Shown here piece after piece: positions 1 through 64,000 of a stretch of DNA of 64,000 nt. The position numbers and the translations under genes were made by a program. This DNA comes from Blastococcus haudaquaticus (GTDB lineage Bacteria > Actinomycetota > Actinomycetes > Mycobacteriales > Geodermatophilaceae). The notes beneath the pieces were generated by a model, which saw only the letters and a program-made list of their open reading frames with translations, was not told the origin of the DNA and searched no databases. Each line of letters opens with the position of its first letter. Positions within the stretch are counted from its first letter, which is position 1. The stretch lies in contig NZ_OCNK01000001.1 of NCBI RefSeq assembly GCF_900230285.1, positions 620,001 through 684,000 of the forward strand, read 5' to 3'.

Positions 1-1066
1 CGAGGAACAGCCCGGCCTTGAAGAACCCGTGCGCCAGCAGGTGGGCGAGCCCGGCGACGTAACCGGCCGGGCCCAGCCCGACGGCCAGGAACATGTAGCC
101 GATCTGGCTGACCGTCGAGTACGCCAGCACCTTCTTGATGTCGTCGTAGGCGCAGCCGGCGATGGCGCCGATGAGGAGCGTCAGCGCCCCGATCGCCATG
201 ACGACTGTGCGGGCGGTCTCGGTGAGGTCGTAGATCGGCGCGGAGCGTGCGATGAGGTAGACGCCGGCGGTGACCATGGTCGCGGCGTGGATGAGGGCGG
301 AGACCGGGGTCGGACCCTCCATGGCGTCGGGGAGCCACGCCTGCAGCGGGAACTGCCCGGACTTGCCGCAGGCACCGAGCAGGAGCAGCAGCCCGATCGC
401 GGTGATCGTCCCGCCCGCGAGGGTGCCGACGCCGCCGAAGACGCCGGCGTAGGACGTCGTCCCGAGCTGGGCGAACATGAGGAAGATCGCCAGGGCCAGA
501 CCGACGTCGCCGACCCGGTTCATGATGAACGCCTTCTTGGCCGCCGTGGCGGCCGCCGGGCGGGTGTACCAGAAGGCGATCAGCAGGTAGGACGCCAGAC
601 CGACGCCCTCCCAGCCCACGTAGAGCGCCACGAAGCTGTTGCCGAGGACGAGCAGCAGCATCGCGGCGACGAACAGGTTCAGGTAGGCGAAGAACCGGCG
701 GCGCGCGGGGTCGTGCGCCATGTAGCCGATCGAGTAGACGTGGATCAGCGAGCCGACGCCGGTGATGAGCAGGGCGAAGATCGCCGACAGCGGGTCGAAC
801 AGCAGCCCGGCGCGCACGTCGAGGTCGCCGGTGGAGATGAACGTGAACAGGTCCACGTCGGCCGACCGCTCCTCGAGCCCGGCCAGCTGGAACGTGCACA
901 GCAGCGCGAGCACGAACGCGGCGACGACGGTCGCCGTCCCGAGCAGGTGGCCCCAGCGGTCGGTGCGCCGGCCGCCCAGCAGCAGCACCGCGGCGCCGGC
1001 GAGCGGCAGCGCGATCAGCAGCCAGGAGGCGCCGAGCAACCCCTCGGCGGGCAGAACTTCAGACAC
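1..1066 (-). CDS. nuoL: NADH-quinone oxidoreductase subunit L (partial, 3' end outside window)
   Basis: This is the distal antiporter-like proton-pumping subunit of complex I, in the cytoplasmic membrane. About 355 of the usual ~620 residues are present. Visible family motifs are [25 protein letters not shown], the discontinuous-helix motif [20 protein letters not shown] and [15 protein letters not shown], which carry the conserved Glu, Lys and His of the proton path. The GTG start opens VSEVLPAEG, 19 bases after the nuoK stop. It is the last nuo gene in view; nuoM and nuoN presumably follow to the left. The identity is certain, and the start codon is the only soft point. Confidence 0.95.
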
Positions 1067-1085
1067 AGCTGTCCCCGTCTCGCCG

Positions 1086-1385
1086 TCAGTACTTCAGCAG
1101 GTTGGCGTCGTCGACCGAGGCGGACCGCCTGGTGCGGTAGATCGACATGATGATGGCGAGGCCGACGACGACCTCCGCCGCGGCCACGACCATGACGAAG
1201 AAGGCCATGATCTGGCCGTCGATGGTGCCGGTGGCGCGGGCGAAGGTGACCAGCGTCAGGTTCACCGAGTTCAACATCAGCTCGACGCACATGAACACGA
1301 CGATCGCGTTGCGCCGCACGAGGACACCGACCGCGCCGATCGTGAAGAGGATCGCGGCGAGCACCAGGTAGTACGTCAGCGTCAT
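1086..1385 (-). CDS. nuoK: NADH-quinone oxidoreductase subunit K
   Basis: This small three-helix membrane subunit of complex I helps form the fourth proton channel. The 99 residues match the family length of about 100. The two membrane glutamates sit in [12 protein letters not shown] and [14 protein letters not shown] chose the ATG giving MTLTYYLV because it overlaps the nuoJ stop by four bases (ATGA), like most junctions in this operon; an upstream in-frame start would add only five residues inside nuoJ. Confidence 0.96.
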
Positions 1386-2209
1386 CGGTCCGTGCTCCAC
1401 TCACCGGCTGCGGGGCCGCCCGGCGCGGGGTCCAGGGTGCCCAGGGCGGCGTCGGGGGTGCCGAGCTGCTCGCGGCCGGTCGGCCGGGGCATCTGATCGG
1501 GCGTCTCCGGCTCGATGCCGGTCGCCAGGCTCGCCTCCGACGGCGTGCCGTCGGGGAGGATCGCCGGCACGGCCACCGAGTTGGCGCGGGCGAAGACGCC
1601 GGGCCCGGGCAGGGTCTGCGGCTTCTCCGAGGTGAGGAACCGGGCGCGCGAGAGCTCCTTCTGCGTCTGACGGCTGCCCGGCTCCCGCTCGATGTGCGCC
1701 AGCACCATCGCCCCGACCGCGGCGGTGATCAGCAGCGCGCTGGTGACCTCGAAGGCCAGTAGGTAGTCGGTGAACAGCGACTCGGCGATCGCCGCGATGT
1801 TGCCCTGCTCGCCCTGGACGGCGTCGAGGCCGGTGGCGGTGAGCTCCTGCGTCGCCCGCGCGATGCCGGCGCCGACCAGGGCGGCGAAGCCGAGCCCCAG
1901 GACGATGGCTGCCACCCGCTGCCCGCGCAGCGTCTCGACCACGGAGTCCGAGGAGTCGCGGCCGACCAGCATCAGCACGAAGAGGAAGAGGATCATGATC
2001 GCGCCGGTGTAGACGATGATCTGGACCGCGCCGAGAAACGGCGCTTCCTGGACGACGTAGAAGACGCCGAGCGCGAGCATCGTGTTGACCAGCCACAGCG
2101 CGGAGTGGATGGCGTTGCGGCTGAGCACCATCCCCAGCGCGCCGGCGAGGGCGATCGGGCCCAGCACCCAGAAGACGACGGTCTCCCCGCCGCTGAGGGT
2201 CTCGGTCAT
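1382..2209 (-). CDS. nuoJ: NADH-quinone oxidoreductase subunit J
   Basis: Membrane subunit J of complex I, 275 residues with five predicted transmembrane helices in the N-terminal ~190. The segment [20 protein letters not shown] is the diagnostic TM3 that contains the pi-bulge. The C-terminal ~80 residues are hydrophilic and Pro/Glu-rich, an extension seen in actinobacterial NuoJ and presumably cytosolic. The start MTETLSGG overlaps the nuoI stop by ATGA; the nuoK start overlaps its end the same way, so the three are translationally coupled. Confidence 0.95.
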
Positions 2210-2844
2210 ACCTTCTCCCCCGACACCGCTTCGGCCGGGGACGGACCCGGCACCCGCAGGTAGTAGTCCTTCTCGTCGTCGCCCAGCCGCATCGGGTGCG
2301 GCGGCTGCTCCATGCCGGGCAGCAGCGGCGCCATCAGCTGTTCCTTGGTGTAGATCAGGTCCCCGCGGTTGTCGTCGGCCAGCTCGAAGTCGTTGCTCAT
2401 CGTCAGCGAGCGGGTCGGGCAGGCCTCGATGCACAGCCCGCAGAAGATGCAGCGCAGATAGTTGATCTGGTAGACCGCGCCGTACCGCTCACCGGGCGAG
2501 AACCGCGCGTCCTCGGTGTTGTCCCCGCCCTCGACGTAGATCGCGTCGGCCGGGCAGGCCCAGGCGCACAGCTCGCAGCCGACGCACTTCTCCAGGCCGT
2601 CGGGGTGCCGGTTCAGCACGTGCCGCCCGTGGTAGCGCGGCTTGGTCACCTTCGGCTCGAACGGGTACTGCTCGGTGGTCACCTTCCGGAAGATCTGCGC
2701 GAAGGTGACCCCGAAGCCCTGCGCGGGCGCCGGCAGCAAGCTGTCGCGGACCGTGGGACGGTTCCGCCCGCCCGCCGACGAGCGCTCGACCTCCCCCCGT
2801 GACCGGCGCACCATGTCCTGCTCGCCGGGCTTGCGCTCAGACAT
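2206..2844 (-). CDS. nuoI: NADH-quinone oxidoreductase subunit I
   Basis: Peripheral arm subunit carrying clusters N6a and N6b, which pass electrons towards NuoB. Two ferredoxin-type motifs are intact: C87-x2-C90-x2-C93-x3-C97 and C132-x2-C135-x2-C138-x3-C142. At 212 residues it is slightly long, because the first ~30 are a basic, Ser/Gly-rich extension. Its start lies eight bases inside the end of nuoH, and its stop overlaps nuoJ by ATGA. Confidence 0.96.
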
Positions 2845-4300
2845 CGCCGTCCTCCTGGGTGGTGGTCGCGCCGCGCCGTCCCGTGCCGACGACGGCGCCG
2901 TCCGTGGCCACCGGCTCCCGCCGCAGCCGGGGCGACGGCGGCACCTTCAGGTCCAGCGGAGGGATCGGGAAGCCGCCCTCGGACCTGACCGGACCGCTCG
3001 TGGATCGGCGACGCGGACCCGCCGCCGGCAGGACGTCGGGCTCGGGGTCGGTGGCGTGCACGCCGCCGGCGGCGGCGTCGGCGGCCATGAGCCGGGTGTC
3101 CCGGTTCGCCGTCCGGCTGGCGATCGCCAGCCCGATCAGCACGAGGACCGCGACCGGGACGCCCACGTAGAGGGCGACCTCACCGGTGGACAGGTCGGCC
3201 TCGCGGGAGACCGTCCGCATGGTGGCGACGATGATGATCCACACCAGCGCGGTGGGGACCAGCACCTTCCAGCCGAACCGCATGAACTGGTCGTAGCGCA
3301 GCCGGGGCAGCGTGCCGCGCAGCCAGATGAAGACGAACAGCGCGGCGACGACCTTGAGGAAGAACCAGAGCAGCGGCCACCAGCCGGTGTTCGCGCCGTC
3401 CCAGATGGAGAGGGGCCAGGGGGCCCGCCAGCCGCCGAGGAACAGCGTCGCCGCGAGGGCGGAGACGGTGACCATGTTGATGTACTCGGCGAGGAAGAAG
3501 AGCGCGAACTTCAGCGACGAGTACTCGGTGTGGAACCCGCCGACCAGCTCGCTCTCGGCCTCCGGGAGGTCGAACGGCGCCCGGTTGGTCTCGCCGACCA
3601 CCGCGATGGCGTAGATGACGAAGGAGACCGGCAGCAGGACCGCGTACCAGCTGGGTCCGGTGAACTCCCAGCCGAAGAACGAGAGCTGGTTGCCGTCGGC
3701 CTGGGCGGCGACGATCTCCGACGTCGACATCGTGCCGGCGTAGAGGAACACCGCGACGATCGACAGCCCCATCGCGATCTCGTAGCTGACCATCTGGGCG
3801 GCGCTGCGCAGCCCGCCCAGAAGCGGGTAGGTGGAGCCCGAGGCCCAGCCGGCCAGGACGATCCCGTAGATCCCCATCGCCGAGCAGGCGAGGATGATCA
3901 GGACGCCGATGGGGGCGTCGGTGAGCTGCAGCGGCGTCCGCTCGCCGAAGATGCTGACCGTCGGGCCCAGCGGGATGACCGAGAAGGCCAGGAACGCCGG
4001 GATGGTGGCGATCACCGGGGCCAGGAAGTACACCGGCTTGTCGGCCAGCGCCGGCATGATGTCTTCCTTGAAGGCGAGCTTCAGCCCGTCGGCCAGGCTC
4101 TGCAGGTAGCCGCGCCAGCCGACCCTGTTGGGGCCGATCCGCTGCTGCATGCGGGCGACGACCTTGCGCTCGAACACGATCGCGAAGAGCGTCAGCAGCA
4201 CCAGGACGACGAAGATCCCGACGATCTTGATGAGGACGATCCACCAGACGTCGTGGCCGAAGTCCTCGAGCGTCGGCTGGTCCGGGCTCGCGAACAGCAT
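2837..4300 (-). CDS. nuoH: NADH-quinone oxidoreductase subunit H
   Basis: Membrane subunit at the junction with the peripheral arm, lining the quinone chamber. Signature stretches are [19 protein letters not shown] near residue 50, [13 protein letters not shown], and [20 protein letters not shown] with its conserved acidic residues. The 487 residues include a hydrophilic C-terminal tail of about 70 (RRRSTSGP onwards) beyond the last helix, typical of actinobacterial NuoH. Two starts are possible: the ATG chosen here (TGATG with the nuoG stop), or a GTG one codon upstream (GTGA). Confidence 0.95.
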
Positions 4301-6822
4301 CACGCCACACCTGCCGGGTCGGTCGGGGCTGGGTCGGTCGGGGCTGAGTCGATCGGAGCGGGGGACGCCGCAGCCGAGAGCCGCACGACGCCACCCGGGC
4401 CGGTGCCGAGGTCCGTGCGGACCTCGCTCCCCGGTGACCTCATCGGCAGCCAGACCACCTGGTCGGGCATCGCGGTCACCCGGACCGGCAGCGTCACCGA
4501 CCCGACCGCGCCGCTGACGGTCACCCGGTCGCCGTCGACGACGCCGAGACCGGCCGCCGTCCCGGCGCCGACGCGGACCACCGGCGGTCGCGCCGTCCCG
4601 GCCAGCTCGGGCTCGTCCCGCTGCAGCGTGCCGAGGTCGACCAGCTGCCGCCAGGTCGCGAGCACGGCCTGGTCGCGCCCCAGGGAGGGCGCCGGCGGCG
4701 GCGGGACGTCCAGACCGGTCCCCTCCCCGGGCCGGCGCACCGCGCCGAGGGCGGCGAGCTCGGCACGTGCGGCCTCGGTCGCGGGCAGCCGGAGGTCGAC
4801 GTCCATCTCGTCGGCCAGCCCGTGCAGCACCCGGCTGTCGGGCAGCCGCCCGGTGCCGTGCAGGGTGGCGTCGAAGACCCGCGGGCGGCCCTCCCAGTCG
4901 AGGAAGGTGCCCGCCTTCTCGGGGGCCGCGGCGACGGGCAGGACGACGTCGGCCCACTCCGTGACCAGGCTCGGGAACATCTCCAGGCTGACCACGAACG
5001 AGGCGCTGGCGAGGGCGGTCTCCGCCAGCGCCGGGTCGGGCAGGTCGGACGGGTCCACGCCGCCGACGAGCAGGCCGGGAAGCGCCCCGTCGCGCACGGC
5101 GGTGAGGATGCCGGTCAGGTCGCGGCCCGGTGCGGCGGGAACCTCGGCGCCCCACAGGGCAGCGACCTCCGCGCGTGCCGTGGCGTCGCCCACGCTGCGG
5201 CCGCCGGGCAGCAGGGTCGGCAGGGCGCCGGCCTCGACGGCCCCGCGCTCGCCGGCGCGGCGCGGCACCCAGGCCACGCGCACCCCGGTGGCCCGCGACA
5301 GCGCCAGGAGTGCGGAGAACGCACCGGGCACCTCGGCGAGCCGCTCACCTGCCAGGACGACGGCGCCCGGCTGCCGGAGCGCCTCGACGGCCGGGCCGCC
5401 CCACGAGCCGTCGGCCAGTGCCCGGAGCGACTGCGCCTCCGCGCCGGGCAGCGTCGTGAGCACGGTGGCCTGCAGCTTCTCGGCCGCACGGGTGGCGAAG
5501 GGCGACAGGTCGAACACCGCGGTCTTCGCCGTCCGCACGGCGCGACGCAGCCGCAGGAAGAGGATCGGTGACTCCTCCTCCGGCTCCAGGCCGGCGAGCA
5601 GGACGGCCGGTGCGGCCGACAGGTCGTCGTAGGTGACCGCACCGGTCGCGGGACCGGTGCCGGCCACGGTGGCCCCGAGGAACGCCAGCTCCTCCGCCGA
5701 GTGCGCGCGGGCGCGGAAGTCGACGTCGTTGGTGCCCAGGGCCACGCGGGCGAACTTCGCGTAGGCGTAGGCGTCCTCGACGGTGAGCCGCCCCCCCGGG
5801 AGCACGCCGACCCCGCCGTCCGCCCGCGCCTGCATCAGGCCGGCGGCCGCGGCCGCCCAGGCCTCCGGCCAGGAGGCGGGCTGCAGTTCACCGTCCCGCC
5901 GCACCATCGGCGTGGTCAGGCGCTGGTTGGCGGTGACGTAGCGGAACGCGTAGCGCCCCTTGTCGCAGTTCCACTCCTCGTTGACCGCCGGGTCGTCGCC
6001 GGCCTGCCGCCGGGTCACCTTGCCGCGCCGGTAGTCGGTGCGCATCGCGCATCCGGAGGCGCAGTGCTCGCAGACGCTGGCCTCGCTGCGCAGGTCGAAG
6101 GGGCGGGCGCGGAAGCGGTACTGGGCGCTGGTGAGCGCGCCCACCGGGCAGATCTGCGTGGTGTTGCCGGAGAAGTAGGACTCGAAGGGCTCGTCCTCGT
6201 AGATGGCGACCTGCTCGAGCGCCCCGCGTTCGAAGAGCTCGATGAACGGGTCGCCCGCCACCTGCTGGGAGAACCGGGTGCAGCGGGCGCAGAGCACGCA
6301 GCGCTCCCGGTCGAGCAGGATCTCGCTGCTGATCGGCAGCGGCTTGGGGTAGGTGCGCTTCTCGTCGACGAAGCGGCTCTCGGTGCGGCCGTGGCCCATC
6401 GCCTGGTTCTGCAGCGGGCACTCGCCACCCTTGTCGCAGGTGGGGCAGTCGAGCGGGTGGTTGATCAGCAGCAGCTCCATCGTGCCCTGCTGCGCCTTGT
6501 CGGCCTGCGGGCTGGTGAGCTGCGTCTTGACCGCCATGCCCTCGGTGACCGGCATGGTGCACGACGCCACCGGCTTGCGCTGGCCCTCCACCTCCACCAG
6601 GCACTGCCGGCAGGCGCCGACCGGCTCGAGCAGCGGGTGGTCGCAGAACCGCGGGATGAAGACACCGATCTGCTCGGCGGCCCGGATGATCAGCGTCCCC
6701 TTGGGGACGGCGACCTCGAAGCCGTCGATCGTGCAGTGGACGGCGTCCGGCGGGGTGTGCGGACCGGGCGCACCGGGCGGCACCGCGGGTGCCGGCTGCG
6801 GGGCGGCAGGAGTGATCGTCAC
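4300..6822 (-). CDS. nuoG: NADH-quinone oxidoreductase subunit G
   Basis: Largest peripheral subunit of complex I. Cluster ligands are all visible: [2Fe-2S] C60/C71/C74/C88; the N5 motif H122-x3-C126-x2-C129-x5-C135; [4Fe-4S] C175/C178/C181/C225; and the extra N7-type set C251/C254/C258/C286, which is present in E. coli-type NuoG but lost in many lineages. A molybdopterin-oxidoreductase-like domain follows to residue ~820. The N-terminus (residues 1-25) is Pro/Ala-rich. The C-terminus ends in a short Ala-Pro-Thr-Asp repeat encoded by a 15-base tandem repeat. The GTG start overlaps the nuoF stop by GTGA. Confidence 0.96.
4316..4360. repeat. 15-bp tandem repeat, 3 copies, in the 3' end of nuoG
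   Basis: Two exact 15-base units and a third matching at 12 of 15 positions lie end to end in the last codons of nuoG. They encode an Ala-Pro-Thr-Asp-Pro type repeat. The unit is a multiple of three, so copy-number change would lengthen or shorten the tail without a frameshift. Confidence 0.85.
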
Positions 6823-8147
6823 GAGGCGACTCCGACGGGCTCGATGCGGAGGGAACGGCCCAGCCGGGCCTGCTCCTCCGGGGGCAGCAGGGCGACGTAG
6901 TCGTCCTTGAAGTACTTCAGCGAGCTGGAGATGCAGCTGGTCGCGCCGTCACCCAGGGCGCAGAACGAGCGGCCCAGGATGTTGTCGCAGGTGTCGATCA
7001 GGATGTCGAGGTCCTGGGCGGTGCCCCGGCCGCGCGCGATCCGCTCGAGGATCTGCACCAGCCAGTAGGTGCCCTCACGACAGGGCGTGCACTTGCCGCA
7101 GCTCTCGTGCGCGTAGAACTCCGTGAACCGGAGGGTGGCCTCGACGATGGAGTCGGTTTCGTCGAACACCATGAGCGCCGTCGTGCCGAGCATGGAGCCG
7201 GCCGCCGCCACCGAGTCGAAGTCCAGCGGGACGTCGAGGTGCTCGGCGGTGAAGTACGGCGTCGACGAACCGCCCGGCGTCCAGAACTTCAGCTCGTGGC
7301 CCGGACGGATGCCGCCCGCCATCTCCAGCAGCTCGCGCATCGTCGTCCCCATGGGGGCCTCGTACTGGCCCGGCCGGACGACGCGACCCGAGAGCGAGTA
7401 GATCTTCGGCCCCGGCGACTTCTCCGGGCCGAACTCCTTGAACCAGTCCGCGCCGCCGCGGACGACGAACGGCACGCTGGCCAGGGTCTCGACGTTGTTG
7501 ATGACCGTCGGGGCGCCGTACAGGCCGGCGACGGCGGGGAACGGCGGCTTGAGGCGCGGCTGCCCCCGGTAGCCCTCGAGGGACTCCAGCAGCGCCGTCT
7601 CCTCGCCGCAGATGTAGGCGCCGGCACCGGCATGCACGACGAGCTCGAGGTCGTAGCCGCTGCCGAGGATGTCGCGACCCAGGTAGCCGGCGGCGTAGGC
7701 CTCGCCCACCGCGTTCATCAGCCGGCGGTGGGCGTGCACCGCCTCGCCGCGCACGTAGATGGCGGCGAAGTTCGAGCGGATCGCGTACGCGGAGATGATC
7801 ACGCCCTCGATGAGGGAGTGCGGGTCGGCCATCATCAGCGGGAGGTCCTTGCAGGTGCCCGGCTCGCCCTCGTCGGCGTTGACGACGAGGTACTTGGGCA
7901 TCGCCGCGGGACCGGTCGGGGCCTCCCCCGGCTTGGGCTGCGGGATGAAGCTCCACTTCATGCCGGTCGGGAAGCCGGCGCCGCCGCGGCCGCGCAGGCC
8001 CGAGTCCTTGACCAGGGTGACCAGCTCGGCGGGCGGCATCGACAGCGCCGTCCGGAGGGCCGCGTAGCCCTCGAGGCGCTCGTAGGTGGACAACCGCCAG
8101 GACTGCTCGGCGCCCCAGCGGGTGGTCAGCACGGGAGTGAGGGGCAT
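6819..8147 (-). CDS. nuoF: NADH-quinone oxidoreductase subunit F
   Basis: NADH-oxidising subunit that binds FMN and cluster N3. The NADH/FMN glycine loop GRGGAGFP is at residues 53-60, followed by [30 protein letters not shown] is the second family signature, and the [4Fe-4S] ligands are in [12 protein letters not shown] plus a later Cys (SFCALG). At 442 residues it is of normal length. It starts three bases after the nuoE stop, with AAGGG as the ribosome site. The nuoG GTG overlaps its stop. Confidence 0.97.
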
Positions 8148-8150
8148 GGC

Positions 8151-9212
8151 TCAGCCCTTCCGCTTCGGTGGGGTGCGGCCTTCGACAGTGCGTCCGGCCC
8201 CGGGCCCCTGGTATCCGCCTGCCGGTTCGCCGGCCGCCGGCGTGTCGGTGCCGCTCTGGTCGAGACCCCCGGGGGGCCGCCCGCGGCCGTACTCCGCGCC
8301 CTTGTCCGGATGGGCCTGCGCCGCACCGGCCTTCTCGGCAGGGTTGTCGGCCGCGGCGACGCGGGCGTCGGCGGCCTCCTTGCCCGGCGTCTCCCCGGTC
8401 TCGCCGGAGGGGCGGACGGTCTCCCGCGCCTCCCCGGCGTCGGCCGGCTCCGACTGCCCGGACCGCGGCATCGGCGGGGCGGACTCCCCGCGCTCGTCGG
8501 CCAGGCGCAGGCCGACGAGTGTGGGGCCGAGGGCGCCGGGCGCGTCGATGGCCGCCGCGGCCGCGGCGGCGTCCGGGTACTGGGAGAAGCCCGCCAGCTG
8601 GCGGGAGACGCCCTTGAAGTCGGTCAGCGGCGCGCCGCGGGTCGGGGCCGGCTTCTCGCCGCGGCGGAGGGCGGCGACGAGCTCGCGGGCGCTGTCGACG
8701 TCCTGCTGGTCGTAGAACTCGTAGTCCACGGTGACCACCGGCGCGTAGTCGCAGGCCGCCAGGCACTCCGCGTGCTCCAGCGTGATCGAGCCGTCGGCGG
8801 TCGTCTCGTCGTGGTGCACGCCGAGGTCGCTGCTCAGCGCGTCCATGATGCGCTGACCGCCCAGCACGCTGCACAGCGTGTTGGTGCAGACGCTGACCAG
8901 GTGCCGGCCGGTGGGACGGCGCTTGTACATCGTGTAGAACGTCGCGACCGCGCCCACCTCGGCCTTGGTGAGGCCGAGCTGGGCGGCGCAGAAGGCGACG
9001 CCCTCGGGCGAGACGTAGCCCTGCACCGACTGGACCAGGTGCAGCATCGGCAGCAGCGCCGAGCGGGCCACCGGGTAGCGGGCGATGATCTCGCGCGCCT
9101 CCAGGGCGGTCTGCTCGGTCAGCGGGGGCAGGTCCAGCGGGGCGGGCTCGACCGGGCTGTCGTCGAGGCCTGTCGTGGCCGCCGCCTCGGGGGATCCTGG
9201 AAGTGCACTCAC
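8151..9212 (-). CDS. nuoE: NADH-quinone oxidoreductase subunit E with long C-terminal extension
   Basis: Thioredoxin-like [2Fe-2S] subunit that partners NuoF; ligands C109, C114, C150 and C154 form the classic C-x4-C...C-x3-C set. The enzyme-like part ends near residue 240, but the protein runs to 353. The last ~110 residues are low-complexity, rich in Ala, Gly, Glu, Asp and Pro, ending TPPKRKG. The GTG start ([10 protein letters not shown]) overlaps the nuoD stop by GTGA. The extension looks disordered and has no motif I recognise. Confidence 0.94.
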
Positions 9213-10528
9213 CGGTCGACTCCTCCCATGACGGGGTCGATCGAAGCGATCGCGGCGATGACGTCGGCGATCATGCCGCCCTCGCTCATCGCCGCCGTGG
9301 CCTGCAGGTTCACGAAGCTGGGGTCGCGTACGTGGACGCGCCACGGCCGGGTGCTGCCGTCGCTGACCACGTGGTAGCCGAGCTCGCCGCGGGGCGACTC
9401 GATCGGCACGTAGACCTGGCCGGCCGGGACGCGGAAGCCCTCGGTGACCAGCTTGAAGTGGTGGATCAGGGCCTCCATCGACTGGCCCATGATGTGGCGC
9501 ACGTGGTCGAGGGAGTTGCCCATGCCGTCGGAGCCGAGCGAGAGCTGCGCGGGCCAGGCGATCTTCTTGTCGTCGACCATGACCGGTCCTGGCTCGAGCC
9601 GGTCGAGGGCCTGCGCGATGAGCTTGAGCGACTCGTTGATCTCCGCCATGCGGACCAGGTAGCGACCCCAGGCGTCGGCGGTGTCGGCGGTCGGCACCTC
9701 GAAGTCGTAGGTCTCGTAGCCCAGGTAGGGCTCGACCTTGCGCAGGTCCCAGGGCAGTCCGGCCGACCGCAACACCGGGCCCGTGACGCCGAGCGCCAGG
9801 CACCCGGTGACGTCGAGGTAGCCGACGTCCTTGAGCCGGCGCTGCCAGATCGGCTGCCCGGTGAGCATCCGGTGGTAGTCGGCCACCCGCTTCGGCATGA
9901 CCTCGAGGAACTCCCGGATGTGCTCGACCGCGCCCTCAGGGAGGTCCTGCGCCAGGCCGCCCGGGCGGATGTAGGCGTGGTTCATGCGCAGGCCGGTGAT
10001 CTCCTCGAGCAGGTCGAGGCACATCTCCCGCTCGCGGAAGCCGTTGGTCATCGCGGTGAGAGCGCCGAGCTCCATGCCGCCGGTCGCCAGTCCGACCAGG
10101 TGCGAGGCGATGCGGTTGATCTCCATGACCAGCACGCGGATGGTCGCGGCGCGCTGCGGGATCTCGATGCCGAGCAGCTTCTCGACGGCCATGCAGTAGG
10201 CCGCCTCGTTGTACAGCGGGGCCAGGTAGTCCATGCGGGTCACGAACGTCGTGCCCTGGGTCCAGTTGCGGTACTCGGTGTTCTTCTCGATGCCGGTGTG
10301 CAGGTACCCGATGGTCACCCGCGCCTTGGTCACCGTCTCGCCCTCGAGGTCGAGGATCAGCCGCAGGACGCCGTGGGTCGAGGGGTGCTGCGGACCCATG
10401 TTGACGACGAGACGCTCCTCGCCGTGCGGATCGGCGAACGTCAGGTCCCAGTCGCCGCCGGTGACGGTGAAGACCCGGCCCTCGGTCGTGTCGCGCGAGC
10501 CGGCGTACGGGTCGGACGTGGTCGTCAT
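9209..10528 (-). CDS. nuoD: NADH-quinone oxidoreductase subunit D
   Basis: 49-kDa-type subunit of the quinone-reducing module, related to [NiFe]-hydrogenase large subunits. The quinone-site loop GPQHPSTHG is at residues 45-53 and contains the conserved His. Other family blocks are [15 protein letters not shown] and [15 protein letters not shown]. The length (439) is typical for actinobacteria. The start [10 protein letters not shown] overlaps the nuoC stop by ATGA; longer in-frame starts would lie inside nuoC. Confidence 0.97.
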
Positions 10529-11274
10529 CGGTAGGCCCTCCTGGTGTCGGGCGGAGGAATGGTGGCGCCGTGGTACTCCACGGGGACGCCGCCGAGGGGG
10601 TAGTCCTTGCGCTGCGGGTGACCGTCCCAGTCGTCGGGCATGAGGATCCGGGTCAGCTGCGGGTGGCCGTCGAAGACGACGCCGAACATGTCCCACGTCT
10701 CGCGCTCGTGCCAGTCCGCCGTCGGGTAGATGCCGGCGACCGAGGGGACGTGCGCGTCCTCGGCCGTGACCGCGACCTCGAGCCGGATGCGGCGGCGGTA
10801 GGTCATCGAGGTGAGGTGGTAGACGACGTGGAAGCGCGGCCGGTCCGGGGTCACGGCCGGGCCGCCGCTGTCGAGGTAGTCGACGCCGGACACGCTGCTG
10901 CAGAGCTCGAAGCGCAGCGCCTCGTCGTCGCGGAGCGCCTGGACCAGCGTCAGCAGGTGTGCGCGCTCCACGAAGTAGGTGATCTCGCCGCGGTCGACGA
11001 GGACCCGCTGCACGGCCGCCGCGTAGGTCGCCTCGCCGACGGACTCCATCAGGGCGTCGGTGACCTCGTCGAACCAGCCGCCGTAGGGCCGCTCGGTCGA
11101 GTGCAGCGCCACCGCTCCGCCGGGCTCGACCCGGACCAGGCCGCCGAAGCCGGAGGTGTCACCGCTGCCGCTGACGCCGAAGGCGCCCTTCCGGAAACCG
11201 CCGCTCGGGGCCGCGCTCGCGTCGTACCCGGCCTCCTCGCGACCGGGGACGACCTCTCCCCCGTCGTTGCTCAT
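10525..11274 (-). CDS. nuoC: NADH-quinone oxidoreductase subunit C
   Basis: 30-kDa-type subunit C of the complex I peripheral arm. The core begins near residue 60. The family block [17 protein letters not shown] and the C-terminal [18 protein letters not shown] (the usual W-x-GHPLRKDYP motif) are clear. The N-terminal ~55 residues are Gly/Ser-rich and poorly conserved, as in other actinobacteria. Its start is coupled not to nuoB directly but to a 28-codon mini-ORF lying between the two genes. Confidence 0.96.
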
Positions 11275-11357
11275 TGCTCCACTCCGGACTCGTTCCGCTC
11301 CTCGGTCGCTGGAGCTCCCTGCGATGCTCGCTCGCCCGTCGTCCTCGCGTTGCTCAT
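11265..11357. repeat. Short insert at the nuoB-nuoC junction bounded by a 10-bp direct repeat
   Basis: The decamer CGTTGCTCAT occurs at both ends (11265-11274 and 11348-11357), with about 73 bp of GC-rich sequence between. Reading on the minus strand, each decamer holds an ATGAGCAACG start. Removing the insert plus one decamer would rejoin nuoB to nuoC with a direct ATGA overlap. The interior shares two collinear 11-mers, TCCGCTCCTCG and CTGCGATGCTC, with a second place at 52991-53037. This looks like a small non-coding insertion with a target duplication. Confidence 0.7.
11271..11357 (-). CDS. 28-codon mini-ORF coupling nuoB to nuoC
   Basis: The frame starts ATG ([10 protein letters not shown]...) and ends ...NESGVEQ. 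Its start overlaps the nuoB stop (ATGA) and its stop overlaps the nuoC start (ATGA), so ribosomes could pass through without a break. The composition is polar, with no membrane segment or motif. It shares the opening MSN with NuoC because of the flanking direct repeat. I think its main role is to keep translational coupling across the inserted DNA; whether the peptide itself does anything is unknown. Confidence 0.45.
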
Positions 11358-12028
11358 CGCCGGTCCCCCGCGCCCGGCAGCAGGACGGCGTTGCCGCCGC
11401 GCTGCTCGATGCCGAACTGACCGGTGCGACCGGCGGCCGCGGCCTCCTCGTAGGCGCGCCGCGCCTTCTTGTCCACGCGCACCGTCGACGGCATCTCGAC
11501 GTGCAGGTCCTTCGCCGTGCCGTCCTCGCGGGCCCGCTCGAGCGCCCGCTCGCGCTTGGCTCCCAGGGGCTCGTGCTGGATCTTGTGGTGCAGCTTGAGG
11601 ATCGCGTCCATCAGCATCTCCGGCCGCGGCGGGCAGCCGGGCAGGTACATGTCCACCGGGACGATGTGGTCGACGCCCTGGACGATCGCGTAGTTGTTGA
11701 ACATGCCGCCGGAGCTGGCGCACACACCCATGGCCAGCACCCACCGGGGCTCGGGCATCTGGTCGTAGATCTGCCGCAGGACCGGAGCCATCTTCTGGCT
11801 GACCCGTCCCGCCACGATCATCAGGTCGGCCTGGCGGGGCGACGCACGGAAGACCTCCATGCCGAACCGGGCCAGGTCGTAGCGGCCGGCACCCGACGCC
11901 ATCATCTCGATCGCGCAGCAGGCCAGCCCGAACGTCGCCGGCCACAGCGACGACTTGCGGGTCCAGTTGACCAGCTTCTCCACGCTGGTCAGCAGCACGC
12001 CGCTCGGCAGCTTCTCCTCGAGTCCCAT
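11354..12028 (-). CDS. nuoB: NADH-quinone oxidoreductase subunit B
   Basis: Subunit holding the terminal cluster N2, which reduces quinone. The four ligands are present: tandem C37-C38 ([10 protein letters not shown]), C103 (GVCASSGG) and C132 (LPGCPPRPE). The conserved core ends near residue 165. The last ~55 residues form a charged, Ala-rich tail common in actinobacteria. It begins nine bases after nuoA. Confidence 0.97.
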
Positions 12029-12037
12029 GTCAGTCCC

Positions 12038-12400
12038 TCAGTCCCACTCGAGCCCGCCGCGCCGCCACACGTAGGCGTACGCGATGAAGACCGTGACGAT
12101 GAAGACGACCATCTCGACCAGCCCGAAGACGCCCAGCGCCTCGTTGTGCACGGCCCACGGGTAGAGAAAGACGATCTCGATGTCGAAGACGATGAAGAGC
12201 ATCGCCGTCAGGTAGTACTTGATCGGGAAGCGGCCGCCGGTGAGCGGCTGGTCGACCGGTTCGATCCCGCACTCGTAGGCCGCGAGCTTGGCCCGGTTGT
12301 AGCGGCGCGGGCCGACGTAGGGCGCCGCGGTGACGGAGAAGATCGCGAACGCCGCGGCGAGCGCGAAGAGCCCGACGATGGGGACGTAGTTCGAGAGCAT
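12038..12400 (-). CDS. nuoA: NADH-quinone oxidoreductase subunit A
   Basis: Three-helix membrane subunit of complex I, 120 residues. The conserved loop YECGIEPVDQP and the helix IVFDIEIVFLYPWA, with its acidic residues, identify it. I chose the ATG giving MLSNYVPIVG because it matches the family N-terminus, and a TAGGGT hexamer lies seven bases upstream, suggesting leaderless initiation. A longer reading would add 20 residues unlike any NuoA. It is the first nuo gene; the reductase-family gene upstream runs the same way. Confidence 0.95.
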   Translation of the reverse strand: MLSNYVPIVGLFALAAAFAIFSVTAAPYVGPRRYNRAKLAAYECGIEPVDQPLTGGRFPIKYYLTAMLFIVFDIEIVFLYPWAVHNEALGVFGLVEMVVFIVTVFIAYAYVWRRGGLEWD

Positions 12401-12407
12401 CAGCGGC

Positions 12408-12413
12408 ACCCTA
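12408..12413 (-). promoter_or_regulatory. Putative -10 hexamer of nuoA (leaderless)
   Basis: TAGGGT on the minus strand lies seven bases before the nuoA ATG, the spacing expected when transcription starts at or next to the start codon. No Shine-Dalgarno sequence is evident, which fits. Confidence 0.45.
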
Positions 12414-12433
12414 CGGTGAGGACGATCACGTTC

Positions 12434-12461
12434 CGTGCAGGCGCTGATCGCTCGCTGCACG
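12434..12461. terminator. Hairpin between the reductase-family gene and nuoA
   Basis: The arms CGTGCAG and CTGCACG pair exactly around a 14-base loop. The hairpin lies downstream of the reductase gene and upstream of the nuoA -10 hexamer, so it could attenuate read-through. It has no U tract, so the call is weak. Confidence 0.3.
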
Positions 12462-12499
12462 TGTCGGTACGCATGTGACTGAGCAGGTGACAGGGCATG

Positions 12500-13780
12500 T
12501 CAGACCGCCGGTGCCAGACGGGTGAGGACGGCGATCGCGCGGTCGACGGCGTCGCCGTCGCGACCGTCGCTGAGGTTGCCCATGAGGCGCAGCGCGGCGT
12601 TCACGAGGGCGGGGCGCTTCAGCCCGTGGGCGGTGGCGAAGCGGACGACGTCCGGGCGGCTGAGCAGGGCCAGGAAGCCGACGCCGAGGCGGTGGTGCCG
12701 GCCGTAGGCGGCGCGCAGCCGGTCGGGGTAACGACGCAGCACCGCCTCGCGCAGCGGCCCCTCGGGGCGCGCGAGCGCGTCGGCCGCGGTCTCCGCCGCC
12801 ATGCGGCCGGTCTCCATGGCGTAGCTGATGCCCTCGCCGTTGAACGGGTTGACCGTGCCCGCGGCGTCGCCGGTCAGGAGGAGGCCGCGGGTGTAGGCGG
12901 GCTGTCGGTGCAGGGCCATGGGCAGGCCCGCGCCGCGCAGCGGGGTCACCGCGTGCTCCTCGCCGAGCTGGTCCTCCGCCGGGAACGTGTCCAGCCACCG
13001 CCGGAGCACCTCGCGGTGGTCGCTGCCGTCGGAGCGGCGGGTGTCGAGCAGGCCGAAGCCGACGTTGGCGGTGCCGTCGCCCATCCCGAAGATCCAGCCG
13101 TACCCCGGCATGGCCGCGGCGGTCGGACCCTCGGGCGCGAGGTCGAAGGAGATGTCGAGGTAGTCGTCGGTGGTTCGGGGGCTGCGGACGTAGCGGCGGA
13201 CGGCGACCCCGAGCGGTCGGTCCTCCCGCCGCGCCAGGCCCAGTGCCTTGGCCAGCCGTCCCGACAGCCCCTCGGCGGAGACGACGAGCTGCGCCCGCAC
13301 CTCACCGGGCACCTTGTCGGGGCCGGCGGTGTACCGGACCCCCGTGACCCGGCCGGCCTCGTCGAGCAACGGGTCGGTGACGGTGACCTCGGTGTGCAGA
13401 CGAGCGCCGGCGGCCCGGGCGTGGGCGGCGAGGGTCGCGTCCAGCTCGCTGCGGCGGCAGATCAGGCTGTGGTGCGGCCAGGAGTCCAGCTGCGGCCAGT
13501 CGACCTCGACGACCTGGCCGCCGCCGGCGACGCGCAGGCCCTTGTGCCGGACCCACCCCGAGGTGTCCACGCCCATGTCGTCGAGCGCCTTGACGCCGCG
13601 CGGCGTGAGGCCGTCGCCGCAGACCTTCTCCCGCGGGAACGCCGCCTTCTCGAGGACGACGACGTCGAGGCCGGCCTGCGTGAGCCACCACGCGGCGCTC
13701 GACCCGGCGGGGCCCGCGCCGACCACGACGACGTCGGCGCGCGCGTCCGCGCCGAGCGGTCCTGCGGTCGTGCCGGGCAC
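12500..13780 (-). CDS. Geranylgeranyl reductase family flavoprotein (probable menaquinone side-chain reductase)
   Basis: FAD-dependent enzyme that saturates isoprenoid double bonds. The dinucleotide-binding GAGPAG is at residues 21-26 with the following acidic VLEKAAFPREKVCGDGLTP, and the second flavin motif is GDAAGTVNPFNGEGISYAM. M. tuberculosis MenJ (Rv0561c), which reduces one unit of the menaquinone tail, is the nearest functional model, and the position next to nuo and men genes supports this. The GTG start has GAGGAGG about six bases upstream. A perfect Rex operator lies just upstream. The exact substrate is inferred. Confidence 0.8.
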   Translation of the reverse strand: MPGTTAGPLGADARADVVVVGAGPAGSSAAWWLTQAGLDVVVLEKAAFPREKVCGDGLTPRGVKALDDMGVDTSGWVRHKGLRVAGGGQVVEVDWPQLDSWPHHSLICRRSELDATLAAHARAAGARLHTEVTVTDPLLDEAGRVTGVRYTAGPDKVPGEVRAQLVVSAEGLSGRLAKALGLARREDRPLGVAVRRYVRSPRTTDDYLDISFDLAPEGPTAAAMPGYGWIFGMGDGTANVGFGLLDTRRSDGSDHREVLRRWLDTFPAEDQLGEEHAVTPLRGAGLPMALHRQPAYTRGLLLTGDAAGTVNPFNGEGISYAMETGRMAAETAADALARPEGPLREAVLRRYPDRLRAAYGRHHRLGVGFLALLSRPDVVRFATAHGLKRPALVNAALRLMGNLSDGRDGDAVDRAIAVLTRLAPAV

Positions 13781-13802
13781 GCGACGCCTCCTCGGTGCGG
13801 GC

Positions 13803-13820
13803 TTGTGAATTGGTTCACAA
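13803..13820. promoter_or_regulatory. Rex operator (perfect inverted repeat)
   Basis: TTGTGAATTGGTTCACAA: two exact 7-base arms around four bases, matching the known actinobacterial Rex site TTGTGAA-N4-TTCACAA. It lies 22 bases upstream of the reductase-family start codon. A possible -10 (TAGACT, minus strand, 13835-13840) would place the site just downstream of the transcription start, where Rex would block transcription when NADH is low. The flanks GCTTGTGAA...ACAAAGTCG recur upstream of rex. Confidence 0.85.
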
Positions 13821-13887
13821 AGTCGGTGGTTCCGAGTCTAGGCCTGGGTGTGAGGTACCTGACAGCACCCCCTCGCGGTGGGCTCCG

Positions 13888-14547
13888 TCACACGTGGCCG
13901 GCGGCTCTCCGCAGCGCGGTCCGAACCTCGTCGTCGGAGGTCTGCGCGAAGTCCTCGTACGCCTGTCCTACGGCCCGGAAGGATGGCGGCGCCGCCAGGC
14001 AGACCACCTCGTCGACCAGGGCGTCCAGTCCGTCGAGGGCGCGCGGTGAGCCGACCGGCACGGCCACGGTCACCGTGGCCGGAGCACCCGATCGCGCCGC
14101 GACGACGGCGACGCGCATGGTGGCCCCGGTCGCCAGCCCGTCGTCGACGAGGACGACGGCCCGCCCGGCCAGCGAGACGGGCGGACGGTCGCCCCGGTAG
14201 GCGAGCTCGCGCCGGCGGAGCTCACCCAGCTCCTGCAGCCGCACCTCATCGAACACCGGCTCCCCGACGCCGGCCGCCGCCAGGACCGACGGCACGCGGA
14301 CGGTCTCGACCACGTCCCCGACGGCGGCGATGGCACCCATGGCCAGCTCCGGTTGTCCGGGCAGGCCGAGCTTCCGGACGACGAGGACGTCGAGGGGCGC
14401 CCCGAGGGTTCGCGCCACCTCCGCCGCGACCACGACGCCCCCGCGCGCCAGTCCGAGGACGAGCGGAGCGGTCAGCGGTTGCCGGGCGAGGTGCTCCCCC
14501 AGCGCCTGTCCGGCGTCCCGCCGATCGACGAACGTCCGGCGTGGCAC
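13888..14547 (-). CDS. Phosphoribosyltransferase-family protein
   Basis: Type I PRTase fold, 219 residues. The PRPP-binding loop is VVLVDDGLATGATM near residue 125, with two hydrophobic residues and two acidic residues before the TGAT turn. An N-terminal motif LVLGLARGGVVVAAEVA is typical of the uncharacterised actinobacterial group that often occurs next to dienelactone-hydrolase or stress genes. No base-specificity hood is recognisable, so the substrate is unknown. The GTG start (VPRRTFVDRRD) is chosen from family length and has no good ribosome site. Confidence 0.75.
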   Translation of the reverse strand: MPRRTFVDRRDAGQALGEHLARQPLTAPLVLGLARGGVVVAAEVARTLGAPLDVLVVRKLGLPGQPELAMGAIAAVGDVVETVRVPSVLAAAGVGEPVFDEVRLQELGELRRRELAYRGDRPPVSLAGRAVVLVDDGLATGATMRVAVVAARSGAPATVTVAVPVGSPRALDGLDALVDEVVCLAAPPSFRAVGQAYEDFAQTSDDEVRTALRRAAGHV

Positions 14548-14561
14548 GGCATGCCCGGGAC

Positions 14562-14699
14562 CTAGAGCGGTTCCGGCGTGGGCGCGGGGGGCGGCGCCGT
14601 CGGGTCGGTGGGGTCCGGCGTCGGGAAGGGAGCCGGCACGGGTGGCGGGATCGGGTCCGTCGGGGACGGGACGGGACCCGGCTGCGGCGGGGTCGTCAT
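14562..14699 (-). CDS. Small proline-rich protein (hypothetical)
   Basis: A 45-codon frame, MTTPPQPGPVPSP..., with nearly half its residues proline and most of the rest Thr, Ala and Asp. There is no cysteine or hydrophobic stretch. The start lacks a clear ribosome site, and the high GC alone favours proline codons, so it may be chance. The ordered PTDP/PAP repeats and clean stop just upstream of the phosphoribosyltransferase make it worth keeping. Confidence 0.35.
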   Translation of the reverse strand: MTTPPQPGPVPSPTDPIPPPVPAPFPTPDPTDPTAPPPAPTPEPL

Positions 14700-14746
14700 G
14701 GACCGACGCTACGGCCCAGGGATCGGCACCGGAACCCCGATCTCCC

Positions 14747-15091
14747 TCACTCGACCGGGCCGCCGCCGAACCCGATCTCGTTGCCGTCGGGGTCGCGGTA
14801 GGTGACCTTGCGGACGCCGTTGGAGTAGGTCTCCCGAGCGGCCGGCTCGATCCCCCGGTCGCTGATGCCGGCGACCCGCTCGTCGAGGTCGCCGACGAAG
14901 AGGGTCTGCATCGCGTGGCCGGCGTGCTCGGGCCGGACGTCGATGTAGAGATACCGGTTCTCGGCGAGCTCCCACACCGCCTCGACGTCGTTGGGGAGGA
15001 AGGCCGGCTCCGCACCCAGCAGCCGCTCGTACCAGGAAAGCGCCCGGTCATAGTCACTGACGGGCAGTCCCGCGAAGAGGTCGACGGTCAT
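14747..15091 (-). CDS. VOC family protein (glyoxalase/dioxygenase fold)
   Basis: A 114-residue vicinal-oxygen-chelate domain. It opens with FAGLPVSDYDRALSWYERLLG, the usual first beta-alpha unit, and ends YRDPDGNEIGFGG, the usual last metal-ligand region (Glu). Such proteins include glyoxalases, antibiotic-binding proteins and dioxygenases; nothing here narrows it. TAGCGT lies seven bases before the ATG, suggesting leaderless expression. Confidence 0.8.
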   Translation of the reverse strand: MTVDLFAGLPVSDYDRALSWYERLLGAEPAFLPNDVEAVWELAENRYLYIDVRPEHAGHAMQTLFVGDLDERVAGISDRGIEPAARETYSNGVRKVTYRDPDGNEIGFGGGPVE

Positions 15092-15098
15092 CCTTCGG

Positions 15099-15104
15099 AC
15101 GCTA
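15099..15104 (-). promoter_or_regulatory. Putative -10 hexamer of the VOC gene (leaderless)
   Basis: TAGCGT on the minus strand, seven bases before the ATG, with no ribosome site between them. Confidence 0.4.
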
Positions 15105-15121
15105 GCGGGAGGCCAGCGTCC

Positions 15122-16615
15122 TCAGAAAGGCGCCGGCTCCTCCGTCGGTGGCAGTGGTCCGGGCAGGGCTCGTTGCTCGATCCGGTCGCGCAGCCCCGGC
15201 GGCCGGGTGACGCGGGTGATCCCGCTCGGGGTGGTGACCCGCAGCGTGCCGTCGGGGTGCATCTCGAAGCGCCAGCCGCGGGCAAACGTCTTCAGCCGGT
15301 GGTGCGTGCGGCACAGGCAGCACAGGTTCTCGCCGCCGGTGCGGCCGCCGCAGTCGTAGGAGAGGACGTGGTCGGCATCGGTCCGCCCGGCCGACTGCGC
15401 GCAGCCGGGATGCCTGCAGGTCCGGTCGCGCACCTTGAGGAAGCGGTCCTGCGCAGCGGAGCGCTGGTAGCGGTCGACCGCGACCGGTGCCGTGAGGACC
15501 GGGCACCGACACGTTGCCTCGCGGCCGTGTGTAGTGCACCCGCGGGCGGCCAGGCGCGCGAGCTCACCGAAGGTCGAGCTGGCCAGCAGGGCACCGCGCT
15601 CGTCGGTCAGCGCGACGTCCATCCCCCCGCCCGCCGGTGGCCGGAGCCCGAGGGCGCCCAGCTCGGCGAGCAGTTCACTCAGGTGACCGGCGGTGATCGG
15701 CGTGCCATCGACGGATGGGCCGAGGTCCCCGTCGACGGCGCCGACGCCGCCTCGGCGCAATGCCGCCAGCGGAGCCAGCACGGTGACGGATCCGGTGAAC
15801 GCCGGTCCCTCGCCCCCTCCGGGCCGCAGCACCATGGCCGCGTGGGCCTCCGCGCGCAGCAGCCCGATCGGGCGGTCGTCGCCTGCGGTCCGCGCCAGCT
15901 GCGCGGCCTGGTCGATCGCCGACCACATCGCCGCCGCGACCGGCGAGGGCAGCTCGCTGCTCAGCACCGACATCCCGTCGTCGGTCGGACGGGTCCGCAC
16001 GTCGGCCCGGCGCTCGGCCTCGACCCTCCGCTGCTCGGCGAACTCCTCGTCCGCGGCGATCGCCGCCGCGACCAGTCGCTTGCGCAGGCGCCCGGACGAC
16101 AGGCTCGCAGCCTTCGGCAGGAGGGCGGGCACGACGGCGCCGATCACCTCGTCGCCGGCGGTGCCCAGGACGTCTGCGAACACCCTCGCCCGCCACCAGT
16201 CCAGCTTTCCCGCCGTGCAGGCGTCGTGGACAGCGGGCATCCGCTCCGTCAGCACCCAGGCATCGGTCAGCACATCGGAGGCGAAGGTCCGCGAGCTGTT
16301 GATCACCAGCGCCACCTCGTCCGGAAGGAACTCGCTCGTTCCTGGCACGGGTGACCCCGCACCTCGACGACGCGCACCGGGATGGCCCGGTGGCGGGTCG
16401 TCCGTGTCGGGCCGTTGCGCGGCCAGCGCCATCAGCAGGTCGGCCTCGTAAGCGGCATCCATCGCCTTCCGCGCCTGGACCCGCTGCAGTTCCGCCGCCA
16501 CCTCGGCCGCCGACAGCAGCCCCACCGGCAGGCGGTCGACCTCGGCCGGCCGTGCGACCAGCCAGCCCACCAGCGCACCCTCGAACGGGCTACGGAGGAG
16601 CTCGGCGACGGGCAC
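15122..16615 (-). CDS. DUF222 / HNH endonuclease-signature protein (13E12 repeat family)
   Basis: 497 residues: an N-terminal alpha-helical DUF222 region and a C-terminal HNH/zinc module with CRHPGCAQ...DADHVLSYDCGG and CCLCRTHHRLKTF. These proteins are abundant and variably placed in actinobacterial genomes, and several M. tuberculosis 13E12 relatives belong to the LexA regulon. Catalytic activity is unproven for most. A TATGTT hexamer six bases before the GTG start suggests leaderless initiation, and a LexA-type box overlaps it. Its flanks hold other accessory genes, which fits lateral movement. Confidence 0.85.
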   Translation of the reverse strand: MPVAELLRSPFEGALVGWLVARPAEVDRLPVGLLSAAEVAAELQRVQARKAMDAAYEADLLMALAAQRPDTDDPPPGHPGARRRGAGSPVPGTSEFLPDEVALVINSSRTFASDVLTDAWVLTERMPAVHDACTAGKLDWWRARVFADVLGTAGDEVIGAVVPALLPKAASLSSGRLRKRLVAAAIAADEEFAEQRRVEAERRADVRTRPTDDGMSVLSSELPSPVAAAMWSAIDQAAQLARTAGDDRPIGLLRAEAHAAMVLRPGGGEGPAFTGSVTVLAPLAALRRGGVGAVDGDLGPSVDGTPITAGHLSELLAELGALGLRPPAGGGMDVALTDERGALLASSTFGELARLAARGCTTHGREATCRCPVLTAPVAVDRYQRSAAQDRFLKVRDRTCRHPGCAQSAGRTDADHVLSYDCGGRTGGENLCCLCRTHHRLKTFARGWRFEMHPDGTLRVTTPSGITRVTRPPGLRDRIEQRALPGPLPPTEEPAPF

Positions 16616-16618
16616 GGA

Positions 16619-16634
16619 CCGAACATACGTTCGA
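16619..16634. promoter_or_regulatory. LexA (SOS) box over the HNH gene promoter
   Basis: CCGAACATACGTTCGA matches the actinobacterial SOS box TCGAAC-N4-GTTCGA at all but the first base; the CGAAC/GTTCG arms are perfect. It starts three bases upstream of the GTG codon and covers the TATGTT -10 hexamer (16622-16627, minus strand), an ideal place for repression. Confidence 0.75.
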
Positions 16635-16713
16635 GGTACGACAGTTTCCGGGGGTCAGGCGGACAGGACCGAGATCTCGCGCGATCGTCCATATCGGCGA
16701 TGTAGGGACTCGC

Positions 16714-16740
16714 GTCGCCCTGAAGGCGGCCTTAGGGACG
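16714..16740. repeat. Diverged, inverted copy of the TGTCCCT hairpin repeat
   Basis: On the minus strand it contains TCCCTAAGG and CAGGG in the same order and spacing as the copy at 17756-17783, with an imperfect hairpin. It lies downstream of the small acidic gene and may act as its terminator. Confidence 0.5.
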
Positions 16741-16822
16741 CTTGCGCGAGGATCGGCCCTGACGGACATCTCCCCATGACGACGGCTTGCTGAGGCACCG
16801 CTCGACGTTGGAGTTCCGAATC

Positions 16823-17200
16823 TCAGTCATCGGGACAGTCGTCCTCCGTCCCCGCCGCTTGCTGCAACCACTCCGTGAAGTCCTCCACCCCCGAGGTGAG
16901 CGCGTCCGTCTCGGCGTCGGTCAACTGGCCCGTCGCCAGTGCAATCTCGGAAGCCTTCTTGAGGCTCCGAACCGCGCACTTGTCGAGATAGCGGACGTAC
17001 CACCAGTCGGGCTCGACTATGGAGCCAGGCTCCACGCCCTCCCCGTCGAGGAGCGAGCTGAGTGCCGGACCCTGTTGCCGAACCCACGCAAGAATGCGTT
17101 CGGCGTCGTCACGCGACAGGCCCGGGAAATCCAACGCGTAGTACGGCCACGCGTCGTTCGCATCCTCGGTCACGAACGCAGCTTGCCAGCGTGATCGCAC
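16823..17200 (-). CDS. Small acidic hypothetical protein
   Basis: I do not recognise the family. The 125 residues are acidic, with Trp/Tyr-rich blocks DAWPYYALDFPG and DWWYVRYLDKCAVRSLKKASEIA, then an Asp/Glu-rich tail ending TEDDCPDD; no membrane segment. Two GTG starts are possible, here and nine codons later (VTEDANDAWPYY); the later one fits the composition better. It is divergent from the DUF2750 gene and shares its repeat-bounded setting. Base composition is less GC-rich than its neighbours. Confidence 0.6.
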   Translation of the reverse strand: MRSRWQAAFVTEDANDAWPYYALDFPGLSRDDAERILAWVRQQGPALSSLLDGEGVEPGSIVEPDWWYVRYLDKCAVRSLKKASEIALATGQLTDAETDALTSGVEDFTEWLQQAAGTEDDCPDD

Positions 17201-17223
17201 GCAGCAAGGCAGGACACCGCTGG

Positions 17224-17251
17224 CTGTCCCTGGGTGGGCCGCTCAGGGACA
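17224..17251. repeat. TGTCCCT...AGGGACA hairpin repeat, copy 1
   Basis: A 28-base unit with exact 7-base arms (17225-17231 and 17245-17251). It matches the unit at 17756-17783 at 25 of 28 positions in the same orientation. It sits between two divergent small genes, so it is not there as a terminator. Confidence 0.8.
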
Positions 17252-17289
17252 CGGGCTATCGGCATCGCGGGACGCTGCTTCGCCGCGGC

Positions 17290-17295
17290 TACGGT
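17290..17295 (+). promoter_or_regulatory. Putative -10 hexamer of the DUF2750 gene (leaderless)
   Basis: TACGGT, seven bases before the ATG at 17303. It supports that ATG over a longer frame that begins upstream. Confidence 0.45.
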
Positions 17296-17302
17296 CTTCG
17301 TC

Positions 17303-17734
17303 ATGCCTTTCAGCCGCCTTGAACGGGTAGCCGCGAACAAGGTCCGGGACGCCGCCTTCTTCCCCCGCGTGGCCGAGCAGGGCAGGTGCTTCACCTGGGG
17401 AACCGACGAGGGGATCACACCTTGGGAGGACCGGAACGGGGACACACTGCTCCCGTTTTGGCCTGACGAGGTATCCGCATCCTCGGAGAACCAGGACGAC
17501 GTGGAGCCCGGCGAGAAGGTGCTCGAACGGCCACTCGACGAGCTTGGTGGCAGCCTGCGTCGATGGGTGGACGCCGACGTGGGAATCGCCGTCCACCCGG
17601 TCGACGGCAACATCGCTGGGACGTACTCGGTCCGCGAGTTCGCGACCCGACTGCTTCACGCCGTCCCTGCGGATCAACGTGATTCGGCCCAATGGGTAAA
17701 GGACCTCGCTGCACTGGCTCGGGTCCTGCCCTAG
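17303..17734 (+). CDS. DUF2750 domain-containing protein
   Basis: A 143-residue soluble protein. The family pattern is visible: an N-terminal helix with Phe-Phe, then CFTWGTDEGI, LPFWPDEVSAS near residue 55, and PLDELGGSLRRWVDADVGIAVHP. The function of DUF2750 is not known to me. The chosen ATG (MPFSRLERV) has a TACGGT hexamer seven bases upstream; an upstream start would add 23 residues of poor composition. The gene lies between two copies of a 28-bp hairpin repeat and is less GC-rich than the core genes around it, suggesting acquisition. Confidence 0.7.
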   Translation: MPFSRLERVAANKVRDAAFFPRVAEQGRCFTWGTDEGITPWEDRNGDTLLPFWPDEVSASSENQDDVEPGEKVLERPLDELGGSLRRWVDADVGIAVHPVDGNIAGTYSVREFATRLLHAVPADQRDSAQWVKDLAALARVLP

Positions 17735-17754
17735 CTCCAATGTCCGCGAGTCCG

Positions 17755-17785
17755 ACTGTCCCTAAGGGGGCCGCTCAGGGACAGT
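17755..17785. terminator. TGTCCCT...AGGGACA hairpin repeat, copy 2, probable bidirectional terminator
   Basis: ACTGTCCCT and AGGGACAGT pair over nine bases with a 13-base loop, between the converging DUF2750 and menG genes. The central 28 bases (17756-17783) are a direct repeat of the unit at 17224-17251. The position fits a shared terminator. Confidence 0.65.
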
Positions 17786-17793
17786 TCCGGGAG

Positions 17794-18495
17794 TCAGACC
17801 TTGCGGGCGCGGTGCAGGGCGACGATGCCGCCGGTCAGGTTGTGCCAGGCGACCTCGCCCCAGCCGGCCTGCTGCACCCGGGCCGCCATGGCCGCCTGGT
17901 CCGGCCACGCCCGGATCGACTCGGCGAGGTAGACGTAGGCATCGGGATTGCTGCTCACGGCGCGCGCGATCCGCGGCAGCGCCTTCATCAGGTACTCGGT
18001 GTAGACGGTGCGGAACGGCGTCCACGTGGGCGAGGAGAACTCGCAGATGACCAGGGTGCCGCCGGGCCGGGTCACGCGGCGGAACTCGCGCAGTGCCGCG
18101 TCGGGGTCGGCCACGTTGCGCAGCCCGAAGGAGATGACGACGCCGTCGACGCTCTCGTCGGCCAGTGGCAGCGCCATCGCGTCCCCGGCGACCTTGGGGA
18201 CCGCCCGCGAGGCGCCGGCGCGGAGCATGCCCTGGGAGAAGTCGCAGGCGATCGCGGTCACCCCGCCCGCGGCCAGCTCCACCGTGGAGACCGCAGTCCC
18301 GGCGGCGACGTCGAGCACGGTCTGGCCGGGGCGCGCGCCCAGGGCCTGCCGCGTCGCCCGCCGCCAGGAGGCGTCCAGGCCGGCGGAGAGCACCGTGTTG
18401 GTGAGGTCGTAGCGCTCGGCGACGCCGTCGAACATGGCCGCGACCTCGGCGGGACGCTTGTCCAGTCCGGCCCTCAGGCCGGCGGTGTGTGCCAT
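17794..18495 (-). CDS. menG: Demethylmenaquinone methyltransferase
   Basis: Class I SAM-dependent C-methyltransferase that makes menaquinone from demethylmenaquinone, the last ring step. Motif I is [10 protein letters not shown] near residue 55. The UbiE/MenG signatures are [20 protein letters not shown] near the start and [25 protein letters not shown] in the middle. The 233 residues match the family. The ATG giving MAHTAGLRA is chosen because AGGGAC precedes it; a longer frame adds 11 residues. It diverges from menF. Confidence 0.93.
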
Positions 18496-18551
18496 GTCCC
18501 TATGAGCAGGGTCTCGCCGGTCTCCCACGGCACCGACGCTACCGGCCCTCC

Positions 18552-18557
18552 TACTCT
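18552..18557 (+). promoter_or_regulatory. Putative -10 hexamer of menF
   Basis: TACTCT, six bases before the GTG start. The intervening GGAGAG could also serve as a ribosome site for a slightly longer transcript, so leaderless and leadered readings are both possible. Confidence 0.45.
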
Positions 18558-18563
18558 GGAGAG

Positions 18564-19841
18564 GTGACCGCGGCTGCCCTGACCTCCCCGGCGGCCGCCG
18601 GTGGGTCCCCGGCGCGCACGGTGACGACGATCCGGACCGAGGCAGGCGGCGAGCTGCTCGACCGGCTCCCGGCCGAGGGCGCGCTCTCCTGGGTTCGCCG
18701 CGGCGAAGGTCTGGTCGGCTGGGGCGAGGCCGCCCGGCTCGAGGTCAGCGGACCCCGCGCCCTCGAGGAGGCCGCCGCCTGGTGGGCGGACTGGACGGAG
18801 GGACTGGACACCGACGACGAGCTCGGGATCGCCGGTTCCGGACCGGTCCTGTTCGCCAGCATCGCCTTCGACCCCGCCGCCGGGACGTCGGTGTTCGTCG
18901 TCCCCCAGGTGGTGCTGGGCCGGCGCGACGGCGTCGCCTGGCTGACGACGGTGGGCGACGTCGACCCGCGCGACGTCCTCCTGCCCGCCCAGGACGACGA
19001 CGGCCCCGCGCTCCGCCTCCGCTACGCCGACGGTGCGCTCGACCCGGCCACCTGGTGTGCCGCCGTCGCCACCGCGGTCCAGCGGATCGACGCCGGGGAG
19101 CTGCAGAAGGTGGTGCTGGCGCGCGACCTGCTCGTCTCCGCCGACGCGCCTCTGGACCCGCGGCGGCTGCTCCGCAAGCTCGCCGCCCGGTTCCCCGACT
19201 GCTGGACGTTCGCCGTCGACGGCCTCCTCGGCGCCACCCCGGAACTCCTGCTCCGGCGCAGCGGACGCCGGCTGAGCGCCCGGGTGCTGGCCGGCACGGC
19301 CCCCCGCGGAGCCGGTGCCGAGGACGACCGGCTGGCCGCCGCGCTGATCGGTTCGGCCAAGGACCGCGCCGAGCACACGCTGGCCGTCGACTCGCTGGTC
19401 CGGGCGCTGGAGCCGTTCTGCGCGACGCTCGACGCCCCCGCCGAGCCCGACCTGCTCACCCTCGCGAACGTCCGCCACCTCGCCAGCGACGTCACCGGCA
19501 CCCAGCGCCGCACCGGTGCCCGGGGACGGGCCGGCCTGCTGGAGCTGGTCGGCGCGGTGCACCCGACCGCGGCCGTCGGCGGCACCCCGACGCCCGATGC
19601 CGTCGCCGTCATCGCCGAGCTCGAGGGCATGGACCGCGGCCGCTACGCCGGTCCGGTCGGCTGGATGGACGCGCGCGGCGACGGCGAGTTCGGTCTGGCC
19701 CTGCGCTGCGCGGAGCTCGTCGGCGACGACAGCGCCCGGCTCTTCGCCGGCTGCGGCATCGTCGCCGGTTCGGACCCGGCGGCCGAGCTGGCCGAGACGC
19801 AGTCGAAGTTCGCCGCCTTCCAGGCAGCACTGGAAGGCTGA
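18564..19841 (+). CDS. menF: Isochorismate synthase
   Basis: Chorismate-utilising enzyme that commits chorismate to menaquinone (chorismate to isochorismate). Blocks include [45 protein letters not shown] and the C-terminal [20 protein letters not shown] with Mg-binding Glu residues. At 425 residues it is of normal length. The GTG start follows GGAGAG; an upstream in-frame ATG would overlap menG. A salicylate or DHB role is unlikely given the men neighbours. Confidence 0.92.
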
Positions 19842-19865
19842 CCTCCGGGAGCCGACCCGCGGAGT

Positions 19866-20048
19866 TCAGCCGCGTCGTCGACGCTCCGCCCAGGAGTAGG
19901 CCAGGTACGCGGGCCAGAGCAGGGCCGTGAAGACGACGAAGAACCACCCCATGGTGGCGTCGCCGTCGGCGAAGAAGTACACCGCGGTGCCCAGCCCCAA
20001 TACGGCACCGGCCAGGCAGACGACACGGTAGGCAGACCTCGGGATCAT
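19866..20048 (-). CDS. Small membrane protein next to menD
   Basis: A 60-residue protein with two predicted transmembrane helices (YRVVCLAGAVLGLGTAVYFF and GWFFVVFTALLWPAYLAY) and a basic C-terminus. In M. tuberculosis a small membrane protein (Rv0556) also follows menD, so this may be its positional counterpart. Function unknown. The ATG giving MIPRSAYRV is preferred over a start 16 codons upstream, whose extra residues are Arg-rich and unlike a membrane N-terminus. Confidence 0.6.
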   Translation of the reverse strand: MIPRSAYRVVCLAGAVLGLGTAVYFFADGDATMGWFFVVFTALLWPAYLAYSWAERRRRG

Positions 20049-20135
20049 CGGCTCGTCACGTCGGCCGACGCTCCGGCGACGCGGCCCGTCGGGCAACCGG
20101 CGGCCCGGTGAGCCACCGGATCGGGTGACGTCGGT

Positions 20136-21821
20136 TCAGCTCTCCAGCGCGGCGGCCGCCGCTGCGCGCAGCTCGACCGCCAGCGCTGCCTCGGCGCGCT
20201 GGTCGGTGCGGACGACGACGACGCGCGGTCCTCCGAGCGCGAGCACCGCGGGGAGGTCGTCGGCCGAGGCGAGGCGGGTGGCCGCCCAGCCGAGCGCCTC
20301 GGCGACCGCGACCAGGTCGCGTCCGTGCGGCGTCCCGAACACCCGGCGGTAGTCGCGCGCGTGCCGGTCCGCCCCCGGCTCCAACTGGGCGAAGATCCCG
20401 CCGCCGTCGTTGTCCGGGACGACGACCGTGAGGTCCGGCGCCGGCTCCCCGTCACCGACCAGCAGTCCGGTGAGGTCGTGCAGGAACGTCAGGTCACCCA
20501 TCAGCGCGACGGCACGGCCGCCGTGGATCGCGGCGGCGCCGATCGCGGTCGAGATCGTCCCGTCGATACCGGCCACCCCGCGGTTGGCGAGGACGGTGAC
20601 GTCCCCGCGCGGCACCGCCAGCCGGTCGACGTCGCGCACCGGCGTCGAGGAACCGAGCACCAGCAGCGCCCCGGACGGCAGCGCCGCGACGACGTCGCGC
20701 GCGAGCCGCGCAGCGGTCGGTCCCGGGGCGGCGTCGAGCGCCGCGTCGACCGCACCGCCCACTCGATCAGCCGCGGCGGCCCACTCCCGGGCCCAGGCAT
20801 CGTCGACGGTGCCGCCCTCACCAGGCCCGTACGGGAGGTCGGGGCCCACGGTGGCGCTGGACCGTGCCGCATCCGGCCACCGTGGACGGCGGGTCACCGT
20901 GACCACCTCGACGGCCGGATCGGCCAGCAGCGCGGAGACCGGGCGGGAGAGGGTGGGCCGGCCCACGACGACCACGCGGTCGGGACGGTGCGCGGCCAGC
21001 CAGTCGGCAGCGCCCAGCAGCAGCGCACCGCCCCGGAGCCCGGCGGCGCCGCTGGAGGGCTCGGCGATCACCGGCCAGCCGTTGGCCCGCGCCGTGTCCG
21101 CGGCGACCCGACCCCGAAGCGGGGGCCCGTCGCCGATGACGACCAGCGTCCGCTGCCGCCAGTCGACCGGGCCGGAGCCGGCCGGCGTCCACCGCTGCGC
21201 GGCGGTCCACGGGGCGCCGCCGGGGCGCCCGGCCCAGGGACCGGCGAGCTCCGTCGCCTCGTCGTCGGGCAGCAGCGGCTCGCGGAACGCCAGGTTCAGG
21301 TGCACCGGCCCCGGGTCCGCCGACAGCGCGCCCATGGCGGTGAGCAGCGTCTTCGCGACCAGCGACCGCCAGTACCTGTTCTGCGCGGCCTCGCGGCCTG
21401 CCTCGGGGACCCCGACGTCGACCGCCCAGCGCACCGCGCCGCCGTAGAGCCCGGCCTGCTCGATCGTCTGGTTGGCGCCGGTCGCCCGCAGCTCCGGGGG
21501 CCGGTCGGCGGTGAGCGCCAGCAGCGGCACCCCGCTCGCGTCCGCCTCCAGCACCGCCGCGTGCAGGTGCGCAGCCGCCGTCCCCGACGTGGTCAGAACC
21601 GGGACCGGGCGGCCCGAGGTCTTGGCCAGACCCAGCGTTAGGAACGCCGCCGTCCGCTCGTCGATGCGCACGTGCAGCCGCAGCCGGCCGTCCCGCTCGG
21701 CGGCGGCCAGCGCGAGGGCCACGGGCGCCGAGCGCGAGCCGGGCGCCAGGACGGCGTCGGTGACGCCGCCGCGCACCAGCTCGTCGACGAGGACCCGCGC
21801 GAAGGCGGTGGACGGATTCAC
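20136..21821 (-). CDS. menD: SEPHCHC synthase
   Basis: Thiamine-diphosphate enzyme that joins isochorismate and 2-oxoglutarate in menaquinone synthesis. The N-terminal PYR domain has LAPGSRSAPVALA and the activating Glu in DERTAAF. The TSGTAAAHLHAAVLEA and LTADRPPELRATGANQTI blocks are MenD signatures. The C-terminal ThDP/Mg site is GDLTFLHDLTGLL with VVPDNDGGGIF. It is 561 residues. The GTG start overlaps the menC stop by GTGA. Confidence 0.95.
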   Translation of the reverse strand: MNPSTAFARVLVDELVRGGVTDAVLAPGSRSAPVALALAAAERDGRLRLHVRIDERTAAFLTLGLAKTSGRPVPVLTTSGTAAAHLHAAVLEADASGVPLLALTADRPPELRATGANQTIEQAGLYGGAVRWAVDVGVPEAGREAAQNRYWRSLVAKTLLTAMGALSADPGPVHLNLAFREPLLPDDEATELAGPWAGRPGGAPWTAAQRWTPAGSGPVDWRQRTLVVIGDGPPLRGRVAADTARANGWPVIAEPSSGAAGLRGGALLLGAADWLAAHRPDRVVVVGRPTLSRPVSALLADPAVEVVTVTRRPRWPDAARSSATVGPDLPYGPGEGGTVDDAWAREWAAAADRVGGAVDAALDAAPGPTAARLARDVVAALPSGALLVLGSSTPVRDVDRLAVPRGDVTVLANRGVAGIDGTISTAIGAAAIHGGRAVALMGDLTFLHDLTGLLVGDGEPAPDLTVVVPDNDGGGIFAQLEPGADRHARDYRRVFGTPHGRDLVAVAEALGWAATRLASADDLPAVLALGGPRVVVVRTDQRAEAALAVELRAAAAAALES

Positions 21822-22738
21822 GCGCGCACCGCGTCCACCCGGGCGCGCCAGCGCGCGTCGGTGTCCGCGTCGGCGGCGACCGCGTCCAGCCGGTCCGGTT
21901 CCGGCCGCACCACCGGCAGGGCGCCGTCGACCGGCAGCAGCGGGGACGACGTGACGTCGTCGGTGAACAGCGCGACGGTGGCCAGGCCGCAGGCGAAGGG
22001 GAGCTCCGGTAACGCCGCCGCCAGCGCGACCCCGGCCGCGATCCCCACGGAGGACTCGAGCGCCGAGGAGACCACGCACGGCAGGCCGTGTGCCTCCGCC
22101 ACCCGCAGCGCAGCGCGCACGCCGCCCAGCGGCTGCACCTTGAGGACGACGACGTCACAGGCATCGCGCAGGTCGACCCGCAGCGGGTCGGCCGAGCGGC
22201 GGACCACCTCGTCGGCCGCGACGCGCACGTCGATCCGCCGGCGCAGCGCCACCAGCTCCTCCAGGGTGGCGCAGGGCTGCTCGACGTACTCCAGACCGAC
22301 CCGGTCGAGCTCGCCGATGCGGGCGACCGCTGTGTCGACGTCCCAGGCCGCGTTGGCGTCGACCCTGATCGCGCCGCCCGGGCCGAGTGCGTCGCGCACG
22401 GCCTCGACCCGCGCGAGGTCGTCGGCGGAGGTCTGACCGGGCTCGGCCACCTTCACCTTCGCCGTCCGGCAGCCCGACGCCGCGACGATGGCGTGCGCAC
22501 GGTCAGCGTCGACCGCGGGAACCGTCACGTTGACCGGCACCGAGGACCGCACCGGGGCCGGCCACCCCTCGGTCGCCGCCTCCACGGCCGCGGCCCACCA
22601 GCGGCGGCTCTCGGCGACGTCGTAGTCCCAGAACGGCGAGAACTCGCCCCAGCCCGCCGGCCCGTGCACGAGCACGCCGTCCCGGACGTCGATGCCGCGG
22701 AAGCGGGTGCGCAGCGGCACCCGGTACACGGCGGTCAT
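21818..22738 (-). CDS. menC: o-Succinylbenzoate synthase
   Basis: Enolase-superfamily dehydratase giving o-succinylbenzoate. Catalytic lysines are in CRTAKVKV and VVLKVQPLGG, and the metal ligands in DANAAW, EQPC and AADEVV. The 306 residues match short actinobacterial MenC proteins, which lack part of the N-terminal capping domain. The start is either the ATG used here or an adjacent GTG one codon upstream. It diverges from menE with only ~40 bases between. Confidence 0.93.
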   Translation of the reverse strand: MTAVYRVPLRTRFRGIDVRDGVLVHGPAGWGEFSPFWDYDVAESRRWWAAAVEAATEGWPAPVRSSVPVNVTVPAVDADRAHAIVAASGCRTAKVKVAEPGQTSADDLARVEAVRDALGPGGAIRVDANAAWDVDTAVARIGELDRVGLEYVEQPCATLEELVALRRRIDVRVAADEVVRRSADPLRVDLRDACDVVVLKVQPLGGVRAALRVAEAHGLPCVVSSALESSVGIAAGVALAAALPELPFACGLATVALFTDDVTSSPLLPVDGALPVVRPEPDRLDAVAADADTDARWRARVDAVRA

Positions 22739-22767
22739 CACGTGCTCAATGTAGTTGGGCAGGGTCG

Positions 22768-22773
22768 TAGGCT
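22768..22773 (+). promoter_or_regulatory. Putative -10 hexamer of menE (leaderless)
   Basis: TAGGCT, eight bases before the GTG start chosen for menE; no ribosome site is visible. Confidence 0.4.
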
Positions 22774-22781
22774 TGCCCGTC

Positions 22782-23921
22782 GTGGGTGGTGGGCGGGCAG
22801 GCGGCACGACCAGGCACCTCACCCCCGTGCCCGCGGCCGACCTCTCCCTGGACGACGTCCGGGCCGCTCTCGCCGGCACGAGCCCGCTCGCCGTCCTGCC
22901 CGAGGGCCCGCCGGCGGTCGTGGCCGCGGCCCGGGCGGCGCTGCGGCCGGAGGAGCCGCTGGAGCCGGGCGCGGACCTGGTGGTGGTCACCTCCGGGTCC
23001 ACCGGCAGCGGCCGCGCCGTCCTGCTGCCGGCCGCGGCCCTCGAGGCCTCCGCCGCCGCCACCTCCGCCCGGCTGGGTGGCCCGGGCAGCTGGCTGCTGG
23101 CGCTGCCCGTCTCGGCCGTCGCCGGGCTGCAGGTGCTGTGCCGCAGCGTCCTCGCCGGGACGCGACCCGAGACGCTCGGGAAGGGCGAGCCGCTGTCGGC
23201 GGCGGTCGGCCGCATGCCCGCCGGGCGCCGCTACACCTCGCTCGTGCCGACGCAGCTGCGCCGCTACCTGGAGGAGGAGCCGGCCGCGCTCCGCGCCTTC
23301 GACGCGATCCTGGTCGGCGGGGCGGCCACCGACCCGGCCCTGCTCGCCCGCGCCCGGGAGGACGGCGTCACCGTCGTCACCACGTACGGCATGACCGAGA
23401 CCGCGGGGGGCTGCGTGTACGACGGGCGGCCGCTGGACGGCGTCCGCGTGCGCGTGACCGAGGGAGTCGAGCTGGCGGGACCCACGCTGGCGATCGGCTA
23501 CCGGCTGGACCCCGCCGGCACGGAGGCGGCGTTCGCCGACGGCTGGTTCCGCACCCGGGACGCCGGGACGCTGGACGCCGACGGGCGGCTGACCGTCACC
23601 GGGCGACTGGACGAGGTCGTCATCAGCGGCGGCGTGAACGTGGCCCCCGCCGCGGTGGAGGCGGTGCTGCGCGAGCACCCCGACGTCGTCGACGCCGTGG
23701 TCTTCGGCCGGCCCGACGCGACGTGGGGGCAGCGCGTCGTCGCCGCCGTCGTCCCGGTCGCGGGTGCCCGTCCCGGCCTGCATGCCCTGCGCGGGTGGGT
23801 CGCCGAGCGGCTCGGCCCCGCAGCCGCGCCCCGGCAGCTGCACCTGCTGGAGGCGCTGCCGCTCCTGCACACCGGCAAGCCCGACCGTCGCGCGGTCGCG
23901 GCGCTCCCCCCGGAGGACTGA
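22782..23921 (+). CDS. menE: o-Succinylbenzoate-CoA ligase
   Basis: Adenylate-forming enzyme that activates o-succinylbenzoate with CoA. Motifs in order: TSGSTGSGRAV (ATP loop), TYGMTETAGGCVYDG, DAGTLDADGRLTVTGRLDEVVISGGVNVAP and the C-terminal catalytic lysine in HTGKPDRRAV. At 379 residues it is short for the superfamily but normal for actinobacterial MenE. The start is uncertain: GTG here (TAGGCT upstream), or a TTG nine codons earlier. menA follows with a one-base TGATG overlap. Confidence 0.92.
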   Translation: MGGGRAGGTTRHLTPVPAADLSLDDVRAALAGTSPLAVLPEGPPAVVAAARAALRPEEPLEPGADLVVVTSGSTGSGRAVLLPAAALEASAAATSARLGGPGSWLLALPVSAVAGLQVLCRSVLAGTRPETLGKGEPLSAAVGRMPAGRRYTSLVPTQLRRYLEEEPAALRAFDAILVGGAATDPALLARAREDGVTVVTTYGMTETAGGCVYDGRPLDGVRVRVTEGVELAGPTLAIGYRLDPAGTEAAFADGWFRTRDAGTLDADGRLTVTGRLDEVVISGGVNVAPAAVEAVLREHPDVVDAVVFGRPDATWGQRVVAAVVPVAGARPGLHALRGWVAERLGPAAAPRQLHLLEALPLLHTGKPDRRAVAALPPED

Positions 23922-24793
23922 TGGCCACCCCCGCCCAGTGGATCGCCGGCGCCCGGCCCCGCACCCTGCCGGCCGCTCTGGCGCCCGTCCTCGTCGGCAC
24001 CGGGGCCGCGGTCGCCCTCGACGGCTTCGACCTGCCCGCGGCCCTGCTGGCGCTGGTCGTCGCGCTCGCGCTGCAGGTGGCCGTGAACTACGCCAACGAC
24101 TACTCCGACGGCCGGCGAGGCACCGACGCCGACCGGGTGGGCCCGATGCGGCTGGTCGGATCCGGTGCAGCGACGCCCGCACAGGTCCTGACCGCGGCAC
24201 TGCTGGCGTTCGGGGTGGCCGGCGTGGCGGGGCTCGCGCTGGCCGCGCTGTCGAGCTGGTGGCTGGTCGCGGTGGGCGCGGTCTGCATCGCGGCCGCGTG
24301 GACCTACACCGGCGGTCCGCTCCCCTACGGCTACCGGGCCCTCGGCGAGGTCTTCGTCTTCGTGTTCTTCGGGCCCGTCGCCGTCGTCGGCACCACTTTC
24401 GTGCAGACCGGCACGCTGCCCGGTCTGGCCTGGGCGGTGTCGGTGCCGATCGGCCTGCTCATCGTGGCGATCCTCGTGGTCAACAACCTGCGCGACCTCG
24501 CCGGGGACGCCGCCGTCGGCAAGCGCACCCTGGCCGTGCTGCTCGGCGACCGGGCGACCCGGCTGACCTACGTCGGCCTGTTCGTCGTCGCCTTCGCCGT
24601 GGTCGCCGTGGTGGGCATCGACCGCCCGTGGGTCCTGATCACGCTGCTCGCCGTCCCCCTGGCGGTGCCCCCCGCCCGCACCGTCCTCCGGGGCGGTCAG
24701 GGACCGGCGCTGATCGGTGCGCTGGCCGGGACCGGGCTGCTGACCCTCGCCACGGGGGTGCTCCTCGGCGCAGGGCTCGCCCTCAGCGGATGA
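23921..24793 (+). CDS. menA: 1,4-Dihydroxy-2-naphthoate polyprenyltransferase
   Basis: Integral membrane UbiA-family prenyltransferase that attaches the polyprenyl tail. The two Asp-rich motifs are NDYSDGRRGTDADR near residue 50 and NNLRDLAGDAAVGKRTLA near residue 190. Eight or nine transmembrane helices are predicted over 290 residues. It is coupled to menE. The stop lies one base from that of the converging DUF4229 gene, leaving no room for a terminator. Confidence 0.94.
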   Translation: MATPAQWIAGARPRTLPAALAPVLVGTGAAVALDGFDLPAALLALVVALALQVAVNYANDYSDGRRGTDADRVGPMRLVGSGAATPAQVLTAALLAFGVAGVAGLALAALSSWWLVAVGAVCIAAAWTYTGGPLPYGYRALGEVFVFVFFGPVAVVGTTFVQTGTLPGLAWAVSVPIGLLIVAILVVNNLRDLAGDAAVGKRTLAVLLGDRATRLTYVGLFVVAFAVVAVVGIDRPWVLITLLAVPLAVPPARTVLRGGQGPALIGALAGTGLLTLATGVLLGAGLALSG

Positions 24794-24794
24794 C

Positions 24795-25106
24795 CTACTC
24801 GGTGCCCCCGCTGAGCCGCGTGCGCAGGTCGGCCTTGGCGGCCTTCCGCGCGATGCTCCGGGCGGCGAGCGCCTCGGTGAGCCGGTCGCGCGAGGGCCGC
24901 AGCAGCAGGTAGGAGACCGGCATGGACAGGAGCAGGCCGAACAGCAGGCCGGGGAAGCTGCCCAGGCCGACCAGCCAGAGGACGAGCACCAGGGCGGCGG
25001 CGATGGCGAGCCGGCCGACGGTGTAGATCAGCAGCCAGGGCAGGATCCTCGGCGGTGTCGCCGGGCCCCCCGTGGGGCTGGACGGAACGGTGCTGCTGTC
25101 AGCCAT
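24795..25106 (-). CDS. DUF4229 membrane protein
   Basis: A 103-residue protein with two predicted helices (WLLIYTVGRLAIAAALVLVLW and GLLFGLLLSMPVSYLLL) then a basic cytosolic tail. This fits DUF4229, a family I know only as actinobacterial and often near men genes. The start MADSSTVPSS overlaps the end of the lrp gene by eight bases, implying co-transcription with it. Function unknown. Confidence 0.75.
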   Translation of the reverse strand: MADSSTVPSSPTGGPATPPRILPWLLIYTVGRLAIAAALVLVLWLVGLGSFPGLLFGLLLSMPVSYLLLRPSRDRLTEALAARSIARKAAKADLRTRLSGGTE

Positions 25107-25554
25107 GACGGCCTTCCCACTTGGTCGAGAGGACGACGGTCGTGCGGGTGCGGGCCACACCCCTGATCCGGTTCAACGCGTCGATGGTGGCCTCGAGTGC
25201 CGGGATGTCGGTCACCCGCGCCTTGATGACGTAGCCCTCGCTGCCGGCCACCCGCCAGCAGTCCTCGATGCCCGGGACCTCGCGCATGGCCGCCTCGAGG
25301 CCGGTGTCGTCGACCGAGTCGCTCTCGATCACCCCGATCAGCGCGGTGACGTCCAGCCCGACCGCCGAGGGGTCGACGACGGCGCGGTAGGCGGTGATGA
25401 CGCCCGCGGCCTCGAGCTTGCCCACGCGCTCGTGCACCGCCGGCGAGGACAGCCCCACCTGGCGGGCCAGTTCGGCGTAGCTGGCACGGCCGTTCGTGCG
25501 CAGGAGGTCGATCAGCTGCCGGTCCACGGCGTCGATGGCGCGCTCTCCGTTCAC
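25099..25554 (-). CDS. Lrp/AsnC family transcriptional regulator
   Basis: A 151-residue regulator. The N-terminal winged helix (DAVDRQLIDLLRTNGRASYAEL then VGLSSPAVHERVGKLEAAGVI) is the AsnC HTH; the C-terminal half is the RAM ligand domain with VAGSEGYVIKARV. These sense amino acids or related metabolites and usually act as octamers or dimers. The GTG start (VNGERAIDAVD) matches the family N-terminus; a longer frame adds 23 atypical residues. The ligand is unknown. Confidence 0.88.
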   Translation of the reverse strand: MNGERAIDAVDRQLIDLLRTNGRASYAELARQVGLSSPAVHERVGKLEAAGVITAYRAVVDPSAVGLDVTALIGVIESDSVDDTGLEAAMREVPGIEDCWRVAGSEGYVIKARVTDIPALEATIDALNRIRGVARTRTTVVLSTKWEGRHG

Positions 25555-25625
25555 CCTCGGTTCGGTTCGTTCAGCACCGAGTATCGCCGCGGACGTACAT
25601 TGGTTGCGGACGAGGGGGTTCAACC

Positions 25626-25859
25626 GTGGTGTTCCTGGTGGTGCTCGTGATCGCGGTCGCGGTCGTCGTGCTGGTCATGCGGGCGGCTGCCGCCCCCGGG
25701 CGTGCGGGCGGAGGTCCGGGCGGAGGTCTTCGTGCGCCGCGCAGCGCGCGTCCGCCGCGGCCGCAGGCCCGTCCCCGGCCCCTGGCACCGGACGACGACC
25801 CCGAGTTCCTCCGCGAGCTCGACCGCCGCACCCGACGGGACGACGGCTCCCCCGCCTGA
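25626..25859 (+). CDS. Small single-helix membrane protein
   Basis: 77 residues: an N-terminal membrane helix (FLVVLVIAVAVVVLVM), a Gly/Pro/Arg-rich linker, and an acidic end DDDPEFLRELDRRTRRDD. The GTG start follows GAGGGGG at about seven bases; a second GTG is the next codon. A possible -10 hexamer TACATT is at 25596-25601. It diverges from the lrp gene. I do not recognise a function. Confidence 0.6.
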   Translation: MVFLVVLVIAVAVVVLVMRAAAAPGRAGGGPGGGLRAPRSARPPRPQARPRPLAPDDDPEFLRELDRRTRRDDGSPA

Positions 25860-25873
25860 CGCGGGGTTCTGCC

Positions 25874-26167
25874 TCAGGCCACCCGGCCGGCGCCGAACAG
25901 CCGGCGCCAGCTCCGGCGCGCGACCGGCTCGTGGGCCGACCCGGAGGCCGCTGCCGGGCCGGGCCGCTCCGGGGCGGCAGGCGGCAGGTCGCCCGGCCAG
26001 CCGATGCGACCACCCTCGGGTGCCGGCTCCCCCGGCCACCCGACCGGGTTCTCCGCGGCCGCCGGGTTCTCCGCGGCCGAATGGCGCGCGGCGTCGACGG
26101 GCCGATGCGTCAGTGCATCGGCCACGATCGGGTCCGACGCCCCCTCGGGCGCCGCATGCTTACCCAC
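25874..26167 (-). CDS. Hypothetical Pro/Ala-rich small protein
   Basis: 97 residues starting GTG (VGKHAAPEGAS) with GGGGG about six bases upstream. It carries a small internal repeat, with GWPGE and GWPGD each preceded by Pro/Gly-rich sequence, and a basic C-terminus RRSWRRLFGAGRVA. No domain is recognised, and it is probably disordered. It lies downstream of two hairpins that probably end the haem/cytochrome operon. A longer in-frame reading passes through those hairpins and ccsB, so I rejected it. Confidence 0.5.
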   Translation of the reverse strand: MGKHAAPEGASDPIVADALTHRPVDAARHSAAENPAAAENPVGWPGEPAPEGGRIGWPGDLPPAAPERPGPAAASGSAHEPVARRSWRRLFGAGRVA

Positions 26168-26217
26168 AGTGAACCCCCATGTGCCTGGTCGGTCGTCCGT
26201 GCCAGGGGCATGGAAGC

Positions 26218-26236
26218 ACGGATCCGCAGGATCCGT
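26218..26236. terminator. Hairpin 2 downstream of ccsB
   Basis: ACGGATCC and GGATCCGT pair exactly around a three-base loop, about 60 bases past the ccsB stop. There is no U tract. Together with the adjacent hairpin it probably ends the rex-hem-ccs transcript. Confidence 0.5.
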
Positions 26237-26262
26237 CACCGGAGCGCGTGCGGATCTGCTCC

Positions 26263-26291
26263 CGCTCCGCTCACCCAGCGTGAGCGGAGCG
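26263..26291. terminator. Hairpin 1 downstream of ccsB
   Basis: CGCTCCGCTCA and TGAGCGGAGCG form an exact 11-bp stem with a seven-base loop, beginning five bases after the ccsB stop. It is the best candidate for the end of the long haem and cytochrome-assembly operon. Confidence 0.7.
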
Positions 26292-26295
26292 CTGC

Positions 26296-27255
26296 TCAGC
26301 TGACGCCGGCGTAGCTGTGCAGGCCGGTGGACACCATGTTCACGAAGGTCAGGTTGAAGATCATCACGCCGAGACCGACGACGTTCACCCACGCCGCGGG
26401 CCGCCCCCGCCAGCCGGCCGTCGTCCGGGCGTGCAGGTAGGCGGCGTAGACGACCCAGGCGATGAACGCCCACGTCTCCTTGGGGTCCCAGCCCCAGAAC
26501 CGCCCCCACGCCGCCTCGGCCCAGATGGCGCCGGCGATGACGGTGAAGGTCCAGATCGGGAAGCCGAAGACGGCCGTGCGGTGGGCCACGCGGTCCAGCA
26601 CCGCCGCCCCGGGGAGCCGGGACAGCAGGCCGCCCGGCTCCTCACCGGCCGCGACCCGCTCCTCGTACCGGACCCTCACCAGGTAGAGCACGCTGGCGAT
26701 GCCGCTGACGAAGAAGATGCCGAAGCCGATGATGGCCGTGCTCACGTGGATGGCCAGCCAGTACGAGCGGAGCGCCGCGACGAGCGGCCCGGCCTCGGCG
26801 TAGAGGAACAGCCCGATCAGCACCATCGCCAGCACGACGGGGGCGAGCACGAACAGCCCGATGTGGCGGAGTCCCGGGGTGCGGACCGCGAAGACGAGGT
26901 AGGCCACGACGGCGACGAGGACCGTGGCGGTCGAGAACTCGTACATGTTGCCCCAGGGCAACCGGTCGGTCGCCAGGCCGCGGGTGATCAGCACCGCGCC
27001 GTGGGCCAGCGCGCCCAGGGCCGTCAGCCCCAGGGCGATGACGCCCCAGCGGCGCCCGCGGCCGTCCTCGCCCGCTCCTGTCGTGGCCTCGGGGGAAGCA
27101 GCGGGCGGCCCGCCCGCGCCGACCAGCTCCCGCGTCCGCGTCGTCCGCCGACCGAAGGCGAGCTGGGCGCAGAAGGCGACCATCGCCAGGGAGTACAGCG
27201 CGATGCTGATCGAGAAGAGGTTGTCCGAGAGCGAGGCCAGCTGGTCAGGTGTCAC
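26296..27255 (-). CDS. ccsB: Cytochrome c biogenesis protein CcsB (CcsA-type haem handling)
   Basis: System II cytochrome c maturation membrane protein that presents haem on the outer face with ResB. The tryptophan-rich WWD-type segment WGRFWGWDPKETWAFIAW near residue 265 is intact, as are WGNMYEFS and the His-bearing helix AIHVSTAIIGFG. About eight helices. I chose the GTG (VTPDQLASL) because GGAGG lies nine bases upstream; an in-frame start nine codons earlier is possible. It overlaps the resB end by 11 bases. It is the M. tuberculosis CcsA (Rv0529) counterpart. Confidence 0.9.
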   Translation of the reverse strand: MTPDQLASLSDNLFSISIALYSLAMVAFCAQLAFGRRTTRTRELVGAGGPPAASPEATTGAGEDGRGRRWGVIALGLTALGALAHGAVLITRGLATDRLPWGNMYEFSTATVLVAVVAYLVFAVRTPGLRHIGLFVLAPVVLAMVLIGLFLYAEAGPLVAALRSYWLAIHVSTAIIGFGIFFVSGIASVLYLVRVRYEERVAAGEEPGGLLSRLPGAAVLDRVAHRTAVFGFPIWTFTVIAGAIWAEAAWGRFWGWDPKETWAFIAWVVYAAYLHARTTAGWRGRPAAWVNVVGLGVMIFNLTFVNMVSTGLHSYAGVS

Positions 27256-28834
27256 GCGGGTGGTCCTCCGGTTCGGGTGCACGGGTGCCGAGCGCGGCGC
27301 CCAGGTCGTCGGTCAGTGCTGCGAACCGCGGCGCGCTCTCACCGCTGCCCCGGGTGAGCGAGGCCAGCGTCAGGACGGTACCGCCGTCGCGGGCACCGGC
27401 GACGGCCCGGGCGAAGACCCGCTCCCGGCGCAGCAGCAGCATCCCGAGCAGCCCGGTGAGCATCGCGATCGAGGAGGCCAGCACCCACACCTGCCCGGGG
27501 TCGTGGGAGAACTGGAAGGCGGCGAACTGGCGGTAGCCGGTGAAGGCGATCGTGGTGCCGTCGGGCAGCGTCATCGACTCGCCCACCGAGAGGTTGGCCG
27601 CGCCGACCTCGGTGAGGCTGCCCCGGTCGATCTGGCGGCTGTCCAGGGAGTAGACCGACTGCGGGATGCCGGAGTCCAGCCCCAGGTAGCCCTGGAACGC
27701 CTGGATCGCCACCTGCGGGGCCAGCGGACGTGGGTCCACCGACGTCAGGATCCCGCCCTGGATCAGCCCGGTCGGGGCGAAGAACCCGCGCACCGCGAGC
27801 TGGTCCTCGCCGTCCCCGCCCAGGTCGGGCACCTTGAGCGCGCCCTCGCTGGCCATCGTCGCCTGGTCCACCGGCAGGAACGGGACCGAGACGTCCTCCA
27901 GCGCGGTGCCGTCGGGCCGGGTGACGGTGAACGTGGGGCTGAAGCCGTGGCCCGTCGTGTACACGCGGTCGCCGTCGAGGCGGAGCGGCTCGTTGACCCC
28001 GATGGTCGTCGTCCGGCCCTCCTCGCCCGGTGCGCCGTAGGCGATGTCGGCGGTGAACGAGGCAGCCGTCAGGTTCTCCTCGTACTCCGCACGGAAGTCC
28101 TCGAGGTCGACGCAGAGCGGGCTCAGGTCGCCGCTGTCGACCAGCGGACCCGAGGAGTGCGTGTCGTACTGCTGGAAGGAGTTGCAGAAGCCCTGGCCCT
28201 CGGTGACCAGGATGCTGCCCTCGTAGCCCCAGAGCTTCCCGCCGGCCAGCCCCAGCAGCAGGGCGATCAGCGAGAGGTGGAACAGCAGGTTGCCGGTCTC
28301 CTTGAGGTAGCCCTTCTCCGCCGAGAGCTCCCCCTCCCGGCGGACGACGCGGAAGCGGCGCACCCGCAGCTCCTCCTCGACCACGTCGAGGGCCTCGGGA
28401 CCGGTCAGCTGCGTGCTCAGCGTTCCCGAGTCGGGCAGCCGCAGCAGGTTGCGTGGTGCCGGTGGCGGAGCCGCGCGCATGGCACGGAAGTGCTCGAGTC
28501 CCCGGGGCAGCACGCAGCCGATCAGCGAGACGAACAGCAGCAGGTAGACCGCGGCGAACCACGGCGAGCTGAAGACGTCGAAGAGGAACAGCCGGTCCAG
28601 CCACGGCGCGAGGGTCGGGTGGTCGGTGAAGTACTGGCGGACGTTGTTCTGGGACAGCGAACGCTGCGGCAGGAGGGACCCCGGGACGGCGGCGAGCGCC
28701 AGCAGGAACAGCAGCACGATGGCAGTGCGCATGGCCGTCAGCCGCCGCCACCAGCGCAGCAGCAGCCCGGTCGCCCGCCGCGGAGCCGAGGGGACCGGCG
28801 CCGCCGGCGGCCGCGGTGGGGCGATGGTGCTCAC
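27245..28834 (-). CDS. resB: ResB-like cytochrome c biogenesis protein
   Basis: System II partner of CcsB; a membrane protein with a large extracytoplasmic domain that together deliver haem to apocytochrome c. 529 residues: three N-terminal helices (TAIVLLFLLALAAVPGSLL, PWFAAVYLLLFVSLIGCVL, NLLFHLSLIALLLGLAGG), a periplasm-side domain from ~210 to ~460, then a last helix (VWVLASSIAMLTGLLGMLLL). The GTG start (VSTIAPPRPP) overlaps the ccdA stop by GTGA. Confidence 0.92.
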   Translation of the reverse strand: MSTIAPPRPPAAPVPSAPRRATGLLLRWWRRLTAMRTAIVLLFLLALAAVPGSLLPQRSLSQNNVRQYFTDHPTLAPWLDRLFLFDVFSSPWFAAVYLLLFVSLIGCVLPRGLEHFRAMRAAPPPAPRNLLRLPDSGTLSTQLTGPEALDVVEEELRVRRFRVVRREGELSAEKGYLKETGNLLFHLSLIALLLGLAGGKLWGYEGSILVTEGQGFCNSFQQYDTHSSGPLVDSGDLSPLCVDLEDFRAEYEENLTAASFTADIAYGAPGEEGRTTTIGVNEPLRLDGDRVYTTGHGFSPTFTVTRPDGTALEDVSVPFLPVDQATMASEGALKVPDLGGDGEDQLAVRGFFAPTGLIQGGILTSVDPRPLAPQVAIQAFQGYLGLDSGIPQSVYSLDSRQIDRGSLTEVGAANLSVGESMTLPDGTTIAFTGYRQFAAFQFSHDPGQVWVLASSIAMLTGLLGMLLLRRERVFARAVAGARDGGTVLTLASLTRGSGESAPRFAALTDDLGAALGTRAPEPEDHPRDT

Positions 28835-29652
28835 AGCGCCGACTCCCCGAACCCGGTCGTGGCCAGCCAGGAGCGCAGCCACTGCATCATCTCGGTCCAC
28901 GCGCCGGTGAGCAGCAGCAGGCCGACCAGCACCAGCACCGCGCCGCCGAACCGGGTCACCGAGCGGGCATGCCGCCGGAGGAACGAGGTGGCACCGATCG
29001 CCCACCGCGCGCCGAGGGCGACGAGCACGAAGGGGACGCCGAGCCCGATGCAGTACGCGACGCTGAGGATCGCCCCCCGGGTGGCCGTGGCCTCGGAGAA
29101 GGCGAGCGAGTAGACCGCCGACAGCGTCGGCCCGAGGCACGGGGTCCAGCCGAGGCCGAAGACGATTCCGAGCAGGGGCGCCCCTGCCAGACCCGCCACC
29201 GGCCGGGCGGACAACCGCGTGGTGCGCTGGAGCAGCGGCAGCCAGCCCAGGAAGGCCAGGCCGACCACGATGGTGACGACGCCGAACACACGGTTGAGGA
29301 CGTCGGAGTACTGGAGCATCAGCCGGCCCAGCCCCCCGAAGGCGGCCCCGAACGCCACGAAGACCGCGGTGAAGCCGAGGACGAAGAGGAGCGCGCCCAG
29401 CACCATGCGACCGCGCGGGGTGACGTCGGTGCGGACCGCCTGCCCCGTCCGCAGAGCCGTCCCACCGGACCCGGACGGGCGGGCGGCCGCGGAGGCACCC
29501 GTCCCGACCAGCCCGGTGACGTAGGAGAGGTAGCCGGGCACCAGCGGCAGGACGCACGGCGAGGCGAAGCTGATCAGGCCGACCAGCGCGGCGACGGCGG
29601 CCGCCACGAGCAGCGGGCCGTCCGTGACGAGCCCGGCGAAGGTCTCTCCCAC
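28831..29652 (-). CDS. ccdA: Cytochrome c biogenesis thiol-disulfide transporter CcdA
   Basis: Membrane protein that carries reducing power across the membrane to the TlpA-like thioredoxin. The paired cysteines are in FASPCVLPLVPGY and LGWTPCLGPTL. 273 residues, six predicted helices, with a hydrophilic insert (residues ~55-80) after the first helix. The GTG start is two bases past the tlpA stop. Confidence 0.92.
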   Translation of the reverse strand: MGETFAGLVTDGPLLVAAAVAALVGLISFASPCVLPLVPGYLSYVTGLVGTGASAAARPSGSGGTALRTGQAVRTDVTPRGRMVLGALLFVLGFTAVFVAFGAAFGGLGRLMLQYSDVLNRVFGVVTIVVGLAFLGWLPLLQRTTRLSARPVAGLAGAPLLGIVFGLGWTPCLGPTLSAVYSLAFSEATATRGAILSVAYCIGLGVPFVLVALGARWAIGATSFLRRHARSVTRFGGAVLVLVGLLLLTGAWTEMMQWLRSWLATTGFGESAL

Positions 29653-29653
29653 G

Positions 29654-30226
29654 TCAGGCCTCCTCCAGCACCCGGTCGAGCACCCGCCGGAGGTCCTCCT
29701 GGGAGACCTCGCCGGTGTAGACCGCCGCCACGCGCGACTCCCGGTCCAGCACGATGGTGGACGGGATCGCGTTTGCCGGATAGTCCCGGAACGCCAGCGC
29801 GACCTCGCCGCGCGGGTCGTAGAGCGACGGGAACGTGATGCCGAAGCGCTCGACGAAGGCCAGGGCGAACTGCTCGTCGGTCTCCTTCACGTTCAGGCCG
29901 AGGAACTGCACTCCGTCGTCCTCGAGGTCGGCGTGGACCTCCTGGAACTCCGGCGTCTCCACCCGGCAGGGGGCGCACCAGGACCCCCAGAAGTTCAGCA
30001 CGGCGACGTCCCCGGCGAGCTCCGCGGACGAGAAGCTCGCGCCGCCCAGCAGCGTGCCGGCGAACTCGGGCGCGGTCGCGCGCTCCCCGGGCGGGATGAC
30101 CTCGCCCGACGGCGTCGCCTCGACGAACCGGAACTCGCCGCCGTCGTTGACGTCGACGGCGTCGGAGCCGGAGGTGCACCCGGCGAGGACCAGGGCCGCG
30201 AGCACCGCGGGGACCAGTCGTCTCAT
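29654..30226 (-). CDS. TlpA/ResA-like thioredoxin lipoprotein
   Basis: Extracytoplasmic thioredoxin that reduces apocytochrome cysteines before haem attachment. A lipobox (LVLAGC, Cys17) follows a short basic signal. The active site is WCAPC in NFWGSWCAPCRVETPEF near residue 80, and the cis-Pro is in NAIPSTIV. 190 residues. The ATG overlaps the upstream phosphatase stop (ATGA). M. tuberculosis Rv0526 has the same place and type. Confidence 0.92.
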   Translation of the reverse strand: MRRLVPAVLAALVLAGCTSGSDAVDVNDGGEFRFVEATPSGEVIPPGERATAPEFAGTLLGGASFSSAELAGDVAVLNFWGSWCAPCRVETPEFQEVHADLEDDGVQFLGLNVKETDEQFALAFVERFGITFPSLYDPRGEVALAFRDYPANAIPSTIVLDRESRVAAVYTGEVSQEDLRRVLDRVLEEA

Positions 30227-30858
30227 GCGCCGGGCACCGCGTCGGGATCGGTGGCGCCGGCGGGCTCGGCGTAGCCGACGCCGACGACCCGGTCGCCGTC
30301 GTAGGTGAGCGACGTGACGCTGGCCAGCCCGCACTGCCGGCGGCGCGGGTCGTGCAGGTACCGGCGTCCCTCCACGTGCAGCCGCACGGTCCAGATGGGC
30401 AGCTGGTGGCTGACGATGACGGCCTCGTGACCACGGGCGGCGTCCCGGGCGCCCTCGACGGCGGCGAGCATGCGGGCGGCGATCTGCACGTAGGGCTCAC
30501 CCCACGACGGCTCGAACGGGTTGCGCAGCCGCCACCAGTTGCGCGGGGCCCGGAAGACCCCGGCACCGCCGGCGACCTTCATCCCCTCGAAGGCGTTGCC
30601 GGCCTCGATCACCCGCTCGTCGATCTGCACGGGCAGCGACAACATCGACGCGGTCGGGGCGGCCGTCTGCTGCGCCCGCTCGAGGGGGCTGGAGACGAGG
30701 TGGACGACGTCCTTGCCGACGAACCACTCCGCGGCCGCCAGCGCCATCGCCTCGCCCGTCGTGGACAGCCGGTAGCCCGGCAGCCGGCCGTAGAGGACAC
30801 CCTCGGGGTTGAACACCTCGCCGTGGCGGAGGAGGTGGACGACGGTCCTGTCGCTCAT
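30223..30858 (-). CDS. Histidine phosphatase family protein
   Basis: Phosphoglycerate-mutase-like fold, 211 residues. The catalytic LLRHGEV is at residues 9-15, the second His in VSHQLPIW, and Glu in [11 protein letters not shown]. It is the positional match of M. tuberculosis Rv0525, between hemL and the cytochrome genes. The substrate is unknown and true mutase activity unlikely, since gpmA is elsewhere in this window. The ATG overlaps the hemL stop by ATGA. Confidence 0.85.
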
Positions 30859-32222
30859 GACGACCGCTCGCTGGCGAGCTCACCGCGGTGGTGGTCGCTC
30901 GTTTCCGCGGCGGCGCGGGCGGCGGCGGGCAGCGCCTCGAGCACGCGGTCGAGAGCCTCTCCCCGCAGCGCCGCGTTGACGAACCAGGACTCGAACGCCG
31001 ACGGCGGCAGGTAGACGCCGCGGGCGAGGAGGGCGTGGAAGAAGGCGGTGTACCGGCCGACGTCCTGCGTCTTCGCGTCGTCGAAGTTCCGCACCTGACG
31101 CTCGTCGGGCACGAAGAAGATCGAGAACATCGAGCCGGCCTGCTGCACGCGGTGCGGCACACCGGCGGCGAACAGCGCGGCGCTCGCGGCCCCGCGCAGG
31201 ACGGCGGCGACCTCGTCGCACCGCGCGTAGACCTCGTCGGTGCAGTTCCGGAGCGTGGCCAGCCCGGCGGCGACCGCCACCGGGTTCCCCGACAGCGTGC
31301 CCGCCTGGTAGACCGGCCCGAGCGGAGCCAGCTGGTCCATGAGGTCGGCGCGGCCGCCGAAGGCAGCGGCCGGCAGCCCGCCGCCCATCACCTTGCCGAA
31401 GGTGAACAGGTCGGCGTCGACGGGGTCGAGGCCGTACCAGCCCGACCGCGAGACGCGGAAACCGGTCATCACCTCGTCGAGGATCAGCAGCGCGCCGTGC
31501 GCCGCGGTGATCCGGCGCAGTTCCGCGTTGAAGCCGTCCAGCGGCGGGACGACGCCCATGTTGCCCGCGGCCGCCTCGCTGATGACGCAGGCGATCTCGC
31601 TGCCGCGCTCGGCGAACACGGCCTCGACGGCGGCGACGTCGTTGTAGGGCAGGACGACGGTGTCGGCGGCGGCACCGGTGGTCACGCCGGGGGTGTCCGG
31701 CAGGCCCAGGGTCGCCACCCCCGAGCCGGCGGAGGCGAGCAGCGAGTCGACGTGGCCGTGGTAGTTGCCGGCGAACTTCACGACCAGCGGCCGGCCGGTG
31801 GCCCCGCGGGCCAGCCGGACGGCGGAGAGCACGGCCTCGGTGCCGGAGTTGACCAGCCGGACCTTCTCGACCGGGGCCATCCGGTCGCGGATCTCCTCGG
31901 CGAGGTCGAGCTCGCCCTCGGTCGGTGCGCCGAAGGAGAGTCCCCGCCGGGCCGCCGTCGTCACCGCCTCGACGACGGCGGGGTGCGCGTGCCCCAGGAT
32001 CATCGGCCCCCAGGAGCTGACCAGGTCCACGTAGCGCCGTCCGTCGGCGTCGGTGATCCAGGGACCGGAGCCCTCGACCATGAACCGCGGCGTCCCCCCG
32101 ACGGCACGGAAGGCCCGGACGGGGCTGTTCACGCCACCCGGGATGATCTCCTGCCCCCGGGCGAAGAGGTCGGCCGAGGCCGGGGCCTCGTAGGGATAGG
32201 CGGAGCTGTCCAGCGAGGTCAC
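30855..32222 (-). CDS. hemL: Glutamate-1-semialdehyde 2,1-aminomutase
   Basis: PLP enzyme giving 5-aminolevulinate from glutamate-1-semialdehyde, second step of the C5 route after HemA. The PLP lysine is in [17 protein letters not shown] near residue 270; [29 protein letters not shown] and [12 protein letters not shown] are family blocks. 455 residues. The last ~14 ([14 protein letters not shown]) go beyond the usual end and resemble the short peptide-coding repeats seen at other junctions. The GTG start overlaps the upstream membrane gene by GTGA. Confidence 0.95.
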
Positions 32223-32710
32223 CGGCCCAGTGTCCCCTCTGGACCTGGGTGCCCGCCGGTGGTGTCGGACACGCGGGTCACGAGCGCCTCGTGGAGCGCG
32301 GCGGGGTCGCGGGTGGGGACGAGCACCGTCCGCCCGTCGGTCAGCCGGAGCGGCAGCCCGGTACGCCCCCGGGGCAGCGACCAGCCGCCGCCGAGCACCG
32401 GTGCACCCGCGTCGACGCCGGAGTCCACGGCCCGCAGGTGCTCGGCGTCGATCTGCGCCAGCGGCACCCGCTCCCGCCCGACGGTCAGCGCGGCGTCGTC
32501 CGCCCGCACCGTCCAGACCCGCCGGGCGGAGACGCAGCCCATGGCCACGATGGCCAGCACGACGACCAGCGCCGGCCAGCCGAACCACGGCAGGTCCTGG
32601 CCGGGGAGCAGGAGCTCGAGCACGACGAACACCGTCACCGCGGCGGCCACCATCCAGAACGGCCGCCAGGTGCCCCCGTGCTCCGTGTACTCCCCCTGCG
32701 GCCCGTCCAT
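32219..32710 (-). CDS. Membrane protein with PH-like domain (DUF3093-like)
   Basis: 163 residues: two predicted helices ([16 protein letters not shown] and [16 protein letters not shown]) followed by a soluble beta-rich part with [13 protein letters not shown] and [25 protein letters not shown]. This layout fits the actinobacterial DUF3093 group. M. tuberculosis also has a membrane protein (Rv0513) directly after hemB. Function is unknown; co-translation with hemL by GTGA suggests a link to haem synthesis or membrane association. Confidence 0.6.
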
Positions 32711-32717
32711 CGCCGGA

Positions 32718-33725
32718 TCAGGCGCGCGACAGCAGCCGCGCGGCCTCGACCGCCCAGTAGGTCAGGACGGTGCCGGCACCCGCGCGGCGGATGGCGGTCA
32801 GCGTCTCCAGGATCGCCCGCTCGCGGTCGATCCAGCCGTTGGCGGCGGCCGCCTCGACCATCGCGTACTCGCCGCTCACCTGGTAGGCGCTCACCGGCAC
32901 GTGCACCGCGTCGGCGACCCGCGTGATGATGTCCAGGTAGGGCAGCGCGGGCTTCACCATGACGGCGTCGGCACCCTCGGCCAGGTCCTGGGCCACCTCG
33001 CGCAGCGCCTCGTCGGCGTTGGGCGGGTCCATCTGGTAGGTCGAGCGGTCGCCGAACTGCGGCGCGCCCTCGGCCGCCTCGCGGAAGGGTCCGTAGAAGC
33101 CGCTCGCGTACTTGGCGGCATAGGCCAGGATCGGCGTCTCGGAGTAGGCGGCGCCGTCCAGGGCCTTCCGGATCGCCGCGACCTGGCCGTCCATCATCCC
33201 GCTGGGGGCGATGACGTGGGCGCCGGCCTGCGCCTGGGCGATCGCCACGGCCGCGTAGCGGTCGAGCGTCGGGTCGTTGTCGACGACGCCTGCCGGGGTG
33301 ACCACGCCGCAGTGCCCGTGGTCGGTGTACTCGCACAGGCACAGGTCGGCCATGAGGACGGGCTCGTCACCGAGGTCGGCGCGCAGCTGCTGCAGCGCGA
33401 CGTTGACGATCCCGTCGGCCGCATCGGCCTGCGAGCCGACCGGGTCCTTCTCGCCGGGGATGCCGAACAGCATCAGCCCGCCGATGCCGGCCTCGGCCGC
33501 CTCGTGCGCGGCCTTCCGCAGGGAGTCGAGCGTGTGCTGGACGACGCCGGGCATCGAGCCGATCGCGACCGGCTCGTCGATGCCCTGCTTGACGAAGACC
33601 GGCAGCACGAAGTCCGCTGCGGCCAGCCGGGTCTGCGCGGTCAGGCGCCGGAGCGCGGGCGTCGACCGGAGCCGACGCCCGCGGGCGAAGCCTGGGTTTC
33701 CCCCGTCCAGCCCGCCGGAACTCAC
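32718..33725 (-). CDS. hemB: Delta-aminolevulinic acid dehydratase (porphobilinogen synthase)
   Basis: Condenses two ALA to porphobilinogen. The metal-site cysteines are in ADLCLCEYTDHGHCG, indicating the zinc type. The two Schiff-base lysines are in AAKYASGFYGPFR and VMVKPALPYLDII. 335 residues, normal for the family. The GTG start (VSSGGLDGG) overlaps the hemD stop by GTGA. Confidence 0.96.
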   Translation of the reverse strand: MSSGGLDGGNPGFARGRRLRSTPALRRLTAQTRLAAADFVLPVFVKQGIDEPVAIGSMPGVVQHTLDSLRKAAHEAAEAGIGGLMLFGIPGEKDPVGSQADAADGIVNVALQQLRADLGDEPVLMADLCLCEYTDHGHCGVVTPAGVVDNDPTLDRYAAVAIAQAQAGAHVIAPSGMMDGQVAAIRKALDGAAYSETPILAYAAKYASGFYGPFREAAEGAPQFGDRSTYQMDPPNADEALREVAQDLAEGADAVMVKPALPYLDIITRVADAVHVPVSAYQVSGEYAMVEAAAANGWIDRERAILETLTAIRRAGAGTVLTYWAVEAARLLSRA

Positions 33726-35269
33726 TTCTCGGCCCCGTCCTCCGCTGCCTGGCGCAGGGAGTCGGCGTACTCGGCGAGCGCGTCGACCAGCGGGCCCACC
33801 GCCGCGGTCTCCGGCTGCACGTCGACCCGCAGGCCGAACTCCTGGGCGCTGGCGGCCGTGGCCGGGCCGATGACCGCGACGACGGTCTTCGCGTGCGGCT
33901 TGCCCGCGATGCCGACGAGGTTGCGCACGGTGCTCGACGAGGTGAAGCACACGGCGTCGAAGCCGCCGCCCTTGATGGCCTCGCGGACCGAGGCGGCCGG
34001 CGGGGCGGCCCGGACGGTGCGGTAGGCCGTGACGTCGTCGATCTCCCAGCCGCGCTCCTTGAGCCCGGCGGCGAGGGTCTCGGTCGCGATGTCGGCGCGG
34101 GGCAGCAGCACCCGGTCGATCGGGTCGAAGACGTCGTCGTAGGGCGGGAAGTCGGCCAGCAGGCCCTGGCTGGACTGCTCGCCCGCGGGCACCAGCTCCG
34201 GCTGGATGCCGAACGCACGCACGGCCTCGGCGGTCTGCTCGCCGACGCACGCGACCTTGACGCCGGCGAAGGCGCGGGCGTCCAGGCCCAGCTCGGCGAA
34301 CTTCTCGCGGACGGCCTTCACGGCGTTGACCGACGTGAACACGATCCAGCCGTAGCGGCCGGTGACCAGACCCTTGATCGCGCGGTCCATCTGCGCCGGG
34401 CTGCGCGGGGGCTCCACGGCGATGGTCGGCACCTCGACCGGGACGGCGCCGTAGGCGCGCAGCCGGTCGCTCATCTCGCCGGCCTGGTCCTTGGTGCGCG
34501 GCACCAGCACGCGCCAGCCGAACAGCGGCCGGCTCTCCCACCAGGACAGCCGGGCCCGCTTGTCGACGGTGCTGCCGACCGTGGCCACGACCGGGCCGCT
34601 GAACGAGTCCAGTCCGGCGGTCTTCTCCGCGACCGCGGCCAGCTTGGCGACGACGCTCTTCTGCGCCGTGCCCGAGCCGCCGGTGGTGACGACGACGGGG
34701 GTGCTGCCCGACAGGCCGCCCTCGACCAGCCGGGCGGCGGCGTCGGGGAGGTCCTCGGCCGTGCCCTGGAGGACCAGGGTGCCGCCGGTGGAGGAGGTCG
34801 CGGCGGCCAGGGCCGTCACGTCGACGCCGCTGCGCAGGTCGGCGGTGACGGCGGTGCCGCCCATGGCGACACCGGCGTACGCGGGGACGGCGGTCGAGGT
34901 GGCCACACCCGGCACGACGTCGAAGGGCACGGAGGTGCGGCCGACAGCCAGCACCTCCTTGACCACGGCGTCCGCGGTGTAGGGGTCACCGGCGACCAGC
35001 CGGACGACGACCGCGCCCTTCTTGGCGGCCTCGACGGCGGCCTTCGCCACCTCGGCCGGCTCGCCGACGGCCGGGGCCAGCTCCGTGTCCGGCGATGCCT
35101 CCCGGACGGCGTCCTGGACGGCCGGGGAGACGTCCGGGTCGACGAGGACGAGTGCCGCCTCGGCCAGCGCCGCGGTCGCCCGGGCGGTGAGCATGCCGGG
35201 GTCACCCGGGCCTGCTCCGACGAAGACGACCCGGCCGGCGTGGCCTGCGGTCTTGCGGAAGCGCGTCAT
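33722..35269 (-). CDS. hemD: Fused uroporphyrinogen-III C-methyltransferase-like / uroporphyrinogen-III synthase
   Basis: Two domains in 515 residues. Residues ~12-240 have the SUMT/CobA fold (VVFVGAGPGDPGMLTARA). Residues ~255-505 are HemD (LVPRTKDQAGEMSDRLRAYGA, VFTSVNAVKAVREKF, PRADIATETLAAGL, CFTSSSTVRNLVGIAG), which closes the ring with D inversion. The arrangement matches M. tuberculosis HemD (Rv0511). In the first domain the usual RLKGGDPFVFGRGGEE is replaced by RLVAGDPYTADAVV, so methyltransferase activity is doubtful. The ATG has AGGAG seven bases upstream. Confidence 0.92.
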   Translation of the reverse strand: MTRFRKTAGHAGRVVFVGAGPGDPGMLTARATAALAEAALVLVDPDVSPAVQDAVREASPDTELAPAVGEPAEVAKAAVEAAKKGAVVVRLVAGDPYTADAVVKEVLAVGRTSVPFDVVPGVATSTAVPAYAGVAMGGTAVTADLRSGVDVTALAAATSSTGGTLVLQGTAEDLPDAAARLVEGGLSGSTPVVVTTGGSGTAQKSVVAKLAAVAEKTAGLDSFSGPVVATVGSTVDKRARLSWWESRPLFGWRVLVPRTKDQAGEMSDRLRAYGAVPVEVPTIAVEPPRSPAQMDRAIKGLVTGRYGWIVFTSVNAVKAVREKFAELGLDARAFAGVKVACVGEQTAEAVRAFGIQPELVPAGEQSSQGLLADFPPYDDVFDPIDRVLLPRADIATETLAAGLKERGWEIDDVTAYRTVRAAPPAASVREAIKGGGFDAVCFTSSSTVRNLVGIAGKPHAKTVVAVIGPATAASAQEFGLRVDVQPETAAVGPLVDALAEYADSLRQAAEDGAEK

Positions 35270-35330
35270 CGCGTGCTCCTGATCCTGGCCCGACGGGCCT
35301 GTTGTGCGGGGGTCTGAACGGGGAGGCGGG

Positions 35331-36272
35331 TCACGGTGTGACCGCCATGAGCGCCGCGGCGCCCCTGTCGAGCAGTTCCGCGGCGAGAGCGCGGCCGAGG
35401 GCCGAGGCGTCACCGGGTGCACCGCTCACCGAGCCGCGGACGGCGTCGCTGCCGTCGATCGCGGTCACGGACGCGCGGAGGAACAGTTCGGGACCGTGCT
35501 CGCCCTCGGCCACCTCGGCGTAGGCGGCCACGGGGGCGCTGCAGCCGGCCTCGAGTGCGGCGAGGGTGCTGCGCTCGGCCTGCACGCAGGCGCGTGCCGA
35601 GACGTCCTCGAGCCGGCCGACGAGCTCCCGGGTGCGGGCATCGCCGGCGCGGCACTCCACGGCCAGGGCGCCCTGGGCGGGAGCCGGCAGCACCTGCAGC
35701 GGATCGAGGGTCTCGGTGATGGCGTCGAGCCGGCCCAGGCGGGACAGCCCGGCGCGCGCCAGGACGACGGCGTCGAGATCTCCCGGCGCGACGCGGCCCA
35801 TGCGGGTGTCCACGTTGCCGCGGATCGGGACGACGTCCAGCCCGAGCCCGAGGGCCCGGAGCTGAGCCACCCGGCGGGGTGCGCCCGTGCCGATCCTGGC
35901 GCCGGGGGGCAGCTCGCCGAGGGTGAGGCCGTCCCGGGCCACCAGCGCGTCGCGCGGGTCCTCGCGCCGGGGCACCGCCGCGATCGTCAGGCCGGGCTCG
36001 GGTGCGGTCGGCAGGTCCTTGTAGCTGTGCACCGCGAGGTCGACGGTGCCCTCGAGCAGCGCGCGGCGGATCGCGGCCACGAACACCCCGGTGCCGCCCA
36101 GCTGCGCGATGGCCGCCGAGGAGCGGTCGCCCTCGGTGACGATGGGGACCAGCTCGACCGCCGCGCCGGTCGCCGCGGTGATCGCGTCGGCGACCGCCTG
36201 GGACTGGGTGCGTGCCAGCGCGCTGCCCCGGGTGCCCAGGCGCAGCGTCGCGGTGACGGTGGCGGTGGTCAC
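35331..36272 (-). CDS. hemC: Porphobilinogen deaminase (hydroxymethylbilane synthase)
   Basis: Polymerises four porphobilinogen units. Blocks: [30 protein letters not shown] with the catalytic Asp nearby, [23 protein letters not shown], and the cofactor-bearing Cys in [13 protein letters not shown] near residue 245. 313 residues. The GTG start overlaps the hemA stop by GTGA. A 61-base gap to hemD, with hemD's own AGGAG site, is the only clear break in the hem run. Confidence 0.96.
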
Positions 36273-37630
36273 GACGCCTCTCCCGTCCGCAGCTCCGGGT
36301 CGACGCGGACGGCGTCCGACAGCGTGGTCTCGCCCACGCTGACGGGGGCGTCGATGCCGAGGCCGAAGAGCGCACGCAGCGCACCGGCGTAGTCGGTCTC
36401 CCCCGGGGTGGCCGCCAGCTCCTTCACCCGCACGGTCGGCTCGTGCAGCAGCTTGTCGACGACGCGGCGGACGGTGCGGGCGATCTCGCCGCGCGCGCGG
36501 GCGTCGAGGTCGGGCAGCCGGGTGGACAGCCGCAGCAGTTCGGCGTCGACCACCTCGGCCGCCTGGCTGCGCAGCGCCGACACCGTCGGGGCCACCTCGG
36601 CGGCCTGCCGCTCGGCGCGCAGCAGGGCGGTCTCGGCCTCCACCAGGGCGTGCGCGGCGGAGATGTCGTCGGCCGCGACCGGCCCGGCGGTGGGCCGACC
36701 GGGCGTCGACGAACGCTCCCCCTGCAGAAGAGCGAGGTCGACCACGTGGACGCCCGGCAGCGCCCCGACTCCCGGGTCGACGTCCCGGGGCAGGGCGAGG
36801 TCGACCACCACGAGCGGGCGGTCACCGCGGCCGCGCATGGCCTCGGCGACGACGTCGGTGGACACGACCAGACCGGTCGCGCCGGTGCAGGTGACCAGCA
36901 CGTCGGCCAGGGGCAGCTCCGCCGGCAGCTCGTCGAGACGAGCGGCGCGGCCGTCGACCGCGTCGGCCAGCCGGGCCGCGTGCGCCTCGGTCCGGGTGCT
37001 GACGACCACGGAGGCGCCGCGTCGGGCGAGGGTCGTGGCGGCGAGGGCGCCCATCGACCCGGCACCGACCACGAGGACGGGACGGCCGGTCAGGCTGCCG
37101 ATGACGTCCTCGGCGCGGTCGAGGGCGACCGACACGAGCGAGGCGCCGGCGCGGTCGATCCCGGTCTCGGTGTGCACGCGCTTGCCGACCCGCAGGGCGC
37201 GCTGGGCCACCGGGTGCAGCGCTCGCCCGACGGTGCCCTCCTCGCGGGCGAGTGCGTAGGCGGCGCGCAGCTGACCGAGGACCTGGGTCTCGCCCACGAC
37301 CATCGAGTCCAGGCCGGAGGCGACCGTGAACAGGTGGGCCACGGCCTGGTCCTCGTAGTGCACGGTCACGTACGGGGAGAGCTCCTCGACCGTCGCGCCG
37401 GCCTGGCGGGCCAGCACCCGGCTGACGTCGGTGACGCCACCGTGGAACTTCTCGACCTCGGCGAAGACCTCGATGCGGTTGCACGTGGCGAGGACGAGCG
37501 CCTCGGTGACGTGGTCGCTCTCCACCAGCTCGTGCAGCGCCTTCACCCGGTCGTCGGGACCCATGGCGAACTGCTCGAGCAGCGCCACCGGTGCGGTCTG
37601 GTGGGACACGCCCACCGCCAGCAGACTCAT
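36269..37630 (-). CDS. hemA: Glutamyl-tRNA reductase
   Basis: First committed haem step: reduces glutamyl-tRNA to glutamate-1-semialdehyde with NADPH. The catalytic Cys50 is in [25 protein letters not shown] and the NADPH loop VVGAGSMG (near residue 190) are intact, and a helical dimerisation domain follows. 453 residues. The ATG overlaps the stop of a 26-codon mini-ORF that separates it from rex. Coupling to rex implies control by cellular NADH. Confidence 0.96.
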
Positions 37631-37707
37631 GAGTCCTCCTCGCCGGCGCTCGTCGGCCGCATTCGCCGACTCGCTCTGTTCACGGCGGAACTCGCAAGCT
37701 CGTTCAC
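37627..37707 (-). CDS. 26-codon mini-ORF coupling rex to hemA
   Basis: The frame starts GTG (VNELASSAVNRASRR...) and ends ...SAGEEDS. Its GTG overlaps the rex stop (GTGA), and its stop overlaps the hemA ATG (ATGA). The peptide is polar and motif-free, and the DNA is rich in GAGC/GAGTC-type runs like other inserts in this window. It seems to preserve translational coupling across extra DNA; a biological role for the peptide is not supported. Confidence 0.4.
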   Translation of the reverse strand: MNELASSAVNRASRRMRPTSAGEEDS

Positions 37708-38366
37708 GCTGGCTCCTCGACCGGGGACACCAGGCGCTGCTGTCCCAGGAACGCCAGCACCTGCAGCTCCACCGACAGGTCGACCTTGCGGACGTCGACC
37801 CCGGGGGGCGCGGAGAGGGTGACCGGCGCGAAGTTCAAGATGCTCCTCACCCCGGCCGCGGCCAGCCGGTCGCAGACCGACTGGGCCACCTCGGCCGGTG
37901 TCGTGATGACGCCGATGGAGGCCTGCGTCGCCGCGACGACCTCTTCGAGCTCGTCCATCGGGCGCACGGTGTGACCGCCGATGCGCTGACCGACGCGGGC
38001 CGGGGCGGCGTCGAACAGGCCGACGAACTCGAACCCGCGGGATCCGAAGCCGGCGTAGTCCGACAGCGCCGAACCCAGGTTGCCGATGCCGACCAGCACG
38101 CACGGCCGTGAGCGCTCCACCCCCAGCACGCGGGAGATGCGGTCGCGCAGGGTGCGGACCTCGTAGCCGACGCCGCGGACGCCGCAGGGGCCGAGGTGGG
38201 AGAGGTCCTTGCGGAGCCCGGCGGGGTTGACCCCGGCCGCCGCGGCCAGTTCACCGGATGCCACGGTGCTCCGGCCGCCGTCGGCCAGAGCGGTCAGCAC
38301 CCGGAGGTAGACGGCCAGGCGGGCGACGGTGGCCTCCGGGATCGTCCGGGGCCGCGGCTGGATCAC
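37704..38366 (-). CDS. rex: Redox-sensing transcriptional repressor Rex
   Basis: NADH/NAD+ sensor that releases DNA when NADH is high. 220 residues: winged helix in residues ~10-85 (NPAGLRKDLSHLGPCGVRGVGY is the recognition region), Rossmann NAD domain from ~88 with VGIGNLGSAL (GIGNLG at 93-98), then FEFVGLFDA and a domain-swapped C-terminal helix. The GTG start has GGAGAG upstream. It heads the operon with hemA, and a Rex-like site lies in its own promoter. Confidence 0.95.
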   Translation of the reverse strand: MIQPRPRTIPEATVARLAVYLRVLTALADGGRSTVASGELAAAAGVNPAGLRKDLSHLGPCGVRGVGYEVRTLRDRISRVLGVERSRPCVLVGIGNLGSALSDYAGFGSRGFEFVGLFDAAPARVGQRIGGHTVRPMDELEEVVAATQASIGVITTPAEVAQSVCDRLAAAGVRSILNFAPVTLSAPPGVDVRKVDLSVELQVLAFLGQQRLVSPVEEPA

Positions 38367-38415
38367 GGGCTCTCCACAGCGGTCGCGCCCGGATGACAGG
38401 GCGCGGGGATCAAAG

Positions 38416-38442
38416 GAACGCGGGCGTCACTCGCCCGCGTTC
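38416..38442. other. Stem-loop at the 5' end of the rex transcript
   Basis: GAACGCGGGCG and CGCCCGCGTTC form an exact 11-bp stem with a five-base loop. With the proposed -10 at 38446-38451, transcription would begin inside or just before the upstream arm. It could stabilise or hide the 5' end of the mRNA, or be a terminator for genes upstream. Confidence 0.5.
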
Positions 38443-38445
38443 GCC

Positions 38446-38479
38446 ACGGTAGCCGCTTGTGAACGCAGGAACAAAGTCG
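38446..38479 (-). promoter_or_regulatory. Proposed rex promoter
   Basis: On the minus strand, TTGTTC (-35) and TACCGT (-10, 38446-38451) are 17 bases apart. The Rex-like site falls over the -35 and the spacer, so binding would block polymerase. Confidence 0.5.
38457..38474. promoter_or_regulatory. Degenerate Rex operator upstream of rex
   Basis: TTGTGAACGCAGGAACAA: one perfect TTGTGAA arm and a second arm matching at four of seven positions. Flanks (GCTTGTGAA...ACAAAGTCG) are the same as at the perfect site 13803-13820. It suggests autoregulation of rex and the haem operon. Confidence 0.65.
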
Positions 38480-38486
38480 CCGGAAC

Positions 38487-38515
38487 CCGTTCGGGGCCCT
38501 GACCGGCCCGAACGG
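38487..38515. terminator. Hairpin downstream of the glutaredoxin-like gene
   Basis: CCGTTCGGGGCC pairs with GGCCCGAACGG with one bulged base and a six-base loop, about 50 bases past the stop. It would separate this gene pair from the rex promoter. Confidence 0.55.
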
Positions 38516-38563
38516 CCCTCGCTGTGTCCGAGACCACCGTAACGACCCCGCTCATACCCCCCG

Positions 38564-38833
38564 TCAGGGGGTCGGCAGCCCGAGATCCCGTCGCAACCGG
38601 ACGACGTCGACGGTGAAGTAGGAGTGCTCCCTGCCGTCGAGCAGGACGACCGGGACGCGGTCGCCGTACTCGGCGCGGAGCTCCGGGTCCTCGTCCACGT
38701 CGACGAGCTGCGGGGTGAGGCCGGCCTCGGCACCGACCCGGGTGACGGTCTCGGCCGCCGTCTCGCACAGGTGGCAGCCGGCCCTCGTGAGCAGCTGGAG
38801 GCGCGCCGTCGGCTCAGGCACCGGCGCCGACAC
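38564..38833 (-). CDS. Glutaredoxin-like protein
   Basis: 89 residues, thioredoxin fold. The active-site motif is TRAGCHLCETA (C-x2-C) near residue 20, and the cis-Pro follows in RVPVVLLDG. It is the positional match of the glutaredoxin-like Rv0508 near hemA in M. tuberculosis. The partner is unknown, mycothiol or a thioredoxin reductase being possible. The GTG start lies within the last codons of the acyl-CoA synthetase (20-base overlap), so the pair is co-transcribed. Confidence 0.8.
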   Translation of the reverse strand: MSAPVPEPTARLQLLTRAGCHLCETAAETVTRVGAEAGLTPQLVDVDEDPELRAEYGDRVPVVLLDGREHSYFTVDVVRLRRDLGLPTP

Positions 38834-40433
38834 CCACTTCCTCGGCGGTCCCCTCTCCTCCGCCTCCGCCTCCGCCTCCGCCGTCGCCGTCGCCGTCGCC
38901 GGTGAGCCCGAGCTCCCGCAGGCGCGCCCGGCTCACCTTGCCGGTCAGCGAGTGCGGCAGCGCGGACAGGAAGTGGACGGAGGTAGGCACCTTGTAGCGG
39001 GCCAGGGACTCCGCGGCGTGCGCCTGCAGCTCCTCGAACGTCAGCTCCGCGTCGGGCCGCACGACGACGACCGCCCGGACGGCGGCACCGGTGCGGGGGT
39101 CCGGCACCCCGATCACGGCGCTCTCCGCGACGGCGGGGTGGGCGTCGAGGACCCGCTCCACCTCCGCGGGGTAGACGTTGAAGCCGCTCACCAGGATGAG
39201 GTCGCTGCGGCGGTCGACCAGGTGCAGGTCCCCGTCGGCGTCCCGGTAGGCCAGGTCGCCGGTGCCCAGCCACCCGTCGGCGTCGGGACCGTCGGCACCG
39301 TCGGGCCAGTACCCGGCGAACAGGTTCGCCCCGCGGATCCAGATCTCGCCGGGGCCCTCCTCCATGTCATCGTCGTGGTGGTCATCCCCGTTCGCGGAGT
39401 CCTTGTCGCCGACGTCGCCGGCGTCCTCGGTGGCCGCGGTGTCGCGCAGGACGAGCTCCACACCGGGCAGCGGGCCGCCGATGCAGTTGGGCTTGGCCCG
39501 CCCGGTGGTCAGCGTGCTGGCCACCACGGGTGAGGCCTCCGTGAGGCCGTACCCCTCCCAGACGGTGACCGCGGCCCGGTCGCGCATCTCCCTCCAGACG
39601 TCGACGGGGAGCGGAGCCGCACCCGAGGACGCCATGCGCATCGCCGCGAAGCCCCGGCGCAGCTCGGCGTCGTTGCCCAGCGCGTCGGCCGCGGCCAGCC
39701 AGGCCTGGAACATCGGCGGGGCACCCGGCACCGCCGTCACGTGCTCCTCGGCCATGAGGGCGAGCGACGACCGCGGGTCGAAGGTCTCCTGCAGCACGGC
39801 GCAGGCACCCGTGGCGGCGACCAGGCCGAAGCCCGCGTTGAGGCCGTAGACGTGGAAGAGCGGCAGGACCAGGAGGACCCGGTCGTCCTCGCGGACCGGC
39901 GGGGGTGTCATGGCCAGGCACTGCTCGTGGTTGGCGCGCATGGCCGCCGCGGTGAGGATCGCACCGCGGGGGCGGCCCGTCGTGCCACTGGTGTACGCCA
40001 GGAAGGACGGTCCCGCCGGGTCGACCGCCACCGCGGGCGGCGGCCCCTCGGCGTCGGGCGGGCCGACGCACACCGGAACGCCGGCGACGGGCTCCCGCTG
40101 CGCGCCGGTCACGAACAGCGCGGCCCCGGAGTCGGTGAGGACGTACTCGAGCTCGGGGTCGGTGTACGCCGTGTTGACCGGCACGACGACCAGACCGGCG
40201 CGCAGCGCGCCGAGGGCGGCGCGCAGCCAGTCCAGTCCGTTCGGGAGCTGCACGGCCACCCGGTCGCCGGCGGTGAGCTCGCGGGCGGCGAATCCGGCGG
40301 CCGCACGGTCGACGGCGGCGTCCAGCTCCGCCCAGGTGAGGCGCTGGTCGCCGGCCACCACCGCGGGCGCGTCGGGCCGTCGGCGGGCGGCTGACCCGAC
40401 GAGCTCGGCCAGCGTCGTGCCTGCCTCTTCCAC
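38814..40433 (-). CDS. AMP-dependent acyl-CoA synthetase/ligase
   Basis: 539 residues of the adenylate-forming superfamily, probably a fatty-acyl-CoA ligase. Motifs: YTSGTTGRPRGAIL (ATP loop), GYGLTEASPV, the GD/R region LGTGDLAYRDADGDLHLVDRRSDLILVSG, and the catalytic Lys in LTGKVSRARLRELG. Two oddities: an acidic, His-containing loop between LVLRDTAATE and GEIWIRGANL (about 20 residues longer than usual), and a Gly/Asp-run C-terminus encoded by hexanucleotide repeats. The GTG start follows GGAGGAG. The chain-length preference cannot be told. Confidence 0.85.
   Translation of the reverse strand: MEEAGTTLAELVGSAARRRPDAPAVVAGDQRLTWAELDAAVDRAAAGFAARELTAGDRVAVQLPNGLDWLRAALGALRAGLVVVPVNTAYTDPELEYVLTDSGAALFVTGAQREPVAGVPVCVGPPDAEGPPPAVAVDPAGPSFLAYTSGTTGRPRGAILTAAAMRANHEQCLAMTPPPVREDDRVLLVLPLFHVYGLNAGFGLVAATGACAVLQETFDPRSSLALMAEEHVTAVPGAPPMFQAWLAAADALGNDAELRRGFAAMRMASSGAAPLPVDVWREMRDRAAVTVWEGYGLTEASPVVASTLTTGRAKPNCIGGPLPGVELVLRDTAATEDAGDVGDKDSANGDDHHDDDMEEGPGEIWIRGANLFAGYWPDGADGPDADGWLGTGDLAYRDADGDLHLVDRRSDLILVSGFNVYPAEVERVLDAHPAVAESAVIGVPDPRTGAAVRAVVVVRPDAELTFEELQAHAAESLARYKVPTSVHFLSALPHSLTGKVSRARLRELGLTGDGDGDGGGGGGGGGEGTAEEVGVGAGA
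38857..38898. repeat. Hexanucleotide tandem repeats at the 3' end of the acyl-CoA synthetase gene
   Basis: Four CCTCCG units followed by three CCGTCG units, encoding the Gly run and Gly-Asp run near the protein C-terminus. Slippage would change length by two residues per unit and stay in frame. The tract lies 24 bases upstream of the glutaredoxin-like start. Confidence 0.85.
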
Positions 40434-40633
40434 GATCTCCTCCGTTGGAGCTGGTCTGGTCGGCCGGCCCCGGAAGGCACGTCGCGGTGCGTTCCGGCAA
40501 GCTGGCGTGGACGGGCTGGGGCGATGTTGTCACCATGGGGCCGGCCCTGCAGCATCGCGCGCCCGTTCCCCGCCGGGCGCGTCGGGGGAAGATGGTCCAG
40601 GTAGGCGGGCCGACGAGGAGGTCGATCGCCCGC

Positions 40634-41443
40634 ATGGCCCAGCCCCTGGACGCCGAGCGGTTCCCCGCCGCCGCACCCCCGACGGCGTCCCCGGTCCCGT
40701 CGCGGCGTCCCTCGCCCCGGCCGCGTCCCACCCCGGGCCCCTCGCCGGCGGCGCGCCCCACCCCGTTCCCCCGGGCCAGCGCCGAGCACCTCCCGGCAGA
40801 GCCGCTCAACATCGCCGCCGACGTCCCCGACACGATCGAGGAGGACGTCGCCGACGAGGTGGCCGCGCTGGAGGCAGGCCTCGCGCCCGCGCCCGACGGT
40901 GTGGACGTCTGGGGCCTGGTGGCCCGGGCGCAGGAGGGCGATGCCGAGGCGTTCGGGCTGCTCTACGACCACTACGTCACGACGGTGCACCGCTACGTCT
41001 ACTACCGGGTGGGCGACCGGGCGACCGCGGAGGACGTCACGAGCGAGACGTTCGTGCGGGCCCTCCGCCGGATCGACTCCCTGTCCTTCCAGGGCCGCGA
41101 CGTCGGCGCCTGGCTGGTCACCATCGCCCGCAACATCATCCGCGACCACGTGAAGAGCAGCCGCTACCGGCTGGAGGTCACCACCGCGGACATGCGCGAC
41201 GCCGACCGGGCCACCGACGGGCCCGAGGACGCCGTGGTGCAGCACCTCACCAACCGGGAGCTCCTGGCCTGCGTGCAGCAGCTGGGCAGCGAGCAGCAGG
41301 AATGCATCGTGCTGCGTTTCATCCACGGCCTCTCGGTGTCCGAGACCGCCGAGATCATGGGCAAGAAGGACGGCGCCATCAAGGCGCTGCAGCACCGCGC
41401 GGTCCGCCGTCTCGCCGGCCTCCTCCCGGACGGTCTGCGATGA
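40634..41443 (+). CDS. bldN: ECF sigma factor, BldN type
   Basis: 269 residues. Region 2 (EAFGLLYDHYVTTVHRYVYYRVGDRATAEDVTSETFVRAL) and region 4 (QQECIVLRFIHGLSVSETAEIMGKKDGAIKALQHRAVRRLAGLLPD) match what I recall of Streptomyces sigma BldN almost block for block. A ~90-residue Pro/Arg/Ala-rich N-terminus precedes region 2, like the cleaved pro-sequence of BldN. The hem-rex neighbourhood and a following anti-sigma gene are also the same. The ATG (MAQPLDAERF) has GAGGAGG upstream but at a long spacing (~13), so the start is uncertain. Confidence 0.82.
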   Translation: MAQPLDAERFPAAAPPTASPVPSRRPSPRPRPTPGPSPAARPTPFPRASAEHLPAEPLNIAADVPDTIEEDVADEVAALEAGLAPAPDGVDVWGLVARAQEGDAEAFGLLYDHYVTTVHRYVYYRVGDRATAEDVTSETFVRALRRIDSLSFQGRDVGAWLVTIARNIIRDHVKSSRYRLEVTTADMRDADRATDGPEDAVVQHLTNRELLACVQQLGSEQQECIVLRFIHGLSVSETAEIMGKKDGAIKALQHRAVRRLAGLLPDGLR

Positions 41444-41465
41444 CCGGGACGACCTTCGTCGGGGG

Positions 41466-41494
41466 CGTAACCGAATACCGGCCCCCCTCGTTGG
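41466..41494 (+). promoter_or_regulatory. BldN-type promoter upstream of rsbN
   Basis: CGTAAC (41466-41471) and CGTTGG (41489-41494) are 17 bases apart. The Streptomyces BldN consensus, as I recall it, is CGTAAC-N16-CGTTGA, and rsbN is one of its targets. The -10 is about 70 bases before the rsbN ATG. Confidence 0.6.
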
Positions 41495-41561
41495 GTCAGG
41501 TGCAGCGGGGTCGGCCGATGGTGGGCCGCTCCGCGTCCACGGGGACCGGAGGCCAGACGTC

Positions 41562-42725
41562 ATGAGCGTGCGAGATCGCGAGGAGTCCGTCGTCGCGCGG
41601 CTGCACGCCCTGTCGCCCAGCCTCGGCGGGGAGCCCGACCCCGACTTCCGGGCAGCCACCCGCGCGCGGCTCGTCGCGATGGCCGCCGTCCGGACGCCCG
41701 AACCGGCACCGCGGTCCACGCTGCAGCGCCTCCTGTCCGCGCGCGCCGCGGACGCCGCACCCGCCCGCTGGCGCGGCCGCCTGACCGCCGGCCTCGCCGG
41801 TGCTGCGCTCACCGTCACCGCGCTCGCATCGCTCGTCGCCGTCGCCGACGACGCCCGTCCCGGCGACGTCCTCTACGACCTCAAGCGCGGCACCGAGCAG
41901 ACCCAGCTGGCCCTGGCCGGGGACTCCCGCGGCCAGACCCTCCTCGACTTCGCCAGCACCCGACTCGACGAGCTGGAGACCCTCGTCGGCGACGGCCCGA
42001 GCGCGCTGCCCGCCGTCCCGGCCGGCGGGCAGGACGACGCGACGGTGCTGGCCGCGGACGCGGACCCCGCGCTGGTGCTCGAGACGCTGCGGACGATGGA
42101 CGAGCAGACCCAGGAGGGCGCGGCCTGGCTGACCGACCGGGCCGTCGACACGGCCAACCGAGCGCCGCTGGACCGGCTGGCCCAGTGGGCCGCCGCCCAG
42201 TCCGGTGAGCTGGCCGCGCTGGAGCCGCTCGTCCCGGAGGCCGCGGCCGACGCCGTCGCCGGGTCCCTCGAGCTCCTCGCACAGGTCGGTCTGCGCGCCG
42301 ACGGCCTCGAGGTCGCCCTGAGCTGTGCGGGCGGCCCGGCGGTGGCCGGCACCGACGATCTGGGGCCCGTCCCGGCGGCCTGCCCCACTCCGGTCGAGAC
42401 CCCAGGGGCACCGACGAGCGGCCAGACTCCCGGCCCCGGATCGGTGCCCGCGCCGGCGCCGCAGGGGACCACTCCCCCGGGCACGACACCGGCCCAGCCC
42501 ACCGTGCCACCCGAGCCCGCGCCGGCCCCGGTTCCGCCGGGCGGCGGCACCGGAGGTCTGCCGACGACGGTGGTGCCGGCCCCGACGACGCCGCGCCTCC
42601 CGACCCCGTCGGGGCCGCAGCTCCCGCTGCCGGTGCCGCCCGCACCCTCGTCGGCGATCGTCTCCGTGCCGCCGCTGGGGCCGATCGAGGTGTGCATCCC
42701 GCCGCTCCTCACGGTCGGCTGCTGA
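41562..42725 (+). CDS. rsbN: Membrane anti-sigma factor, RsbN-like (DUF5667)
   Basis: 387 residues: a cytosolic N-terminus (1-70) with PDFRAATRARLVAMAAVR, which resembles the RsbN anti-sigma segment; one membrane helix at ~74-95; a DUF5667 domain starting RPGDVLYDLKRGTEQTQLAL; then a Pro/Thr/Gly-rich extracytoplasmic tail (~265-365) ending in a Cys-containing hydrophobic motif. Gene order after bldN and a BldN-type promoter in the 118-base gap support the role: hold sigma BldN at the membrane, with negative feedback. No good ribosome site is seen at the ATG. Confidence 0.75.
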   Translation: MSVRDREESVVARLHALSPSLGGEPDPDFRAATRARLVAMAAVRTPEPAPRSTLQRLLSARAADAAPARWRGRLTAGLAGAALTVTALASLVAVADDARPGDVLYDLKRGTEQTQLALAGDSRGQTLLDFASTRLDELETLVGDGPSALPAVPAGGQDDATVLAADADPALVLETLRTMDEQTQEGAAWLTDRAVDTANRAPLDRLAQWAAAQSGELAALEPLVPEAAADAVAGSLELLAQVGLRADGLEVALSCAGGPAVAGTDDLGPVPAACPTPVETPGAPTSGQTPGPGSVPAPAPQGTTPPGTTPAQPTVPPEPAPAPVPPGGGTGGLPTTVVPAPTTPRLPTPSGPQLPLPVPPAPSSAIVSVPPLGPIEVCIPPLLTVGC

Positions 42726-42811
42726 CCCCCGGACCCCGCCCTCGCCGATCCCACTAGGGTCGACTCGACGGCCCCGTACGGGGTGGCGGATCGATCGCAG
42801 GGAGGTCCTTC

Positions 42812-43720
42812 GTGCCGCGACTCCCGCTGCGCGGCCGGCGGTCCGCGGACCCGGCCGACGAGGAGACCCGCGCCCACGTCGCCGGCGCCGCATCGGCGGC
42901 TGCCGCCGAGGTCGCGCCCCCGCCCGCGGTCACACCCGACCTCACCGGCGCGGCGTTCTTCGACGTCGACAACACGATGATGATGGGCGCCTCGCTCTTC
43001 TGGTTCGCCCGCGGGCTCGCCGCCCGCAAGTACTTCTCCAGCCGGGACATGGCGGGCTTCATCTGGCAGCAGGCGAAGTTCCGCATCGGCGGCAACGAGG
43101 GCAACCCCGACGACATGCACACGATCCGGGAGAACGCGCTCGCCTTCGTCGCCGGCCGCGAGGTGGCCGAGATCGTGCGGCACAGCGAGGAGATCTACGA
43201 CGAGCTGATGGCCGACCGGATCTGGGGAGGCACGCGGGCACTGGCCCAGCAGCACCTGGACGCCGGGCAGCGGGTCTGGCTCGTCACGGCGACGCCGATC
43301 GAGCTGGCCTCCATCATCGCCCACCGGCTCGGCCTGACCGGAGCGCTCGGCACCGTCTCCGAGGTGGTCGACGGCAAGTACACCGGCCGGCTGGTCGGCG
43401 AGCTCATGCACGGCCCGGCCAAGGCCGAAGCGGTGCTGGCACTCGCCGAGCGCGAAGGCCTCGATCTCAGCCGGTGCACCGCCTACAGCGACTCGGCGAA
43501 CGACCTGCCGATGCTGTCGCTCACCGGCACCGCTGTCGCGGTCAACCCCGACACCGAGCTCCGCGCGGTCGCCCGGGCGCGGGGGTGGACCATCCGCGAC
43601 TTCCGCACCGGCCGCAAGGCCGCGAAGATCGGCGTCCCGACCGTGGCCGCCGCTGCACTCACCGGCGGTGTCGTCGGCGGCGCCATCGCCCTGCGGAGGC
43701 GCGAGAAGTTCCCCTGGTAG
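42812..43720 (+). CDS. HAD-superfamily IB hydrolase (SerB-like)
   Basis: 302 residues. The catalytic motif [11 protein letters not shown] (DxDxT-type) is near residue 50; motif II is in VTATPIEL and motif III in [11 protein letters not shown]. The N-terminal ~45 residues are Ala/Pro-rich, and the C-terminus has one hydrophobic segment ([17 protein letters not shown]) then RRREKFPW, suggesting membrane attachment. M. tuberculosis SerB1 (Rv0505c) sits in the same neighbourhood. The substrate is unknown. The GTG start has GGAGG upstream. Confidence 0.85.
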
Positions 43721-43780
43721 AGGAAGGACCCTCGGCCCCCCACACCTCGCAGGCTCGGCGCGGGCCCCTGACGAGGGCCG

Positions 43781-44689
43781 TCAGCCGAAGACGCTGGGGC
43801 GCTGCAGGAGCAGCTGGTAGAGCGAGTGCTGGATGGTCTCGCGCACCTGGTCGGTGAGGTTGAAGACCAGCATCGGGTCCTCCGCGGCGGCCGGACCGTA
43901 GGACGCCGTCTCGATGGGCTCACCGAACGCGATCAGCCACTTCGAGGGCAGCGGCACCAGGCCGAGCGGTCCGAGCAGAGGGAACGTCGGGGTGATCGGC
44001 AGGTACGGCACCCCGAGGAGGCGCGCCGCCGTCTTGGCGTTGCCGATCATCGGGTAGATCTCCTCGGCACCGACGATCGCGCACGGGATGATCGGGACGC
44101 CGGTCCGCAGTGCCGCTGTGACGAAACCACCCCGGCCGAAACGCTGCAGGGTGTAGCGCTCGCGGAACGGCTTGCCGATCCCCTTGAACCCCTCGGGGAA
44201 CACCCCGACCAGCTCACCGTTCTTCAGCAGGCGCTCGGCGTCCTCGTTGCAGGCCAGCGTCGTGCCCATCTTGCGCGACATGGTGCCGACGAAGGGGAGC
44301 TCGAAGACGAGGTCCGCGCCGAGCAGGCGCAGGCGGCGCTGCGCCGGGTGGTCGTCGTGCAGCGCCACCGTCGTCATCAGCGCGTCGACGGGGATCGTGC
44401 CGGAGTGGTTGGCGACCAGCAGGGCGCCGCCCTCGGTCGGGACGTTCTCCAGACCCTGGCTCTCGACCCGGAACCACTTCTCGTAGAGCGGCCGCAGGAT
44501 CGGCAGCAGGAGATGGTCGGTGAGGTCGGGGTCGAAGCCGAACTCGTCGGTCTCGTACTCCCCCGTCATCCGCCGGCGGAGGAACTCCAGCCCGCCCGCC
44601 AGCGTCTCTTCCCAGCTCGGCGGCGCGGGCGGCGGGACGTAGGGGTCGTCGTCGTCCGGGCGGATCGGGATCACCCGGGCCTCAGGCAT
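43781..44689 (-). CDS. PlsC-like 1-acyl-glycerol-3-phosphate acyltransferase family protein
   Basis: 302 residues. Acyltransferase blocks: VANHSGTIPVDALM (the His and Asp are six apart, not four as in classical PlsC) and GVFPEGFKGIGKPF. The N-terminal ~90 residues are charged with an Asp run (RPDDDDPY). M. tuberculosis Rv0502 is the same type in the same place. Probably phospholipid or other acyl transfer at the membrane. It overlaps the epimerase gene end by eight bases. Confidence 0.85.
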   Translation of the reverse strand: MPEARVIPIRPDDDDPYVPPPAPPSWEETLAGGLEFLRRRMTGEYETDEFGFDPDLTDHLLLPILRPLYEKWFRVESQGLENVPTEGGALLVANHSGTIPVDALMTTVALHDDHPAQRRLRLLGADLVFELPFVGTMSRKMGTTLACNEDAERLLKNGELVGVFPEGFKGIGKPFRERYTLQRFGRGGFVTAALRTGVPIIPCAIVGAEEIYPMIGNAKTAARLLGVPYLPITPTFPLLGPLGLVPLPSKWLIAFGEPIETASYGPAAAEDPMLVFNLTDQVRETIQHSLYQLLLQRPSVFG

Positions 44690-45788
44690 CGCGCACCGCC
44701 CGCAGCCCCGGCGCCGGGGGCGCCGGCCGCAGCCGCTCCCCCACCGCCGTGGCGGTGTCGCCGGCGTGCTCGAGCACCGAACGGACACGCGAGGTCACCG
44801 AGTGCACGAGCCGCGGTGAGACCACCGGCGGGACCGTGCGGGCGTAGTCGGCCAGGGCGGTCTCCGTGGTGTATCGAGGCGTGTAGCCGAACCGCTCGCG
44901 CAGGACAGTCGTGTCGACGACCCGCCCGAAGTTCAGGAAGCGCATCTGCTCGGGCGAGTAGTCGACGAACCCGAAGCGCCGGGACAGCCGCCCCACCGAG
45001 CCCAGCGCGGGCGTCGGGATGGGCAGCTCGACCCGGCCGAGCCGCCGGATCGCCTGGGACAGCAGCATCGTGCCCTCGCCACCGACGTTCACCGTGCCGG
45101 TGAAGGCGCCGGTCGTGGCGCGGGTCAGGACCGCCAGCGCGTCGTCCTCGTGGAGGAGCTGCACGCGGGCGTCGTAGCCCAGAGCGGTCGGCACCACGGG
45201 CATGCGGAAGAAGCCGGTGAGCAGGGAGTCGATCCGGGGTCCGATGAAGTTGGTGAACCGCAGCATGGTGACGTCGACGTCGGGCCGCCGGCGCGCGAAG
45301 GCGCGGACGTACCCCTCGATGTCCAGGCTGTCCTTGGCGAACCCGCCCGCGGGGACGGCCCGCGCCTGCATCGCCTCGGTGAACACCGCCGGGTCGCGGG
45401 AGGAGGCGCCGTAGACCGCGCTCGTCGACTTCAGGACGAACCGGCGGACCGACGGGGCGCGCTGGCACGCGGCCAGCAGCTGCATCGTGCCGATGACGTT
45501 GAGTTCCTTCATCGGCGCCCGCCCGCCGGATCCGGCGGGGGTGGAGCTGATGTTCATGTGCACGACGGTGTCGACGGACGCCGCGGAGATGATCTTCCCG
45601 ATCAGCGGGTTCCGGATGTCGGCCCGCACGAACTCGGTGCGCCCGAGCCGCCGCAGCATCTCCTGCGACGGCGGCACAGTGTCGACGCCGATGACCCGTC
45701 CGATGGAGGGGTCGGCCGCGAGCTCGGCCGCCAGCGCACCACCCAGCCACCGGCTCACACCGGTGACGAGGACGACCGCGGGCGGCAC
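44682..45788 (-). CDS. NAD-dependent epimerase/dehydratase family protein
   Basis: Extended SDR fold, 368 residues. The N-terminal nucleotide loop is VLVTGVSRWLGGALA, with only part of the GxxGxxG glycine pattern. SAVYGASSRDPAVFTEAM and FTNFIGPRIDSLLTGFF follow. The canonical YxxxK is not evident, so catalysis may be atypical. It corresponds to M. tuberculosis GalE2 (Rv0501) by position. The GTG start is 10 bases past the bS22 stop, making a bS22-epimerase-acyltransferase operon. Confidence 0.8.
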   Translation of the reverse strand: MPPAVVLVTGVSRWLGGALAAELAADPSIGRVIGVDTVPPSQEMLRRLGRTEFVRADIRNPLIGKIISAASVDTVVHMNISSTPAGSGGRAPMKELNVIGTMQLLAACQRAPSVRRFVLKSTSAVYGASSRDPAVFTEAMQARAVPAGGFAKDSLDIEGYVRAFARRRPDVDVTMLRFTNFIGPRIDSLLTGFFRMPVVPTALGYDARVQLLHEDDALAVLTRATTGAFTGTVNVGGEGTMLLSQAIRRLGRVELPIPTPALGSVGRLSRRFGFVDYSPEQMRFLNFGRVVDTTVLRERFGYTPRYTTETALADYARTVPPVVSPRLVHSVTSRVRSVLEHAGDTATAVGERLRPAPPAPGLRAVRDA

Positions 45789-45798
45789 GAGCGTCAGC

Positions 45799-45897
45799 TC
45801 ACTTCTTGTTGCGACGCTGGACGCGCGTCTTCTTCAGCAGCTTGCGGTGCTTCTTCTTCGCCATCCGCTTGCGGCGCTTCTTGATGACAGAACCCAC
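45799..45897 (-). CDS. Small ribosomal protein bS22 (AURKAIP1/COX24 domain)
   Basis: A 32-residue, extremely basic peptide, opening [19 protein letters not shown] and ending VQRRNKK. This is the short actinobacterial protein found in mycobacterial ribosomes as bS22. The GTG start has GGGAG about seven bases upstream. It lies between a small HTH gene and the epimerase gene, exactly as Rv0500B does in M. tuberculosis. Confidence 0.9.
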
Positions 45898-45949
45898 GTG
45901 GTGCTCCCGACGTCGTCTTGTGGAATCTCAGCCCGAGCGTGACTCCCGG

Positions 45950-45968
45950 GCCCGCCTCAGGGGCGGGC
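45950..45968. terminator. Hairpin downstream of the HTH gene (distal)
   Basis: GCCCGCC and GGCGGGC pair exactly with a five-base loop, between the HTH gene and bS22. Confidence 0.45.
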
Positions 45969-46001
45969 GGGGGTCACCCGGCGTCCGAGCGTACCGGCCG
46001 C

Positions 46002-46023
46002 CCCGCGGCGACGGTGCCGCGGG
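46002..46023. terminator. Hairpin downstream of the HTH gene (proximal)
   Basis: CCCGCGGC and GCCGCGGG form an exact 8-bp stem with a six-base loop about 80 bases past the HTH gene stop. With the distal hairpin it probably ends that transcript. Confidence 0.45.
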
Positions 46024-46101
46024 CGGACCAGAGACGACGCGGTGGTCCCGTCCAGAGGCTCGCCCCGAGCGTGCGAGGGGTGAGGAGGACGGGGTCCTTC
46101 A

Positions 46102-46443
46102 TCAGGCGATGTCGGTGTAGGCGTCGCGCAGGTAGTCCTGCACGGCCCGCTCCGGCACGCGGAAGGAACGGCCGACGCGGACGGCGGAGAGCTCGCCGGC
46201 GTGGACGAGGCGGTACACGGTCATCTTGGAGACGCGCATCATGGCGGCGACCTCGGCGACGGTCAGGAACGTGACGGCCTGACGGGGGGCCGGGACGGCC
46301 GGACGGCCGAGGGGCATGGCGGCCGGGTGCTGGGCCGGGACGGGGCGGGCCATCGTGGCGGCCATGGGGCGGCCGACGGGCCGGGGGCCGGGCACGCCCG
46401 GGCGGGACATCGCAGGGGCTGCAGTGCGCTGGGGCATGGTCAT
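46102..46443 (-). CDS. Helix-turn-helix (MerR/excisionase-type) DNA-binding protein
   Basis: 113 residues. The C-terminal ~60 carry the winged HTH FLTVAEVAAMMRVSKMTVYRLVHAGELSAVRVGRSFRVPERAV; the N-terminal ~50 are Pro/Ala/Arg-rich and probably disordered. It matches the small conserved Rv0500A-type protein next to bS22 and proC across actinobacteria. The fold resembles BldC/Xis, but this is a chromosomal core gene, not a phage excisionase. GGAG precedes the ATG by about eight bases. Its target genes are unknown. Confidence 0.85.
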   Translation of the reverse strand: MTMPQRTAAPAMSRPGVPGPRPVGRPMAATMARPVPAQHPAAMPLGRPAVPAPRQAVTFLTVAEVAAMMRVSKMTVYRLVHAGELSAVRVGRSFRVPERAVQDYLRDAYTDIA

Positions 46444-46744
46444 GTCTTCGTCTCCGGGCCTAGCTCATGTCGTGGCGCCGGCTTCCCCACCGGCAACTGA
46501 ACACTCATGCGCTGATACAGAGCGTAAGGGGCTCACGTGACTGGAGCGATGGGTGAATCGAACAGGCGGACCGGTCCGTCCTCGGCAGAACTACACCAGT
46601 GCAACCCCGCCGAACTGTTGCGCCCCGCGTTTCGCGACACCGTGACCGACCGATGACGCAGAGTGCTGGCGCCGTGTCGACATGTGGGTTATGTTGCCCG
46701 GCTCGCCGTCGCAGCGGCCGCACGAACCCCATCGCCCCCTCGCG
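46444..46744. other. Intergenic region between proC and the HTH gene
   Basis: 301 bases, less GC-rich than the genes around. It must hold the promoter of the HTH gene; a TGTATC hexamer on the minus strand is one candidate -10. I see no RNA gene, no repeat of this window and no convincing coding frame: an open frame on the minus strand lacks a ribosome site and has no family resemblance. Confidence 0.5.
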
Positions 46745-47563
46745 TCAGGTCGCGTCCCGGCCGAGCTCCACCGAGCGGGCGTGCGCGGCCTCGATCGCCG
46801 CCATGAGCGCCGCCCGGACGCCGTGCCGCTCCAGCTCGCGGATCGCCGCGACCGTCGTCCCGCCGGGGCTGGACACCGCCTCGCGCAGCTGCACGGGGTG
46901 CTCCCCCGAGTCGCGCATCATCACCGCCGAGCCCAGCGCCGTCTGCACGACCAGGTCGGCGGCGAGCGCGCGCGGCAGGCCCAGCAGGATCCCCGCGTCG
47001 ACCATCGCCTCGACGAGGTAGAAGAAATAGGCCGGGCCGCTGCCGGACAGCGCGGTGACCGCGTCCTGCTGGTCCTCCGGGACCCGGCGGACCCGGCCGA
47101 CGGCGGCCAGCAGCGCCTCGGCCTCGTCCAGGTGCTCCTCCCCCGCGTGCGCGCCCGCCGAGAGCACGCTCATGCCCTCGTCGACCAGCGCAGGGGTGTT
47201 GGGCATGACCCGCACGACGGGGACGCCGTCGGGCAGGGCCGCCTCGATCCGCCTCGTCGGCACGCCGGCCGCCACCGAGACCACGAGGTGGCCGGTGTCC
47301 ACGTGCTCGGCGAGCAGGCCGAGCAGCACGTCGATGTCCTGCGGCTTGACCGCGAGGAGGAGGACGCGGGCCCGCGCGGCCGCTCCGCCGAGGTCGACGG
47401 TTCCGACGCCGTAGCGCTCGGCCAGCTGCGCCGCCCGCTCGGGGCTGCGCTCGCACACCAGCACACCGTCGGGACCGCCACGGCGGACCAGCCCCGACAG
47501 CAGGGCCTCCCCGATCTTGCCGCCGCCGATGATGGCCAGTCCGCGCCGGCCCGACGCGGTCAC
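46745..47563 (-). CDS. proC: Pyrroline-5-carboxylate reductase
   Basis: Last step of proline synthesis: P5C to proline with NAD(P)H. The Rossmann loop is AIIGGGKIGEALLSGL at the N-terminus, VKPQDIDVLL follows, and the C-terminal signature ELREAVSSPGGTTVAAIRELE-like block is present. 272 residues. The GTG start overlaps the stop of an upstream proline-dehydrogenase-like gene (GTGA), an unusual pairing of synthetic and degradative families. Confidence 0.94.
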   Translation of the reverse strand: MTASGRRGLAIIGGGKIGEALLSGLVRRGGPDGVLVCERSPERAAQLAERYGVGTVDLGGAAARARVLLLAVKPQDIDVLLGLLAEHVDTGHLVVSVAAGVPTRRIEAALPDGVPVVRVMPNTPALVDEGMSVLSAGAHAGEEHLDEAEALLAAVGRVRRVPEDQQDAVTALSGSGPAYFFYLVEAMVDAGILLGLPRALAADLVVQTALGSAVMMRDSGEHPVQLREAVSSPGGTTVAAIRELERHGVRAALMAAIEAAHARSVELGRDAT

Positions 47564-48186
47564 GGCCGGCCGCCCACGGTCACCCGGACGACCGAGCCGG
47601 CCGCGACGAGGCGACGTCGTTCGAGGACCAGTTCTCCGTACGGCATGACGAGCTCCCAGCTGTCGGACGGGCGGCCGTTCCAGGCCGCACGTTCACCGGC
47701 GATGGCGATCAGGCGCGGATCGGGCACCTCGATGCCCGGGTGTCCGTCCCCGGCCATGAGGACGTTCAGGCAGCGGACGAAGGCGAGCGTCGCCCCGCGG
47801 CCACGGCCCGGCTGCAGACGGACGCGCCGACCGGCGAGGGCGCGGCACCGGTCCTCCGCGTCACCCGCCTCCGCAGGGACGACGACTGCCGCGTCCGGCA
47901 GGTCGACGGCGTCGACGGCCGTGGCCGGCCCGGCCAGGGCGACGGAGAGCCCGGCCTCCGTGGCGAGCGCGGCGAGGGCGGGCGACGCGTCCGTCCCGAC
48001 GGTCAGCTCGGTGGCGGATCCCAGACCGGCGTCCCGGATCCGCCCGACCAGCCCGGCATCACCCGTCTCCAGCGCCACCAGGCACCCCGCGGCGACCACC
48101 TCGCGCGCCAGCTCCACCGGGTCGCGACCCGCGACGGCACGCCGGGACAGCAGTCCCCGCAGCGCGGTCCGGGTGCCGACGATCAC
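47560..48186 (-). CDS. Truncated proline-dehydrogenase-like protein
   Basis: 208 residues. The second half matches the beta/alpha-barrel of bacterial proline dehydrogenase: RVRLQPGRGRGA, FVRCLNVLMAGDGHPGIEVPDPRLI, and RPSDSWELVMPYG. It ends just after the last strand (SVVRVTVGGRP) and lacks the terminal helix with the paired Arg (YxxYxxRRxxE) that binds proline. The N-terminal part of the usual ~300-residue enzyme is also short. It is probably not a working dehydrogenase, and may be a regulator or partner of ProC. TACGGT lies seven bases before the GTG start. Confidence 0.65.
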   Translation of the reverse strand: MIVGTRTALRGLLSRRAVAGRDPVELAREVVAAGCLVALETGDAGLVGRIRDAGLGSATELTVGTDASPALAALATEAGLSVALAGPATAVDAVDLPDAAVVVPAEAGDAEDRCRALAGRRVRLQPGRGRGATLAFVRCLNVLMAGDGHPGIEVPDPRLIAIAGERAAWNGRPSDSWELVMPYGELVLERRRLVAAGSVVRVTVGGRP

Positions 48187-48193
48187 GCCCGGA

Positions 48194-48199
48194 ACCGTA
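48194..48199 (-). promoter_or_regulatory. Putative -10 hexamer of the proline-dehydrogenase-like/proC operon (leaderless)
   Basis: TACGGT on the minus strand, seven bases before the GTG start. Confidence 0.4.
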
Positions 48200-48245
48200 G
48201 TGCGCGCGTGTGTGCCTCGTCGGGGCCCCGGGTAGCGGCCGCCCC

Positions 48246-48815
48246 ATGGCAGGAGAACTGGACGGGATGAAGGTGGCCGTGCTGGCCACGGACGGTGTCG
48301 AGCAGGTCGAGCTCGACCGGCCGTGGCAGGCGCTCGAGGAGGCCGGCGCCGAGCCGGAGCTGGTGTCGCTCGAGGGCGGGTCCATCACCGCCTACGAGCA
48401 CATCGACAAGGGCGCCACCAGGAAGGTCGACGCCCTCGTCAGCTCGGCCGACCCCGACGTCTACGGGGCACTGCTGCTGCCGGGGGGTGTCATCAACGGC
48501 GACTTCGTCCGGGCCGACGCCGACGCCGTGGCCTTCGTGACCTCGTTCTTCGAGGCCGGGAAGCCCGTTGCCGCGATCTGCCACGCGCCGTGGGTGCTCA
48601 TCGAGGCCGGCGTCGTGAAGGGCCGCCGGATGACCTCCTGGCCGTCGCTGCAGACCGACCTGCGCAACGCCGGGGCGGAGTGGGTGGACGAGGAGGTCGT
48701 CGTCGACGGCAACCTGACCACCAGCCGCAACCCCGACGACCTCGACGCGTTCTGCGCCGCGATCGTCGAGGAGTTCGCCCGCGAGGACGAGGTCGAGGAG
48801 GAGTCCGCGAGCTGA
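48246..48815 (+). CDS. DJ-1/PfpI family (protease I-like) protein
   Basis: 189 residues of the class I glutamine amidotransferase-like fold. The nucleophile Cys is in PVAAICHAPWVLIEAG, the typical C-H pair, and an acidic residue is placed early (VEQVELDRPW). YfkM/PfpI-type proteins of this length are stress-linked glyoxalases, deglycases or chaperones. The exact activity is unknown. The ATG giving MAGELDGMKV is chosen from the family N-terminus; no strong ribosome site. Confidence 0.85.
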   Translation: MAGELDGMKVAVLATDGVEQVELDRPWQALEEAGAEPELVSLEGGSITAYEHIDKGATRKVDALVSSADPDVYGALLLPGGVINGDFVRADADAVAFVTSFFEAGKPVAAICHAPWVLIEAGVVKGRRMTSWPSLQTDLRNAGAEWVDEEVVVDGNLTTSRNPDDLDAFCAAIVEEFAREDEVEEESAS

Positions 48816-48821
48816 CCGGGG

Positions 48822-49688
48822 TCAGGAGCCGGCGGCCAGCAGACCGGCCGCCGGCGCGATCGTGAGCAGCGTGCCGGCGAAGACGAGGACGGCGAGCAGC
48901 CGCGCACCGACCGGTTCCCGGCCCTGCCGCTGACGCCAGACGCCCACACCGGTGACCAGGCCGGTGACGGCGAGCGGCGCGAGCAGGACGGCGACGTGCG
49001 GGACGATCTCCCACAGGACGGTGGCGGCGAAGTACACGCCGACCCCCGCGGCGAGGGCGATGACCAGCTCACCGGCGAAGCGCAGCCAGGCGAGTGCGCT
49101 CTCCTGCGGCGTCGCGTCGAGGTCGTCGTCCAGGTCCTCGACCTGCCCCGGGCGGACCACCGGGATCGGCCCGGTGACCGGGTGGTCGGGTTCGCGCACC
49201 GGCCGGGACGCACCGCGCTGCGGGATCGGCTGGCCGGCGCGCCGGTCGAGCGCCGGCACCGGCTGGCTGTGCAGCGGGGCGCGGGGTGCCGCGATGCCGG
49301 GTACCGGACCGCTGGGCATGGGAGCGGCGGCGGGGACGCCGGGCCGGCGGTCGGGCCGCAGACCCGGGATGGCCGCGGTGTTCGGGCCGGGTTCGGGGCG
49401 TCGGGGAGCGCGGCGTTCGGGATTCTGCCGGCGTTCGGCCCCGGGCGGCGGTGCGGAGAAGTCCGGTCGGTCGGGGTCCTGGTCGCTGCGGCGGCGCCCG
49501 TACCCGGTGCGCCCGGCGACGCCGTCGGCCGCGGCCGCCTCGGCCCGGCGCTGCCGGATGCCCGTCTCCTCGGGGTCGTCCCAGGTGCGGCGGCGGGCCG
49601 CGCGGTTGGCCGATTCGATGCCGGCCTCGCGCAGGATTTCGGCGAGCGAGCGTCCTCCCGTGTCCGGGTTCCAGTCCGGCTCGGCCAT
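48822..49688 (-). CDS. Membrane protein with long disordered N-terminus
   Basis: 288 residues. The N-terminal ~190 are polar, rich in Arg, Pro and Asp (SLAEILREAGIESANRAARRRTW opens a short conserved helix). Three hydrophobic helices follow (LVIALAAGVGVYFAATVLW, HVAVLLAPLAVTGLVTGVGVW, LLAVLVFAGTLLTIAPAAGLL). The counterpart of the conserved membrane gene Rv0497 beside the exopolyphosphatase in M. tuberculosis. Function unknown. The start is ATG (TGATG with the ppx stop), or a GTG one codon upstream. Confidence 0.75.
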   Translation of the reverse strand: MAEPDWNPDTGGRSLAEILREAGIESANRAARRRTWDDPEETGIRQRRAEAAAADGVAGRTGYGRRRSDQDPDRPDFSAPPPGAERRQNPERRAPRRPEPGPNTAAIPGLRPDRRPGVPAAAPMPSGPVPGIAAPRAPLHSQPVPALDRRAGQPIPQRGASRPVREPDHPVTGPIPVVRPGQVEDLDDDLDATPQESALAWLRFAGELVIALAAGVGVYFAATVLWEIVPHVAVLLAPLAVTGLVTGVGVWRQRQGREPVGARLLAVLVFAGTLLTIAPAAGLLAAGS

Positions 49689-50632
49689 CACACCCCTCCC
49701 AACGAGTCCAGCCTGCGCAGGATGACACCCTCCCGCAGCGCCCACGGACAGATCCTCACGCACCGTACGTCCAGTTCACGCATCGTTGCGGAAGCCACCA
49801 CGGCACCGGCCGGAACCTGATGCGCCCGGTCGGGCGAGACGCCGCGCAGCTCGGCCAGCGCGGAGGACTCGATCCGCGACACGAAGCCGACCAGCTGGCC
49901 CAGCCCATCGGCGTTCAGCTCCCGGGGGACCTGCAGTCCGGCCGAGTACGGAGCCGCGCCCGTGAGCCGCGCCAGCGTGCGGAACGTCTTGCTGGTGGCG
50001 GCCACCAGGTCCGGCCTGCCGGCTCCGCGCAGCTTCTTCCCGGCCGGACCGAGCAGCTCGGCGGCGTAGGAGTCGAGCTTGTCCAGCGCCGCGAGGTCCG
50101 GGCGCCCGCCGTGCTGGGCGTCGGGCAGGAAGCGCCGGGTCATGCGGCCGGCCCCCAGGGGCAACGAGAGTGCGACGTCGGGATCCTCGTCCACGCCGCT
50201 GGCCAGCTCGAGCGACCCGCCGCCGATGTCGAGCACGAGCAGCCGGCCCGCGCTCCAGCCGAACCACCGGCGGACGGCGAGGAAGGTCAGCCGCGCCTCG
50301 TCCTCGCCGGTGAGGACCTGGAGGTCGACGCCGGTGCGGTGACGGATGCGGTCGAGGACCTCCAGGCCGTTCGCGGCGTCGCGGATGGCCGACGTCACCA
50401 GGGCCAGCAACTCGTCGCAGCCCTGCTTCTCCGCCTGGGCGCAGGCGTTCTGCACCGCGTGGAGGAGCGCCTTCTCCCCCGCCTTGGACAGCATGTCGTC
50501 GGGTCCGACGTGCTCGGCCAGGCGCAGGACGGCCCGGTCGTCGTGCATGGGCGTGGGGTGCGCGCCGCGGTGGGCGTCCACCACCAGGAGGTGCACGGTG
50601 TTCGAGCCGACGTCCAGCACCCCGAGTCGCAT
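49688..50632 (-). CDS. ppx: Exopolyphosphatase / pppGpp phosphohydrolase family protein
   Basis: ASKHA-fold phosphatase, 314 residues: LDVGSNTVHLLVVDAH (phosphate 1), SAIRDAANG, and LDIGGGSLELASG (phosphate 2). It is the short actinobacterial form without the HD domain. It acts on short-chain polyphosphate or guanosine pentaphosphate; which one cannot be told. It is the positional match of M. tuberculosis Ppx1 (Rv0496), near SenX3/RegX3, which fits a phosphate theme. Confidence 0.88.
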   Translation of the reverse strand: MRLGVLDVGSNTVHLLVVDAHRGAHPTPMHDDRAVLRLAEHVGPDDMLSKAGEKALLHAVQNACAQAEKQGCDELLALVTSAIRDAANGLEVLDRIRHRTGVDLQVLTGEDEARLTFLAVRRWFGWSAGRLLVLDIGGGSLELASGVDEDPDVALSLPLGAGRMTRRFLPDAQHGGRPDLAALDKLDSYAAELLGPAGKKLRGAGRPDLVAATSKTFRTLARLTGAAPYSAGLQVPRELNADGLGQLVGFVSRIESSALAELRGVSPDRAHQVPAGAVVASATMRELDVRCVRICPWALREGVILRRLDSLGGV

Positions 50633-50677
50633 GGCCCCCAGTCTGCCTGGCCCCGGGTCGACCGACAGCCTCGGATC

Positions 50678-50683
50678 TAGGCT
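50678..50683 (+). promoter_or_regulatory. Putative -10 hexamer of the Cys-rich protein gene (leaderless)
   Basis: TAGGCT, six bases before the GTG start at 50690, without a ribosome site. Confidence 0.45.
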
Positions 50684-50689
50684 GGGCGC

Positions 50690-51499
50690 GTGCCGGACGA
50701 CCCGCTCTCCGAGGTCCCCCTCGACTTCGCCCGCGAGTGGGTGGAGTTCCCGGACCCGGCCGATCCCGGCCACGTGGTCCGCGCCGACCTCACCTGGCTG
50801 ACGTCGGCCTGGACCTGCATCTTCGGCCGGGGGTGCGCCGGCGTCGTCGAGGGCCGGGCCGACGACGGCTGCTGCAGCCACGGGGCCTTCTTCACCGACG
50901 ACGACGACCTCGCCCGCGTGACCGCGGCGGTCGGCGGCCTCACCGACGAGGACTGGCAGCTCGCCCCGGTCGGGCGCGGCGTCTGGACGGAGGAGGACAG
51001 CGCCCACGACGAGAGCGGTACCGGGTCCGTGCGCACGCGCGTCGTGGACGGGGCCTGCGTCTTCCTCAACCGGCCGGGCTTCCCCGGTGGCGCCGGGTGC
51101 GCGCTGCACCGGATGGCGCTGCGCACCGGCGTCCACCCGCTGACGACGAAGCCCGACGTCTGCTGGCAGCTGCCGGTGCGACGGGAGCAGGAGCACGTGG
51201 AGCGGCCCGACGGCACCCGCGTGCTGGTGTCCACGATCGGCGAGTTCGACCGCCGCGGCTGGGGCCCGGGCGGGGCGGACCTGCACTGGTGGTGCACCGG
51301 CGCTCCGCTGGCCCACGTCTCCCCCGAGCCGCTGGTCGAGACCTACGCTCCGGAGCTGACCGAGCTGCTCGGTGAGGCGGCCTTCGCCGAGCTACGCCGG
51401 CTGGCCGAACTCCGCCTCGACCAAGGCCTGGTCGCCCCCCATCCCGCCAGCCCTCCGCCCGTCTTCGTCGAGCTGCACCGGCAGCGCCCGCACGGCTGA
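50690..51499 (+). CDS. Conserved Cys-rich protein, possible metal-binding
   Basis: 269 residues with no membrane segment. The cysteines occur in conserved-looking blocks: [44 protein letters not shown] and [10 protein letters not shown]. This spacing recalls Fe/Zn-chelating proteins of the YkgJ/DUF3109 type, but I cannot name the family with certainty. The 3' end overlaps the converging regulator gene by 108 bases. GTG start with TAGGCT six bases upstream. Confidence 0.65.
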
Positions 51500-52465
51500 C
51501 CCGGCCCGGAAGGTCTGCCGGTAGGCGCGGGGCGAGACCCCACGGCGGCGGGCGAACTGCTCGCGCAGCCCGGCGGCCGTGCCGAACCCCACCAGGCGGG
51601 CGATCTCCTCGACCGGGGCGTCGGTCTCCTCGAGCAGCGCCTCTGCCGCGGCCAGCCGCTGACCGAGCAGCCAGGCGTGCGGGGTGGTGCCGGTCGCCGC
51701 CTTGAACCGCCGGGCGAAGCTGCGCGGACTCATGAGGGCCCGCCGGGCCAGCACGTCGACCGAGATGTCCTCGGCCAGGTTCTTCGTCGCCCAGCCGAGG
51801 ACGACGCCGAGCAGGTCGTCCTCGCAGGCGGGCACGGGTGCGTCGATGAACTGGGCCTGGCCGCCGTCGCGGTGCGGGGGGACCACCATCTCCCGCGCCA
51901 GGGCGTTCGCCGCGGCCGATCCCCATTCGCGCCGCACGAGGTGCAGCAGGGTGTCGACGCCGGCCGCCGTCCCCGCGCCGGTGATGACCTGGCCGTTGTC
52001 GACGTAGAGGACGGACGGGTCGACGGTCACCGACGGGAAGCGCGCGGCGAGCTCGCCGGCGTACTTCCAGTGCGTGGTGACCCGCTTGCCCTCGAGCAGC
52101 CCGGCGGCCGCCAGGACGAAGGCGCCGGTGCAGTGGCTGATGATCGTCGCCCCGCGCGCGTGCGCCTCGCGGAAGGCGTCCAGCAGCGCCGGCGACGGGA
52201 TCCGGTCGAACAGCTCCCAGGCGGTGATCGTGATGATGTCGGAGCGGGCCAGCCGGTCGAGGCCGTGCTCGACGGTGATCGGGATGCCGGTGTCGGTGCG
52301 GAGCACGCCGGGCAGCTCGCTGACCAGCCCGAAGTCGAACCTCGGGAACCCCATGTGCGTGCGGTCGTAGCCGAAGACCTCGGCGCAGACGCCGAGGCCG
52401 AAGGTGCCGATCAGACCGTCGGCGACGACCACGCTGACGACGAGTGGGCGGTCCGGGAGAGCCAT
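51392..52465 (-). CDS. GlxA/FtrA-type AraC family transcriptional regulator
   Basis: 357 residues. The N-terminal half is a DJ-1/PfpI-like sensor domain ([25 protein letters not shown] with the Cys elbow); the C-terminal ~100 form the AraC double HTH ([37 protein letters not shown] and [28 protein letters not shown]). Such regulators respond to small metabolites. The last ~35 residues, which run antisense to the Cys-rich gene, are poorly conserved in type, so the ancestral stop may have been earlier. The target is unknown. Confidence 0.85.
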
Positions 52466-52547
52466 GCGGGCATCATGGCAGAAAAACTGCGATAGTGGTC
52501 ACTCCTGCCACTCGTACCTGCGGGGCGACCCGAGCACTCTGCTGTGC

Positions 52548-52751
52548 ATGTTGCTGATCACCTGCCCCGTGACCCGGACCGACGAGCTGGTGGCCGACCG
52601 GCGGATCCGGTCGGTCACCAACCTGCCGACGCACATCGCGTTGCACGTGGAGTGCCCCTCCTGCGGGAGCGTGCACGTCTACCGCACCGGCCGGAGGCGG
52701 ACCGCGGCCCCCGCACCGGTTCGGGAGGCGCGGACCGCCGTCCCGGCCTAG
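52548..52751 (+). CDS. Small zinc-ribbon-like protein
   Basis: 67 residues with one Cys near the start (LITCPVTRTDEL) and a CPSCG knuckle (HVECPSCGSVHVYRTGR), suggesting a small rubredoxin-like zinc site. The C-terminus is basic. A CACTCT hexamer seven bases before the ATG could be a weak -10. Function unknown; conserved appearance is my judgement only. Confidence 0.5.
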   Translation: MLLITCPVTRTDELVADRRIRSVTNLPTHIALHVECPSCGSVHVYRTGRRRTAAPAPVREARTAVPA

Positions 52752-52754
52752 CAT
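52749..52754 (+). promoter_or_regulatory. Putative -10 hexamer of the DUF3072 gene (leaderless)
   Basis: TAGCAT, seven bases before the ATG at 52762; no ribosome site. Confidence 0.45.
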
Positions 52755-52761
52755 CGAACAC

Positions 52762-52959
52762 ATGAGCGAATCGAACGAGAACCAGCCCGCCGCGTCGGCG
52801 GAGAAGGACCCCTCCGACTGGGTGACCGGTGACGAGCCGGCCACCGGAGCCCAGAAGAGCTACCTCGAGACGCTGTCCCGCCAGAGCGACGAGGAGGTCC
52901 CCGAGGACCTCACCAAGGCCGAGGCGTCGCAGAAGATCGACGAGCTGAAGAACTCCTGA
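52762..52959 (+). CDS. DUF3072 domain-containing protein
   Basis: 65 residues, highly acidic. The family core DWVTGDEPATGAQKSYLETL and EDLTKAEASQKIDEL are unmistakable, giving two short helices. The function of this small, widespread actinobacterial family is not known to me. Leaderless start signals precede it. Confidence 0.8.
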   Translation: MSESNENQPAASAEKDPSDWVTGDEPATGAQKSYLETLSRQSDEEVPEDLTKAEASQKIDELKNS

Positions 52960-52990
52960 GCCCGGGCCTCAGACCTCGCCCATGGGCCTG

Positions 52991-53037
52991 ACTCCGCGCC
53001 CCGGTCCGCTCCTCGCTCGTTCCTCGCTGCGATGCTC
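52991..53037. repeat. Second copy of the nuoB-nuoC insert sequence
   Basis: Shares the 11-mers TCCGCTCCTCG (53005-53015) and CTGCGATGCTC (53027-53037), and the flanking ACTCCG, with 11281-11329 in the same order. It lies in the gap between the converging DUF3072 and regX3 genes, where it disrupts nothing. Confidence 0.6.
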
Positions 53038-53049
53038 CCAGGGCTGTCG

Positions 53050-53736
53050 TCAGGCCTCCAGCTTGTAGCCCAGACCCCGCACCGTGAGGAGGAACTTCGG
53101 GTTCGCGGGGTCGGGCTCGATCTTCGCCCGCAGCCGCTTCACGTGGACGTCGAGCGTCTTGGTGTCACCCACGTAGTCCGAGCCCCAGACGCGGTCGATG
53201 AGCTGCCCGCGGGTGAGCACGCGCCCGGCGTTGCGGAGCAGGTACTCGAGCAGGTCGAACTCCTTGAGCGGGAGGGAGACCTGCTCGTTGTCGACGGCGA
53301 CGACGTGCCGCTCGACGTCCATCCGGACCGGCCCGGCCTCGAGCACGCCCTCGGCGGACTGATCCTCGGCCGCCTCGCCACGGCGGCGGAGCACCGCGCG
53401 GATGCGGGCCACCAGCTCTCGTGCGGAGTACGGCTTGGTCACGTAGTCGTCCGCGCCCAGCTCCAGGCCGACGACCTTGTCGATCTCGCCGTCCTTGGCG
53501 GTCAGCATGATGATCGGGACGTTGCTGCGGCTGCGCAGCGCCCGGCACACCTCGGTGCCGGGCAGCCCGGGCAGCATCAGGTCGAGCAGGACGATGTCGG
53601 CACCGCCGCGGTCGAACTCGGCGAGAGCGTCCGGACCGGTCCCGGCGACGACTGCCTCGTAGCCCTCACGGCGGAGCATGTACGACAGTGCGTCGGAGAA
53701 GGACTCCTCGTCCTCGACGACCAGCACGCGGGTCAT
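53050..53736 (-). CDS. regX3: Response regulator RegX3 (OmpR family)
   Basis: 228 residues. The receiver domain has the acidic pair in VEDEES, phospho-acceptor Asp in IVLLDLMLPG, and Lys in YVTKPYS; the C-terminal winged helix has LPLKEFDLLEYLLRNAGRVLTRGQLIDRVWG and KTLDVHVKRLRAKIE. With SenX3 it controls phosphate-starvation genes. The ATG overlaps the senX3 stop by ATGA. PHO-box-like repeats lie between senX3 and phoU. Confidence 0.94.
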   Translation of the reverse strand: MTRVLVVEDEESFSDALSYMLRREGYEAVVAGTGPDALAEFDRGGADIVLLDLMLPGLPGTEVCRALRSRSNVPIIMLTAKDGEIDKVVGLELGADDYVTKPYSARELVARIRAVLRRRGEAAEDQSAEGVLEAGPVRMDVERHVVAVDNEQVSLPLKEFDLLEYLLRNAGRVLTRGQLIDRVWGSDYVGDTKTLDVHVKRLRAKIEPDPANPKFLLTVRGLGYKLEA

Positions 53737-54980
53737 GTACTTCCCTTCGTCACGTCCACGGCGACGACGTCGCCGGAGTCCCCCGTCACGCGGCCCCGCA
53801 CAGCGGGGACGTCGGCGGGCGGATCGTCTGCTGCGGCGCCGTCGCCGGCGACCAGGGGGATGCGCAGCGTGAAGGTGGAGCCGAGGCCCTCCTCGCTCCA
53901 CACGGAGACCGAGCCACCGTGGTTGCTGGCCACGTGCTTGACGATCGCCAGGCCGAGCCCGGTCCCTCCGGTGCTGCTGGCCCGGGACTGGTCCACGCGG
54001 TAGAAGCGCTCGAAGACGCGGTTCCGGTCCTTGCGGGGGATCCCGACGCCGCTGTCGGTCACCGCGATCTCGGCGAACCCGGACCGCGCGCGGGCCGCGA
54101 CGGCGATGCGGTTCTCCCCCTCGCTGTAGGCGACCGCGTTCGCCAGGAGGTTGGTGACCGCGGTGACCAGCTGGTTCTCGACGCCGCGGACCACGAGCCC
54201 GGCATGGCCGCCGATGGCGATCTGGAGGTGCTTGGCCTTGGCCGCGGTGCGGGTCCGGTCGACCGCCTCGGCGATCACGTCGTCGACCTCGACCGGCACC
54301 AGCTCGGGCAGCGGTTCGCCGCCCTGCAGTCGCGACAGGTCGATCAGCTCGCGGACCAGGCGGGCGAGGCGGTCGGACTCCCGGGCGATGCGGCCGGCGA
54401 ACCGCTGCACCGCCTCCGGGTCGTCCGCAGCCTGCTCGATGGCCTCCGCCAGCAGCGCGAGCGCCCCGACGGGCGTCTTCAGCTCGTGCCCGACGTTGGC
54501 GACGAAGTCGCGCCGCACCGCCTCGGTGCGCCGGGTCTCGGTCACGTCCTGCAGCACCAGGGCGACGGGCCCCGGCAGCGGTGCCGTGCCGCTGTGCAGC
54601 CGCACCCCGTGCACTCCCATGAGCCGAGGGCCCGCGCCGGCGAGGTCGCCCGGCAGGCGGACGTCGGCCCGGCGGCTGCCACCGGTGCGGACGCTCTGCA
54701 CAAGGGTGAGCAGCTCGGGCACCAGCAGCCGACTGCCTCGCACGATGCCCAGCGCGCGGGCGGAGGGGTTGGCCAGCAGCACGGCGTCGTCGACGTCCAC
54801 GAGGACGACCGCCGGGTCCATGAGGTCCAGCAGCCGGCGGGCGAAGGCCGCCTCGGGCGGGCCGACCACGGGGACGTCACCGGCCGGACCGTCGAAGGTC
54901 CGACGGCGCCCGAGCATGACTGTGGCGGTCGCCACCCCGCCCAGGACGAGGCCGACCACCAGGGCGACCAGCGGACTCAC
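53733..54980 (-). CDS. senX3: Sensor histidine kinase SenX3
   Basis: 415 residues: one N-terminal helix (LVALVVGLVLGGVATATVM), a PAS-like domain (~45-155), the phospho-acceptor block NVGHELKTPVGALALLAEAI (HELKTP), and the ATPase boxes NLLANAVAYS (N), DSGVGIP (G1) and GTGLGLAIVKHV (G2). A single membrane pass and cytosolic PAS fit the SenX3/PhoR phosphate sensor type. TAGCAT six bases before the GTG start suggests leaderless initiation. Confidence 0.94.
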   Translation of the reverse strand: MSPLVALVVGLVLGGVATATVMLGRRRTFDGPAGDVPVVGPPEAAFARRLLDLMDPAVVLVDVDDAVLLANPSARALGIVRGSRLLVPELLTLVQSVRTGGSRRADVRLPGDLAGAGPRLMGVHGVRLHSGTAPLPGPVALVLQDVTETRRTEAVRRDFVANVGHELKTPVGALALLAEAIEQAADDPEAVQRFAGRIARESDRLARLVRELIDLSRLQGGEPLPELVPVEVDDVIAEAVDRTRTAAKAKHLQIAIGGHAGLVVRGVENQLVTAVTNLLANAVAYSEGENRIAVAARARSGFAEIAVTDSGVGIPRKDRNRVFERFYRVDQSRASSTGGTGLGLAIVKHVASNHGGSVSVWSEEGLGSTFTLRIPLVAGDGAAADDPPADVPAVRGRVTGDSGDVVAVDVTKGST

Positions 54981-54986
54981 GACCCG

Positions 54987-54992
54987 ATGCTA
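54987..54992 (-). promoter_or_regulatory. Putative -10 hexamer of senX3-regX3 (leaderless)
   Basis: TAGCAT on the minus strand, six bases before the GTG start. Confidence 0.45.
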
Positions 54993-55051
54993 GGTGCGTT
55001 TCCGCTGATTCCGGACGATTCCGGGATGTTGTCCCGCCCGGACGGGTCAGT

Positions 55052-55084
55052 GTTCACCTCGGTGTGGGCGCTCGTTCACCGGGC
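55052..55084. promoter_or_regulatory. PHO-box-like direct repeats between senX3 and phoU
   Basis: GTTCACC occurs at 55052-55058 and 55074-55080, exactly 22 bases (two 11-base units) apart, with a weaker unit between. Eleven-base direct repeats beginning GTTCACC are the known actinobacterial PhoP/RegX3-type box. It sits about 30 bases upstream of the phoU -10. Confidence 0.65.
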
Positions 55085-55111
55085 GGCGGGGAAACCGGCC
55101 CGGTCCGGTCA

Positions 55112-55117
55112 TACGCT
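55112..55117 (+). promoter_or_regulatory. Putative -10 hexamer of phoU
   Basis: TACGCT, followed 30 bases later by AGGAGG and the ATG. Unlike many genes here, phoU has a normal leader and ribosome site. Confidence 0.45.
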
Positions 55118-55158
55118 CACTGACAGGCATCACGGCTGGTGCTCAACAGGAGGACGAC

Positions 55159-55815
55159 ATGCGCGAGAGCTACTTCGAAGAGCTCGAGGACATCCGGGGC
55201 TGCCTGGTCGAGATGGCGAACACGGTGGGCTCGCAGATGAGCACCGCCACGACGGCACTGCTGGACGCCGACGTCGCCCTCGCGGACCTGGTCATCGCCG
55301 GTGACGAGCAGATCGACGCGACCCGGGAGAGCATCGACCAGCGGTGCTTCACCCTGCTGGCGCGCCAGCAGCCCGTGGCCACCGACCTGCGGACGATCGT
55401 GGTCGCGACCCGCATCGCCAGCGACCTCGAGCGCATGGGCGACCTCGCCGAGCACATCGCGAAGGTCGCGCGGATGCGTTTCCCCGACCACGCGGTGCCG
55501 CAGGAGGTGCGCCCGGCGTTCCTCGAGGCCGGCCACGTCGCGGAGATGCTGGTCGCCAAGGCGGGCACGGTCATCGCCAAGCGCGACGTCGAGGCGGCCC
55601 GGGAGCTCGAGACAGACGACGACGCGATGGACCGCATCCACCGGGGGCTCTTCCGGGAGCTGCTGTCGGACAGCTGGCCGTACGGCGTCGAGACGGCGAT
55701 CGACGTGACGCTGCTCGGCCGCTACTACGAGCGGTTCGCCGACCACGCGGTCAGCGTCGCCCGCCGGGTCGTCTACCTGGTGACCGGCGAGCGCCACGTC
55801 GCGTCGTCGTCCTGA
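55159..55815 (+). CDS. phoU: Phosphate signalling protein PhoU
   Basis: 218 residues forming two three-helix bundles. The metal-binding repeats E-x-x-x-D are in SDLERMGDLAEHIAKVA and GRYYERFADHAVSVARRVVYLVTG, both typical. It restrains phosphate uptake and the SenX3 kinase. AGGAGG lies five bases before the ATG. It diverges from senX3 and is preceded by PHO-box-like repeats, so the RegX3 system probably controls it. Confidence 0.94.
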   Translation: MRESYFEELEDIRGCLVEMANTVGSQMSTATTALLDADVALADLVIAGDEQIDATRESIDQRCFTLLARQQPVATDLRTIVVATRIASDLERMGDLAEHIAKVARMRFPDHAVPQEVRPAFLEAGHVAEMLVAKAGTVIAKRDVEAARELETDDDAMDRIHRGLFRELLSDSWPYGVETAIDVTLLGRYYERFADHAVSVARRVVYLVTGERHVASSS

Positions 55816-55827
55816 CTCGGCCGCGAC

Positions 55828-55860
55828 ACCCCCTGCCCGCCGCGAGTGCGGGCAGGGGGT
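55828..55860. terminator. Strong bidirectional terminator between phoU and gpmA
   Basis: ACCCCCTGCCCGC and GCGGGCAGGGGGT form an exact 13-bp stem with a seven-base loop, between converging genes. It is followed by a T-rich stretch on the phoU side. Confidence 0.85.
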
Positions 55861-55863
55861 TCG

Positions 55864-56613
55864 TCATTTCTTGCCCTGGTTCTTGACGGCCTCGATGGCC
55901 GCGGCCGCCGCGTCGGGGTCGAGGTACTCCCCGCCGGTCTTCAGCGGGCGCAGGTCGTCGTCCAGGTCGTAGCGCAGCGGAACCCCGGTCGGGATGTTCA
56001 GGCCGACGACCTCGTCGTCCCCCATGCCGTCGAGGTGCTTCACCAGCGCGCGGAGGCTGTTGCCGTGCGCGGCGACCAGGACGGTCCGGCCGGCCCGCAG
56101 GTCCGGGACGATCGAGTCGTACCAGTAGGGCAGCATCCGGACGACGACGTCCTTGAGGCACTCGGTGGCCGGGCGGGCCTCCGACGGCAGGAACGCGTAG
56201 CGTGCGTCGCCGTCCTGGGCGAACTCGCTGCCGGCCTCGATGGGCGGCGGCGGGGTGTCGTAGGAGCGGCGCCAGGTCATGAACTGCTCCTCGCCGTACT
56301 GGGCGAGGGTGGCTGCCTTGTCCTTGCCCTGCAGCGCGCCGTAGTGCCGCTCGTTGAGCCGCCAGGACCGCGTGACCGGGATCCAGTGGCGATCGGCCTC
56401 GGCGAGCGCGAGCTCCGCGGTCATGATCGCCCGCTTGAGCAGCGACGTGTGCAGCACGTCGGGAAGCAGCCCCTGCTCGGCCAGCAGCTGCCCGCCGCGG
56501 GCGGCCTCGGCCCGGCCCTTCTCCGACAGCGGGACGTCGACCCAGCCGGTGAACAGGTTGGCCTTGTTCCACTCGCTCTCACCGTGGCGGAGCAGCACCA
56601 GAGTTCCAGTCAC
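55864..56613 (-). CDS. gpmA: 2,3-Bisphosphoglycerate-dependent phosphoglycerate mutase
   Basis: Glycolytic enzyme interconverting 3- and 2-phosphoglycerate. 249 residues, the usual length. Catalytic [12 protein letters not shown] at the N-terminus; [14 protein letters not shown] and [17 protein letters not shown] carry the other active-site Glu and His. The GTG start ([11 protein letters not shown]) has CAGGAT six bases upstream, readable as either a weak -10 or an AGGA ribosome site. In M. tuberculosis gpm1 also neighbours senX3-regX3. Confidence 0.95.
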
Positions 56614-56636
56614 GCCGTCATCCTGCCGGAAGGGTG

Positions 56637-56939
56637 TCAGCGCGCGAGCTGGGGCCAGAGCAGCCAGAGCTCGAAGAGCACCGGCGGGGCCAGTCCCACC
56701 AGCAGCCAGGCGCTCCGGACCCGCCGTTCCGCGCCCCACCTGACGGCCGCCACCAGCGCGACGCAGCACGCGACGGCGACGCCCAGCCAGACGACCACGG
56801 CGGCCACGTCCACCGTGAAGAGCTGCGCCACGACCAGCTGGACGGCGCTGAACAGCACCGGGTAGGCGAGGGCGGAGGCGGCGACCACGCCCATGAGCGC
56901 CCGCGCGCGACGCTCCGGCGCGGGTCTGCTGTCCGCCAT
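56637..56939 (-). CDS. Small membrane protein
   Basis: 100 residues with three predicted helices ([60 protein letters not shown]) and an Arg-rich N-terminus. Not recognised. The ATG (MADSRPAP) is preferred over a GTG three codons upstream because TAGCGT sits seven bases before it. It runs with gpmA, 23 bases upstream. Confidence 0.65.
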
Positions 56940-56946
56940 CACCGCC

Positions 56947-56952
56947 ACGCTA
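56947..56952 (-). promoter_or_regulatory. Putative -10 hexamer of the small membrane gene/gpmA (leaderless)
   Basis: TAGCGT on the minus strand, seven bases before the ATG at 56939. Confidence 0.4.
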
Positions 56953-56976
56953 TCCGCGCCGGCGCCGGTCCGCCGG

Positions 56977-58221
56977 TCAGGCCGGGACGGGCACGAGCGA
57001 CCGCGCGGAGGCGACCGCCTCGGCGATGATCGCGCCGGCGCGCAGGAGCTGCTCCTCGGTGTGGGTCGCCATCAGGGTCAGCCGGAGCACGCCGCGGCCC
57101 CGGGGCACCGCCGGATAGGCCACCGCGTTGGTGTAGACGCCGGCCTCGAAGGCCAGCCGCCAGGCCGTCTGGGTGACCTCGTCCTGACCGGTAGGGACGG
57201 CGATGACGGCGCCCTCGCCGGTGATCGGGGCGGCGCCGTTCTCGGCGAGCACGCGGCGCAGCAGTTCGCAGTTGTCCTGGAGCCGGACGACGCGCTCGGG
57301 CTCGCTGCGCAGGATGCGGAGCGAGGCCAGCGCGGCCGCGACGGACGCCGGGTCGTTGCCGGCGCTGAAGACGTAGGGCATGGCGGAGGCACGGATGCCG
57401 TCGGCCGCCGCCCGCGACGTCATGATCGCGCCGCCGATGCTGGCCAGGGCCTTGCTGAGCGCCACGGTGACGGCGTCGACGCGGGCGAGGACCCCGAGGT
57501 GCTCCGCTGCGCCGCGGCCCCCCGCCCCCAGGACGCCGAGGCCGTGGGCCTCGTCGACGACCAGCCGCGCGCCGTACCGCGCGCAGAGCGCGGTGATGTC
57601 GGCCAGCGGTGCGACCTCTCCGGTCATCGAGTAGACGCCGTCGACGACGACCACGGCACCGGCGCGGGGGTCGATGCTGTCCAGCCGCTCGACGAGGCTG
57701 TCGAGGTCGTTGTGCCGCCAGCGCAGCGCCGTCCCCCGGCTGGCCGCCGCGGCCGCCTGCAGGCTGGCGTGCACGTGGGCGTCGACGAGCAGCACGTCGT
57801 CGGGCCCGCAGATCGTGGACAGCAGCGCGACGTTGGCGTTCACCCCGGAGGAGGTGAGCACGGCGGCCTCGGTGCCGTAGTGGTCGGCCAGTTCCTCCTC
57901 GAGCGCCAGGTGCAGGCCCGTCGTCCCGTTGAGGACCCGGCTTCCCGCGGTGCTCGTGCCGTACTGCGCCAGCGCAGCGGAGGCGGCCTCGATCACGCGG
58001 GGGTCACCGGCCAGGCCGAGGTAGTTGCCGGTGCCGAGGTTGATCCGCTGCTGGCCGTCGGCGTAGCGCGTCACCGGCAGCGGTGCGCCGCCCGTGGGCA
58101 CGGCGTGGGTCGCTGCGCCGTCCCGCGTGTGCTGCCGGAACAGGGCTGCGAGGTTGTTCTCGAGCAGCGGCGCGAAGGGGTCCCGCCGTCCCTGGACGGG
58201 GACGCGGTGGTCGTTCCACAC
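56977..58221 (-). CDS. Alpha-oxoamine synthase family PLP enzyme (KAPA-synthase-like)
   Basis: 414 residues. Family blocks: NLGTGNYLGLAGDPRV, STAGSRVLNGTTGLHLALEEELA, DAHVHASLQAAAAASRG, VDEAHGLGVLGAGGRG and the PLP lysine in VALSKALASIGGAIM. Members join an acyl-CoA to an amino acid with loss of CO2 (BioF, Kbl, SPT, CqsA). No other biotin gene is near, so BioF is not assured; a secondary metabolite or signal role is possible. The GTG start (VWNDHRVPV) has AAGGAGG seven bases upstream. A multidrug-type transporter gene lies upstream on the same strand. Confidence 0.8.
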   Translation of the reverse strand: MWNDHRVPVQGRRDPFAPLLENNLAALFRQHTRDGAATHAVPTGGAPLPVTRYADGQQRINLGTGNYLGLAGDPRVIEAASAALAQYGTSTAGSRVLNGTTGLHLALEEELADHYGTEAAVLTSSGVNANVALLSTICGPDDVLLVDAHVHASLQAAAAASRGTALRWRHNDLDSLVERLDSIDPRAGAVVVVDGVYSMTGEVAPLADITALCARYGARLVVDEAHGLGVLGAGGRGAAEHLGVLARVDAVTVALSKALASIGGAIMTSRAAADGIRASAMPYVFSAGNDPASVAAALASLRILRSEPERVVRLQDNCELLRRVLAENGAAPITGEGAVIAVPTGQDEVTQTAWRLAFEAGVYTNAVAYPAVPRGRGVLRLTLMATHTEEQLLRAGAIIAEAVASARSLVPVPA

Positions 58222-58345
58222 GGGTCGGGCCTCCTTCTGATCGCACGGGAGGCCCGGCTGCTCCGCCTCAGCCTGGTTCGTCACGGGGCGTGGCGTCAAC
58301 CGACAGTTCCACCTTCGGGTCGCAGCGTGACCGGGGGCACATGTC

Positions 58346-59893
58346 TCAGCCGGGAGCCGGCTCGTCCCTCCGGCGGCCCGGCATCCACCTCAGGACGATC
58401 GCCGCCGCCACGAGGGCTGCAATCGCGGTGAACACCGCGGTGACGTGCATGGCCGAGACGAAGGCCTCCCGCGCGGGCCCCACGACGTCGGCGGCGGCCC
58501 GGGCCGCCTCGGCGTCCCCGCTGCGCTCCAGCTGCCGGACGGCCTCGAGCGTGGCGACGATGGACTGGCTGGCCTCGGCACGCGCGCCCGCCGGGAGGAG
58601 GTCGGCGGTGCTCCCCAGGTGCGCGGCGTACGAGGCGGCGAGCACGGAGCCGAGGATCGCGACCCCGAGGGCGCCGCCGATCTGCCGGACGGAGTTGTTC
58701 ACCGCCGCCCCCGCGCCGGCCTTCTCGCGCGGCACCACGGACATGATCGACTCGGTGGCCGGGGCCATGACCGCGCCCATGCCCAGCCCCTGGACCGACA
58801 GGACGACGACCAGCAGCCAGACCGGTGACGTGAGGTCGAGCAGCTGGATGCCGGCGAACGAGAGGGCGATCAGCAGGAAGCCGCTCGCACAGACCGCCTT
58901 GGGTCCGTAGCGCTCGGCCAGCGCGGAGCTGCGCGGCGCCATGACGGCCATGCCCACCGCGACGGGGATCAGCGCCGCACCGCTCTGCAGCGGGCTGTAG
59001 CCGCGGACGCCCTGCAGGAAGTACACCAGGTAGAAGGTGGCTCCCAGCAGCGCGAAGAAGTTCAGGGCCAGCGCCGCCGCCGCGGCGGAGAAGGCCGGGT
59101 TGCGGAAGAGCGAGACGTCCAGCGCCGGGTGGCTCGAGCGGCGCTGCAGCCAGACGAACAGCCCGAGCAGGACCAGACCGCCGATCAGGGGCAGCAGGAC
59201 GCCCGGCGTCGTCCAGCCGGCGCCGGAGCCGCCGTGGATGATCCCGTACACGAGGCCGGCCAGGGCGACGATCGACAGCAGCACCCCGGGGACGTCGAGC
59301 CGGCCGGGGGACGGGTCCCGGGACTCCGGGACGAACGCGATGACGGCCACGATCCCGAGGACGGCGACCGGGACGCCGACCAGGAACACCGAGCCCCACC
59401 AGAAGTGCTCCAGGACGGCGCCGCCGGCGAGCGGTCCACCGGCGACGGCGATGCCGGCCGTGCCCGCCCAGATGCCGATGGCCCGGCCGCGCTCCCCGGC
59501 CGGGAAGACATTGGTGATGACGGCGAGCGTCGTGGGCTGGACGGCGGCGCCGCCGGCGCCCATGACCGCGCGCCAGGCGATGAGCTCGAGCGGGCTGCTG
59601 CTGAAGGCGGCGAGGACGGAGCCGATCGCGAAGATGCTCAGGCCGATGAGCAGCACCTTGCGGCGCCCGATGCGGTCGCCGACCACTCCCCAGGAGAAGA
59701 GCAGGCCGGCGAACACCAGGATGTAGCCGTCGACGGCCCACTGAAGCTCGCCCTGGGTGGCGTCGAGATCGCGCTGCAGCGTCGGCAGGGCGACGTTGAG
59801 GATCGTGTTGCCCATGATGACCACGAGCAGGCAGACGGTCATGGTGGCCAGGACCCACCAGCGCCGCGCGTAGCCGGGTTCCGGCGCGGTCAC
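58346..59893 (-). CDS. MFS drug:H+ antiporter, DHA2 (EmrB/QacA) family
   Basis: 515 residues and 14 predicted helices. Motif A is GDRIGRRKVLLIGL after helix 2; AWRAVMGAGGAAVQPTTLAVI and the motif C-like GTAGIAVAGGPLAGG follow. It exports hydrophobic compounds in exchange for protons; the substrate is unknown. The GTG start overlaps the ybjN stop by GTGA, so it is co-translated with ybjN and mshA. M. tuberculosis has a different transporter (LysE type) at this place. Confidence 0.88.
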   Translation of the reverse strand: MTAPEPGYARRWWVLATMTVCLLVVIMGNTILNVALPTLQRDLDATQGELQWAVDGYILVFAGLLFSWGVVGDRIGRRKVLLIGLSIFAIGSVLAAFSSSPLELIAWRAVMGAGGAAVQPTTLAVITNVFPAGERGRAIGIWAGTAGIAVAGGPLAGGAVLEHFWWGSVFLVGVPVAVLGIVAVIAFVPESRDPSPGRLDVPGVLLSIVALAGLVYGIIHGGSGAGWTTPGVLLPLIGGLVLLGLFVWLQRRSSHPALDVSLFRNPAFSAAAAALALNFFALLGATFYLVYFLQGVRGYSPLQSGAALIPVAVGMAVMAPRSSALAERYGPKAVCASGFLLIALSFAGIQLLDLTSPVWLLVVVLSVQGLGMGAVMAPATESIMSVVPREKAGAGAAVNNSVRQIGGALGVAILGSVLAASYAAHLGSTADLLPAGARAEASQSIVATLEAVRQLERSGDAEAARAAADVVGPAREAFVSAMHVTAVFTAIAALVAAAIVLRWMPGRRRDEPAPG

Positions 59894-60414
59894 GCCCGGC
59901 GGTCGGGGTCGGCGAACGCGGCGAAGGCCTCGAGGTTGCGCAGCGACTCCCCGCGCTTCACCCGCCAGTCCCACTCCCGTCGGATCGACGTGCCGAAGCC
60001 GATCTCGAGCATGGTGTTGAAGTGGTCGTCGGCGTAGCTGAGCACCGCGCCGAGGATGCGGTCCAGCTCGTCGGACGTGACGGCGGCGTGCGGGAGCCGG
60101 CCGGTCAGGTAGACGTCGCCCACGCCGTCGATGGAGTAGCTGACGCCGTACATGCGGGCGTTGTGCTGGAGCAGGTAGGTCCACAGCTGCTCGCGGTTCT
60201 CGTCGGGCTGGCGGCAGACGAACGCCTCCACCCGGAGCGCGTGCTCGCCGACGATGAGGCCGCACACGGTCTTGAGCTTCTTCGTGCCGGGCAGGTCGAC
60301 CAGCCACTTCCCGGGCGCCGGGTGCTCGTGGACGAGCTCGCTGTCGCGCAGGGTCTGCTCGATGACGGCGTCGAGCTCGGCTGTGCTCCTGCCCTGGGAC
60401 GCCGGCTCGCTCAT
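59890..60414 (-). CDS. YbjN domain-containing protein
   Basis: 174 residues with the tetratricopeptide/T3SS-chaperone-like YbjN fold ([36 protein letters not shown] then [27 protein letters not shown]). It follows mshA in many actinobacteria (Rv0487). Function is unclear; a stress or protein-stability role is suggested for relatives. The ATG overlaps the mshA stop by ATGA. Confidence 0.85.
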
Positions 60415-61745
60415 CGCGCGACCTGCACGCCGGGCAGGGCGCGGAGCGGCCCGAATGCCAACGGGCGCACCGGCTGCGGCGTCCGGGCCATCTCCTCGGC
60501 TGCCGAGCCGTACGCGGCGACGAGCGCGTCGGCGGTGCGGTCCCAGGAGAAGAGGCCGGCGTGCCGCCGGGCGCCGGCGGAGAGCAGCTCGGGGCGGGAG
60601 AGCACCGAGCGCACCGCGGTGGCGTAGTCACGGGGGTCGTGGCCGTCGACGAGCACGCCCGAGACGCCGTCGCGGACCGCCGTGCGCAACCCGCCGACGG
60701 CGGCGGCGACCACGGGGGTGCCGCAGGCCTGGGCCTCCAGGGCGACGAGGCCGAAGGACTCGTTGTGGCTGGGCACGACGGTGACGTCTGCGGCGCGGTA
60801 GTGCTCGGCGAGCCGGTCGGGCGGCTGGGGCGGGAAGAACGTGACGACGTCGGCGATGCCGAGGGCGGCGACGAGCTTGTGCAGCTGCTCGGGGGCCTCG
60901 AGGCCGGAGCCGCTCGGGGCGCCGACGACGTGGACCCGGAGGCGGCTGCGGAGGCCCGGGTCGTCGTCGAGGAGGTGGGCGGCGGCGTGCAGGAGGACGT
61001 CAGGAGCCTTCAGCGGCTGGATGCGCCCCACGAAGAGGAGCACCAGGGCGTCGGCCGGGGCGCCGATCGCGCGGCGGGCCGCTGCTCGATCCCCCGGCGA
61101 GAAGCGGTCGAGGTCCACGCCCGGGGGGACGACGAGGGTGCGGGCCGGGTCGGCGCCGTAGAGGCGCACCAGCTGGCGGGCCTCCTCGTCGGTGTTGGCG
61201 ATCAGCCGGTCCGCCTCGGCGACGACCTGCTCCTCGCCGATCACGCGGGCGCGCGGCTCGGGGCGGTCGCCGACGGCCAGCGCCTCGTTCTTCACCTTGG
61301 CGAGGGTGTGCGCGGTGTGGATGAGCGGCACGCTCCACCGGTCACGGGCGAGCCAGCCGACCTGGCCGGAGAGCCAGTAGTGCGAGTGGACGACGTCGTA
61401 GTAGCCCGGCTCGTGCTGGGCCTCCTCGCGCAGGACGGCCGCCGTGAAGGCGCAGAGCTGGGCGGGGAGCTCCTCCTTGCCGAGGCCCTCGAAGGGGCCG
61501 GCGCTGACGTGGCGGACCGTCACGCCCGGGCTCATCTCGACCACGGGCGGCAGGTCGCTGGACGTGGCGCGCGTGAAGATGTCGACCTCGATGCCTCGGG
61601 CGGCCAGGCGGCGGGATGCCTCGACGATGTAGACATTCATGCCGCCGGCGTCGCCCGCGCCCGGCTGGTCGAGCGGGCTGGTGTGCACCGACAGGGTGGC
61701 CACACGGCGGGGCGTGCCGGATCGCGGGGAACGGCGAGCGGGCAC
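60411..61745 (-). CDS. mshA: D-inositol-3-phosphate glycosyltransferase
   Basis: First step of mycothiol synthesis: GlcNAc transfer from UDP-GlcNAc to inositol-3-phosphate. GT4 fold, 444 residues. [30 protein letters not shown] (acceptor and UDP loops) is at the N-terminus, [14 protein letters not shown] in the middle, and the nucleotide E-x7-E motif is [20 protein letters not shown] near residue 325. The GTG start follows GGGAGGAG. It confirms a mycothiol-using actinobacterium. Confidence 0.95.
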
Positions 61746-61835
61746 GAATACTCCTCCCGCTCTCGGTCCGGTGGTGGCGCGACTCCCGGCCCCCCTGTCG
61801 ACTGTTCATCCTGCAACAGCGTCAGGATGGCGTTC

Positions 61836-62615
61836 ATGCCCGGTACCGAGCTCCCCCACTCCCCCACCCGCCCACTCCCCGGTGCGGGGCGCACCGCCGT
61901 CGTGACCGGCGCGTCGTCCGGGATCGGTGCGGCCACGGCCGCACGGCTGGCCGCAGAGGGCTTCGACGTGGTCGTCGCGGCGCGGCGCATGGACCGGCTG
62001 ACGGAACTGGCCGAGTCGGTCGGCGGGCGGGCGCTGCCGCTGGATGTGACCGATCCGTCGTCGGTCGCGGCCTTCGCGGACGCCCTCGACCGGGTGGACG
62101 TGCTGGTGAACAACGCGGGTGGGGCGTTCGACGCCAACCGGGTCGAGGCCGCCGATCTCGATTCGTGGGCGCGGACCTACGAGGTCAACGTGCTGGGGAC
62201 CGTGCGGTTGACGAAGGCGCTGCTGCCGGCGCTCCGGGCGTCGGGGGCGGGCGACGTGCTCTTCGTGAGCTCCACGGCCGCGCTGGCCAGCTACGAGGGC
62301 GGGGCGTCGTACACGTCGGCCAAGCACGGGGTGCACACGCTGGCGGAGACGCTGCGGCTGGAGCTGAACGGTGAGCCGGTGCGGGTGCTCGAGATCGCGC
62401 CCGGGATGGTGCGCACCGAGGAGTTCTCGCTGAACCGGCTCGGGTCTGCGGACAAGGCCGACGCGGTCTACCGCGGGGTGCGCGAGCCGCTGGTGGCCGA
62501 CGACGTGGCCGACTGCATCGCCTGGGCGGTCACCCGTCCGCACCACGTGAACATCGACCTGATGGTGGTCCGCCCCCTCGCGCAGGCCAGCACCTACAAG
62601 GTCGCCCGCGAGTAG
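61836..62615 (+). CDS. Short-chain dehydrogenase/reductase
   Basis: Classical SDR, 259 residues. The cofactor loop is TGASSGIGAATA, then NNAGG, the catalytic Ser in VSSTAALA and the Tyr/Lys in YTSAKHG. An Arg pair after the second strand (AARRMDR) favours NADP(H). It matches Rv0484c, which also lies between murB and mshA. The substrate is unknown. The ATG giving MPGTELPHS has AGGA eight bases upstream; an ATG three codons earlier is possible. Confidence 0.88.
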   Translation: MPGTELPHSPTRPLPGAGRTAVVTGASSGIGAATAARLAAEGFDVVVAARRMDRLTELAESVGGRALPLDVTDPSSVAAFADALDRVDVLVNNAGGAFDANRVEAADLDSWARTYEVNVLGTVRLTKALLPALRASGAGDVLFVSSTAALASYEGGASYTSAKHGVHTLAETLRLELNGEPVRVLEIAPGMVRTEEFSLNRLGSADKADAVYRGVREPLVADDVADCIAWAVTRPHHVNIDLMVVRPLAQASTYKVARE

Positions 62616-62630
62616 GCGGCCCTCTCCCGG

Positions 62631-63638
62631 CTACGGCCGGACGGCGGTGGGCTCGCGTTCGAGGGTGACGCCGAACTGCTCTTCGACGGTCGCGATCACG
62701 CGGCCCGCGAACGCGAGCAGCTCGGCGGCGGTCGCACCCTCTTCGGTGGTCAGCGCAAGGCTGTGCTTGGACGACGTGCCCACCCTGCCGTCACGCGTGC
62801 CGCGGCCGAAGCCTGCGTGCTGCACCAGCCAGGCAGCGCTGAGCTTGACGCGGCCGTCACCCGCCGGCCAGCTCGGGCAGCCCTCGACCGCCTGGTGCGA
62901 CGGCACGATCGGGTTGGTGAAGAAAGAACCGGCGCTGCGACTGTCCGGCTCGGCCGGGTCCCACACCATGCCCTTGCCACGCCGCAGCCCGATCACCGCC
63001 TCCCGGACGTCGGCCAGGGGTGCCGGCTCCCCGATCCCGACGCCGAGCGTCCTCGCCAGCTCCGCGTAGCCGACCGGCCGGGACATCCGTCCGGCGTGGA
63101 GGCCGAACGTGACCTCGAGGACGACGAACCGGGCCGGATCGCGCTTGAGCCGGCTGTCGCGGTAGGCGAACCCGCACTCGGCGGGCGTCAGCACGCGCTC
63201 CGCCTTCTCGACCCGGTCGTAGATGCGCACGGCGGTGATCGTCTGCGCGACCTCCTGGCCGTAGGCGCCGACGTTCTGGATCGGGGTGGCCCCCGTCGAA
63301 CCCGGGATGCCCGACAGCGCCTCCATGCCGGCCAGCTCGTTCGCCACGGTGTGGGCCACCAGCTCGTCCCAGTCGTGCCCTGCCTGGACGACGAGGCTGT
63401 CGCCGTCGCGCTCGATGCCGCGGGACCGCACCAGGACGACGTCACCGGGCCATCCCTCGTCCGGCGCGACGATGTTGGAGCCGCCACCGAGCAGGAGCAG
63501 CGGCGTCCCGGCCTCATCCGCCTCGCGCACCGCCGCGACCAGTTCGGTCGCGTCGGCGACCTCGACGAGCCGCTCGATCGGGCCACCCACGGCGAGGGTG
63601 GTGAGGTCCGCCAGCCGGACGTCGCGTCGAACCTGCAC
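62631..63638 (-). CDS. murB: UDP-N-acetylenolpyruvoylglucosamine reductase
   Basis: Flavoenzyme giving UDP-MurNAc for peptidoglycan. FAD blocks: LLLGGGSNIVAPDEG and GIPGSTGATPIQNVGAYGQE; the catalytic Arg/Ser/Glu region is in YRDSRLKRD and AGSFFTNPIV. 335 residues. The GTG start has TAGCGT six bases upstream, so it is probably leaderless. It is divergent from the methyltransferase gene across a 34-base gap. Confidence 0.95.
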   Translation of the reverse strand: MQVRRDVRLADLTTLAVGGPIERLVEVADATELVAAVREADEAGTPLLLLGGGSNIVAPDEGWPGDVVLVRSRGIERDGDSLVVQAGHDWDELVAHTVANELAGMEALSGIPGSTGATPIQNVGAYGQEVAQTITAVRIYDRVEKAERVLTPAECGFAYRDSRLKRDPARFVVLEVTFGLHAGRMSRPVGYAELARTLGVGIGEPAPLADVREAVIGLRRGKGMVWDPAEPDSRSAGSFFTNPIVPSHQAVEGCPSWPAGDGRVKLSAAWLVQHAGFGRGTRDGRVGTSSKHSLALTTEEGATAAELLAFAGRVIATVEEQFGVTLEREPTAVRP

Positions 63639-63644
63639 GCCCCC

Positions 63645-63650
63645 ACGCTA
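63645..63650 (-). promoter_or_regulatory. Putative -10 hexamer of murB (leaderless)
   Basis: TAGCGT on the minus strand, six bases before the GTG start. Confidence 0.45.
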
Positions 63651-63658
63651 ACCGGGAC

Positions 63659-63664
63659 TACCCT
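63659..63664 (+). promoter_or_regulatory. Putative -10 hexamer of the methyltransferase gene (leaderless)
   Basis: TACCCT, eight bases before the GTG start. It lies eight bases from the murB hexamer, so the two divergent promoters almost abut. Confidence 0.4.
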
Positions 63665-63672
63665 CCGGACCG

Positions 63673-64000
63673 GTGAGCGAGGCGGGGAGCGATCACAAGA
63701 AGCGGGCATCGCTGCCTCCGTCCCCCCAGCGCAAGGCTCCCCGACTGGCTGCGGGACGGGCCCGGGCGCTGGGCCTCCCGACCCGTGGGACCACGAACGC
63801 CAACCGGCTGCGGCGGGTGGACCGCTGGCTTCTCGCCACCCAGGTGCCCCGGCTGCGGGACTCGGCCCGGCCGCTGGTCGTCGACCTCGGGTACGGCTCC
63901 TCCGCGGTCACCACCCTGGAGCTCGTCGAGCGGCTGGGCCCGGAGGTCGACCGTCTCGAGGTGGTCGGCCTCGAGATCGATCCCGCTCGCGTCGCCGCGG
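63673..64000 (+). CDS. Class I SAM-dependent methyltransferase family protein (partial, 3' end outside window)
   Basis: 109 codons are in view. After a basic N-terminus (SDHKKRASLPPSPQRKAP), the fold begins with PLVVDLGYGSSAVTTLEL, a motif I in which the usual second Gly is kept and Tyr replaces Cys/Ser, then VVGLEIDPARVAA as motif II. The substrate is unknown. GTG start with TACCCT eight bases upstream. Confidence 0.75.
   Translation, partial: MSEAGSDHKKRASLPPSPQRKAPRLAAGRARALGLPTRGTTNANRLRRVDRWLLATQVPRLRDSARPLVVDLGYGSSAVTTLELVERLGPEVDRLEVVGLEIDPARVAA

Follow-up and report, generated by a model that had tools for sequence, protein, structure and literature searches.

Blastococcus carries an orthologue of the Streptomyces sigma factor BldN next to a putative RsbN-type membrane anti-sigma factor, and we consider it likely that this pair serves other target genes than in Streptomyces and that a short reading frame between the two genes, here called the bridge, couples translation of bldN to that of rsbN. 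The module and its feedback promoter as such are already known from Streptomyces. Orthology, a set of recurrent promoters together with the genes that they precede, and the conserved register of the bridge can be read directly from the DNA. All features discussed lie in a window of 64,000 nucleotides (the whole stretch of Blastococcus haudaquaticus DNA analysed, numbered from its first base) and are collected in Table 1.

Table 1. Features of the bldN-rsbN locus, with positions in the window.
Feature	Position	Strand	Evidence or remark
hemC, conserved neighbour	35331..36272	-	TIGR00212 295.3 bits; synteny
hemA, conserved neighbour	36269..37630	-	TIGR01035 398.9 bits; synteny
rex, conserved neighbour	37704..38366	-	NF003992 332.2 bits; synteny
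Conserved element GCGATGTTGTCACCATGG 5' of bldN	40521..40538	+	core GATGTTGTCAC kept across family loci
bldN, ECF sigma factor, 269 aa	40634..41443	+	PDB 6dxo_A, TIGR02952, tree
N-terminal extension of BldN, 88 residues before the conserved core, Pro-rich	40634..40897	+	no visible resemblance to the Streptomyces-like extension
Bridge frame, 41 codons + stop	41440..41565	+	ATGA overlaps at both ends
BldN-type promoter of rsbN, -35 element CGTAAC	41466..41471	+	motif scans
-10 element CGTTGG, 17 bases 3' of the -35 element	41489..41494	+	motif scans
rsbN, 387-aa anti-sigma factor with N-terminal domain, single hydrophobic helix, DUF5667 and Pro-rich end	41562..42725	+	
DUF5667 part of rsbN, residues 99-145	41856..41996	+	Pfam 32.2 bits, cut-off 27

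In a search of PDB chains, the sigma factor matches 6dxo_A with an E value of 1.3e-54 (188.9 bits), and the next chain follows at 71.3 bits (E 9.7e-19). Its score for the BldN family model TIGR02952 is 201.9 bits (203.3 in a second search) and remains under the cut-off of 206.45, which is passed by 24 of 148 genomes of the class; scores of 259 to 264 bits are reached in 13 genomes of group f30/g50, labelled "Streptomyces-like" here on the basis of this score and their BldM. The preliminary description had named a phylogeny placing the protein in another ECF group as an argument against its assignment. In our quick maximum-likelihood tree of 50 rows, the 25 BldN rows, with Blastococcus and Streptomyces-like sequences in the same clade, instead form one side of a branch with an SH-aLRT support of 98, and the 25 other sigma-70-family proteins of this genome all lie outside. 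Tree, synteny and PDB match, which we weigh above the near miss of TIGR02952, agree that the protein is an orthologue of Streptomyces BldN. The N-terminal extension of about 90 residues described earlier is present as well (88 residues), but its role as a removable pro-sequence cannot be inferred because it does not visibly resemble its counterpart in Streptomyces-like BldN and varies in length, from about 57 to 88 residues across eight loci of the genus. Homology of the two extensions was rejected, none being seen in the sequence comparison. Two genomes of the family (G019 and G029, both of genus g5) give no BldN match at 1e-30 and have no strict promoter site as defined below; they have possibly lost the module, and such genomes are too few for a test.

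The neighbouring rex and hem genes, previously described as shared with Streptomyces, match their models here, and a Streptomyces-like genome has them beside bldN in an identical order. The order hemC-hemA-rex-glutaredoxin, followed further along by bldN-rsbN-acyltransferase-SDR-HTH, recurs in that Streptomyces-like genome and in a second class-level genome; a gene for a HAD-type phosphatase comes before bldN in both compared genomes and after rsbN here. The last gene of this series, which encodes an excisionase-type HTH protein (46102-46443, minus strand), keeps its order with the SDR and acyltransferase genes and is found near bldN in two distant genomes. As a candidate for bldC it was rejected (26.2 bits against a cut-off of 77). 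Upstream of bldN, the core of the conserved element recurs in 15 of 15 family loci chosen for examination; considered as a possible BldD box, the element does not fit the presumed BldD consensus.

The product of rsbN has one hydrophobic stretch (approximately residues 74-95, judged by eye) and a DUF5667 part that exceeds the Pfam cut-off, so that the one-helix DUF5667 membrane protein first described beside the sigma gene is recovered. DUF5667 is predicted to lie outside the membrane. As a single sequence, RsbN gives no convincing match in the PDB. When five Streptomyces-like and five other RsbN N-termini are combined into a profile, 6dxo_D is found (E 6.9e-25); a second profile, built from 11 family N-termini, misses this chain, and comparison of the two profiles yields a match (Prob 85.8, E 5.4e-6) of 36 columns only. 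The proposal of an RsbN-type partner thus holds for a DUF5667 membrane protein encoded next door, but its resemblance to the Streptomyces-type domain is confined to these 36 columns. In 22 family RsbN sequences, nothing like the first-helix motif RRxxxFxxxL was seen, and it is possible that the anti-sigma domain, in RsbN of the three-helix class III type, is shortened in this family. We take 6dxo_D to be the RsbN domain from its length and match, although the PDB entry labels this chain BldN; the two names are likewise exchanged in the accessible part of the text of PMC7406223.

Between the two genes, the element CGTAAC-N17-CGTTGG is present as the preliminary description had reported (41466-41494). 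The consensus of BldN promoters is presumably CGTAAC-N16-CGTTGA, and its use here rests on the bldM and rsbN control described below. Our strict motif was CGTAAC-N16/17-CGTTG, with the reversed pattern as control. It has 3 sites in this genome of 4.5 Mb (reversed pattern, 0), and a strict site lies directly 3' of bldN in 16/16 genomes of the genus, meaning those of group g1 in all genus counts (other Blastococcus, namely B. aggregatus and B. xanthinilyticus, fall in g12). For a broader view, 180 bldN loci were reduced to 150 by removal of duplicates and of loci with too short downstream sequence. The relaxed motif GTAAC-N15-18-CGTT follows the bldN stop within 330 bases in 107 of these non-redundant loci, compared to 3 of 3000 shuffles, and has a spacer of 17 in 87 loci and of 16 in 20; it is absent from 43 loci and present at least once in 22 of 25 labelled families. 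Of 42 close bridges, 41 retain GTA, 37 retain TCG and 36 retain TTG, and the commonest codon at five spacer positions occurs in 5 to 13. The distribution over genus, loci and families agrees well with the earlier notion of an ancient feedback loop, and we infer that the loop functions in Blastococcus, too. At four loci (L148, L234, L235 and L240), the TAA stop codon of bldN itself forms part of GTAAC, the -35 element of the rsbN promoter.

This promoter sits inside the bridge frame, whose ATG at 41440 overlaps the TGA of bldN and whose own TGA at 41563 overlaps the ATG of rsbN at 41562. With the rsbN frame of each locus set from stop codons and third-position G+C beyond the bridge, we find bridges in 83 of the 150 loci, 62 of them with the promoter, in 30 different lengths from 18 to 91 codons; 67 loci have none. 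Family and genus tallies use 84 flagged bridges, which include L148, where the bldN stop carries GTAA instead of a start codon; on this count, 15 of the 25 labelled families of actinobacteria have bridges. Where the promoter is accompanied by RTGA on the bldN stop, rsbN lies in the register of a relay at 67 of 81 loci, with 8 and 6 in the other frames, and when each genus is scored by its majority, 28 of 35 RTGA genera have the relay register (binomial P 2e-8 assuming independent genera, which is not wholly true). The 26 loci that have the promoter without RTGA are distributed 9, 9 and 8 over the frames. Similarly, the TAA of GTAAC falls within the bridge frame at 1 of the 81 RTGA loci versus 9 of the 26 others. 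Shine-Dalgarno-like sequences precede rsbN in 61/83 bridge loci (74/1660 random windows) and the start of the bridge in 35/83 (versus 104/830), and in 58 of these 83 loci bldN has CGA or CGG directly before its stop codon.

The sequence of the bridge, by comparison, appears to be free. Substitutions counted over all pairs of 42 bridges are spread without bias over codon positions 1, 2 and 3 (14232, 14401 and 14960), so that the bridge was rejected as a conserved peptide and its register rather than its peptide seems to be selected. This absence of bias fits a relay and is by itself no sign of translation. The idea that the bridge supplies the first helix absent from RsbN was rejected as well, with no resemblance seen by eye. 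Open and in register yet variable in its letters, the bridge may be a translational relay that would allow a feedback promoter between the sigma and anti-sigma genes while their translation stays coupled, a reading that we regard as evenly poised between right and wrong. If the module were an ordinary BldN-RsbN operon, the bridge could instead be an accident of high-GC DNA in which stop codons are scarce, and the stretch would only carry the rsbN promoter; a peptide that is not conserved would suit this explanation, as would the 13 of 13 Streptomyces-like loci that have CTGA and manage without any bridge. We nevertheless consider such an accident rather unlikely, given that register and start/stop overlaps persist over so many lengths and genera and that the loci without RTGA are evenly spread over the three frames. 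The register would also be explained if RsbN were longer and started inside the intergenic stretch, its own frame then being the one that is kept. At 63 of 83 loci, no stop codon interrupts the rsbN frame over the length of the bridge, and an upstream in-frame start is found in 37 of the 84 flagged bridges, but no ATG or GTG of this frame exists upstream of 41562 here. The Shine-Dalgarno-like sequences before the assumed rsbN start and the lack of codon-position bias in the stretch likewise speak against a longer RsbN, which we therefore judge to be very improbable.

The preliminary description had proposed a genome search for BldN-type sites to predict the regulon, and this search recovers recurrent candidate targets. 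The 16 genomes of the genus contain 64 strict sites (reversed pattern, 9), and 56 of them precede one of six recurrent genes: rsbN (16 sites), nadD (13), and four whose products are of secreted or surface type. These four encode a secreted S15-type hydrolase beside sucC (11 sites), a GDSL lipase (10), a beta-propeller protein that is likewise secreted (4), and a protein of surface type (2). The rsbN target was assigned from coordinates and signal sequences of the targets were judged by eye; the other 8 sites, one sequence being counted twice, have no recurrent gene of the set downstream. The looser pattern GTAAC-N16/17-CGTT has 11 sites in this genome (control, 1), and six of these precede the same six genes. 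Further sites among the 11 precede genes for a subtilase, a second secreted hydrolase and a putatively Mce-type ABC ATPase, as well as a gene that we presume to be pckG; one site looks like chance. In the family, at least one strict site is present in 61 of 86 genomes and none in 25. Among 40 sites of other genera, chosen by hand from those listed, 36 precede the six genes of the genus or two further recurrent genes, with 16 before nadD, 7 before the GDSL lipase gene, 4 before the S15 hydrolase gene, 3 before a penicillin-amidase-type gene, 2 each before the ABC ATPase gene and rsbN, and 1 each before the beta-propeller and surface-type genes; 4 precede none of these. At several nadD loci (L003, L064, L258, L281 and others), the BldN-type site lies approximately 200-285 bases 5' of nadD, which leaves a long leader.

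Judging from these sites, the output of BldN in Blastococcus would be NAD synthesis together with secreted enzymes and surface proteins in place of chaplins or bldM, in line with the earlier expectation of a new output. The sites other than that of rsbN could alternatively be served by a different sigma factor whose preference is similar, BldN then controlling rsbN alone. Such factors are available, as the genome has 25 further sigma-70-family matches, and the link between BldN and its sites is one of sequence. We find this alternative improbable, however, because the same strict motif adjoins bldN in every genome of the genus and retrieves bldM in Streptomyces-like genomes.

In four Streptomyces-like genomes, which served as positive control, there are 28 strict sites (reversed pattern, 7), and the motif precedes rsbN in 4/4 and, likewise in 4/4, a response regulator gene that we take to be bldM. 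This fits the accessible text of PMC4125116, in which bldM is a published target of sigma-BldN. The feedback loop thus appears to be shared with the Streptomyces-like genomes, whereas the recovered targets differ. No chaplin was found among the frames listed after the strict sites of these four genomes (6 of the 28 sites have no listed frame), and a rough chaplin-like pattern found none after strict sites there either. The strict motif therefore overlooks known targets, and the lack of a site is accordingly weak evidence. In the genus, the chaplin model PF03777 has no match in this genome and 10 others, with genome G035 as the sole positive control. This is in keeping with the suggestion of a lineage without chaplins, and Blastococcus is not known to form aerial hyphae. 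Family-wide, 3 of 86 genomes have PF03777 matches while 83 do not, unlike G035, and 14 control genomes also have none. The matches of G035 include frames of 672 and 689 aa with many PF03777 repeats each (L180 on C1 at ~561 kb and L183 at ~2194 kb).

BldM was rejected as a shared target. A search of the 16 genomes of the genus gave no BldM match at 1e-40, and the best full-length matches are paralogues of approximately 42% identity, while the positive controls in Streptomyces-like genomes were found. Locus L350 (C2, ~522.2-523.0 kb) encodes a BldM/WhiI-like response regulator whose receiver is divergent and whose DNA-binding part shares 64% identity with BldM. It has relatives in G010 and G036, and none of the 11 sites of this genome lies before its gene.

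In Streptomyces, RsbN acts both as a block on BldN and as its membrane anchor, according to the available part of PMC8103513. By analogy, the one-helix membrane protein RsbN would hold BldN in Blastococcus, and BldN, once free, would transcribe rsbN as negative feedback alongside the genes with CGTAAC-N16/17-CGTTG promoters, i.e., nadD and those for secreted hydrolases and surface-type proteins. Ribosomes that complete bldN would start again on the bridge and from there on rsbN. Each sigma factor made would thus bring its anti-sigma factor, and the internal promoter would add anti-sigma factor whenever sigma factor is free. Holding and release by RsbN, promoter activity, and both translation and purpose of the bridge are deduced here from sequence. 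The conserved target set suggests that switch and feedback loop are separable from a role in coat proteins and that its targets have been exchanged, which bears on the view of BldN as master of aerial growth. The bridge makes it testable how the synthesis of sigma and anti-sigma factor stays matched across an intervening promoter.

The key papers on BldN-RsbN are reportedly those of Bibb (2012) and Schumacher (2018). Our literature search found no report of this regulon or bridge, with most subscription journals outside the search and priority not established; it found nothing on BldN together with Blastococcus, and only PMC4255298 for BldN together with Geodermatophil-. The accessible portion of this 2013 survey, the genome set of which included Geodermatophilus obscurus from the same family as Blastococcus, reports convincing BldN orthologues only in morphologically complex genera.

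As far as the available texts describe it, the Streptomyces BldN-RsbN system (PDB 6dxo; PMC4255298, PMC4125116, PMC8103513) shares with Blastococcus the sigma factor, the adjoining membrane anti-sigma factor and the BldN-type rsbN promoter, and the Streptomyces-like genome compared here also shares the hemC-hemA-rex, acyltransferase and SDR neighbours. Blastococcus differs by its lack of a chaplin match, by having no site before its BldM-like gene and by other recurrent targets, as well as by its bridge frame, a different N-terminal extension and an anti-sigma domain that matches in part. The SigR-RsrA pair of Streptomyces resembles the module in its ATGA overlap, its coupling of sigma and anti-sigma factor, and an extra anti-sigma promoter; the overlap there gives incomplete translational coupling, to which a promoter and a ribosome site of the anti-sigma gene itself contribute (PMC5472188, accessible part). 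Unlike at the bridge, the sigR and rsrA genes overlap directly, the extra promoter lies inside sigR, and the same portion of that paper describes no bridging frame. WhiG-RsiG of Rubrobacter and Streptomyces, in the available text of PMC8325347, is similar as a developmental sigma/anti-sigma switch that does a different job in a unicellular relative, and it differs in that it involves another sigma family, depends on c-di-GMP and has type IV pili as its output there.
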